A stretch of DNA of 37,134 bases from Thiobacillus sp. 65-29. Lineage in GTDB: Bacteria; Pseudomonadota; Gammaproteobacteria; Burkholderiales; Thiobacillaceae. The DNA lies in contig MKWN01000005.1 in assembly GCA_001899775.1 (NCBI GenBank), positions 1 through 37,134 of the forward strand, read 5' to 3'. The position numbers and the translations under genes were made by a program. The notes beneath the pieces were generated by a model, which ran no database searches, was not told the origin of the DNA, and was given only the letters and a program-made list of their open reading frames with translations. Below are positions 1 to 37,134 of this stretch, in pieces (within the stretch, counting starts at the first letter, position 1; every line of letters begins with the position of its first letter).

Positions 1-1494
<1,494 letters not shown>

Positions 1495-1502
<8 letters not shown>

Positions 1503-1980
1503 GGTTTTGATGGTATGCATGGGCAATATCTGCCGCTCACCCATGGCGGAAGGCATGTTGCGCAAGGCGCTGCAGGACGCCGGCCTCGAGCGTCAGGTGG
1601 AAGTGGACTCGGCCGGCACCCACGCCTATCACATTGGCTCGCCGCCCGACCCGCGCGCGCAGCAGGCGATCCGCCGGCGCGGCATCGACATCAGCGATCT
1701 GCGCGGGCGTCACGTTGCCGACGAGGATTTCGAGCGCTTCGATTACATCCTGGTGATGGACGGCGACAACTACGAACGCGTCGTCGCACGCGCGCCCGTG
1801 CATCATCACGGCAAGGTGCGGCGCCTGCTGTCGTTCAGCCGCAGGTTTCCCAACCTCGACGTGGTCGATCCGTATTACGGCGGCCCGCAGGGGTTCGAGG
1901 AGAACCTCGACATGATCGAGGACGCAGTGCAGGGACTCATACGCGAAATCACCAGCGACCCGACGCGCGGGCGGAACTGA
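1495..1980 (+). CDS. Low-molecular-weight protein-tyrosine phosphatase
   Basis: A cytoplasmic phosphatase of the arsenate-reductase-like LMW-PTP fold that removes phosphate from phosphotyrosine. The protein is 161 aa, the usual length. The P-loop CX5RS is intact at the N terminus (Cys8 to Arg14-Ser15) and the general-acid Asp is present in the DPYYG motif near residue 123. The start at 1495 puts the P-loop at its normal distance from the N terminus and overlaps the uvrB stop. No tyrosine kinase or capsule genes lie nearby, so the substrate cannot be inferred; the coupling to uvrB is a matter of context only. Confidence 0.93.
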
Positions 1981-1989
1981 GCGCCCTCC

Positions 1990-2229
1990 CTGTAGGAGCA
2001 CCCGCAAGGGGCAGGCCGTGGTTGTAATGCCAATGAATTGGCAACAACCACGCACCGGTGCCTTTATGCCCTCCGGGTGCTCGCCGCGATTGGGGCGGTG
2101 GAACCATCACGGCATCGGGCCGGGGGCGGCCCTCCTACAACAGCGTGGCCCCTGTAGGAAGCGGCGCCCTCGCCGCGATTGGGGCGGTGGAATCATCACG
2201 GCATCGGGCCGGGGGCGGCCTTCCACAGG
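1990..2229. repeat. REP/BIME-like intergenic repeat cluster
   Basis: This is the 283-bp gap between the convergent phosphatase and rne genes. It holds two units with inverted ends: the first starts CCTGTAGGAG near 1990 and ends CTCCTACA at 2139, the second starts CTGTAGGAAG near 2151 and ends CTTCCACAGG near 2229. Within them, 2080-2131 and 2169-2220 are 52-bp direct copies with one mismatch. The TGTAGGAGC...TCGCCGCGAT pattern resembles the REP family known from pseudomonads and relatives. Open reading frames here are composition artefacts. Confidence 0.75.
2017..2052. repeat. Long near-perfect hairpin between convergent genes
   Basis: CGTGGTTGT (2017-2025) pairs with ACAACCACG (2044-2052), and TGCCAA (2028-2033) pairs with TTGGCA (2038-2043). 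This gives a 15-bp stem with a two-base AA bulge and a TGAA loop. There is no T-run on either side, so it is not a classical intrinsic terminator. It could act in RNA 3'-end protection for the phosphatase or rne transcripts, or be a transposon remnant. Confidence 0.6.
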
Positions 2230-2263
2230 GGGAACGCTGTATGCCCTGCCTGCCGGGGGAGGG

Positions 2264-4870
2264 TTAAGTGTCCTGTGTTTCCACCTGAACCAGCGGCTCG
2301 TCGACCACCGTTGCCTGCGGGCGCGGGCGGCGGCGGGTGGGGTGGGGCGCGGCCGGGGTCGCGGTGTCCTCGACCGGGCTTGCCGGTGGGGCGGCGGTTT
2401 CCACCTGCATCAGGCTGACCGCTTCGGCTTCCTGGTGCACGGTGGGGCGGCGCCGGCGGCGGGGACGCGCGGGGGCGCCCGTTTCGCCCGCTTCGCTCGC
2501 GGCGGACCGGGTTTCCACCTGCTGCAGATCCGCCTTGCTGCTTGCCAGTTCGGCCAGGATCGCCGCGGGGGATGCGGTCACCGCACCCGGCAGGGGCGCC
2601 GCGGGGGCTTCGACCGCGTCCAATTGTAGCGGCTGCTGTGCCGGCGCGGCCGCAACAATGTCGGCGGCCGGTGCGGGTTTCCGTGCGGGGGCGGGTTTGC
2701 GCGCAACCTCGACAATGGCGCGGTAGCCGGCGATTTCGATCACCGCATGCGGTGCGCTGCCGTTCGTGCCCGCGGACGTTTCCGGACGTGCCTCGCGCGG
2801 GCGGCGGTTGCCGCGCCCACGGCGGCTGCGCGGCTCGCGCTTTTCGTCACCCGCTGCTTCGCGCGGCGCTTCGGTGGTTTCCGGTGTGCGCACAGTGACT
2901 TCGGCTTCGGGACGCGGCTTGGGCTGGCGCGGTTGGCGCGGCGGCTTGGCGGGTTGCTCGGCGCGTGCTTCGCGCGGTGCCTGCTCGGTGCGACCTTCCG
3001 TGGTGCGTGCTTCGCCGTTGCGTGCTTCGCCGTTGCGTGCTTCGCCGCGCCCTTCACCGCGGCTGCGACGCTGACCGGCCGGTTTGCGCTCGCGCCGTTC
3101 GGCGGGGCGCTCGGTGCGGGAGGGGGCGGCAACCGGTGCGAGCGCTGCAGGAACGGGCTCGGCGCCGGGGGCGGTTTCCTCGCCGCGTTTTCTGAACCAG
3201 CCGAAAATGCGGTCGAACAGGCCAGGTTGCGCGACCGGCTGGGCGGGCACGGCGGGTTGCGCTGCAACAGGCATCGGCTGCGGCGGCGGGGCGATGGACT
3301 TGACGGCGGCCTCCTGGCGCGCCGGTGCCGCAGCGGCCGCGGTCTGGTAGGTCGCCTCGCTTTCCGGCACGGCCATCATCCTGTAGCTCGGCTCGCCGGC
3401 GTCGCGCTGATTCAGCTCGTCGTGGCGCAGGCGGGTGATGGTGTAGTTCGGGGTCTCCATGTGGATGTTGGGGATCAACACCACATTGACCTTCAGCCGC
3501 GATTCGATGGCGTGGATGTCGACGCGCTTCTCGTTCAGCAGGAAGGTGGCAACGTCGACCGGCAGTTGCACGTGCACCGCGCCGGTGTTCTCCTTCATCG
3601 CCTCTTCCTGCAGGATGCGCAGGATATGCAGCGCAGAGGACTCGGTGCCGCGGATGTGGCCGGTGCCGTGGCAGCGCGGGCAGGTGTTGTAGCTGGTCTC
3701 GCCGAGCGAAGGCTGTAGCCGCTGGCGCGACATTTCCAGCAGGCCGAAGCGGGAGATCTTGCTGGTCTGCACGCGCGCGCGGTCGTGGTGCAGGGCATCG
3801 CGCAGGCGGTTCTCGACCTCGCGCTGATGCTTGGCGTTCTCCATGTCGATGAAGTCGATCACGATCAGGCCGCCGAGGTCGCGCAGGCGCATCTGGCGGG
3901 CCACTTCGTCGGCCGCTTCGAGGTTGGTGTTGTAGGCGGTCTGCTCGACGTCGCTGCCCTTGGTGGCGCGCGCCGAGTTGACGTCGACCGACACCAGCGC
4001 CTCGGTGTGGTCGATGACGATGGCGCCGCCCGAGGGGAGGTTGACCGTACGCGAGAACGCCGACTCGATCTGGTGTTCGATCTGGAAGCGCGAGAACAGC
4101 GGGACGTCGTCGCGGTAATGCTTGACCTTGTTGACGTTGGCCGGCATCACGTGCGCCATGAACTGCTGCGCCTGCTCGTAGACGTCTTCCGTGTCGATGA
4201 GAATCTCGCCGATGTCGGGCGAGAAGTAGTCGCGGATGGCGCGGATCACCAGACTGCCTTCCTGGTAGATCAGGAAGGCGCCCGACATCGACTGCGCGGC
4301 GCCGTCGATGGCTTTCCACAGGCTCAACAGATAATTGAGGTCCCACTGGAATTCCTCGGCGTTGCGGCCGATGCCGGCGGTGCGCGCGATCAGGCTCATG
4401 CCGTCCGGGACGTCGAGCTGGGCGAGCGTGTCGCGCAGTTCGTTGCGCTCCTCGCCCTCGATGCGGCGCGACACGCCACCGCCGCGCGGGTTGGTCGGCA
4501 TCAGCACGACATAGCGGCCAGCCAGCGAGACGTAGGTGGTGAGCGCCGCCCCCTTGTTGCCGCGTTCGTCCTTTTCCACCTGGACCAGGAGTTCCTGGCC
4601 TTCCTTCAGGTTGTCGGGGACGCGGCCGCCGTTGGGCAGGCAGGAGCGGGCGATTTCCTTGAACGGCAGGAAGCCGTGGCGTTCGCAGCCGTAGTCGACG
4701 AACGCGGCCTCCAGGCTGGGTTCGACGCGGGTGATGACACCCTTGTAGATGTTGCCCTTGCGTTGTTCCTTGCTGGCGGACTCGATGTCAAGGTCGACCA
4801 GCTTCTGGCCGTCGACGATGGCAACCCGGAGTTCTTCCGCCTGGGTTGCGTTGAAAAGCATGCGCTTCAT
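2264..4870 (-). CDS. rne: Ribonuclease E
   Basis: Endoribonuclease that initiates mRNA decay and processes rRNA and tRNA; scaffold of the degradosome. The 868-aa protein starts [19 protein letters not shown], as RNase E/G proteins do. It then shows the S1 RNA-binding region (about 35-120), the DNase I-like catalytic part with [11 protein letters not shown] and VIDFIDM (the two metal-binding Asp residues), and the zinc-link CPRCHGTG. After about residue 500 the sequence becomes a low-complexity Arg/Pro/Glu/Ala tail, typical of the disordered scaffold half. Odd features of the tail are three tandem NGEAR-type pentapeptides (DNA near 3003-3050) and three QVET motifs near the C terminus. The gene diverges from rluC as in E. 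coli, with a leader region of up to about 390 bp. RNase G is excluded by the length. Confidence 0.97.
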
Positions 4871-5264
4871 TTTTTCTCCCGCGCGCGTGCATACGGGACA
4901 GGCCAGACTGCCGCTGGATCAGCGGCTCATGCGATCACGAATGAGGTTGTGTGAAGGGGCATGGGCGAAGTGTCCTGTTCCTGGAGCGTGCCGCCGGCAG
5001 CGCCGGACGGTTTTTTCCGGTTCCCGCCACGGAGGTTGAATCCGGGGCGTGAACACCGATGTCGTATGCTGGTTGTCGCGTCATTGATAACATCGCTGCT
5101 TTGCCGAGTGGCGCGGCGGGTGGTTTCGACTGCTCGCGCGGCGCGAGGTGCGCCGGGGGAGCAGGAATCCAGACGGGCCGGACAGGCGGCGGCCGGTGAG
5201 CGTTTTAACCGGCATGGAATCCATGTGTGCAGGCAAGCCAGGGCCTGAACCGGCAATAGTATAT
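4871..5264. promoter_or_regulatory. Divergent rne-rluC intergenic region
   Basis: A 394-bp gap between the divergent starts of rne and rluC. By analogy with E. coli, where the long rne 5' UTR mediates autoregulation by RNase E, it should hold the rne leader and both promoters. I see an AT-rich TATATA just before the rluC start (about 5258-5263) and a GC-rich imperfect hairpin followed by six T on the + strand (about 4990-5016), but no promoter pair I would defend. Short ORFs here have no coding support. Confidence 0.45.
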
Positions 5265-6233
5265 ATGCAAATGAAGGACTTAGAGAAAATTTCGGTCAGG
5301 CGTGTCAAGGTCGGCGATGAAGCCGACGGGCAGCGGCTCGACAACTTTCTGCTGGCGCGGCTCAAGGGCGTGCCGAAAAGCCGCCTGTACAAGCTGGTGC
5401 GCGGCGGCGAGGTGCGTGTCAACGGCGGCCGCGTCGACGTCGGCCATCGCCTGCAGGCCGGCGACGAGGTGCGCATTCCGCCGGTGCGCACGGCGGCCCC
5501 CGCGCAGCCCGCCGTGGCGACGCTGCCGCCCTCGGTCAACCGGCTGCTGCCGCACGTCCTCTACCGCGACGACGCGCTAATCGCGCTGGACAAGCCCTCC
5601 GGCATGGCGGTACACGGCGGCAGCGGCGTATCGCGCGGGGTGATCGAGCAACTGCGCCTGGAACTGCCGGAATGCCGTTACCTCGAACTGGTGCACCGGC
5701 TCGATCGCGAGACCTCGGGCGTGCTGCTGGTCGCGCTGAAACGCCGCGCGCTCACCGGCCTGCACGCCGCAATGCGCGAGGGCCGCATCGAAAAGCGCTA
5801 CCTCACCCTGGTGGCGGGACGCTGGCCGAACCCGGTGCAGCACGTCAAGCTGCCCCTGCACAAGCGCGTCACCGACGAAGGGGAGAAACGCGTCAGCGTG
5901 CGCAACGAAGGCCAGGCCGCGCACACTGTCTTCCGCCGTCTGCAGGTGTTCGACGGCTTTACCCTGCTGGAAGCGGAACTGAAGACCGGTCGCACCCATC
6001 AGATTCGCGTGCATACCTCGCATCTGGGCTTTCCCATCGCGGGGGACGACAAATACGGTGATTTCGAACTCAACCGGCAGCTCGCGAAGCAGGGCCTCAA
6101 GCGCATGTTCCTGCATGCCGCAAAGCTGGTGTTCGAGCACCCGATCACCGGCGAGCGCATGACCGTCGAAGCGCCTTTGCCCGTCGACCTGGCTTCTTTT
6201 CTGGATACGTTGAACCATGCCCAAACAATTTGA
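5265..6233 (+). CDS. rluC: 23S rRNA pseudouridine(955/2504/2580) synthase RluC
   Basis: Makes pseudouridines in the peptidyl-transferase region of 23S rRNA. From the chosen ATG the protein is 322 aa, close to the 319 aa of E. coli RluC. It has an N-terminal S4 RNA-binding domain (about 20-85; QRLDNFLLARLKGVPKSRLY) and the RluA-family catalytic motif HRLDRETSG, whose Asp is the nucleophile. The frame stays open upstream to 5148, but the ATG at 5265 gives the normal distance to the S4 domain. RluD is a possible alternative, but the opposed rne neighbour favours RluC. The gene overlaps the next one by 17 bp. Confidence 0.92.
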   Translation: MQMKDLEKISVRRVKVGDEADGQRLDNFLLARLKGVPKSRLYKLVRGGEVRVNGGRVDVGHRLQAGDEVRIPPVRTAAPAQPAVATLPPSVNRLLPHVLYRDDALIALDKPSGMAVHGGSGVSRGVIEQLRLELPECRYLELVHRLDRETSGVLLVALKRRALTGLHAAMREGRIEKRYLTLVAGRWPNPVQHVKLPLHKRVTDEGEKRVSVRNEGQAAHTVFRRLQVFDGFTLLEAELKTGRTHQIRVHTSHLGFPIAGDDKYGDFELNRQLAKQGLKRMFLHAAKLVFEHPITGERMTVEAPLPVDLASFLDTLNHAQTI

Positions 6234-6873
6234 CCTGCTGATCTTCGACTGGGACGGCACCCTGATGGACTCCGCCGGCGTCATCGTCGAGTCCATCCAG
6301 CGCGCCTGCCTGGATATCGGCGTGCCCGCGCCATCGGAGCGTGCCTCGCGCCAGATCATCGGGCTCGGCCTCGTGCAGGCGTTGCAGACGCTGCTGCCGG
6401 ACTTGAGTGCCGATGCCTACCCGCATCTGGTCGAGCGCTATCGCCATCATTATCTCGGACGCGACCTCGACATTCCCCTGTTCGCCGGCGTCGACGCAGG
6501 CGTGCCGGCCCTGGCCGGGTGGGGATTCACCCTTGCGGTCGCCACCGGCAAGAGCCGCCTCGGCCTTGCCCGCGCGCTCGAATCCAGCGGGCTGGGTGGG
6601 TGTTTCGCCGCCACGCGCTGCGCCGACCAGACCCATTCCAAGCCGCATCCCGCGATGGTGCTCGAGCTCATCGACGAGCTCGACGCCGACCCCGCGCGCA
6701 CCCTGGTGATCGGCGACACCAGCCATGACCTCCTCATGGCGGCGAATGCCGGCGTCGCCAGCCTGGGCGTCACCTACGGCGCGCACGAGCCCGACGACCT
6801 GCAGCCGCACGCTCCACTGGCACTGCTCGACAGCTTCACCGAGGTGCAGGCATGGCTGGCCGCGAACGCCTGA
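6217..6873 (+). CDS. HAD-superfamily phosphatase, phosphoglycolate-phosphatase-like
   Basis: Haloacid-dehalogenase hydrolase of the Gph/PGMB-like group, 218 aa. Motif I is FDWDGTLMDSA (Asp11 nucleophile, Asp13), motif II is the VATGKS region, and motifs III/IV are seen in HSKPHPAMV and VIGDTSHDLLMAANAG. The alpha-helical cap lies between motifs I and II. The gene lies directly after rluC, as in other proteobacteria, and overlaps both neighbours. Small phosphorylated metabolites such as 2-phosphoglycolate are likely substrates, but the sequence does not fix the specificity. Confidence 0.9.
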   Translation: MPKQFDLLIFDWDGTLMDSAGVIVESIQRACLDIGVPAPSERASRQIIGLGLVQALQTLLPDLSADAYPHLVERYRHHYLGRDLDIPLFAGVDAGVPALAGWGFTLAVATGKSRLGLARALESSGLGGCFAATRCADQTHSKPHPAMVLELIDELDADPARTLVIGDTSHDLLMAANAGVASLGVTYGAHEPDDLQPHAPLALLDSFTEVQAWLAANA

Positions 6874-7205
6874 TCTGCGCCTCGGACGATCTCGTCGAGA
6901 CGGGACGGGGGGTGCGCTTCGCGGTCGAGCGCCACGGCAGGCCCGAGCCGGCCTTTGCCGTGCGTTTCGAGGGTGTGGCGCGCGCCTTCCTCAACCGCTG
7001 CGGCCACCTGCCGCAGCAACTCGACTGGCAGGAAGGCGAGTTCTTCGACGACTCCCGGCTATACTTGATTTGCGCCACGCACGGCGCGCTGTACCATCCG
7101 GGGAGCGGCGCGTGCGTCGGCGGGCGCTGCGCCGGGCGCGGGCTGATCGCGTTGCCGGTCACCGAGCACGGCGGCCACGTCTATGTGATGGAAGAATACG
7201 AATGA
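6852..7205 (+). CDS. Small Rieske [2Fe-2S] protein
   Basis: A 117-aa stand-alone Rieske domain. Cluster ligands are Cys50-Gly-His52 and Cys74-X2-His77, spaced as in Rieske ferredoxins and the NirD-like small subunits. There is no signal peptide or membrane segment, so it should be cytoplasmic. The gene overlaps the HAD phosphatase by 22 bp and sppA by 4 bp, suggesting translational coupling. No oxygenase or reductase lies beside it, so the redox partner is unknown. Confidence 0.9.
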   Translation: MAGRERLICASDDLVETGRGVRFAVERHGRPEPAFAVRFEGVARAFLNRCGHLPQQLDWQEGEFFDDSRLYLICATHGALYHPGSGACVGGRCAGRGLIALPVTEHGGHVYVMEEYE

Positions 7206-8155
7206 ACGAATCGGAAAAACCCGCCGCCCCCAACTGGGAACGCGAGGTGCTGGAAAAACTCGCGATGGCCGCGATCAACGAGCAGCGGCGCACCCGCCAC
7301 TGGGGCATCCTGTTCAAGACGCTCGGCTTTCTCTATCTGTTCATCGTTCTTTTTCTTGCCGCGGGCTGGTTTCGCGGCGACGGCGTCGCGCTGCCCAAGG
7401 CGCACACGGCGCTCATCGATCTGCAGGGCGTGATCGCCTCCGACCAGGCCAGCGCCGACACGCTCATCGGCAGTCTGCAAAGTGCGTTCGAGGACAAGAA
7501 GACCAAGGGCATCGTCCTGCGCATCAACAGCCCCGGCGGGAGTCCGGTGCAGGCCGGGCAGATCTACGACGAGATCAGGCGCCTGCGCACGCTGCATCCT
7601 AAAATCCCGCTATACGCCGTGGTCGACGACATCTGCGCGTCCGGCGGCTATTACGTCGCCGCCGGCGCCGACAAGATCTTCGTCGACAAGGCGAGCATCG
7701 TCGGTTCCATCGGCGTGCTGATGGACGGCTTCGGCTTCACCCAGACCATGGAAAAGCTCGGCGTCGAGCGCCGCCTGCTTACCGCGGGACAGAACAAGGG
7801 TTTCCTGGACCCCTTTTCGCCGGTCGACCCCGCGCAGCAGGCGTACGCCAGGCAGATGCTCGAGGAAATCCACGGGCAGTTCATCGCCGTGGTGCGCGAG
7901 GGCCGCGGCAAGCGGCTGAAGGAAACGCCGGAAATCTTCAGCGGTCTGGTATGGAGCGGCGAAAAGAGCATCCAGCTCGGCCTTGCCGATGCCTTGGGTA
8001 CGGTCGAGTCGGTTGCACGCGACGTCATCAAGGCCGAGGACATCGTCGATTACACCCGGCGGGAGAGTCTCGCCGAACGACTGGCCGGCCGCCTCGGGGC
8101 CACCATGGCGAAAGCCTGGGCGCCCTTCGCGCAGCCGGGCGTGAACCTGCGTTGA
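7202..8155 (+). CDS. sppA: Signal peptide peptidase SppA-type S49 serine protease
   Basis: A membrane-anchored protease of family S49 that degrades cleaved signal peptides. This is the short one-domain form (317 aa), not the 618-aa tandem form of E. coli. One transmembrane segment lies at about residues 38-56. The catalytic Ser147 is in ASGGYYVAAGADK, and the general-base Lys199 is in AGQNKGFLDPF. The ATG overlaps the stop of the Rieske gene (ATGA). Cytosolic N terminus with a periplasmic catalytic part is expected for the family. Confidence 0.92.
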   Translation: MNESEKPAAPNWEREVLEKLAMAAINEQRRTRHWGILFKTLGFLYLFIVLFLAAGWFRGDGVALPKAHTALIDLQGVIASDQASADTLIGSLQSAFEDKKTKGIVLRINSPGGSPVQAGQIYDEIRRLRTLHPKIPLYAVVDDICASGGYYVAAGADKIFVDKASIVGSIGVLMDGFGFTQTMEKLGVERRLLTAGQNKGFLDPFSPVDPAQQAYARQMLEEIHGQFIAVVREGRGKRLKETPEIFSGLVWSGEKSIQLGLADALGTVESVARDVIKAEDIVDYTRRESLAERLAGRLGATMAKAWAPFAQPGVNLR

Positions 8156-8364
8156 ATCCCGACTACCGGCCCATTCCCTGCGACGAGCACGAACGCCTGG
8201 AGCTTGCCGTGCTCAAGCGGCAATGGCTGGACCTCAGGGTGGACGGCGCGACGCAGCGCCTGCTGCCCCTCGACGTCTACACGCGCGACGGCGCCGAATG
8301 GCTGCGCGTGCAAACGCCCGAGGGCGACACGCTCACGCTCCGACTCGACCGGCTGACCTTCTGA
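8152..8364 (+). CDS. rof: Rho-binding antiterminator, Rof/YaeO family
   Basis: A 70-aa protein that starts at a TTG overlapping the sppA stop (TTGA). It matches the Rof (YaeO) pattern: YRPIPCDEHERLELA at the N terminus, then a small Sm-like barrel ending in LTLRLDRLTF. Rof binds the Rho RNA-binding domain and inhibits Rho-dependent termination. The frame is open further upstream inside sppA, but the family N terminus begins at this TTG. The assignment rests on motif memory, and the weak conservation of the family leaves some doubt. Confidence 0.75.
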   Translation: MNPDYRPIPCDEHERLELAVLKRQWLDLRVDGATQRLLPLDVYTRDGAEWLRVQTPEGDTLTLRLDRLTF

Positions 8365-8401
8365 TCGCGGAGGGTCGAAGCGGTCGGCGTGCACGGGACG
8401 C

Positions 8402-9649
8402 ATGAAGCCGTCTCCTTGTCCGGAATCGAAAATCGTGTCGAACACTCGCGTCGCCGAGACGCACCATCCCCTGCTCATCGCCTTCGTGGTGGCCGCCCTG
8501 TCAATGCTGGCGCCGTTCACCATCGACACCTATCTGCCTTCGTTTCCCGCCATCGCCGCCGATTTCGGCGCGAGCCATGCGCAGATGCAGCAGACCATGG
8601 GGGTGTATCTGCTCGCCTTTGCCGTGACGACCTTGATCTACGGACCCTTGTCCGACGGCTTCGGCCGCCGGCCGGTGATCATCGGCGCCTTGCTGCTGTA
8701 TGTGCTGGGCAGTGCCGGTGCCGCGCTGGCTTCCAGCATCGGTGGCCTGCTGTTCTGGCGCGTGGTGCAGGGTTTGTCGGCCGGCGCCGGTGTCGTGGTG
8801 GGGCGGGCGATGGTGCGCGATGCCTTCAGCGGCCATCATGCCCAGCGCGTGCTGTCCCAGGCCATGCTGATCTTTGCCGTTGCGCCGGCGATCGCGCCGA
8901 TGATCGGTGGCATGTTGCAGCACGGGTCCGGCTGGCGCGCGGTATTCTGGTTCCTCGCCTTGCTCGGTGTCATCGAACTTCTCATCATCGGCTGGCGCGC
9001 TCCGGAGACCTTGCCCGCCGAGCGACGCCACTCGCTGCACCCGGCGAAAGTGGCCGGCGCCTACGGCAGGGCGCTGCGCCACAAGCGCTTCATGGGGCTG
9101 GTCCTGGCGTTCGCGCTGAATTTTGGCGGATTCTTCATCTATATCGCCGGTGCGCCGGTCCTGCTGTACGAACATCTGCATCTGGGCCCCAACGATTTCT
9201 GGATGCAGTTCGTGCCCATGGTGGGCGGTCTGATGTGCGGCTCCTACGCTTCGAGCCGGCTGGCGGGGCGCATGACGCCGCAGCGCAGCATTGGCATCGG
9301 CTATGGGGTGATGCTCGGCGCGAGCGCCCTCAACGTTGCGCAGGCCTGGCTGCTGCCACCCGCGCCGGTGAATGTGCTGGCACCGCTGGTGCTCTATGCC
9401 TTCGCGGTTTCCTTCACCATGCCCAGTCTCACGCTGCTGGCGCTGGACTGCTTCCCGCGTAACCGCGGCATGGCCGCCGCAGTCCAGTCCTTCATGCAGG
9501 TGGGTTTCAATGCGCTGGTAGCGGTACTGCTGGTGCCGCTGGCCGTCGACCATGTGTCGGGGCTTGCGTTCGGCATGCTGGTCCTGGCGTGCGCGGGTTT
9601 CCTCGTCTGGCGATGGCAGGAACGCCTTCCTGTAACGGTCCTGTCCTGA
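8402..9649 (+). CDS. Bcr/CflA-family multidrug efflux transporter (MFS)
   Basis: A 415-aa inner-membrane drug:proton antiporter of the major facilitator superfamily with about 12 hydrophobic segments. Typical Bcr/CflA features are DTYLPSFPAIAADF after the first helix, motif A in YGPLSDGFGRRPVI, and an acidic/arginine motif after helix 4 (GRAMVRDAF). The start at 8402 leaves a short hydrophilic N-terminal stretch; a start a few codons later cannot be excluded. Substrates such as bicyclomycin, sulfonamides or chloramphenicol are known for relatives, but none can be assigned here. Confidence 0.92.
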   Translation: MKPSPCPESKIVSNTRVAETHHPLLIAFVVAALSMLAPFTIDTYLPSFPAIAADFGASHAQMQQTMGVYLLAFAVTTLIYGPLSDGFGRRPVIIGALLLYVLGSAGAALASSIGGLLFWRVVQGLSAGAGVVVGRAMVRDAFSGHHAQRVLSQAMLIFAVAPAIAPMIGGMLQHGSGWRAVFWFLALLGVIELLIIGWRAPETLPAERRHSLHPAKVAGAYGRALRHKRFMGLVLAFALNFGGFFIYIAGAPVLLYEHLHLGPNDFWMQFVPMVGGLMCGSYASSRLAGRMTPQRSIGIGYGVMLGASALNVAQAWLLPPAPVNVLAPLVLYAFAVSFTMPSLTLLALDCFPRNRGMAAAVQSFMQVGFNALVAVLLVPLAVDHVSGLAFGMLVLACAGFLVWRWQERLPVTVLS

Positions 9650-9741
9650 TCGTGCGGGGAAGCGGGATGATCCGGATGGGTTGACGGCGTGCTCCAACCA
9701 GGCACCCTGATCGCCAGATTGAAAGCGCCGCGGTGCCGTCT

Positions 9742-10008
9742 CTAGTTCGATGCGTCGCTTTTGGCGGGCCCGGCCTTGCGACCCGGCGCGACCGGCGGCA
9801 CATAGCCGGAAATCCTGCACTGGATACCCTCGATGCGCTTGTCGCCCTTGAAGTGGGTCACGGTGCATTGGGATATTTCTCCGCGTGTCGCCAGGTCGGC
9901 CAGCGACTTGCGTACCTGGGCCAACGCGATCCCGGTCGCCGATGCGATCTCCAGGTCGAGCAACTGCCCATGCTTTTTCAGATGGCTCAGGACTTGGTCT
10001 GTCTGCAT
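9742..10008 (-). CDS. Small winged-helix-like DNA-binding protein
   Basis: An 88-aa protein with an N-terminal helix-turn-helix/winged-helix pattern (QVLSHLKKHGQLLDLEIAS, then ALAQVRKSLADLATRGEIS), followed by a wing and a Lys/Ala/Pro-rich tail. A ribosome-binding site (AAAGGA) lies before the ATG. The pattern resembles small FeoC- or ArsR-like regulators, but I cannot name a family. It sits just outside the element on the tRNA-terminator side, so in the ancestral chromosome it was the gene directly downstream of tRNA-Asn. Confidence 0.6.
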   Translation of the reverse strand: MQTDQVLSHLKKHGQLLDLEIASATGIALAQVRKSLADLATRGEISQCTVTHFKGDKRIEGIQCRISGYVPPVAPGRKAGPAKSDASN

Positions 10009-10081
10009 GTCGATTCCTTTGACAAGTGGAGGGGCGTGCGACCCAAGGCGGGCCTCGAGTCAATCCAGAAACAGGTAAAAG

Positions 10082-10106
10082 CAAAAAGCCACCCCGCAGG
10101 ATGGCC
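10082..10106 (-). terminator. Ancestral tRNA-Asn terminator, displaced
   Basis: On the minus strand, GCCATCC-TGCG-GGGTGGC (one G-U pair) is followed by TTTTTGCTTTT, a good intrinsic terminator. It sits 18 bp beyond the CCA end of the tRNA-Asn fragment, where the terminator of an intact tRNA gene would be. The inserted element has moved it about 8.5 kb away from the working tRNA. Confidence 0.75.
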
Positions 10107-10123
10107 TGTTTGCTTGTCGTGTC

Positions 10124-10168
10124 TGGCTCCCCGACCTGGGCTCGAACCAGGGACCTGCGGATTAACAG
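10124..10168 (-). repeat. Left attachment repeat (3' tRNA-Asn fragment)
   Basis: 45 bp identical to 18616-18660, the part of tRNA-Asn from the anticodon loop to the encoded CCA end. The 5' half of the tRNA is absent here, so this is a non-functional tRNA remnant and marks the left end of the integrated element. Confidence 0.95.
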
Positions 10169-10227
10169 GCCTTCCGGGGCCTCTGCTAGCCGCATTTAAA
10201 CACATTTAGACGCATAGACGAAGCAAC

Positions 10228-10250
10228 AAAAAACCCGGCACGCAGCCAGG
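10228..10250 (-). terminator. Terminator at the left end of the element operon
   Basis: On the minus strand, CCTGGC-TGCGT-GCCGGG (one wobble pair) is followed by TTTTTTG. It lies 24 bp after the stop of the interrupted regulator gene, so it would end transcripts coming from the element before they reach the attachment site. Confidence 0.75.
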
Positions 10251-10273
10251 TGTCTTTGCAGCACTCGATGGCT

Positions 10274-10681
10274 TCAGGCCATCGCTAAAATTTGCCGCAT
10301 ATCAAGTTCTCCGCGTTCATGCATTGCTGACCAGCGCAGCGCCTTGGGGTCATTGTTGAGCAGACGAAGGAAGTAGCGCGTGAGTTTAGGCAGATACTCT
10401 TTTGGCACTTGCGATAGTTTTTCATACAGGTCGCGTTGCAGCGGCGAATAACCGACGCCAGTTATAAGCCAATCAATGCTGATATTCAGGTCTTGAGCAA
10501 CCAAGAGCAGCGTGTAGCTGTTGCGGGGTATGGCGCCGCCTATCAGCCAACGCTATGCCGTGCGCGCCTTGCGCCCTGTGGCAGCCACCAGGCGATTGAT
10601 TTTCTCTTGGGTGTCGGTAATGCCGCGATGCTTGAAAGCCTCGTTCAAACGCTCGGCAAAGGTAGAATTGGCAGCAGCCAT
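10274..10681 (-). pseudogene. CI-like phage repressor/regulator interrupted by an amber codon
   Basis: Read from the ATG at 10681, the frame gives a 135-aa protein. It starts MAAANSTFAERLNEAFKHRG with a helix-turn-helix of the bacteriophage CI-repressor type, followed by LVAQDLNISIDWLITGVGY, where the DWLxTG motif is typical of that family. Codon 43 is TAG (10553-10555 on the + strand), inside the helix-turn-helix between ARTA and RWLIGG, where Tyr or another residue is expected. The frame is intact on both sides, so one base change explains the break. The remaining 3' part can only start from weak internal codons. It is most simply a pseudogene; suppression or a sequencing error is possible. 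Confidence 0.75.
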
Positions 10682-10763
10682 GATCGTGTTCTCCAGTAAC
10701 GCGATTGCGGTCAGGGGCTTCCAGGTGTTGACGCACTTGGACGGCCCCGCTAATCCAACAGGG

Positions 10764-10791
10764 TGTCGGACGTTTTTATCCTACGCCGACA
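10764..10791. promoter_or_regulatory. Operator-like inverted repeat upstream of the interrupted regulator
   Basis: TGTCGG (10764-10769) and CCGACA (10786-10791) form an inverted repeat around an AT-rich centre (TTTTTATCC). It lies about 80-110 bp upstream of the regulator ATG on the minus strand, in the only untranslated gap at this end of the element. This position suits an autoregulatory operator; no direct evidence supports binding. Confidence 0.3.
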
Positions 10792-10835
10792 TGCGCCGAA
10801 AGAAAACCTCCCCGTCAGAATCGACGCAGCGCGCT

Positions 10836-11216
10836 TTATTTCTGCCCGTCGATACCATCATCCCAACCCAATGCATTTAACGCCGCCAGGACGTACTGCG
10901 GGTGCTGCAGCATGGCGGCAGCAAGGCGGGCTGTTTGCAGGCTTGGGAACGTGGCGCACAGGTAAGGTTCAGGGTTTGCCAGCGCGCGGTCGGCAGCGCG
11001 TGCAAAGATTCTGAAGCGGGCGGATTTCGGGAGTCGTTGCGCAGCGCCGGTGCAGCGCATGCAGATGGTGACCGCGCCATGCGTGCGGTTGTCGTTGCTG
11101 CTTGCCGTGAACACCAGCCCGGCCGTACTTGGTCGGATCGGCAGGCCACAGGCCGGACAGCGAAAAAGAAGACGCTCAGCAATGCCGAAAGGACCAGGCA
11201 CGTCCGGGCGCGTCAT
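10836..11216 (-). CDS. Zinc-ribbon protein of the element, unknown role
   Basis: From the ATG at 11216 the protein is 126 aa; the frame is open upstream to 11312, but the earlier starts are not better supported. Two CXXC pairs (FRCPACG and ICMRC) spaced about 30 residues apart suggest one zinc ribbon. This resembles the phage Ogr/Delta late-gene activators in size and position, but those have a different Cys spacing, so I do not assign that function. The C-terminal half is Ala-rich and helical (LQTARLAAAMLQHPQYVLAAL). Confidence 0.6.
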   Translation of the reverse strand: MTRPDVPGPFGIAERLLFRCPACGLPIRPSTAGLVFTASSNDNRTHGAVTICMRCTGAAQRLPKSARFRIFARAADRALANPEPYLCATFPSLQTARLAAAMLQHPQYVLAALNALGWDDGIDGQK

Positions 11217-11331
11217 GGGTAAAGGCTCAGCCGCGCATTTACCCCCGGTGGGCCGCATGGGTGTGGTACCAGGGTTTCCCCTGGCCGGTGCGCGCTTATG
11301 CAGGCCCTCCATCTCAGCGCGCCCCGGTGAT

Positions 11332-11922
11332 TCAGTTCAGGCCATGCAACCGCTGCACGGCCAGCTTGATGGGCTCGATCTTTTCCGCCAGCAGCTTGTC
11401 CAGATCGGCGGGGCGCTCGGCTTCCAGCAGGCCCTCAAGCTCGAGAACGGCCTCAGAGACACTGGCACACACGTCGGCGATTTCTAACGCATTACTGGAT
11501 GTGCGCTTCAGGGGCCCCATGAACGTCCTCTCGGTGAACTCGGTCGACTGGAAAGAGTCCCTGGCCTTGGCAGCGAGGTTACGCAACTGGGTGATTGCCT
11601 GGCCGATTCGAGGATCGGCCAGACGACGCAGCTTGCCCCGCAGCTTGTCGCCAGTGAAGGGCGTGATGCCCGGATCAATCTGACGCAGCTCCTGTCGGGT
11701 GGCGTTGAGCTCCGCTTCGAGCTCGGCGATCCTTTGCACCAGGGCGGGCCGCACGTTGGCCAAGGCCGCGGTGCGCTTGGTTTCATCGCGCTCGAATTCG
11801 GCCAGCCGCACCAGGAGCTTGGCGCGCTCGGCTTCGTTCTTGTCCTGGGCGGCTTCCTTCAGGCTGTCAAGCACGCCGCCAGAGCTGAGCAGTTCGACCG
11901 CTTCGTTCAAGTTCGTCGTCAT
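11332..11922 (-). CDS. Coiled-coil protein next to the capsid gene, possible scaffold
   Basis: A 196-aa protein with a long charged helical region (about 20-90; AELEAELNATRQELRQID) and a helical C terminus rich in Leu/Glu. It starts 3 bp after the capsid stop codon with a GAGGG ribosome-binding site, so the two should be made together. I recognise no family. Its size, helicity and coupling to a capsid gene that lacks a scaffold (delta) domain make a scaffolding or capsid-size role an attractive inference, nothing more. Confidence 0.65.
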   Translation of the reverse strand: MTTNLNEAVELLSSGGVLDSLKEAAQDKNEAERAKLLVRLAEFERDETKRTAALANVRPALVQRIAELEAELNATRQELRQIDPGITPFTGDKLRGKLRRLADPRIGQAITQLRNLAAKARDSFQSTEFTERTFMGPLKRTSSNALEIADVCASVSEAVLELEGLLEAERPADLDKLLAEKIEPIKLAVQRLHGLN

Positions 11923-11925
11923 AGA

Positions 11926-12876
11926 TCAGGCCCTCACTGCGGTGGTGACGAAATGCGATTTCGTCGCGCTGGCGTTCGGCGGGGTGACCGGCGCACTGAG
12001 CGCCGGCATGCCGTCCATCCGAAAAACCAGCTTGAACGCGGTGATGTCTCGGTCGAACCACAAGTGCATCGAGCCATTGAGTTGCGGCGTCTTGGTCGCG
12101 GCAACGTAGTACCGCATATCCGCAAGGATCAGGTCGCCAGGTGTTCCCGGCGCCGCGCATGAATCGGTGGTAACGACCGGCAACCCCGCCAGGGTGCGGG
12201 TGGCGCCGTCCCAGGTGCCCAGCATGATGATCTTCGAGTAGGCAGACGGGTTCGCAAGCCAGACAGAATCCATCGGGCTCAGGCTGCGATCCAGCATGTG
12301 GGAAATGTTCGCTTCGACGATGCTGCCCGCTGCCTGGCCGCCTTCCTTGTCGACGGTGATGAGCGCATCGCTGTTGCGAATCCCGAGCGGCCGGGCCACG
12401 CCGGGGCCGTTCACTATGGAGTCATTCACCTTCAACGTGACGGCGGTTTGCAGGGCGAGCGGAAGCCATGCCGCCAGGGCGGCCGAGTCATCAAGCAGTT
12501 CGTCGGTGACCGGCACCAGCGCGACCAGCTTCTTGAGCTGGAAGCGGTCCATGTCGAGCTTCGGCTTACGTTGCGGGAGCTCGCCCCCTTCCCCCTCCCA
12601 GGCGGCGATGACGCCATCGCTGCCATACGGGGTTGCGGTGTCGAGCGGGAGCTCGATGGAGTTGCCGCGAGTGATGGGCACCTCACGACACAACGGCAGC
12701 AGCGCGCCCGTGGCAGGCATGAGAATGGCCTCGGCGGCGTCGACCGGCACGGCGTACCCGCCGGACGGACCATCCACTGTCGAGCCAAAGCTCGTGGCGA
12801 GCGCCATCGGTGCACGAATCCGCACCTCGTAGGCGATCGCCGCAATGCGGGTTTGTTGGGCTGCAGTCAGGTTCAT
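11926..12876 (-). CDS. HK97-fold major capsid protein, short form
   Basis: A 316-aa protein of the Phage_capsid family. The N-terminal arm leads into PSGGYAVPVDAAEAILMP, then the E-loop/spine region with AAWEGEGGELPQRKPKLDMD, and LVALVPVTDELLDDSA, followed by NDSIVNGPGVARPLGIRNS. This order is the standard one for HK97 gp5-type shells. The usual N-terminal delta (scaffold) domain of about 100 residues that a protease removes is missing, and no protease gene lies upstream. The ATG overlaps the stop of the preceding gene by 4 bp. It forms, or once formed, an icosahedral shell; whether that shell serves the element or interferes with a helper is open. Confidence 0.85.
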   Translation of the reverse strand: MNLTAAQQTRIAAIAYEVRIRAPMALATSFGSTVDGPSGGYAVPVDAAEAILMPATGALLPLCREVPITRGNSIELPLDTATPYGSDGVIAAWEGEGGELPQRKPKLDMDRFQLKKLVALVPVTDELLDDSAALAAWLPLALQTAVTLKVNDSIVNGPGVARPLGIRNSDALITVDKEGGQAAGSIVEANISHMLDRSLSPMDSVWLANPSAYSKIIMLGTWDGATRTLAGLPVVTTDSCAAPGTPGDLILADMRYYVAATKTPQLNGSMHLWFDRDITAFKLVFRMDGMPALSAPVTPPNASATKSHFVTTAVRA

Positions 12877-13304
12877 GTCGTTTGCTCCTTGTGTGTGGTG
12901 GAGCCTTCATCTTGGGCGTGGTCGTGTGCAATTGGCAGAGCCCGATTGCACGAAAACAGCAGGTCATGAATGCGGCGTTTCTTGGGCATTTCGCCGCCCA
13001 TGTCGTCCGATGCCTGGCATGCGAAAAAGTACGCGCGCCGCAATGGCGTCGCATCGGCTGGCGGCTCAGCAAGGTGGCGCTGCTGCGGCCAGACCCGCGC
13101 ATAGAACTCGTGCAACGCCTCGGCCAGCACGCGCGGGCTTCCCACCAAGCGATGCGCATCACGGATGGCCCCATCCCGCCTGGCTCGCGCTTGGTCACGG
13201 TCGAGCCGAGAATGCAGCGCATCAAGCACCCGCGCCTGAGCGGCCGCGTCTACCCCAGCGAGGGATAGCGCGACGCGGGCGGCGTGCTGATAGCGTTCGA
13301 TCAC
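12873..13304 (-). CDS. Unknown protein between small terminase and capsid genes
   Basis: A 143-aa protein starting at a GTG, with no recognised domain. The N-terminal half is helical and rich in Ala/Arg (AQARVLDALHSRLDRDQARA); the C terminus is His/Asp/Thr-rich. In complete HK97-like phages this position holds the large terminase, portal and protease genes; none of their motifs is visible. The stop overlaps the capsid start (ATGA), so the gene is translated in step with capsid. Confidence 0.6.
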   Translation of the reverse strand: MIERYQHAARVALSLAGVDAAAQARVLDALHSRLDRDQARARRDGAIRDAHRLVGSPRVLAEALHEFYARVWPQQRHLAEPPADATPLRRAYFFACQASDDMGGEMPKKRRIHDLLFSCNRALPIAHDHAQDEGSTTHKEQTT

Positions 13305-13340
13305 CTGGTGAGCCTTGTACGGTGCGACTTATTCGGCGGC

Positions 13341-13844
13341 TTATTCCAGAAGCGCGGCAGCGGCGATGTCGGAAGCCTCGGCTTCCAGATCGTCCAGCGT
13401 CATCGACGCAGCAATGTTGCGGGCCTTGGCAACCTCGCGGGCGATGGTTTCAATGTCATCCATCGTCAGGTTCTGATTGCGCCGCCGGATCGCACCGGGA
13501 ATCGCGTCCAGGATCGCCGCCGCCCGCGCGCCCGCCGCCGCCAGCACCTCCTCCAGCAGATACGTCGGTGCCAGCTCGCGCCGCGTGATGGCGTTCTGCA
13601 TGGCGATTTTGTCCGCCTGTTCCCTCGCCAGCCGCGCCCGCTCGGTCGCCAGATCAAGGTCGCCATTGGTCGCCCGGCCTGCCGCGATCTCGCGCACGTG
13701 GGCACAGTAGTCCAGCAGCCATACCCCGGCAGCATCGCCGTCCTTCAGCACCCCGCGTGCGATCAGATCGGAAACCGTTTGCTGAGTAACACCTATCAGC
13801 TCGCCAAATTCTTGCTGGCTTGATTGCAAAGACAGATCAAACAT
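13341..13844 (-). CDS. Nu1-like terminase small subunit / DNA-packaging protein
   Basis: A 167-aa protein. The N terminus has a winged helix-turn-helix like lambda Nu1 (FGELIGVTQQTVSDLIARGV), then a charged helix (DLATERARLAREQADKIAMQ) ending in RRELAPTYLLEEVLAAAGAR, a pattern shared by Nu1/DUF1441-type proteins. These bind the cos or pac site and recruit the large terminase. A GTG at 13847 is an alternative start; the ATG at 13844 sits better behind the GGGGGG ribosome-binding site. No large terminase follows, so packaging would need that of a helper phage. Confidence 0.75.
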   Translation of the reverse strand: MFDLSLQSSQQEFGELIGVTQQTVSDLIARGVLKDGDAAGVWLLDYCAHVREIAAGRATNGDLDLATERARLAREQADKIAMQNAITRRELAPTYLLEEVLAAAGARAAAILDAIPGAIRRRNQNLTMDDIETIAREVAKARNIAASMTLDDLEAEASDIAAAALLE

Positions 13845-14257
13845 CACTTACACCCCCCTGATAAAAATTTCATAACTAGAGAAAGCGCGCGGTCCTTTGG
13901 CGCCGTGCTGAAACCTCCCCAGTAGGACCCAAGAATGGTGCAGCGTGAATACACTCGGCTGTCAGTCGTCACCCAACCAACAAACGTCAACCCGACTGTC
14001 AACACCACCAACGCCCAGCCTCTAGCCAAGCGCCGCACTCCGTCGGCCGCGTGCCTGGGTAAACCGTATAGGACCCCCACACCAAAGCGGGGAGTGGGCA
14101 GCACGCGCACTCGTGAGCTACTCCCTAACGAATTTGTCGAATAAGTCGAAAGACCTGAGTTGTTCGAGTCTTTCGACTTTTTCGTTAGGTGATTCCGCTT
14201 GCGTGCACAGCGCGTTGATAGAAAAGAAAAAGTGTTCTCAGTTGGTTTCATGGCGAA
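13845..14257. other. Non-coding gap between the replication and head cassettes
   Basis: About 410 bp without a convincing gene. It contains the nested palindrome described separately, an AT-rich stretch just before the small-terminase gene (about 13855-13885) that may hold its promoter, and a patchy GC-rich part. A minus-strand ORF of 135 codons crosses it, but it runs through the palindrome and has no good ribosome-binding site. Its position before a small terminase fits a packaging (cos/pac) site or late promoter. Confidence 0.5.
14124..14189. repeat. Nested palindrome (two-tier inverted repeat)
   Basis: Outer arms CCTAACGAA (14124-14132) and TTCGTTAGG (14181-14189) are perfect 9-bp complements. 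Inner arms AAGTCGAAAGAC (14143-14154) and GTCTTTCGACTT (14168-14179) are perfect 12-bp complements with a 13-base loop. The spacers between the tiers are unequal (10 and 1 bases). There is no T-run, so it is not a standard terminator. It is a candidate packaging signal, protein-binding site or single-strand replication site. Confidence 0.7.
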
Positions 14258-15862
14258 TCACTCGGCTTTGTCGAAGCACTTGGGGTTGACCCGGTAGCAC
14301 ACGGAAGGGGGCGCGCCCCGATTGATCTCCTTGAACTCGCGCAGCACCTCACGCTGCACTAGGCGTTCGGCCGCCTTGATGAGACGGTCGACGGAGCGGA
14401 AGCGGCCTTCCATCGCCTTCTGGCAGGTGCTGCGCTTGAATGACGTCAGCCGGTGCGCCTTGGCCCACTTCAGGATGGCGGCTGCGTCACCGTCGACGCT
14501 ATCGGCACCCAGCAGGCCGAATGCTTCATGCGCGTGCGGCACCAGCAGCCGACACAGATCCACCGCGCGTTCTACTGCACGATGGCTCACCACTTCCGCA
14601 CCAAGCCCGACGTCTGCCACTTCAAGCAGCCCGGCGATGCGCGCCGCCGCGCCGGGCAGCTTCGAGGTCCAGTCGGTGATGGCTTCGAACTTGCCTCCGT
14701 CGCCCTGGCCTTGCTCGATCTCGTCGGCGAAGTCCAGCCACAGCTCGCGCGCTGGATCGGTGAACGGAATCACCTTGGGCGCTACCGGGATCAACGAGCG
14801 GCCGGCGAGCAGGTCGAATAGGCCCTGGTCGTATGCGCGCGCAACTGTCGCAGGAATCGCCACGCGCCGCCGCACGTCACGCTTGCCGACGTTGCTCTCT
14901 GGGATGGCGTACAGAAAACGCGCGAGCAGGCCGGAGTCGCGGAAGCGACGGCCGCTTGCCACGTCGGCGAGCACGCCGGGTTGCAGCGCAAGGCCGAAGC
15001 TGAGCGACGGCCGCTCCAGATACGCCTCGCGGTCGGCACGGTCGACGCGGACGGGACTGCCGGCGTGCCCCTGTAGGAACACGTCGAGCGACGCCTGTCC
15101 GCCGGAATACAGGCCGGCCATCACCAGGAATATCCCGGCCTCGTCGGTGAGCACTGCCATGCGTTCGCCCTGCTTCACCAGCAGGGTTTGCAGCGTCTCC
15201 GCCGTGGTGTCTCCGGTAAACAACTTCGGCGGGAATTGCTCGGCGGGCATGTCCTGTTCTTCCTGGCCGATCTCGTCGCGCAGCCGCTGCCGAGTCTTGT
15301 CGTCGTCCGCGTTGGCCGCGTCCTTCGTCAGCTTGGCGATGCGCTGCTTGGCGACAGCGCGTGCTGCATTAACTCGCGCGATCTCGCGCCGCAGCCGGTC
15401 GCGTTCGAGCTTTTCCCATCGCAGCAGCGGCGCGATCAGCGCGTTGATCACGGCTGTCTTGCGGCTCCCGCTCGGCATCGCCGTGAGCGTCCACAGGGCC
15501 AGCGGCTCGGTGTAGTCATCGCCATAGGGTGCGACTTCCACCTGGCGCTGCAGGCAGGTTGCCAACACCGCGAGCGACAGCAGCGTCGACATTGCCTCCG
15601 GTGTCTGGGTCGAGTCGGCGACCGCGTGTGCCATGTCGCCGAGCCATCCGGGCAGCAGCGCGGCAGGAATCGCCGGCACGCGGATCGAGCCGGGCAGCAT
15701 GGGGTCGGGCCACTCCGGTTCCGGCGCGCCAGAATCGCCCAGGCGCGACGATCTCGGCGCGGTTGGGGATTGGGTATGTACCGGCACCGCAGCGGCCACG
15801 GATTTGCGCACGGCATCGGCGCCGGCGACGGCGGCCAGGTCGTTCATGTCTGTGCCGTTCAT
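14258..15862 (-). CDS. DUF3987-type helicase-like replication protein
   Basis: A 534-aa protein. Residues 50-95 hold the DUF3987 entry motif (WPDPMLPGSI ... LPGWLGDMAHAVADS), followed by a P-loop-like TAMPSGSRKTAV (Lys135-Thr136), where the Gly before Lys is Arg. Later come a charged helical insert and the Walker-B-like VLTDEAGIFLVMAGLYSGG. Such proteins accompany Toprim primases in satellites and islands and probably act as the replicative helicase. The C-terminal 80 residues look like a winged helix (ILKWAKAHRLTSFKRSTCQK). The ATG overlaps the primase stop (ATGA), with GGGGAGGTG as ribosome-binding site. An earlier in-frame start would overlap the primase gene by about 480 bp and is unlikely. 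Confidence 0.85.
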   Translation of the reverse strand: MNGTDMNDLAAVAGADAVRKSVAAAVPVHTQSPTAPRSSRLGDSGAPEPEWPDPMLPGSIRVPAIPAALLPGWLGDMAHAVADSTQTPEAMSTLLSLAVLATCLQRQVEVAPYGDDYTEPLALWTLTAMPSGSRKTAVINALIAPLLRWEKLERDRLRREIARVNAARAVAKQRIAKLTKDAANADDDKTRQRLRDEIGQEEQDMPAEQFPPKLFTGDTTAETLQTLLVKQGERMAVLTDEAGIFLVMAGLYSGGQASLDVFLQGHAGSPVRVDRADREAYLERPSLSFGLALQPGVLADVASGRRFRDSGLLARFLYAIPESNVGKRDVRRRVAIPATVARAYDQGLFDLLAGRSLIPVAPKVIPFTDPARELWLDFADEIEQGQGDGGKFEAITDWTSKLPGAAARIAGLLEVADVGLGAEVVSHRAVERAVDLCRLLVPHAHEAFGLLGADSVDGDAAAILKWAKAHRLTSFKRSTCQKAMEGRFRSVDRLIKAAERLVQREVLREFKEINRGAPPSVCYRVNPKCFDKAE

Positions 15863-16782
15863 TTGCGCACCTCCCCGAACAGCGGCCGCGCCACGAATCC
15901 GCCCACCAGCATCGCGGCCTCGGTCGCGCAGGTCAGCCCAGGATTGCCGGACGTCTCGGAATCGTCGTCGGCGATCAGGATGATTCTGGTTCGCGGGTTG
16001 TTGAACGCCAGGTGCCGCGCGACTTCCTTCAGATTGCCGGCGTTGAAGGCCGCGGCTGTGGCGTAGCCGGTGGCCTCGTACACGGTGGCAGCGGTGGCGT
16101 AGCCCTCGGCGACGCAGATCGTGCCGGCCGGCTTGCCAATGGCGAAGTAGCAGCCCTTGATTCGGCCCCCGGTCAGGAACCGCTTGGAGCCGTCTGGCCC
16201 GATCAACTGCAGGGTGTGCATCACGCCGTCGCGCCGCGCGGGGATCAAGAGCTGTTCGCGTATCTGCCGGATGCCCCAGGCCTTGACCTGCTTCCTCTGC
16301 AGGTACGGGTGCGCCGGATCGGCTGGCCGCGATGCCTTCCACATCCTTGCGGCCTTGGCCCTGGCTTCCTCGTGAACCTTCTTTTGTGCCGCTCCGCGCT
16401 CGTATTGAATCTGACGCATGCGCTCCTGCAGCTCGCGCCGCTCCTGCCAGTTGATCTTGCGCGCGTCGGCATCGCGCCAGGCGTGTGTTTCACCTGTACG
16501 CCACGATCCAACAGCACCATGCGGGATAGGGTCCAGGTGCAGCGCATACCATCCGTTTTTTGAACCGGGCTTGTCGCCCTCGACGCGGTATCGGTGTATG
16601 CGGCCATCTGCCACCGGAACATCCTTGACCGGTCCCAGACCCAGCATGCGCATGAATTCGAGCAGCCGCTGTTCTACGCCTTGCGCGATCTCTGGATATT
16701 GCCTAGTATTTGCGCAGTAGTTTTTTGAAGCCGCCCCGTCGCTCCCCAGCTCGCGGGCGGCTTTTTCTTTGTCCTGGCTCAT
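15859..16782 (-). CDS. Toprim-domain DNA primase of the element
   Basis: A 307-aa protein. The middle is a charged helical linker (WQERRELQERMRQIQYERGA); the C-terminal half is a Toprim domain with Glu226 in CVAEGYATAATVYEATGY and Asp272-Asp-Asp274 in IILIADDDSETSGN. This half matches the primases of P4-like and conjugative elements. The N-terminal zinc finger of full primases is absent; the zinc-binding protein encoded just upstream could supply it. The ATG at 16782 overlaps the upstream stop (ATGA) behind GAAGGGGA; the longer frame to 16974 would overlap that gene heavily. Confidence 0.85.
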   Translation of the reverse strand: MSQDKEKAARELGSDGAASKNYCANTRQYPEIAQGVEQRLLEFMRMLGLGPVKDVPVADGRIHRYRVEGDKPGSKNGWYALHLDPIPHGAVGSWRTGETHAWRDADARKINWQERRELQERMRQIQYERGAAQKKVHEEARAKAARMWKASRPADPAHPYLQRKQVKAWGIRQIREQLLIPARRDGVMHTLQLIGPDGSKRFLTGGRIKGCYFAIGKPAGTICVAEGYATAATVYEATGYATAAAFNAGNLKEVARHLAFNNPRTRIILIADDDSETSGNPGLTCATEAAMLVGGFVARPLFGEVRK

Positions 16783-17132
16783 GCGTTCCCCTTCGCTGGC
16801 GATGCCAGCAGCAGGCCGTCTGACGCGGCTTCGCGCGCCTCTTGCACCAGGTGCGCAGGCATCCGGCCGCCATCGCGGCGAATTGCTGCAGAACAAACCC
16901 CGCAGAAGAGCCACGCCGTGGTGAACACCCGCCCGGCAGGATCGCCGTGTTTGACACGCCCGACAGCGCGCCATTTGCGGGCGCGTGTGAAAGGCTTATT
17001 GCAGCAGCCGCAACGCTTTCCGTAGCCGCTTGCAATGAGGTCCTTTGCAACAGCTTGGGAAACCTCTCCCTGCAGCGGGAGCTGCATCAGCAGCGCGTCG
17101 GCGTGGGTGCCTGATTTTGCGGTGTACATCAT
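16779..17132 (-). CDS. Zinc-finger protein coupled to primase
   Basis: A 117-aa protein with two CXXC pairs (Cys41-Cys44 in KRCGCCNKPF and Cys77-Cys80 in LFCGVC) that should bind one zinc ion. The N-terminal part is helical (GEVSQAVAKDLIASGYG). Its start and stop both overlap neighbours by 4 bp, placing it between the 76-aa protein and the primase. A role as the detached zinc-binding part of the primase, or as a regulator, is inference from this position. Confidence 0.65.
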   Translation of the reverse strand: MMYTAKSGTHADALLMQLPLQGEVSQAVAKDLIASGYGKRCGCCNKPFTRARKWRAVGRVKHGDPAGRVFTTAWLFCGVCSAAIRRDGGRMPAHLVQEAREAASDGLLLASPAKGNA

Positions 17133-17359
17133 GACGCCGCCTTTTGGCCGATGGCCACGGCCGCCAGCTTGAAGCGGCCAGGGTGAAAGCGCAGGCGGCC
17201 AGCGACCACGATCAGAGCCCCATGCTCGACCAGGGCGTCCCGATTGCCCCGCAAGTACCAGCGGATAGACTGCTGCGTGGGGAAGGTGTTGTGCACGCTG
17301 GCATGCAGCGTTTCGAGGTCTACAAACTCGTCGAGCGAGGGAAGTTCGGCTTCAATCAT
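17129..17359 (-). CDS. Small DNA-binding-like protein, first gene of replication cassette
   Basis: From the ATG at 17359 the protein is 76 aa, with an ideal ribosome-binding site (AAAGGAG, 6 bases before ATG). An upstream ATG at 17428 would add 23 residues, but it lies inside the stem of a 53-bp repeat and has no Shine-Dalgarno sequence, so I prefer the shorter form. The region TFPTQQSIRWYLRGNRDALV followed by a short beta-like wing (IVVAGRLRFHPGRF) suggests a winged helix-turn-helix. Similar small proteins open the primase operons of islands and may act as excisionase or replication regulator; this is inference. Confidence 0.65.
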   Translation of the reverse strand: MIEAELPSLDEFVDLETLHASVHNTFPTQQSIRWYLRGNRDALVEHGALIVVAGRLRFHPGRFKLAAVAIGQKAAS

Positions 17360-17396
17360 CAGAATCTCCTTTAGTTCAAGCGCCTTGGCGAGCGCG

Positions 17397-17449
17397 TGAA
17401 GGTGATTCTGTGTGTTTGTTGCGGACATTATTAGGCAAAAAATGTCCGC
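17397..17449. repeat. 53-bp direct repeat, copy A, with hairpin
   Basis: 49 of 53 bases match copy B at 17498-17550. The right half forms a 9-bp perfect stem: GCGGACATT (17421-17429) with AATGTCCGC (17441-17449), loop ATTAGGCAAAA. It lies in the leader of the replication cassette. Confidence 0.85.
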
Positions 17450-17460
17450 ATGGCGGTTGT

Positions 17461-17513
17461 CACAGAATCACCTTGTTTCATGCACCTTGCGAGTGCATGA
17501 AGGTGATTCTGTG
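17461..17513. repeat. Large two-part inverted repeat in the control region
   Basis: CACAGAATCACCTT (17461-17474) is the perfect complement of AAGGTGATTCTGTG (17500-17513), and inside it CATGCAC (17479-17485) pairs with GTGCATG (17493-17499) around a 7-base loop. The AAGGTGATTCTGTG word occurs again in direct orientation at 17399-17412, so the region holds three copies of a 14-bp motif, two direct and one inverted, as in iteron or operator arrays. Confidence 0.85.
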
Positions 17514-17550
17514 TGTTTGTTGCGGAAATTTTTAGGCAAAGAATTTCCGC
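17498..17550. repeat. 53-bp direct repeat, copy B, with hairpin
   Basis: Copy B of the repeat at 17397-17449. Its stem is GCGGAAATT (17522-17530) with AATTTCCGC (17542-17550), loop TTTAGGCAAAG. Compared with copy A, one C-G pair in the stem has become A-T, changing both arms, so the pairing is kept while the sequence drifts. It lies just downstream of the integrase stop codon. Confidence 0.85.
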
Positions 17551-17568
17551 CCTGTGAATCCGGCCGGC

Positions 17569-18525
17569 CTAAACCCGGCCATCAAAAACCCGCGTCATCA
17601 ATCGACGCCGGGAATCGGTGTTCAGGTGCGCATAGCGTTGCACCATGCGCAACTGGCGATGCCCGAGCGTGTCGGCGATTTCAAGCAGGCTCGCGCCGGC
17701 TTGTGCCATGTAGGACGCGGTGCAATGCCGGCAATCGTGGAAGCGGAAATTCTTGATGCCGGCCGCCTCGACAGCCTCGTTGAATGCCTTGGCGGTGGCG
17801 TAGGGTTGCGACGGCCGCAGCCGGCTGCGGAACACAAGCGCTTGGCTGGTAACCGCATCCTTCGGCGCGAAGCGATCCAGCTCGGCGATCACCTGCGGCA
17901 GCAGCACCAGGACGCGGCGGTCGCCGTTCTTGGTGTCGTTCAGCACGGCCTCGGCGCGAGCGACATCAATGTCGCACCAGCGCAGCCCGAGCAACTCGCC
18001 ACGGCGCGCGCCGGTGGTGAGCGCCATCAGGACAAACACATAGAGGCGCGGCCACGGCGATTTGACGCAGGCGGCCAGCAGGCGGTCGCGTTCGTCGTCG
18101 GACAGATAGCGCACGCGGCCGCGCGTCTCGGTGTTTTTCTCGACGTGGCGGGTCGGCGAGTCAAAGCCGCGCGGCACCAGGCGCTGCCGCTTTGCCCAGG
18201 TGAACAGCGCAGCGAGTGCGACCTGATAGCGGTTGAGCGTTGCGCCACTGCGCTGGCCAGCCTTTTTCTTGAAGATCGGATTGTCGTCGGCGTCGCGGCC
18301 GCTGTAGACACGCGCCGGCTCGGTGGCGAGCGTGCGCATCGCGGCGTCGATATCGTCGGGGGTTATTTCGGCCAGCACCTTGTCGCCCAGCAGGCGAATC
18401 CAGGTGTTGATGCGGTGATAGCGAGAATTATCCCGCCCCTGGTAGGCGTCGAGATAGTCCCCGGCGATCTTCGCCAGGGTGGTGCCGGCTGCGCCAACAG
18501 CTTGGGCGTTTTGAGTTTCAGTCAT
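17569..18525 (-). CDS. int: Site-specific tyrosine recombinase (integrase)
   Basis: A 318-aa phage-type integrase that should insert and excise the element at tRNA-Asn. The N-terminal part (20-120) is the core-binding SAM-like domain; the catalytic domain shows Arg174 (TTGARRGELLGL), His263-X2-Arg266 (FHDCRH), His289 (LGHRQ) and the nucleophile Tyr298 (VQRYAHL). All catalytic residues are present, so it looks active. The gene begins 90 bp from the intact tRNA and reads away from it; an AGGAGA ribosome-binding site precedes the ATG. No separate arm-binding domain or excisionase gene is obvious. Confidence 0.95.
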   Translation of the reverse strand: MTETQNAQAVGAAGTTLAKIAGDYLDAYQGRDNSRYHRINTWIRLLGDKVLAEITPDDIDAAMRTLATEPARVYSGRDADDNPIFKKKAGQRSGATLNRYQVALAALFTWAKRQRLVPRGFDSPTRHVEKNTETRGRVRYLSDDERDRLLAACVKSPWPRLYVFVLMALTTGARRGELLGLRWCDIDVARAEAVLNDTKNGDRRVLVLLPQVIAELDRFAPKDAVTSQALVFRSRLRPSQPYATAKAFNEAVEAAGIKNFRFHDCRHCTASYMAQAGASLLEIADTLGHRQLRMVQRYAHLNTDSRRRLMTRVFDGRV

Positions 18526-18544
18526 GGTCGGTCTCCTGTTTCGG

Positions 18545-18578
18545 AAAACCCGGCTATCTGATTTAGATCGCCGGTCTT
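18545..18578 (-). terminator. Element-encoded terminator downstream of tRNA-Asn
   Basis: On the minus strand, CCGGC-G-ATCT-AAATC-AGAT-A-GCCGG (one internal mismatch) is followed by GTTTTCC. It lies between the tRNA CCA end and the integrase ATG. It would end the tRNA transcript in place of the chromosomal terminator that the insertion moved to about 10090. Confidence 0.55.
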
Positions 18579-18615
18579 ACGCAGAGGCCCGACAAGGGCT
18601 TGAAACTAAAGGATT

Positions 18616-18660
18616 TGGCTCCCCGACCTGGGCTCGAACCAGGGACCTGCGGATTAACAG
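18616..18660 (-). repeat. Right attachment repeat (inside intact tRNA-Asn)
   Basis: 45 bp identical to 10124-10168. It covers the tRNA from the anticodon loop to the CCA end, so recombination leaves a complete tRNA. The identity stops two bases 5' of the anticodon, which suggests crossover at the anticodon loop, a common site for tyrosine recombinases. Confidence 0.95.
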
Positions 18661-18691
18661 TCCGTCGCTCTACCGACTGAGCTATCGGGGA
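18616..18691 (-). tRNA. tRNA-Asn (anticodon GTT)
   Basis: A 76-nt tRNA with encoded CCA. The acceptor TCCCCGA pairs with TCGGGGA, the D-arm holds AGCTCAGTCGGTAGAGC, the anticodon loop is CTGTTAA (GTT at 18656-18658 on the + strand), and the T-loop is TTCGAGC. It is the integration site of the element and is intact. Confidence 0.98.
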
Positions 18692-18704
18692 ATGGGAAGC
18701 GCGC

Positions 18705-18733
18705 ATTCTAGAGAGGGCGGCGGTTGCGGTCAA
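18705..18733 (-). promoter_or_regulatory. Sigma-70 promoter of tRNA-Asn
   Basis: TTGACC (18728-18733, minus strand) and TAGAAT (18705-18710) are separated by exactly 17 bp, and the -10 box is 13 bp before the tRNA 5' end. The -35 box overlaps the stop codon of the upstream membrane-protein gene. Confidence 0.8.
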
Positions 18734-20037
18734 GTCTTGCGCGTGGTTTCGCCGGTGGCCGGCGCCTGGCCGGCGACGTTCATGTGCTCCAGGCGCTGGC
18801 ACAGGGTGCCGATGATGCGGCGCGAGAGCGGGGCCGAGTGGCGCATGAGCTCTTCGAGGATGGCGGGGGGCAGGGCGAGGACGGTGATTTCGGTTTCGGC
18901 GACGATGGAGGCGGTGCGCTTTTCACCCAGCAGGTAGGCCATTTCACCGAACAACTGGCCTTCGTCGAGGACGCTCAGGCGACGGGGTCCGCTTGCGGTT
19001 TGCTTGTGGACGGCAGCGTGACCGGCGTAGAGGAAATAGGCGGTTTTTGAGTCATCGCCTTCCTTGATGAGGGTGTGGCCAGCCGGATGGATCTCGCCGT
19101 ATTTTTCGAGCAGGCGTGCGCTGTCGGCAAAAACGTAGCTTTCGAGTTTGCTGGCGCCGACGCCGCTGCTGCGCAGGAAGAGCTTTTCGAGGGCGGTGAT
19201 GTCGGTCTTGCCGTAGGCGTAGAGGGCCTGCGCCCAGACGTAGAGAAGCAGGAAGGCGAAGAAGCCGCCAATGAGGGTGAACACGACGCCACCCAGGGCG
19301 CCGTACAGGCTGTGGTAGTTCTCCAGCTTGAAGAACGCGCGGAACAGGATGAACAGCAGGCCGAGGCTGAGCGTGGCGCCCAGGGCGAAGCGCGCGGCGT
19401 GGCGCGCGCGTGGGGGACGCCGCGGCATGCGCCAGTAGGCGGTGAAGAGCAGTGCCCACATCATGGCGAAGCCGCTGAGGCTGTTGAGTCCCTGCAACAG
19501 GCGCGCGCTGCCGATGCCGATGAAATCGTACTGCGCGAGGAAGCTCAGCGTGGTCTGTGCAAGGGCGGCCAGTCCCATGACCAGGAACAGGATGGGCAGG
19601 ATGATGAGCGGCAGTACCCAGGAGATGACGATGTTGCGCTTTTGCTGGTCGGGAAAGATGACGCGGAAGGCGCCGCCGACCGCGTTCACCAGCCCGCGCG
19701 AGGAAAGGAGCAGGGTGAGGAGGCTGACGCCGCCCGCGGCGAGCTGGGCCTGGCGCGGGATGAAACCGAGTTCGGTGAGGGTGTCGAGGTGGAGCTGGCT
19801 GTACAGTGCCGCCATCAGGATGCTGGCGGGCACGGAGTTTTCCGCGATGTGGCCGAGCAGGCGCAACGCGTAGCTCAACAATAGCAGCAGGGGGGTGGCG
19901 GACAGCAGGAAATAGAACGCGGTGGCCGCGGCGTGATTCTGCAGGCTGTTCTGCCTGGTGAGATGAACGGTGGTGTAGGCGAGCTGGAGCAGCCACGCAA
20001 GGGTGCCGCGGGTGGGAGGCAGGTCGGGGGCGCGCAT
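18730..20037 (-). CDS. YihY/BrkB-family membrane protein fused to a cyclic-nucleotide-binding domain
   Basis: A 435-aa protein in two parts. Residues about 1-290 form the YihY/BrkB (Virul_fac_BrkB) membrane domain with about six hydrophobic segments and the family motif NHAAATAFYFLLSATPLLLL. Residues about 310-420 form a CAP-ED cNMP-binding domain with PAGHTLIKEGDDSKTAYFLY and LDEGQLFGEMAYLLGEKRTA, where GEMA and the following Arg-Thr-Ala are the phosphate-binding cassette pattern. The older name ribonuclease BN is not supported for this family. Transport or envelope function under cAMP/c-di-GMP-like control is inference; the ligand is not determined. The ORF is intact, so the fusion is real. 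Confidence 0.88.
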   Translation of the reverse strand: MRAPDLPPTRGTLAWLLQLAYTTVHLTRQNSLQNHAAATAFYFLLSATPLLLLLSYALRLLGHIAENSVPASILMAALYSQLHLDTLTELGFIPRQAQLAAGGVSLLTLLLSSRGLVNAVGGAFRVIFPDQQKRNIVISWVLPLIILPILFLVMGLAALAQTTLSFLAQYDFIGIGSARLLQGLNSLSGFAMMWALLFTAYWRMPRRPPRARHAARFALGATLSLGLLFILFRAFFKLENYHSLYGALGGVVFTLIGGFFAFLLLYVWAQALYAYGKTDITALEKLFLRSSGVGASKLESYVFADSARLLEKYGEIHPAGHTLIKEGDDSKTAYFLYAGHAAVHKQTASGPRRLSVLDEGQLFGEMAYLLGEKRTASIVAETEITVLALPPAILEELMRHSAPLSRRIIGTLCQRLEHMNVAGQAPATGETTRKT

Positions 20038-20072
20038 GGCGTTAACGTAAAGCTCGCGCAGCGAAACAGTGT

Positions 20073-20114
20073 CCCCCTCTCCCGCGTGCGGGAGAGGGCG
20101 GGGAGAGGGGAACG
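20073..20114. repeat. Intergenic CCCTCTCCCGC palindromic repeat
   Basis: CCCTCTCCCGC (20075-20085) and GCGGGAGAGGG (20088-20098) form a perfect 11-bp inverted repeat, followed by a partial second copy (CGGGGAGAGGGG). This repeat type is scattered between genes in many proteobacteria. The rest of the 206-bp gap before tadA shows nothing else I can support. Confidence 0.7.
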
Positions 20115-20162
20115 TTCATGGCGAGTTGTCGTTTCATTTTCCGGGGCGGCGAATCGCCGTGA

Positions 20163-21208
<1,046 letters not shown>

Positions 21209-21226
21209 GCGTATCTGCCCCTGCGC

Positions 21227-21697
21227 TCAGGCGGCGGACAGGGGTTTGCCGGAGCGCGGGGCGACGGCCTGGCCGGATTCATCGTACAGGCCGTTGCCGC
21301 GGGTGGCGGCGTGAACGAGGACGTTCATGGCCTGGCGCGCCGCACCGAGACGCATGTCGACCAGGGCGCCGACGCGCTGGTTGGCGGCCTGGGTGGCGGC
21401 TTCGAGCTCGCCGAGCTGGCGCAGGCGGGCGCCCTGGGCCGGGTCCTTGCCGATCCAGGCAGCCATGCCCGCGGCGCTGGCGGGGTGGCCGGCGGCGGCG
21501 AGCGCCGTCTGGCGCGCGCGGATGTGGGTGCCGATGGAATCCACCTGGGCGAGCTTGATGGGGGTGATCTGGGCGACCCGGTCGGCGTCGCCGCGGACAA
21601 GCGCCTGTTCCTCGTCGCGCAGGATGTCGAGCAAGGCCTGCCAGGCGCCGATTTCGGCGTCGAGCGCGTTCTGACGGGTGGAATCAGCGTGCGGCAT
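21227..21697 (-). CDS. flgN: Flagellar chaperone FlgN
   Basis: Cytoplasmic chaperone for the hook-filament junction proteins FlgK and FlgL. The 156-aa protein has the helical FlgN pattern (ALDAEIGAWQALLDILRDEE at the N terminus and QLGELEAATQAANQRVGALV later). Its start overlaps the end of flgM by 14 bp. The order flgA-flgM-flgN is the standard one. FlgN is poorly conserved, so position carries much of the assignment. Confidence 0.85.
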   Translation of the reverse strand: MPHADSTRQNALDAEIGAWQALLDILRDEEQALVRGDADRVAQITPIKLAQVDSIGTHIRARQTALAAAGHPASAAGMAAWIGKDPAQGARLRQLGELEAATQAANQRVGALVDMRLGAARQAMNVLVHAATRGNGLYDESGQAVAPRSGKPLSAA

Positions 21698-21980
21698 GGA
21701 GCATGTCCTTCACTTCGTCGATCAGGCCGTCGGCGATGTTCTCCGGCTTGACGGCGTACTGGCCGGCCGCGATGGCGGCCTTGATGGCGTCGACGCGGCC
21801 CCGGTCGACGACCGGGATGGCGGCGAGCTGGGCCTCGAGCTGCTGGAGCTGGGCGGCCTGTGGGCTTACGTTGACAGCCGTTTCGGCGCTTTCGGCGGGT
21901 TTGCCGGTGTGTGCCTTGGGGGCGCGGGTTTCCGTCGTGCCTGGGGCGGTGACGGGCTTGAGGCCGGGATCGATTTTCAT
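21684..21980 (-). CDS. flgM: Anti-sigma-28 factor FlgM
   Basis: Binds FliA (sigma-28) until the hook is complete and is then exported. The 98-aa protein has a disordered N-terminal half and the conserved C-terminal helical part (VDAIKAAIAAGQYAVKPENI, then ADGLIDEV) that contacts sigma-28. A ribosome-binding site (AGGA) precedes the ATG. A sigma-28 promoter match lies about 50 bp upstream, which would give the known feedback loop. Confidence 0.95.
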   Translation of the reverse strand: MKIDPGLKPVTAPGTTETRAPKAHTGKPAESAETAVNVSPQAAQLQQLEAQLAAIPVVDRGRVDAIKAAIAAGQYAVKPENIADGLIDEVKDMLHAAR

Positions 21981-22028
21981 GTCCGCATCCTGTCGGGTCG
22001 AATCGCGCCTGGAGGCGCATTCTTATCT

Positions 22029-22055
22029 ATATCGGAAGTTCTATGACTTAACTTA
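22029..22055 (-). promoter_or_regulatory. Sigma-28 (FliA) promoter for flgMN
   Basis: TAAG-N15-TCCGATAT on the minus strand, against the consensus TAAA-N15-GCCGATAA. It lies between flgA and flgM, about 50 bp before the flgM ATG, and would let flgMN be expressed apart from flgA. Confidence 0.75.
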
Positions 22056-22066
22056 GGGTGCGGCGT

Positions 22067-22786
22067 TCAAAAAGCAAGCATGACCTGCTGGTTTTCCTGC
22101 GCGACGCCGCTCACCACCTGGCCGGAGCGGGTTTTGACCCGCACCCGTTCGCCAATGCCGGCGTCGGCCAGTGCCTGCCCTTCGCTTTGCACGGCAAAGC
22201 CCGGACCCTGCACCACCAGTCGCGTGGCCTGGCCCTGCTGGACGGCGAGCGGCGGGCGCAGGGTGGCGGCGCGCAGCGGCGCGCCGGCGGCCAGGCCGGA
22301 CACGGCGCGATAACCGAGGATGGCCGCCGGGTCGGTGACGACGTCCACCGGCAGGCTGCCGAGGTCGCCTTCACGCAGGACGACGTCCTCTGCGCCCAGC
22401 GCATGCCGGGCAGGCAGGGGGCGGGCGGTCGCGGCGTAGGGGGCGATGGCGCGCACCCGCGCCTGCAGGTAGACCGTCCAGGTGCCGGGCGCGAGACAGC
22501 GCACGCCGACGATGGTCTTGCCGAGCGGACGACTGCCGACCGGCAGGAACGCGTCGAGTGCGCTGCATGCGGGCAGCGTGGCGCGCGCCGGCTGGACCTC
22601 GATGCTCACCTTGCCGGGCAGCCCGGCGGCGTGGATGCGGAGGAACTGCTCGGCCTGCGTCTTCAGCGCGTCGGGGTCCTGGGCGGCACCCAGCGCGAAG
22701 GCCGGCGCGAGAACGCCCAGTGCGGCGAGCCAGCGTGCGGTCCCGGCGATGCGTCGTCCTGTCATGGCGGTCATCCAGTGATTCAC
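22067..22786 (-). CDS. flgA: Flagellar P-ring assembly chaperone FlgA
   Basis: Periplasmic chaperone for FlgI. The 239-aa precursor has an N-terminal signal peptide (ARWLAALGVLAPAFALGAAQ around the cleavage region) and a C-terminal SAF/ChapFlgA domain (PARHALGAEDVVLREGDLG, then GERVRVKTRSGQVVSGVAQE). It diverges from flgB, with 144 bp between the starts. Confidence 0.95.
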   Translation of the reverse strand: MNHWMTAMTGRRIAGTARWLAALGVLAPAFALGAAQDPDALKTQAEQFLRIHAAGLPGKVSIEVQPARATLPACSALDAFLPVGSRPLGKTIVGVRCLAPGTWTVYLQARVRAIAPYAATARPLPARHALGAEDVVLREGDLGSLPVDVVTDPAAILGYRAVSGLAAGAPLRAATLRPPLAVQQGQATRLVVQGPGFAVQSEGQALADAGIGERVRVKTRSGQVVSGVAQENQQVMLAF

Positions 22787-22930
22787 ATTGCGCCAGTGTA
22801 GGCCTCGCGCGCGCGGAGGAAACCGCGAAATGAGCGGGTTTCTGCCCCCTTATCGGGCAATTGGATTGCCAGGCGCGTGGCTAGGATGCAGTCATCGTAA
22901 AAGGCCTTGCGGCCCGAAAGAGGTGACGAG
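22787..22930. promoter_or_regulatory. Divergent flgA-flgB promoter region
   Basis: A 144-bp gap that must hold both class II flagellar promoters. I see a weak extended -10 match (TGGCTAGGAT, near 22878-22887) and an imperfect GG-N10-GC spacing (from 22863) that only loosely resembles a sigma-54 site. I cannot decide which sigma factor is used. No sigma-28 match is present, which fits early/middle expression of flgB onward. Confidence 0.4.
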
Positions 22931-23338
22931 ATGCTGACCCGGCTGGATGAAACGCTGAATTTCCACGCCCAGGCGCTGCGCGTGCGTGAGCAGCGCCAGC
23001 AGGTGCTGGCGTCCAACATCGCCAACGCCGACACCCCCAACTACAAGGCGCGCGACCTCGATTTCAAGGCGGCGCTGGAGGGGGCGCTGAAGGGCACGCC
23101 CGCCGCCGGCGGCACGCGGCTTGCCACCACCGCGCCCGGGCACCTGTCCGGCAGTCCGGCGCTGGCGGCCGACGCGCAGTTGCAGTACCGCACGCCCGCG
23201 CAGGGCAATGTCGATGGCAACACGGTGGACGTCGACGCCGAGCGCGCAGCCTTCGCCGAGAACACCGTGCATTACGAATTCAACCTCACCCGCCTCAGCA
23301 TGCAGATCAAGGGTCTGCTGGCGGCGATCCAGGGTTAA
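22931..23338 (+). CDS. flgB: Flagellar proximal rod protein FlgB
   Basis: 135-aa axial rod subunit exported by the flagellar type III system. It has the N-terminal rod motif [20 protein letters not shown] and a short C-terminal helical end ([19 protein letters not shown]). The ATG at 22931 follows AGAGG; the ORF is open to 22907 without a better start. First gene of the flgB-J run. Confidence 0.95.
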
Positions 23339-23349
23339 GGAGACCAGCC

Positions 23350-23754
23350 ATGTCGCTTCTCAATGTCTTCAATATCGCCGGTTCGGCCATGAATGCGCAG
23401 TCGCAGCGGCTGAACACCGTCGCCAGCAACCTCGCCAACGCCGACAGCGCGACCGGCCCCGACGGCAAGGCGTATCGCGCCAAGCAGGTCGTGTTCAACA
23501 CGGTCCCCGTGGGCGAACAGGGTGGCGCGGGGGTGAACGTCGCCGCGGTGATCGAGGACGCCTCGCCGATGAAGCAGGTGTATGACCCCAAGCATCCGCT
23601 CGCGGACGACAAGGGCTACGTGACGCTGCCCAACGTCAACGTTGTCGAGGAGATGGTCAACATGATCTCGGCCTCGCGTTCGTACCAGTCCAACGTGGAA
23701 ATGCTGAACACCAGCAAGACCCTGTTACTGAAGACCCTCAATCTGGGCCAGTGA
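23350..23754 (+). CDS. flgC: Flagellar proximal rod protein FlgC
   Basis: 134-aa rod subunit. It shows the [10 protein letters not shown]-like rod motif ([17 protein letters not shown]) and the C-terminal signature [20 protein letters not shown] shared by FlgC, FlgE and FlgG. It lies 11 bp after flgB with an AAGGAG ribosome-binding site. Confidence 0.96.
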
Positions 23755-23780
23755 GCACCGGATCACCTTAAGGAGAACCC

Positions 23781-24446
23781 ATGAGCACGGTACAAGATGC
23801 CAGCACGGTCAGCAGCCTGTTCGGCACCGGCACGACTACCCCCACGAAATCCGGCATTTCCGAGACCGAGGATCGCTTCCTCGCCCTGCTGGTGGCACAG
23901 ATGAAGAACCAGGATCCGCTCAACCCGCTCGACAACGCCGAGGTGACCAGCCAGATGGCGCAGTTGTCGACGGTGCAGGGTATCGAAAACATGAACAAGA
24001 CGCTGGAGTCGCTTGCCGCCGGCATGGGCGTGAACCAGATGGCGCAGGCGGCCAACCTTATCGGACACGCCGTGCTGGTGCCGGGCGATACCGTTGCGCC
24101 GGCCGAACTGGAGAACATCGTCGGCTTCGAACTGTCCCGGTCGGCGGACAAGGTGACGGTGGAGATCCGCAACAGCGCCGGGGTTCCGGTGCGCACCCTC
24201 GATCTCGGGCCGCGTGAGTCCGGCGTCAACATGATCGCCTGGGACGGACTTGTGCAGGATGGCTCCGCCGCGCCGGAGGGCACCTACACCTTCAAGGTCA
24301 GTGCCGTGCAGGGTGGTGCGACGGTCAGCCACACCGCGCTGAATCTGGGCATGGTCAACAGTGTTTCGCAGACTAGCCAGGGGGTGCAGCTGAACCTCGC
24401 GGCCGACCGCAGTGCGGGCTACGCCGACATCCGGCAGATTTTCTGA
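23781..24446 (+). CDS. flgD: Flagellar hook-capping protein FlgD
   Basis: Scaffold that caps the growing hook. The 221-aa protein has the conserved N-terminal capping region (FLALLVAQMKNQDPLNPLDN, followed by AEVTSQMAQLSTVQG), then the FlgD Tudor-like and Ig-like domains (LGPRESGVNMIAWDG ... APEGTYTFKVSA). Normal length, with an AAGGAGA ribosome-binding site. Confidence 0.96.
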   Translation: MSTVQDASTVSSLFGTGTTTPTKSGISETEDRFLALLVAQMKNQDPLNPLDNAEVTSQMAQLSTVQGIENMNKTLESLAAGMGVNQMAQAANLIGHAVLVPGDTVAPAELENIVGFELSRSADKVTVEIRNSAGVPVRTLDLGPRESGVNMIAWDGLVQDGSAAPEGTYTFKVSAVQGGATVSHTALNLGMVNSVSQTSQGVQLNLAADRSAGYADIRQIF

Positions 24447-24492
24447 ACCGGCCTGACGGGGCCGTGACCACCATCATGACAAGGAGCAGAAC

Positions 24493-25701
24493 ATGAGCTT
24501 TCAACAAGGCCTGAGCGGTCTGAACGCCGCCGCGAAGAACCTCGATGCGATCGGCAACAACGTCGCCAACGCCAGTACCGTCGGCTTCAAGCAGTCACAG
24601 GCGCAGTTCGCCGACGTCTACGCGAGTTCGCTGACCGGTGCCGGCGGTTCCAACATCGGCATCGGCACCAAGCTTGCGGCGGTGGCGCAGCAGTTCACCC
24701 AGGGCAACATCAGCACCACCAACAACCCGCTCGACATTGCCATCAACGGCGGCGGTTTCTTCCGCATGGACAACAATGGCGAGATCAACTACCAGCGCAA
24801 CGGACAGTTCCAGCTCGACCGTATGGGCTACATCGTCAGCGCCTCGGGAGCGAAGCTTACCGGTTATACCGCGGACACCAATGGTGTGCTGTCCACGGGG
24901 GCGCCGACGGCGATCAACATCAATGCGGCCGACCTCGAGCCACAGATGACCAGCCAGGTGAATGCCGTGCTCAACCTGAATTCGAGCGCCACCGCGATTG
25001 CGGCACCGTTCAACAAGGACGATCCCACCACCTTCCATAACTCCACGGCGGTGTCGGTGTACGACAGCCTGGGCAACCAGCACACGCTGCAAACCTATTA
25101 CGTGAAAGTCGCGGACGGTACCTGGGATGTCTACGCATCCAGCGACGGTGGCCCCGCGTCCTCCGCCGGTACGCTGACATTCGACACCTACGGTGCGCTC
25201 ACGGGCGGTTCGCCCCTGAGTATCAACGTGTCGACGACGGGAACCGGGGCGATCGATCCGCTGCCGGTGAATGTCGAATACACCGGCAGCACCCAGTTCG
25301 GTTCGGGCTTCAGCGTCAACACGCTGAACCAGGACGGCTACACCTCAGGGCGGCTGGCCGGCTTCGCCATCGGCGCCGACGGCATTATCCTCGGCCGCTA
25401 CACCAACGGCCAGTCGGCGACGCTGGGGCAGGTGGTGCTGGCGAGCTTCGCCAATCCCAACGGCCTGCAGCCACTGGGCAACAACATGTGGGCGGAGACA
25501 TCGACTTCGGGCGCGCCCCTCGTCGGCACACCCGACACCGGCAGTCTCGGCGTGCTGCAATCGTCGGCGGTGGAGGATTCGAACGTCGACCTCACTGCCG
25601 AACTGGTCAACATGATCACCGCGCAGCGCGTCTACCAGGCCAACGCACAGACGATCAAGACGCAGGATGCCGTGATGCAGACGCTGGTCAACCTGCGCTG
25701 A
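24493..25701 (+). CDS. flgE: Flagellar hook protein FlgE
   Basis: Forms the hook, the flexible joint between rod and filament. The 402-aa protein starts MSFQQGLSGLNAAAKNLDAI with the rod/hook motif NVANASTVGFKQSQ, has the central FlgE D1/D2 domains (NPLDIAINGGGFFRM, then VSVYDSLGNQHTLQTYYV), and ends with SNVDLTAELVNMITAQRVYQ and ANAQTIKTQD. The length is that of the E. coli protein. An AAGGAG-type site precedes the ATG. Confidence 0.97.
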   Translation: MSFQQGLSGLNAAAKNLDAIGNNVANASTVGFKQSQAQFADVYASSLTGAGGSNIGIGTKLAAVAQQFTQGNISTTNNPLDIAINGGGFFRMDNNGEINYQRNGQFQLDRMGYIVSASGAKLTGYTADTNGVLSTGAPTAININAADLEPQMTSQVNAVLNLNSSATAIAAPFNKDDPTTFHNSTAVSVYDSLGNQHTLQTYYVKVADGTWDVYASSDGGPASSAGTLTFDTYGALTGGSPLSINVSTTGTGAIDPLPVNVEYTGSTQFGSGFSVNTLNQDGYTSGRLAGFAIGADGIILGRYTNGQSATLGQVVLASFANPNGLQPLGNNMWAETSTSGAPLVGTPDTGSLGVLQSSAVEDSNVDLTAELVNMITAQRVYQANAQTIKTQDAVMQTLVNLR

Positions 25702-25726
25702 AATCGCAAGCGACTGAGGAAGAGAC

Positions 25727-26467
25727 ATGGATCGCGTCATCTACACCGCCATGACGGGCGCCAAGCACACGCTGACGCAGCAGGCGACCACGTCCCACAA
25801 CCTGGCGAACGCCACCACCAACGGCTTTCGCGCGCAGATCGATGCGTTCCGCGCGGTGCCGGTGGAGGGCGCGCCGCTCGGTACGCGCGCCTTCGTGGTC
25901 GACGTCACCAGTGGCACCGACTTTCGTGCCGGAGCGATCCAGCACACGGGGCGCGAGCTTGACGTGGCGGTGCAGGGCGACGGCTGGCTGGCGGTGCAGG
26001 CGGCCGACGGCAGCGAGGCGTACACCCGCAATGGCAGTCTCAGGCTAGACGAGAACGGCGTATTGCAGACCTCGAGCGGGCTGCTCGTGCTGGGCGACGG
26101 CGGCCCGCTGTCGGTACCGCCCGGGCGCAATATTGCGGTGGCGAAGGATGGCACGATCTCGCTGGTGCCGGACGGCTCGACCGCAACCGGCGTGACCTCG
26201 GTCGGCCGCCTGAAGCTGGTCAAGCCACCGACGGGCGAGCTGGCGCGCGGCGACGATGGTCTGTTCCGCATGAAGAGCGGCAACCCCGCCGACGTCGACC
26301 CCAATGTCAACGTCATCAGCGGATCGCTGGAATCGTCGAACGTCAATGTCGTGGACGGCATGGTCGACATGATTTCCCTCGCGCGCCAGTTCGAGATGCA
26401 GATGAAGATCCTGCAGCACGCCGAGAACAACGACAACAAGGCCGCGCAGTTGTTGAGCATGAGTTGA
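25727..26467 (+). CDS. flgF: Flagellar proximal rod protein FlgF
   Basis: 246-aa rod subunit. It starts MDRVIYTAMTGAKHTLTQQA, with HNLANATTNGFRAQIDAF and the conserved C-terminal VVDGMVDMISLARQFEMQMK, the FlgF-specific ending. A GAGGAAGAGA ribosome-binding site precedes the ATG. Confidence 0.96.
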   Translation: MDRVIYTAMTGAKHTLTQQATTSHNLANATTNGFRAQIDAFRAVPVEGAPLGTRAFVVDVTSGTDFRAGAIQHTGRELDVAVQGDGWLAVQAADGSEAYTRNGSLRLDENGVLQTSSGLLVLGDGGPLSVPPGRNIAVAKDGTISLVPDGSTATGVTSVGRLKLVKPPTGELARGDDGLFRMKSGNPADVDPNVNVISGSLESSNVNVVDGMVDMISLARQFEMQMKILQHAENNDNKAAQLLSMS

Positions 26468-26475
26468 TTGTTTTG

Positions 26476-26549
26476 TCCGCGAAGGATGCGAAGGGGCATG
26501 AAGCAAAACCCTTTGATTTTTCTTCGTGTTTCTTCGCACCTTTCGCGGA
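26476..26549. repeat. Imperfect palindromic repeat between flgF and flgG
   Basis: TCCGCGAAGGATGCGAAG (26476-26493) and CTTCGCACCTTTCGCGGA (26532-26549) are nearly perfect complements. The TTCGCGGA/CTTCGC words resemble a scattered intergenic repeat family. This 109-bp gap is the longest inside the flgB-J run, so the hairpin could affect mRNA decay between flgF and flgG. Confidence 0.65.
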
Positions 26550-26576
26550 TGAAACGTTTTTGTTAAAGGAGCCGAC

Positions 26577-27359
26577 ATGATTCGCTCGCTATGGATTGCC
26601 AAGACCGGTCTGGATGCACAGCAGATGCAGATGGACGTGATTTCCAACAACCTCGCCAACGTCAGCACCACCGGCTTCAAGCGGGCGCGCGCGGTGTTCG
26701 AGGACCTGCTGTATCAGACCCTGCGCCAGCCCGGCGCGCAGTCGTCCGAACAGACGCAACTGCCGTCTGGGTTGCAGATCGGCACCGGCGTGAAACCGGT
26801 GGCGACCGAGCGCCTGTTCACCCAGGGCAACCTGCAGCAGACGGGCAACGCGCGGGATGTGGCGATCCAGGGCAACGGCTTCTTCCAGGTGCTGATGCCG
26901 GATGGCACCACGGCCTACACCCGCGACGGCTCGTTCCAGACCGATGCCAACGGCCAGTTGGTGACGGCCAGCGGCTACGCCGTGCAACCGGCGATCACCG
27001 TGCCTGCGGACGCGCAATCGCTGACCATCGGTCGTGACGGTACGGTGTCGGTCACCACCCCGGCGTCGGCGACGCCGACCGTGATCGGCAGCCTGCAACT
27101 GGCGACCTTCGTCAATCCGGTCGGCCTGCAAAGCCTGGGCGAGAACCTCTATGCGGAAACCGCCTCCTCCGGCACGCCAGCCGCCAACACGCCGGGCAGC
27201 AACGGCGCCGGACTGCTCAACCAGGGCTATATCGAGACCTCCAACGTCAATGTGGTCGAGGAACTGGTGAACATGATCCAGACCCAGCGTGCCTACGAGA
27301 TCAACAGCAAGGCGATCTCGACCTCCGACCAGATGTTGCAGCGCCTGACGCAACTGTGA
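26577..27359 (+). CDS. flgG: Flagellar distal rod protein FlgG
   Basis: 260-aa distal rod subunit. It starts [20 protein letters not shown], with the motif [20 protein letters not shown] and [20 protein letters not shown] (the FlgG-specific loop), and ends [20 protein letters not shown]. An AAAGGAG site precedes the ATG. The stop abuts flgH. Confidence 0.97.
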
Positions 27360-27361
27360 GC

Positions 27362-28033
27362 ATGACCATGAACACCCTGCGATTGACCGGCGCGGCGATG
27401 CTGCTGGGGCTGGCGGCCTGCGGCACCACCCCCTCGTCCATCGTCGAGCACCCACGCACGGCGCGGCCGGAGGTGCCGACGGGGCCGGCGTCCGCCAACG
27501 GTGCCATCTATCAGACGGCAAGCTACCGCCCGATGTTCGAGGATCGTCGTGCGCGTCATGTCGGGGATGTGCTGACCATCGTCATCAACGAGAAGACGCA
27601 GGCCGGCAAGCAGGCATCGTCCAGTGGTTCGAAAACAAGCGAAGTCGATTCGTCGATCAGCGCGGTCACCGGGCTGCCGCTGAAAATGTTCCAGGGGCTC
27701 AACGTGAACGCCGGCGCCTCGAATACCTACGACGACAAATCGAAACTCGATTCCAGCAACAGCTTCAGCGGCAGCATCACGGTGACCGTGATTGAGGTTC
27801 TCGCAAACGGCAATCTGGTCGTCGCGGGTGAGAAGCAGGTCGCGCTCGACAAGGGCACCGAATACGTTCGTCTGTCCGGGGTGGTGCATCCCGACACGAT
27901 CCAGGCCGGCAACACCGTGTCGTCGACGCGGGTGGCCGACGCGCGCATCGAATACCGTACCAGCGCCAAGTTCGACGAGGCCGAGGTGATGAGCTGGCTG
28001 GCGCGCTTTTTCCTGAGCTTCATTCCGCTGTGA
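27362..28033 (+). CDS. flgH: Flagellar L-ring lipoprotein FlgH
   Basis: Forms the outer-membrane ring around the rod. The 223-aa precursor has a lipoprotein signal with lipobox LAAC (LLGLAACGTTP), the YRPMFEDRRARHVGDVLTIV motif and the C-terminal GVVHPDTIQAGNTVSSTRVA. The ATG at 27362 is preferred; a GTG at 27356 overlapping the flgG stop and an ATG at 27368 are alternatives. Confidence 0.95.
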   Translation: MTMNTLRLTGAAMLLGLAACGTTPSSIVEHPRTARPEVPTGPASANGAIYQTASYRPMFEDRRARHVGDVLTIVINEKTQAGKQASSSGSKTSEVDSSISAVTGLPLKMFQGLNVNAGASNTYDDKSKLDSSNSFSGSITVTVIEVLANGNLVVAGEKQVALDKGTEYVRLSGVVHPDTIQAGNTVSSTRVADARIEYRTSAKFDEAEVMSWLARFFLSFIPL

Positions 28034-28043
28034 GGGGGTGCCC

Positions 28044-29141
28044 ATGACATTCATCCGACTGCTCCTTGCCGCCGCGCTGGCGCTGCCCGCCGCGGCACAG
28101 GCCGAACGCATCAAGGACATCGCCTCGATCGCCGGTGTGCGCGCGAACCAGTTGGCCGGCTACGGCCTCGTGGTGGGCCTCGACGGCACCGGCGACCAGA
28201 CGACGCAGACGCCCTTCACCACGCAGAGCATCGCCAACATGCTGATGCAGATGGGCGTCACGCTGCCGGCCGGCATCAACATGCAGTTGAAGAACGTCGC
28301 CGCGGTGATGGTGACCGCCGACCTGCCGCCTTTCGCGCAGGCCGGGCAAGCCATTGATGTCACCGTGTCGTCGATCGGCAACGCCAAGAGCCTGCGTGGC
28401 GGCACGCTGGTGATGACGCCGCTCAAGGGAGCGGACGGACAGATCTATGCCATGGCGCAGGGCAACCTGGCGGTCAGCGGCGCGGGTGCGTCGGCCAATG
28501 GCAGCAAGGCGCAGATCAACCATCTGTCCGTCGGCCGCATTCCCGCGGGTGCCACGGTGGAACGCAGCGTCGCCACCGTACTCGGGGAATCCGGCAGCAT
28601 CAACCTGGAGCTGCGGCAGAGCGATTTCACCACGGCGGCGCGCGTGGTCGACGCGGTGAACGCGAAGTTCGGCGCGGGCACGGCACGTGCGCTGAACGGA
28701 CGGGTGCTCGAAGTCAAGACGCCAGTGGGTGCGAGCGAGCGCGTCGCCTTCCTTGGCGCCATCGAGAGCCTCGACGTCAGTCCTGCGCCGGGCATGGCCA
28801 AGGTCATTCTGAATGCCCGCACGGGCTCGGTGGTGATGAACCAGCAGGTCACGCTCGACCCCAGCGCCGTGTCCCACGGCAATCTGTCCGTCATCATCAG
28901 CAGCGAGCCGGTGATCAGCCAGCCGGCGCCGTTCTCGCAGGGACAGACCGTGGTCACCGCGCAATCGCAGATCGAAATCCGCCAGCAGGCAGGCGAAGTC
29001 ATGCTGCTGAAGGGCGGCGCCACGCTCGCCGACGTGGTGAAAGCGCTCAATTCCATCGGCGCCACGCCGCAGGACCTGCTCGCCATCCTGCAGGCGCTGA
29101 AGGCGTCCGGCGCGCTGCGGGCGGAGCTGGAGGTCATCTGA
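28044..29141 (+). CDS. flgI: Flagellar P-ring protein FlgI
   Basis: Periplasmic ring around the rod, placed with the help of FlgA. The 365-aa precursor has a Sec signal peptide (LLLAAALALPAAAQA, followed by ERIKDIASIAGVR), and the family motifs NQLAGYGLVVGLDGTGDQTT and KNVAAVMVTADLPPFA. The ATG at 28044 follows GAGGGGGT; the GTG at 28038 is less likely. The stop overlaps the flgJ start. Confidence 0.96.
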   Translation: MTFIRLLLAAALALPAAAQAERIKDIASIAGVRANQLAGYGLVVGLDGTGDQTTQTPFTTQSIANMLMQMGVTLPAGINMQLKNVAAVMVTADLPPFAQAGQAIDVTVSSIGNAKSLRGGTLVMTPLKGADGQIYAMAQGNLAVSGAGASANGSKAQINHLSVGRIPAGATVERSVATVLGESGSINLELRQSDFTTAARVVDAVNAKFGAGTARALNGRVLEVKTPVGASERVAFLGAIESLDVSPAPGMAKVILNARTGSVVMNQQVTLDPSAVSHGNLSVIISSEPVISQPAPFSQGQTVVTAQSQIEIRQQAGEVMLLKGGATLADVVKALNSIGATPQDLLAILQALKASGALRAELEVI

Positions 29142-30019
29142 TGAGCATCGCCGGCGCCGACCTCACCGCGAAATTCGCGCTCGACGTCCAGAGCGTCAAC
29201 CAGTTGCGGATGGAGGCGAAGCAGTCCTCGCCCGAGGCGCTGAAGGCCGCGGCGCAGCAGTTCGAGGCGGTGTTCATGAACATGCTGCTGAAGAGCATGC
29301 GCGACGCCACGCCGCAGGACGGCCTGTTCGACAGCGAGCAGACGCGCATGTACACCTCCATGCTCGACCAGCAGTTGAGCCAGACCCTGTCCAGTCGTGG
29401 CATCGGCCTCGCGGACGTGATGGTGCGCCAGCTGTCGACCACGCTGGGCGTGCAGCCTGGCGCGGCGCCGACCACCGGCGGGCTGTCGCTGGACAATTCC
29501 GCTGTCACACCTGGTGTTGTGGCGCCGGCGGATGGCGCACGCAGCAGTGGCGACGCCCCGGCGCACGTCGCCGCCTTCGTCGAGCGCATGCTGCCGCACG
29601 CCCAGGCGGCCAGCGCCGCCACCGGCATTCCCCCCCGCTTCATGGTGGGGCAGGCCGCGCTGGAAACCGGCTGGGGCCGCGGCGAAATGCGCGATGCGGA
29701 TGGCCGCAACAGCTTCAACCTCTTTGGCATCAAGGCGGGCAGCAACTGGAACGGCCGCACGGTCGACGTGGTGACCACGGAATATGTCGACGGCAAGCCG
29801 CAGAAGCAGGTGGAACGCTTCCGCGCCTACGATTCCTATGCCGAGTCCTTCCGCGATTACGCCAGTCTCCTGTCCGGCAACGCCCGCTACCGCAACGTGA
29901 TCGCCCAGGGACAGGATGCCGCGGCTTTCGCCCAGGGATTGCAGCAGGCCGGTTATGCCACCGACCCGGCCTATGCACGCAAGCTCGTGGGGGTGATCCG
30001 GCTGGTGGAAACCGCCTGA
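29141..30019 (+). CDS. flgJ: Flagellar rod-binding muramidase FlgJ
   Basis: A two-domain protein of 292 aa. The N-terminal rod-binding domain (about 30-100; AAQQFEAVFMNMLLKSMRDA) acts as rod cap; the C-terminal glucosaminidase domain (about 145-290; PPRFMVGQAALETGWGRGEM, NSFNLFGIKAG and YASLLSGNARYRN) opens the peptidoglycan layer. Glu in ALETGWG is the expected catalytic acid. Beta- and gammaproteobacteria have this dual form, while others lack the enzyme part. Confidence 0.96.
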   Translation: MSIAGADLTAKFALDVQSVNQLRMEAKQSSPEALKAAAQQFEAVFMNMLLKSMRDATPQDGLFDSEQTRMYTSMLDQQLSQTLSSRGIGLADVMVRQLSTTLGVQPGAAPTTGGLSLDNSAVTPGVVAPADGARSSGDAPAHVAAFVERMLPHAQAASAATGIPPRFMVGQAALETGWGRGEMRDADGRNSFNLFGIKAGSNWNGRTVDVVTTEYVDGKPQKQVERFRAYDSYAESFRDYASLLSGNARYRNVIAQGQDAAAFAQGLQQAGYATDPAYARKLVGVIRLVETA

Positions 30020-30020
30020 C

Positions 30021-30047
30021 TCAAGAAAACCGCCGAACGGCCGATTC
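30021..30047 (+). promoter_or_regulatory. Sigma-28 (FliA) promoter for flgKL
   Basis: TCAA (30021-30024), a 15-base spacer and GCCGATTC (30040-30047) match the consensus TAAA-N15-GCCGATAA at most positions. It lies just after the flgJ stop and 53 bp before the flgK ATG. Late expression of flgKL from such a promoter is known in enteric bacteria. Confidence 0.75.
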
Positions 30048-30099
30048 AGCAGCAAGACATCCATAGAACCCTTTTCCGGACCCCTTCGCGCACTCTGAC

Positions 30100-31731
30100 A
30101 TGGGCACCAACATCCTGAGCATCGGACAAAGCGCGCTGACTGCCGCGCAGGTCGGCATTTCGGTCACCGGGCACAACATCGCCAATGCCGCAACGCCCGG
30201 CTACAACCGCCAGGTGGTGGTGCAGGGCTCGGCGCTGGCGCAGGATTTCGGCGCCGGCTTTCTCGGGCAGGGCACCCAGATCGAGACGGTCAGGCGTGTC
30301 TACAATGAATTCCTCGGCGTCCAGGTGCAGTCGGCGCAGGCCTCGAAGAGCGGGCTGGAAACGTATTACGCGCAGATGCGGCAGATCGACAATCTGCTTG
30401 CCGACCCCGACGCCGGCCTGTCCCCGGTCATGCAGGACTTCTTCGCCAGCCTGCACGAGGTGTCGGCCGATCCGTCCTCGATTCCCGCCCGGCAGTCCGT
30501 GCTCTCCACCGCCGAAGCCCTTGCCGGACGCTTCCAGGGCATGGGCGCACGCCTGCGCGAAATCGAACAGGGTGTCAACAGCCAGATCACCACCAGCGTC
30601 ACGCTGATCAATTCCTACGGCGAGCAGATCGCCCAGCTCAACGATGCCATCGGCCGTGCGCAGCGCTCCACCGGCCAGCCGCCGAATGACCTGCTCGACC
30701 AGCGCGACCAGCTGGTGCTCGACCTGAACAAGGAAATCAAGGCGACCGTGGTCAAACAGGACGACGGCGCCTACAACATTTTCATCGGCAACGGACAGCC
30801 GCTGGTGATGGGGAACAAGGCCTCGCAACTGGTCGCCACGAGCGCGCCCACCAACCCCGAGAAAATCGAAATCGGCTACAAGACGCAGAGCGGCGGTATC
30901 GTCCCCGTCGGCGACGCCGGATTCAGCGGCGGACGCCTGGGCGGCTTGCTCGAATTCCGCAGCAAGTCGCTGGAGCCGGCGCAGAATGCGCTCGGCCGCA
31001 TCGGCATTACGCTGGCAAGCGAATTCAACACCCAGCACGCCGCAGGCGTCGATCGCAACGGTACCGCGGGCGCGGCATTCTTCAACGTCGCGCCGCCGGT
31101 GGTGAATGCGCATGCGGCCAATACGGGCAGCGGCGTGGTGGGCGCCACGCTCGCCGATGCCGGCCAGCTCACCACCAGTGATTACATGCTGCGCTACGAC
31201 GGCACCCAGTACAGCCTGACGCGCCTGTCGGATAACACCACGTTCTCCCCGGTCGCCAACGGTGATGTCGTTGACGGGGTGCAGCTTTCCATGGCCGGCG
31301 CACCTGCTGCCGGCGACAGTTTCCTGATCCGCCCGACCGTGAATGGCGCCACGGCTTTCTCGACGCTGATCACGGATCCGGCGAAGCTCGCTGCGGCCGG
31401 CTCGACGGCTGCCGGCGATAACAGCAACGTCCTCGCGCTCGCCGGGTTGCAGACCAGAAATCTCGTGGCGGGCGACACCACCTCGTTCCAGGGCGCCTAT
31501 GGCCAGCTCGTCAGCCAGGTCGGCAACAAGACGCGCGAACTGGAAGTCACCAGCGTCGCGGCAGGTGGTCTGCTGACCGAGGCGACACAGACGCTGCAAA
31601 GCGAATCGGGCGTCAATCTCGACGAAGAAGCGACCAATCTGCTGCGCTACCAGCAGGCCTATCAGGCGGCCGCCAAGGTGATGGATATCGCCAGCAAGCT
31701 GTTCGACACGCTGTTGAGCCTTGGACGATAA
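30100..31731 (+). CDS. flgK: Hook-filament junction protein FlgK (HAP1)
   Basis: Joins hook and filament; substrate of the FlgN chaperone. The 543-aa protein starts MGTNILSIGQSALTAAQVGI with the motif TGHNIANAATPGYNRQVVVQ, and ends SGVNLDEEATNLLRYQQAYQ, both hallmarks of FlgK. The middle is variable. It is close to the 547 aa of E. coli FlgK. It is preceded by a sigma-28 promoter match. Confidence 0.96.
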   Translation: MGTNILSIGQSALTAAQVGISVTGHNIANAATPGYNRQVVVQGSALAQDFGAGFLGQGTQIETVRRVYNEFLGVQVQSAQASKSGLETYYAQMRQIDNLLADPDAGLSPVMQDFFASLHEVSADPSSIPARQSVLSTAEALAGRFQGMGARLREIEQGVNSQITTSVTLINSYGEQIAQLNDAIGRAQRSTGQPPNDLLDQRDQLVLDLNKEIKATVVKQDDGAYNIFIGNGQPLVMGNKASQLVATSAPTNPEKIEIGYKTQSGGIVPVGDAGFSGGRLGGLLEFRSKSLEPAQNALGRIGITLASEFNTQHAAGVDRNGTAGAAFFNVAPPVVNAHAANTGSGVVGATLADAGQLTTSDYMLRYDGTQYSLTRLSDNTTFSPVANGDVVDGVQLSMAGAPAAGDSFLIRPTVNGATAFSTLITDPAKLAAAGSTAAGDNSNVLALAGLQTRNLVAGDTTSFQGAYGQLVSQVGNKTRELEVTSVAAGGLLTEATQTLQSESGVNLDEEATNLLRYQQAYQAAAKVMDIASKLFDTLLSLGR

Positions 31732-31745
31732 ACCGGAGACACGCC

Positions 31746-32636
31746 ATGCGTATCAGCACCCAGATGATCTTCGACAGCGGCGCCGCCCGCATGGGCGACA
31801 TGCAGACCGCACTGAACAAGACGCGCGAGCAGATCGGCAGCGGACGCCGCATGCTGGCGCCGTCGGACGATCCGGTGGCGGCGGCGCGTGCGCTCGACGT
31901 GAGGCAGGCGCAGGCCTTGAACGAACGTCTGGCTGTCAATCGCCAGCGTGCCACCGCCGGCCTGACCGAAGCCGAAGGCGTGCTGGCGAGCGTCACCGAG
32001 CTGATCCAGAATGTGAAGACCACCGTCGTCGCGGCCGGCAACGGCCTGCTCGACGATGGCAGCCGGGCCTCCATGGCGACCGAGCTGCAGGCGCGTTACG
32101 ATCTCCTGCTTGGTTACGTGAACAGCCGGGACGCCGCGGGCAACTACATGTTTGCCGGCCTCAATACGGATTCTCCCGCCTTCGACACGACCGGCACCTA
32201 TCAGGGCGACGGCGGCAAGCGCCTGCTGCAGGTGGACAGTGCGCGCCAGATGGAAATGAACGTTCCGGGCGATGAAGTATTCCAGGGCGGCGGGCAGGAT
32301 CTGTTCCAGACGCTCAACGACCTGATCGCGCTACTCAACACGCCGGGGATGCCCAGTGCGGCGACCCTCAACACCCACAACGCCGATTTGACCGCTGCAC
32401 TCGACAACGTGTCGAAGGTGCGCGCCTCGCTGGGTACCCGGTTGCAGGAACTCGAAACCCTGGACTATGCGGGTGATGACCGCAAGCTGCAATATGCCCA
32501 GGTGCTGTCCGAACTGCAGGACCTCGACTACACCGAGGCCCTGACCCGCCTGTCGCAGCAGGAATTTGTGCTCGAAGCCGCGCAGCAGTCGTTCGCCAAA
32601 ACGAGCGGCCTGTCCCTGTTCGACTACATCCGCTGA
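31746..32636 (+). CDS. flgL: Hook-filament junction protein FlgL (HAP3)
   Basis: Second junction protein, flagellin-like. The 296-aa protein starts MRISTQMIFDSGAARMGDMQ, followed by TREQIGSGRRMLAPSDDPVA, and ends LTRLSQQEFVLEAAQQSFAK. It lies 14 bp after flgK and should share its promoter. The length is near the usual 300-320 aa. Confidence 0.95.
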   Translation: MRISTQMIFDSGAARMGDMQTALNKTREQIGSGRRMLAPSDDPVAAARALDVRQAQALNERLAVNRQRATAGLTEAEGVLASVTELIQNVKTTVVAAGNGLLDDGSRASMATELQARYDLLLGYVNSRDAAGNYMFAGLNTDSPAFDTTGTYQGDGGKRLLQVDSARQMEMNVPGDEVFQGGGQDLFQTLNDLIALLNTPGMPSAATLNTHNADLTAALDNVSKVRASLGTRLQELETLDYAGDDRKLQYAQVLSELQDLDYTEALTRLSQQEFVLEAAQQSFAKTSGLSLFDYIR

Positions 32637-32640
32637 ACCG

Positions 32641-33186
32641 ATGAACGCCGGTGACCTGGCTCCTGGCGACAATGCATCCGGCCAGGCCGCGGACCTGTTC
32701 GCCGGCGTGGCCGCGCACGGCAATTGGCATCTGAATGAGGTTACGCGCGATCTCGTCCAGATGGATGCCCTGCTTACAGCGGCGATCGGCAAGCTCACCT
32801 CCGCTTTCCTGTCACTTCACGATGCCGTGGAGCGCCAGCAGGCCGTGCTCGATCAGTCCTTGCGGGCAGGATGTGCCGCAGCGGAGTGCAACGAAACCCT
32901 GCAACAGTTACGCGACGAAATCGAACGGCAGGTTGCCGCCGCAGTGACCGGCCTGCAGTTCCAGGACATGGTGAGCCAACTGGTCGGCCGCATGGCCGGT
33001 CATCTGACCGGTGTGCGCGAAATCTTCGGCACGCTCGATACGCACGCGACGGCGTTTGCCATACACGGACCCGCGCTTCCCCCTCTGACCGAACGTCTCG
33101 CGCAGCACGGCGCGACGGTGATCGCCCATGCGCCGCGTCCGGTCGTGCAGCACGGAATGGAGCACGGCGACATCGAACTTTTTTGA
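32641..33186 (+). CDS. CheZ-like protein, candidate CheY-P phosphatase
   Basis: A 181-aa mostly helical protein 4 bp after flgL and 19 bp before cheY. The motif GLQFQDMVSQLVGRM places Asp109 and Gln113 in a DxxxQ pattern, the same spacing as the catalytic Asp143/Gln147 of CheZ (DLTGQ there). Upstream helices carry heptad-like patterns (NETLQQLRDEIERQVAAAV) that could form the CheZ-type hairpin, and the tail ends in an acidic GDIELF, recalling the CheY-binding C terminus of CheZ. Overall similarity to E. coli CheZ (214 aa) seems low, and no other CheY phosphatase gene is in view. The ATG at 32641 was chosen because of position; the ribosome-binding site is weak. Confidence 0.6.
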   Translation: MNAGDLAPGDNASGQAADLFAGVAAHGNWHLNEVTRDLVQMDALLTAAIGKLTSAFLSLHDAVERQQAVLDQSLRAGCAAAECNETLQQLRDEIERQVAAAVTGLQFQDMVSQLVGRMAGHLTGVREIFGTLDTHATAFAIHGPALPPLTERLAQHGATVIAHAPRPVVQHGMEHGDIELF

Positions 33187-33205
33187 ACATGACTACAGGA
33201 CAGCC

Positions 33206-33571
33206 ATGAGTAAAACCATACTTGCCGTCGACGATTCGGGCTCCCTGCGCCAGATGCTGGTGTTCAGCCTGAAGGCGGCCGGCTACGGCGTCATCGAGGC
33301 GGTCGACGGACGCGACGGCCTCGCCAAGGCGAAAAAACAGACCGTCGATCTAGTCCTTACGGACCAGAACATGCCCGGCATGGATGGTTTAAGTCTGATT
33401 CGTGCGCTGCGAGGTATGAAGAAATACCAAAAAGTGCCGATTCTTATGCTGACGACGGAGTCGGACGATGCCATCAAGGCGGAGGGCAGGGCCGCCGGTG
33501 CGACGGGCTGGCTGGTCAAGCCCTTCGATCCGGATCGGCTGACCGAGGTGGTGCAACAGCTGATTGGATGA
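33206..33571 (+). CDS. cheY: Chemotaxis response regulator CheY
   Basis: A 121-aa single receiver domain. The acidic pocket Asp9-Asp10 (LAVDDSGSLRQ), the phospho-acceptor Asp53 (LTDQNMPGMDG), the Thr in MLTTESD and the Lys in WLVKPFDPD are all present. When phosphorylated by CheA it should bind the flagellar switch. The ATG at 33206 follows AGGA. It lies directly upstream of cheA. Similar stand-alone receivers regulate other outputs, but the context supports CheY. Confidence 0.93.
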   Translation: MSKTILAVDDSGSLRQMLVFSLKAAGYGVIEAVDGRDGLAKAKKQTVDLVLTDQNMPGMDGLSLIRALRGMKKYQKVPILMLTTESDDAIKAEGRAAGATGWLVKPFDPDRLTEVVQQLIG

Positions 33572-33606
33572 AGCGCGAAGACGTATAACGAGCGAAGGGT
33601 GAAACG

Positions 33607-35664
33607 ATGACAATAGACATGAGCCAGTTCTACCAGGTCTTTTTTGACGAGGCAGACGAACTGCTGGCCGAAAAGGAAAGGCTGCTCCTGGTGCTCGACG
33701 TGTCCGCTCCGGACCCCGAGGAACTCAACGCGATCTTCCGTACCGCGCATTCCATCAAGGGCGGCGCGGCAACCTTCGGCTTCAGCGACATCACCGATGT
33801 CACCCATATCCTCGAAACGCTGCTCGACCGTATCCGCAAGGGCGAGATGGCACTGACCGGTGAACACGTCGATGCCTTTCTCGCGGCCAAGGACGTGCTC
33901 GACATGCTGATGGCCGGCCATCGTCACGGTTCTTCGGTCGATCGCGATGCTGCAGTGGCGGTATGCCAGCGCCTGCAGGCGCTGGCCGATGGCAGTGCGG
34001 CGGCACCGGCGGCTGTCGCCGACACCGTGGCACCCGCGTCCGTACCCGATGCGGATGCGGAGCCGGTGGCCGACACGGACGACAATTTCCGCTTCCGTGT
34101 CGAACTGCCCCAGGTACCCGAGCGCGACGTCGAGGCCCTGGCCACCGAACTTGCCTTGCTTGGCAGCGTCAGCCGCGAGACCCTGCCGGACCAGCGTACC
34201 GTGTTCAATCTGGTCACCACCGAAGGACGCGACAACATTGTCGCCATCTGCGCATTCGTTCTGGACCCCGATGCGCTCAAGATCACCGCGGCAAACCCGG
34301 CCGGCACGTCGGCTGACATCGCTGCGCCCACCGCGGTTGCGGCGTCGGTCGAGCCGCCCCCCGTGGTGGCGCCCCCCGCACCGGCGACTGCGGAGCCCGC
34401 TGCCGAAGCCACGCCTGCAACCGGCGAGAACCGCAACTGGGGACGCCGCGCCACCGACAGGGAACCGGTCAATGCCGAATCGTCCTCGATTCGCGTGGGT
34501 GTCGAAAAAGTCGACCAGCTCATCAATCTGGTCGGTGAACTGGTCATCACCCAGGCGATGATCGACCAGCGCATCGGCGCACTCGATCCCATCGCCCACG
34601 AACGCCTGCTCAACAGCGCCAGCCAGCTTGCCCGCAACACACGCGACCTGCAGGAGGCGGTGATGTCCATCCGCATGATGCCGATGGATTATGTGTTCTC
34701 GCGTTTCCCGCGCATGGTGCGCGACCTTGCCGGCAAACTGGGCAAGAAGGTCGAATTCGTCACGCGCGGTGCCGCCACCGAACTCGACAAGGGCCTCATC
34801 GAGCGCATCGTCGATCCGCTGAACCACCTGGTGCGCAACAGCGTCGACCACGGCATCGAAATGCCGGAAAAGCGGCGCGCGGCGGGCAAGGGCGAGGCCG
34901 GCACACTTACCCTGTCGGCAGCGCATCAGGGCGGCAACATCGTCATCGAAGTCAGCGACGACGGTGGTGGCCTCAATCGCGAAAAGATACTCGCCAAGGC
35001 GCGCCAGCAGGACATCCCCGTATCCGACACCATGAGCGATGCGGAAGTCTGGCAGCTCGTCATGGCCCCCGGTTTCTCCACCGCCGAAGTCGTCACCGAC
35101 GTGTCAGGCCGCGGCGTCGGCATGGATGTGGTCAAGCGCAACATCGGCGCCATGGGAGGCAACGTCGAAATCCGTTCCGTCCCCGGTTCCGGTACCACCA
35201 TCTCCATTTCCCTTCCGCTGACCCTGGCGATTCTCGATGGCATGTCGGTCAAGGTCGGGGACGAAGTCTACATTCTGCCCCTCGGCTACGTGGTCGAGTC
35301 GTTGCAGCCCGCGCCCGTCGACGTCAAGGAGATCGCCGGCCAGGGCAAGCTCGTCAAAGTCCGCGAGGAATACCTGCCACTGATTCCCCTGTACCAGATC
35401 TTCGATATCGAGCCGGCCTTTGCCGATCCTTCGCAGGGCATTCTCGTCATCCTCGAATCCGAGGGGAAGAAAGCTGCCCTGCTCGTCGACAGCCTGGTCG
35501 GCCAGCAGCAGGTGGTGGTGAAAAACCTGGAATCCAACTTCCGCAAGGTGGCCGGCATTTCCGGCGCCACCATTCTCGGCGATGGCGGCGTGTCGCTCAT
35601 TCTCGACGTTTCCGCGCTGCTGCGCTCGAGTCGCCAGCTCAGCAGCGATCCCGTATTTTTCTGA
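33607..35664 (+). CDS. cheA: Chemotaxis histidine kinase CheA
   Basis: Cytoplasmic kinase that phosphorylates CheY (and CheB). The 685-aa protein has an Hpt domain with His48 (IFRTAHSIKGGAATFGF), an Ala/Pro-rich linker with a middle region (about 150-220) that may bind response regulators, a dimerization part (VDQLINLVGELVITQAMIDQ), the ATPase domain with N box LNHLVRNSVDHGIE, G1 VSDDGGGLN and G2 SGRGVGMDVVK, and a C-terminal CheW-like domain. All key residues are present. Confidence 0.97.
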   Translation: MTIDMSQFYQVFFDEADELLAEKERLLLVLDVSAPDPEELNAIFRTAHSIKGGAATFGFSDITDVTHILETLLDRIRKGEMALTGEHVDAFLAAKDVLDMLMAGHRHGSSVDRDAAVAVCQRLQALADGSAAAPAAVADTVAPASVPDADAEPVADTDDNFRFRVELPQVPERDVEALATELALLGSVSRETLPDQRTVFNLVTTEGRDNIVAICAFVLDPDALKITAANPAGTSADIAAPTAVAASVEPPPVVAPPAPATAEPAAEATPATGENRNWGRRATDREPVNAESSSIRVGVEKVDQLINLVGELVITQAMIDQRIGALDPIAHERLLNSASQLARNTRDLQEAVMSIRMMPMDYVFSRFPRMVRDLAGKLGKKVEFVTRGAATELDKGLIERIVDPLNHLVRNSVDHGIEMPEKRRAAGKGEAGTLTLSAAHQGGNIVIEVSDDGGGLNREKILAKARQQDIPVSDTMSDAEVWQLVMAPGFSTAEVVTDVSGRGVGMDVVKRNIGAMGGNVEIRSVPGSGTTISISLPLTLAILDGMSVKVGDEVYILPLGYVVESLQPAPVDVKEIAGQGKLVKVREEYLPLIPLYQIFDIEPAFADPSQGILVILESEGKKAALLVDSLVGQQQVVVKNLESNFRKVAGISGATILGDGGVSLILDVSALLRSSRQLSSDPVFF

Positions 35665-35685
35665 TCTCGCCCAAGGACGCCCACG

Positions 35686-36183
35686 ATGACGAATCCTGCC
35701 GCAGCTGCCGCTGAAACCCACGCCGAAGAGAGCGCTAGGGAATATCTCGCCTTTACCCTCGGTCGCGAGGAATACGGCATCGACATCCTGCGCGTGCAGG
35801 AAATCCGCGGCTACGAATCGGTCACGCGCATCGCCAACACACCCGAATTCATCAAGGGCGTGATGAATCTGCGCGGCACGATCGTCCCCGTGGTCGACAT
35901 GCGCATCAAGTTCAGGCTGGGCGAAGCCGTCTACGACCAGTTCACGGTGGTCATCGTGCTCAACATCGGCGGGCGCGTGATGGGCATGGTGGTCGACAGC
36001 GTGTCCGACGTCACGACTCTGGTACCCAGCCAGATTCACGTCGCGCCGGAAGTGGGTACCGCGCTCGACCACCAGTATCTGATCGGCCTTGGCACGCTCG
36101 GCGAACGCATGCTGATCCTTGTCGATATCGACAAGCTCATGAACAGCACCGATATGGGGCTGATCGAAGGCATGGCGGCCTGA
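35686..36183 (+). CDS. cheW: Chemotaxis coupling protein CheW
   Basis: Links receptors to CheA. A 165-aa single CheW domain (about 25-160) with [20 protein letters not shown], the [18 protein letters not shown] core and [14 protein letters not shown]. It lies 21 bp after cheA, so co-transcription is likely. Confidence 0.96.
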
Positions 36184-36240
36184 CATGCATCAACTGCCCG
36201 CTGCCAGCCAACAACCTGAAGTGAAAAGAGAGTCGTAAAC

Positions 36241-37134
36241 ATGTTCGCAAATCTCAGCATCAAGTCGCGTCTGGTTTTCATGGTCGCTTTCATGTCGGTG
36301 TTGCTGTTCGCCGTCGGCGGCTGGGGGCTCGGCAACCTGAACGGCGCCAAGGCCTCGCTGAAGTCGGTTTACGAGAACCGCATGGTGGCACTGGGGCAGC
36401 TCGACCAGGTCGCGGCACTGGTCAACAAGAACCAGATGGCGGTCGCCGATACGGTGTCGGGCCAGCTCGCAGCGTTTCCGGAGGACGTGTCCATCGTCGA
36501 CAAGCGTGCCAGCGAGATACGGGAGGACATCGCCCGTATCGATCAGATCTGGAAAACCTATATGGCGACAGACCTGACACCGGAAGAGGGCAAGCTGGCG
36601 GAAGAGTTTGTCGCAAGGCGGCTGAACTACGGTCGTCAGGGCATGGTGCCGGCCCTGGCTGCATTGAGCGCGCACGATTTCCAGCAGGCGAGCGAGATCC
36701 TTCAGGGCGCGATGCGCGAGACCTACCCGCCGTTGCGCGAAGCGATGGATGCGCTGGTTGCGCTGCAACTCGACGTCGCGAAAAAGGAATACGCAGCGGC
36801 AGAAAGCAGCTACGTCATCGTGCGCAACACCTCGATCGCCGTAATGCTCGGTGGGGTGCTGCTGGCGGCGCTGATTGGCGTGTGGCTGATCCGTTCCATC
36901 ACGCGCCCGCTGAACGAGGCCGTGAGGGTGGCGCAGGCCGTCGCCAATGGTGACCTGAACCAGACCATCGCTCTGCACGCCAATGACGAAACGGGTGCGC
37001 TGATGAGGGCACTTCAGGGAATGAATACGAGTCTTGGTGAAATCGTCGCGCAGGTCCGCGCGGGCACCGACACCATCGCCACCGCCTCGCAGCAGATTGC
37101 CGCTGGCAACATCGACCTTTCCAGCCGCACCGAA
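36241..37134 (+). CDS. Methyl-accepting chemotaxis protein (3' end outside window)
   Basis: The first 298 residues are visible, and the frame runs off the window end. The first transmembrane segment lies at about 12-30 (VFMVAFMSVLLFAVGGWGL). The periplasmic part (about 31-190) is a four-helix-bundle (Tar-type, 4HB_MCP) ligand domain with the KSVYENRMVALGQLDQVAAL pattern. The second transmembrane segment is at about 197-217, followed by a HAMP domain (RSITRPLNEAVRVAQAVANG) and the start of the methylation helix (QQIAAGNIDLSSRTE). The signalling tip is beyond the window. The ligand is unknown. The gene lies 57 bp after cheW. Confidence 0.95.
   Translation, partial: MFANLSIKSRLVFMVAFMSVLLFAVGGWGLGNLNGAKASLKSVYENRMVALGQLDQVAALVNKNQMAVADTVSGQLAAFPEDVSIVDKRASEIREDIARIDQIWKTYMATDLTPEEGKLAEEFVARRLNYGRQGMVPALAALSAHDFQQASEILQGAMRETYPPLREAMDALVALQLDVAKKEYAAAESSYVIVRNTSIAVMLGGVLLAALIGVWLIRSITRPLNEAVRVAQAVANGDLNQTIALHANDETGALMRALQGMNTSLGEIVAQVRAGTDTIATASQQIAAGNIDLSSRTE

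Follow-up and report, generated by a model that had tools for sequence, protein, structure and literature searches.

A probable phage satellite with a shortened capsid gene at a tRNA-Asn site in Thiobacillus

Phage satellites with a shell gene of their own are already known from other bacteria, EcCICFT073 and SaPIbov5 (which encodes the capsid protein Ccm) being precedents. Excerpts of PMC10111431 give a capsid gene for 21 of 29 reference Gram-negative PICIs, and the stretch of EcCICFT073 that we examined has a major capsid protein (MCP) gene and a decoration gene but no large terminase (TerL), portal or tail gene; excerpts of PMC6092414 describe this capsid gene as dispensable for transfer. 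In SaPIbov5 shells, Ccm, whose Delta domain is 44 residues shorter than that of the helper's protein, forms the pentamers and the helper protein the hexamers (PMC5052747 and PMC8569155, both in part). The excerpted definition of cf-PICIs rests on portal, TerL, protease and connectors (PMC10690885), that of PICMI on integration at fis and a lack of capsid genes (PMC10803314, in part), and the satellite phiAH14b was found in packaged form alongside its helper (PMC4936722, in part). How satellites control the size of a stolen capsid has been worked out for few systems; among Gram-negative PICI capsid genes, the single tested one was dispensable and another belongs to an element producing small capsids. 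Our literature search found no betaproteobacterial element of the kind described here; it did not extend to the first descriptions of cf-PICIs, tycheposons and VEIMEs, so marine satellites with similar capsid genes are possible.

We analysed a 37,134-nucleotide stretch (the window) of the chromosome of a sulfur bacterium, Thiobacillus sp. 65-29, in which positions 10124-18660 are 8.5 kb of apparently mobile DNA ending in perfect 45-bp repeats. The distal repeat (10124..10168) is identical to the 3' end of tRNA-Asn(GTT) (18616..18691, minus strand), where 18616-18660 forms the integrase-side repeat; an exact repeat of this length is far beyond chance. Empty sites also exist within the genus, in five genomes: 5/29 neighbour-gene loci align to the joined flanks with no insert between them. 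All 8 called genes of the element lie on the minus strand, as do P117 and the small distal genes, which the gene-calling model missed and which are supported by homologues. The domains matched were Phage_integrase, Toprim_3, DUF3987, Phage_Nu1/phrog_57 and Phage_capsid/TIGR01554, and together with the repeats they confirm an earlier note on this DNA, which had described an att-bounded, one-stranded element encoding an integrase, a primase, a helicase-like protein, a small terminase and an HK97-type capsid protein. Apart from the tRNA, nothing exceeded the gathering score in an Rfam scan at E<=0.5; a PADLOC scan of 7 window proteins gave no match, and matches of the element DNA to plasmids were tRNA-sized only, about 50 bp.

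The tyrosine integrase (318 aa; 17569..18525; PF00589, 2e-26) is followed by P99 (17129..17428), a conserved small protein with homologues in the elements L040, L272, L273 and L274. P99 has the position of an excisionase or AlpA-type regulator behind int, yet profiles give it no credible family and no AlpA/HTH match; in the element L028 the corresponding place is occupied by an HTH_17 protein. Two 30-nt hairpin-forming direct repeats between int and P99 (17420-17449 and 17521-17550) are candidate regulatory or Xis sites. Beyond P117 (16779..17132), a small protein with five cysteines and a 68% identical homologue in L040, come a Toprim primase of 307 aa (15859..16782; PF13362, phrog_2249 1e-55), whose best match in the phage collection is that of phiAH14b (46%), and a DUF3987 helicase-like replication protein (14258..15862; PF13148, 1e-98) with an 82% relative in genome G033. 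In tblastn searches the primase had no detectable homology to the EcCICFT073 primase, and 11 query proteins yielded one chance-like match in the EcCICFT073 stretch examined. The gap without a called gene that follows (13845..14257), with a hairpin at 14124-14189, is a candidate origin or packaging site.

The late zone opens with a Nu1-type small terminase subunit (TerS; 13341..13844; PF07471 2e-9, phrog_57 2e-20), which shares 45% identity, over 58 aa, with a prophage TerS of Nu1 type that adjoins a GpA-type TerL. P143 (12873..13304), which has homologues in the satellite group and matched nothing credible in the PDB by sequence, lies upstream of the capsid gene and overlaps it by 4 nt. The HK97-fold MCP itself (316 aa; 11926..12876; PF05065, 1e-31) matches TIGR01554 over positions 101-380 of 385, and alignment to phage MCPs shows that the missing N-terminal part, about 100 residues, is the Delta (scaffold) domain; 27 residues precede the capsid domain, and 10 codons are open upstream. 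The mark of a Ccm-type protein, a shortened Delta domain on an HK97 homologue, is thus present, and a capsid protein lacking about 100 scaffold-domain residues appears to be new. Peptide patterns revealed no close relatives of the MCP in genome or viral contigs, and by sequence it had no match in the PDB.

Behind the capsid gene lies a coiled-coil protein (196 aa; 11332..11922), a candidate scaffold or assembly factor. Its weak PHROG matches (tape measure, E 0.0047; terminase, E 0.027) we take as coiled-coil noise; by sequence it matched only designed coiled coils in the PDB, and peptide patterns found no relative among viral contigs. In L028 a 69% identical MCP is likewise followed by a coiled-coil homologue (54%). 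For the window-L028 pair, dN/dS values were 0.24/1.25 (MCP), 0.41/1.27 (coiled-coil protein) and 0.26/2.47 (P143), figures from a single sequence pair with dS near or past saturation, and they indicate that the capsid gene evolves under purifying selection. Further out, the real gene in a 158-aa reading frame is probably a conserved 74-aa protein (10836..11060; homologues 69% in L276 and L277, 53% in L036 and L274), and an HTH repressor-like gene (10274..10681) is interrupted at codon 43 by a premature stop (10553-10555), its homologue in L278 being open for longer (139 aa). The coupled genes had been described as intact; given this premature stop, intactness does not hold for every gene.

TerL, portal, protease and lysis families had no match at E<=0.05 among 10 window proteins, the weak terminase match of the coiled-coil protein aside, and profile search recognised none of the TerL, portal, protease, tail or lysis genes that the earlier note had reported missing. 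Six-frame BLAST of 7 phage TerLs and 7 portals against 9 elements also gave no match, with a weak control (phage pairs found each other in 8/21 and 9/21), so very divergent TerL or portal genes could have escaped detection. The absence of lysis and tail genes is defined by Pfam/PHROG/TIGR profiles, a family listing (25 of 46 families) and six-frame BLAST with this weak control. Having its own MCP and TerS, the element might be a cf-PICI that builds a complete head of its own, but the portal, TerL, protease and connectors that define cf-PICIs were unrecognised by profiles and by the weakly controlled BLAST, and we rejected this reading as extremely improbable.

A second possibility, that the element is a decaying prophage or deletion derivative in which TerS and capsid genes were retained by chance, would suit the broken distal HTH gene and the ordinary occurrence of HK97 MCP and TerS genes in prophages. 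It is opposed by the relatives. L040, L272, L273 and L274 are elements that likewise occupy this tRNA-Asn site, with integrases 83-91% identical and different capsid cassettes, and neither TerL nor portal was found in them, the L272 contig stopping inside the element; relatives carrying the missing genes at this site had been named beforehand as the sign of a deletion derivative. The same gene order was sought in other genomes, as the earlier note had proposed, and TerS-P143-MCP synteny recurs there; the capsid module, apparently under purifying selection, recurs in L028 as MCP and coiled-coil genes beside another integrase and another replication protein at a tRNA-Arg site. The branch between the MCP and phage MCPs is long (a path of about 1.5 changes per column), and L197, an 8,922-bp viral contig with a 94-bp terminal repeat, shares much of the layout (int, Pri-Hel, P143, MCP). 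Together, the empty sites and the same-site relatives, in which the capsid cassettes differ and neither TerL nor portal was found, make a deletion derivative seem unlikely, and we regard chance retention in a decaying prophage as very improbable.

We conclude from these comparisons that the element is very likely a phage satellite of Gram-negative PICI type in Thiobacillus. The lack of a recognisable AlpA in the window copy and the broken HTH repressor-like gene were counted against this assignment. Across nine elements with repeats of at least 45 bp, att-to-att length has a median of 8.79 kb, seven falling within 8.49-10.10 kb and the remaining two at 5.95 and 10.72. P143 was absent from 9/9 prophage or phage loci searched, and the P143-MCP order is maintained over three MCP lineages; P143 looks like a signature protein of this Thiobacillus satellite group, lying upstream of exchangeable capsid genes. 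Untrimmed satellite MCPs exist as well, L040, L049 and L276 retaining a protease-MCP fusion, and L197 is not counted as Delta-less because its capsid start is open (frame 402 aa, called 298). The profiles used recognised no MCP in L041 and L042. L241 and L243 have P143-like reading frames without a recognised MCP, and L273 has a tape-measure-like gene, with TerS and primase unrecognised.

Of the two kinds of resident helper gene searched for, the genome holds neither: no PF05876 (GpA-type TerL) and no second PF05065 capsid. Within the genus, the prophage L253 combines a Nu1-type TerS adjoining a GpA-type TerL with a lambda-type portal, and is of a kind that would suit the satellite as helper. 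In L029, the prophage with a related MCP that was checked, the TerS is of Terminase_4 type and the TerL belongs to a different family, so the satellite's TerS and MCP may not fit one helper. Upon induction by a helper phage, the satellite would excise and then replicate with its own proteins, and its TerS would dock onto the helper large terminase, directing packaging to satellite DNA. The Delta-less capsid protein would join helper procapsid assembly, as Ccm does at pentamers, perhaps assisted by P143 and the coiled-coil protein; the resulting small shells would fit about 8.5 kb and shut out the helper genome, with portal, protease, large terminase, tail and lysis supplied by the helper. By analogy with SaPIbov5, we give this Ccm-like alteration of helper shell assembly roughly even chances.

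Two rivals concern the role of the capsid protein only and leave satellite identity untouched. The gene could be a captured passenger without a packaging role, or a mere poison of helper assembly: removing either the capsid or the decoration gene from EcCICFT073 left transfer unchanged and did not lift interference (PMC6092414, in part), and one site hosts capsid genes of several lineages. This fits poorly with the apparent purifying selection on the MCP, with the maintained P143-MCP order, and with capsid homologues in PmCI172 and SaPIbov5, both makers of small capsids in the excerpted accounts (PMC6092414, PMC5052747), and we think it rather unlikely. Alternatively, the bare capsid protein, with no Delta domain, no protease and 27 residues ahead of its capsid domain, could self-assemble like an encapsulin into a small shell later joined to helper portal and tail; we consider this improbable, as Ccm alone makes no capsids (PMC8569155, in part) and the encapsulin model NF041188 scores the MCP at 14.1 bits, where its cut-off is 180.

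We tentatively suggest, with somewhat less than even confidence, that these satellites carry an exchangeable cassette, mostly TerS-P143-capsid, in which capsid lineages are swapped at the same site and near-same size, each tuned to a different helper; that in three lineages scaffold and/or protease have been lost, so that the protein works only inside helper assembly and forces a small shell; and that P143 is a hitherto undescribed factor for packaging or assembly that is specific to satellites. Because elements of similar size at one att site carry different capsid genes, several N-terminally shorter than their phage homologues, one can test directly whether the length of the Delta domain determines shell size. 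P143 offers a handle for finding further satellites of this type.

The earlier note had preferred a satellite to a decaying prophage, and the same-site relatives without a recognised TerL or portal and the recurring synteny bear this out; its premise that most PICIs lack a capsid gene is contradicted by the 21/29 count, and in view of the Gram-negative PICIs and EcCICFT073, a minimal satellite that carries a capsid gene cannot count as a hitherto unknown intermediate. P4-like sid and psu families were absent from the Pfam and PHROG matches. From cf-PICIs the element differs in its unrecognised portal, TerL, protease and connectors, sharing an own MCP and TerS; with PICMI it shares a DUF3987/DUF5906 primase, unlike them lying at tRNA-Asn rather than fis and having an MCP. 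It resembles the Pseudomonas satellite phiAH14b in its primase and in a short primase gene adjoining a helicase-like gene; the excerpted account of phiAH14b differs in identifying no terminase, in finding none of its products in particles, and in listing a tail-assembly-protein homologue (PMC4936722). Like the cos-type SaPI SaPIbov5, in which no protease was identified either, it bears an HK97 homologue with a short Delta domain (PMC5052747, PMC8569155, in part), unlike it missing about 100 residues rather than 44, belonging to another phylum and having its own TerS. The closest likeness is to Gram-negative PICIs (EcCICFT073, PmCI172, HE-PICI 11capE), with which it shares an integrase with a specific att site, att-bounded DNA near 10 kb, one-directional genes, and the order of int, an own primase/replication module and a late zone with an MCP and without a lysis or tail set (PMC6092414, PMC10111431, in part). 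It departs from them in its betaproteobacterial host, unrecognised AlpA, own Nu1-type TerS, genes for P143 and a coiled-coil protein next to that for the MCP, and an MCP without the Delta domain, and a betaproteobacterial (Thiobacillus) satellite group with P143 and exchangeable capsid genes appears to be new.

The insertion at 10124-18660 of the window spans 8,492 bp from att to att, and it is a clean mobile element rather than a remnant. The perfect 45-bp att repeats described in the earlier note hold up, the core being identical at both ends and forming the 3' end of tRNA-Asn(GTT). One-strandedness holds likewise: all eight called genes lie on the minus strand and encode an integrase, P99, a Toprim primase, a DUF3987 helicase, a Nu1-type small terminase (TerS), P143, an HK97-fold major capsid protein (MCP) and a 196-aa coiled-coil protein; P117 and the distal small genes were entered on homology, outside these eight. 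The element is also real and intact, as had been claimed of its genes, with the exception of one regulatory gene. The coiled-coil protein gave weak tape-measure (0.0047) and terminase (0.027) PHROG matches, the sole such case among ten window proteins at E<=0.05. A sub-threshold SymR-like RNA match (35.8 bits against a gathering threshold of 61) lies at 10676-10751 on the plus strand, antisense to the start of a broken HTH gene. ARAGORN calls a 95-nt tRNA-Ala at 2917-3011 within a long gene called on the opposite strand, probably falsely, and a distant second DUF3987-type gene (27% identity) at G000:C16:158550-159965 of the window's own genome possibly belongs to another element.

The full YihY-type neighbour gene is present in 49 further genomes of the genus, and 29 loci from these were searched with the joined flanks by BLAST. 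Five loci (L209, L210, L228, L232, L233) match uninterrupted across the junction over 506-517 bp; 19 match partially and five not at all, in many cases because the stretch compared stops near the tRNA. Other elements occupy the same tRNA-Asn in four genomes; both att copies are present in L040, L273 and L274, and the truncated contig of L272 retains a single copy. All four integrases share 83-91% identity with that of the window; the late genes differ, with TerS and a 605-aa protease-MCP fusion in L040, TerS, P143 and an MCP from a different lineage than the window's in L272 and L274, and a tape-measure-like gene alongside P143 and an MCP in L273, where the profiles used recognised no TerS, primase or helicase. 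Were the element a deletion derivative, as the earlier note considered, relatives at this site might carry the missing genes; these four gave no BLAST match to seven phage large terminases (TerLs) and seven portals, with a weak control (8/21 and 9/21 phage pairs). A PHROGs search (E<=1e-4) with 49 proteins from five elements (window, L028, L036, L037, L040) matched 46 families, the best 25 of which comprise integrase, primase, helicase, TerS, major head, excisionase, DNA-binding and some unnamed families, and include no TerL, portal or tail. Tape-measure-like tail genes were seen in small integrated elements at L240 12918-14594, L273 8118-10124 and L041 11755-14721.

A search for the same gene order in other genomes had been proposed as a check, and the order TerS, P143, MCP, coiled-coil protein recurs in L028, a locus of the same genus at a tRNA-Arg site with 49-bp att repeats. 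There the MCP (69% identity) and coiled-coil protein (54%) follow TerS and the P143 homologue, behind an integrase unlike the window's and a 934-aa primase-helicase. Crude NG86 dN/dS values for this one pair, with dS close to or past saturation, are 0.24/1.25 (MCP), 0.41/1.27 (coiled-coil protein) and 0.26/2.47 (P143). P143 homologues stand upstream of capsid genes from three lineages: PF05065 (type a; window, L028), phrog_617 (type b; L034, L036, L244, L272, L273, L274) and PF25209 (type c; L037, L240, L052 of Malikia granosa, and L242 with one intervening gene). Searching 24,275 ORFs from 263 loci with a profile built on 11 P143 proteins yielded, besides extra copies of known places, new matches in L273, L197, L241 and L243, and none in nine loci of prophages or phages (L029-L032, L252-L255, L275); a previous profile, made from five sequences, had matches in 6 genomes, including the window's own, among 399 in the order. 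P143 was not found in the capsid-bearing elements L039, L040, L049, L051, L053 and L276, and in L041 the profiles used recognised no MCP. PF05065 capsids occur in 13 of 56 genomes of the genus, satellites and prophages pooled.

The window capsid protein is shortened. Residue 28 or 29 of the window MCP aligns with residue 126-143 of four same-lineage prophage MCPs, and 27 and 25 residues precede the capsid domain in the two type a satellites, against 124-142 in five phages. The corresponding type b figures are 46-82 in six protease-less satellites and 344-408, including the protease, in three phages; a third group has 96 (L039) and 89 (L280) against 126 in phage L275, while L051 has 112 and the unclassified L279 120, with L277 and L278, cut by contig ends, left out. 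The MCP start is fixed with a margin of at most 10 codons for the window and L037, of 9 for L028 and of 16 for L036 and L273, and is uncertain in L034, L244, L240, L242 and L052 (62-134 open codons upstream) and in L197 (402-aa frame, 298 called). Among type c proteins, those of L037, L052 and L242 align to just the C-terminal region of a head-and-protease family 644 positions long, beginning at positions 384, 336 and 286, respectively. Shortening is not a general rule, however, as an N-terminal part of 310 residues is retained in L040 and L276, and L049 has a fusion protein of 564 aa. The MCP tree groups the window with L028 as a starred pair (99/99) and places phages next to it (88/88), at a path length of about 1.5 changes per column; other parts are unsure owing to long branches. 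L053 of Malikia granosa (15300-17253) has related replication genes, yet a lambda gpE-type capsid (PF03864), and, inside it, an opposite-strand gene judged by eye to resemble a transposase. In L279 (G042), a protein at 3-2600 whose start appears by its motif to resemble Cas9 adjoins a tRNA-Leu element carrying a capsid gene.

Nine elements with att repeats of at least 45 bp measure 8492, 8555, 9233, 10093, 8888, 8569, 8786, 10724 and 5952 bp; L051 (~7.8 kb) and L053 (~13.1 kb), with repeats of just 18-19 bp, were omitted, and in the 5952-bp L042 the profiles used recognised no MCP. Outside a chromosome, the related IMG/VR viral contig L197, of 8,922 bp, has an exact 94-bp terminal repeat, as expected for a circle or concatemer, or for an assembly effect. 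It encodes an integrase, a small HTH protein, a Toprim/DUF5906 protein, an MCP with P143 beside it, and a GPZ-like minor tail protein; TerS was not recognised. Among 31 whole contigs (20 viral, 11 from genomes) it alone combines a terminal repeat with a profile-recognised MCP; L142 has a 35-bp repeat and no MCP recognised by the profiles used.

The window TerS shares 47% identity over 130 aa with its counterpart in the satellite-like element L251, and 45% over a 58-aa part behind the HTH with the TerS of prophage L253. Next to the L253 TerS stand a TerL of GpA type, a portal of lambda type and a protease-MCP of 702 aa. The window TerS may accordingly have retained a helper's TerL-binding part. 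The window's own genome has neither a GpA-type TerL nor a second PF05065 capsid. In prophage L029, whose MCP belongs to the window lineage, a Terminase_4 TerS goes with a different TerL family, and a Bradyrhizobium phage with an MCP 35% identical to the window's encodes TerL, portal, S49 peptidase and MCP consecutively.

We conclude that the element is probably a PICI-like satellite, defined and compared here using excerpts of PMC6893505, PMC12409344, PMC10690885, PMC10803314, PMC11389934 and PMC4936722; the excerpts of PMC10187409 and PMC10872708 say nothing about satellite capsid genes. In the excerpted literature, a capsid gene is present in 21 of the 29 reference Gram-negative PICIs and is dispensable for transfer (PMC10111431), EcCICFT073 has capsid and decoration genes, and PmCI172 has a capsid homologue and small capsids (PMC6092414). 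Ccm of SaPIbov5, by the same kind of excerpt, has an HK97 fold with a shortened Delta domain, sits in pentamers and forms no capsids alone (PMC5052747, PMC8569155); a Ccm-like role for the window capsid protein is our favoured candidate mechanism, with about an even chance of being right. The betaproteobacterial group, P143, the exchange of cassettes at a single site and the Delta-less capsid protein look new here. The EcCICFT073 stretch that we compared, which excludes the integrase end, contains primase, SSB, MCP and decoration genes, with no TerL, portal or tail seen. One weak match to it came from eleven window queries (helicase, 34 aa at E 0.001); lying inside the MCP gene on its other strand, it is taken as chance. 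The window element probably works in the manner of a Gram-negative PICI, and a single match of this kind is no sign of descent from that group.
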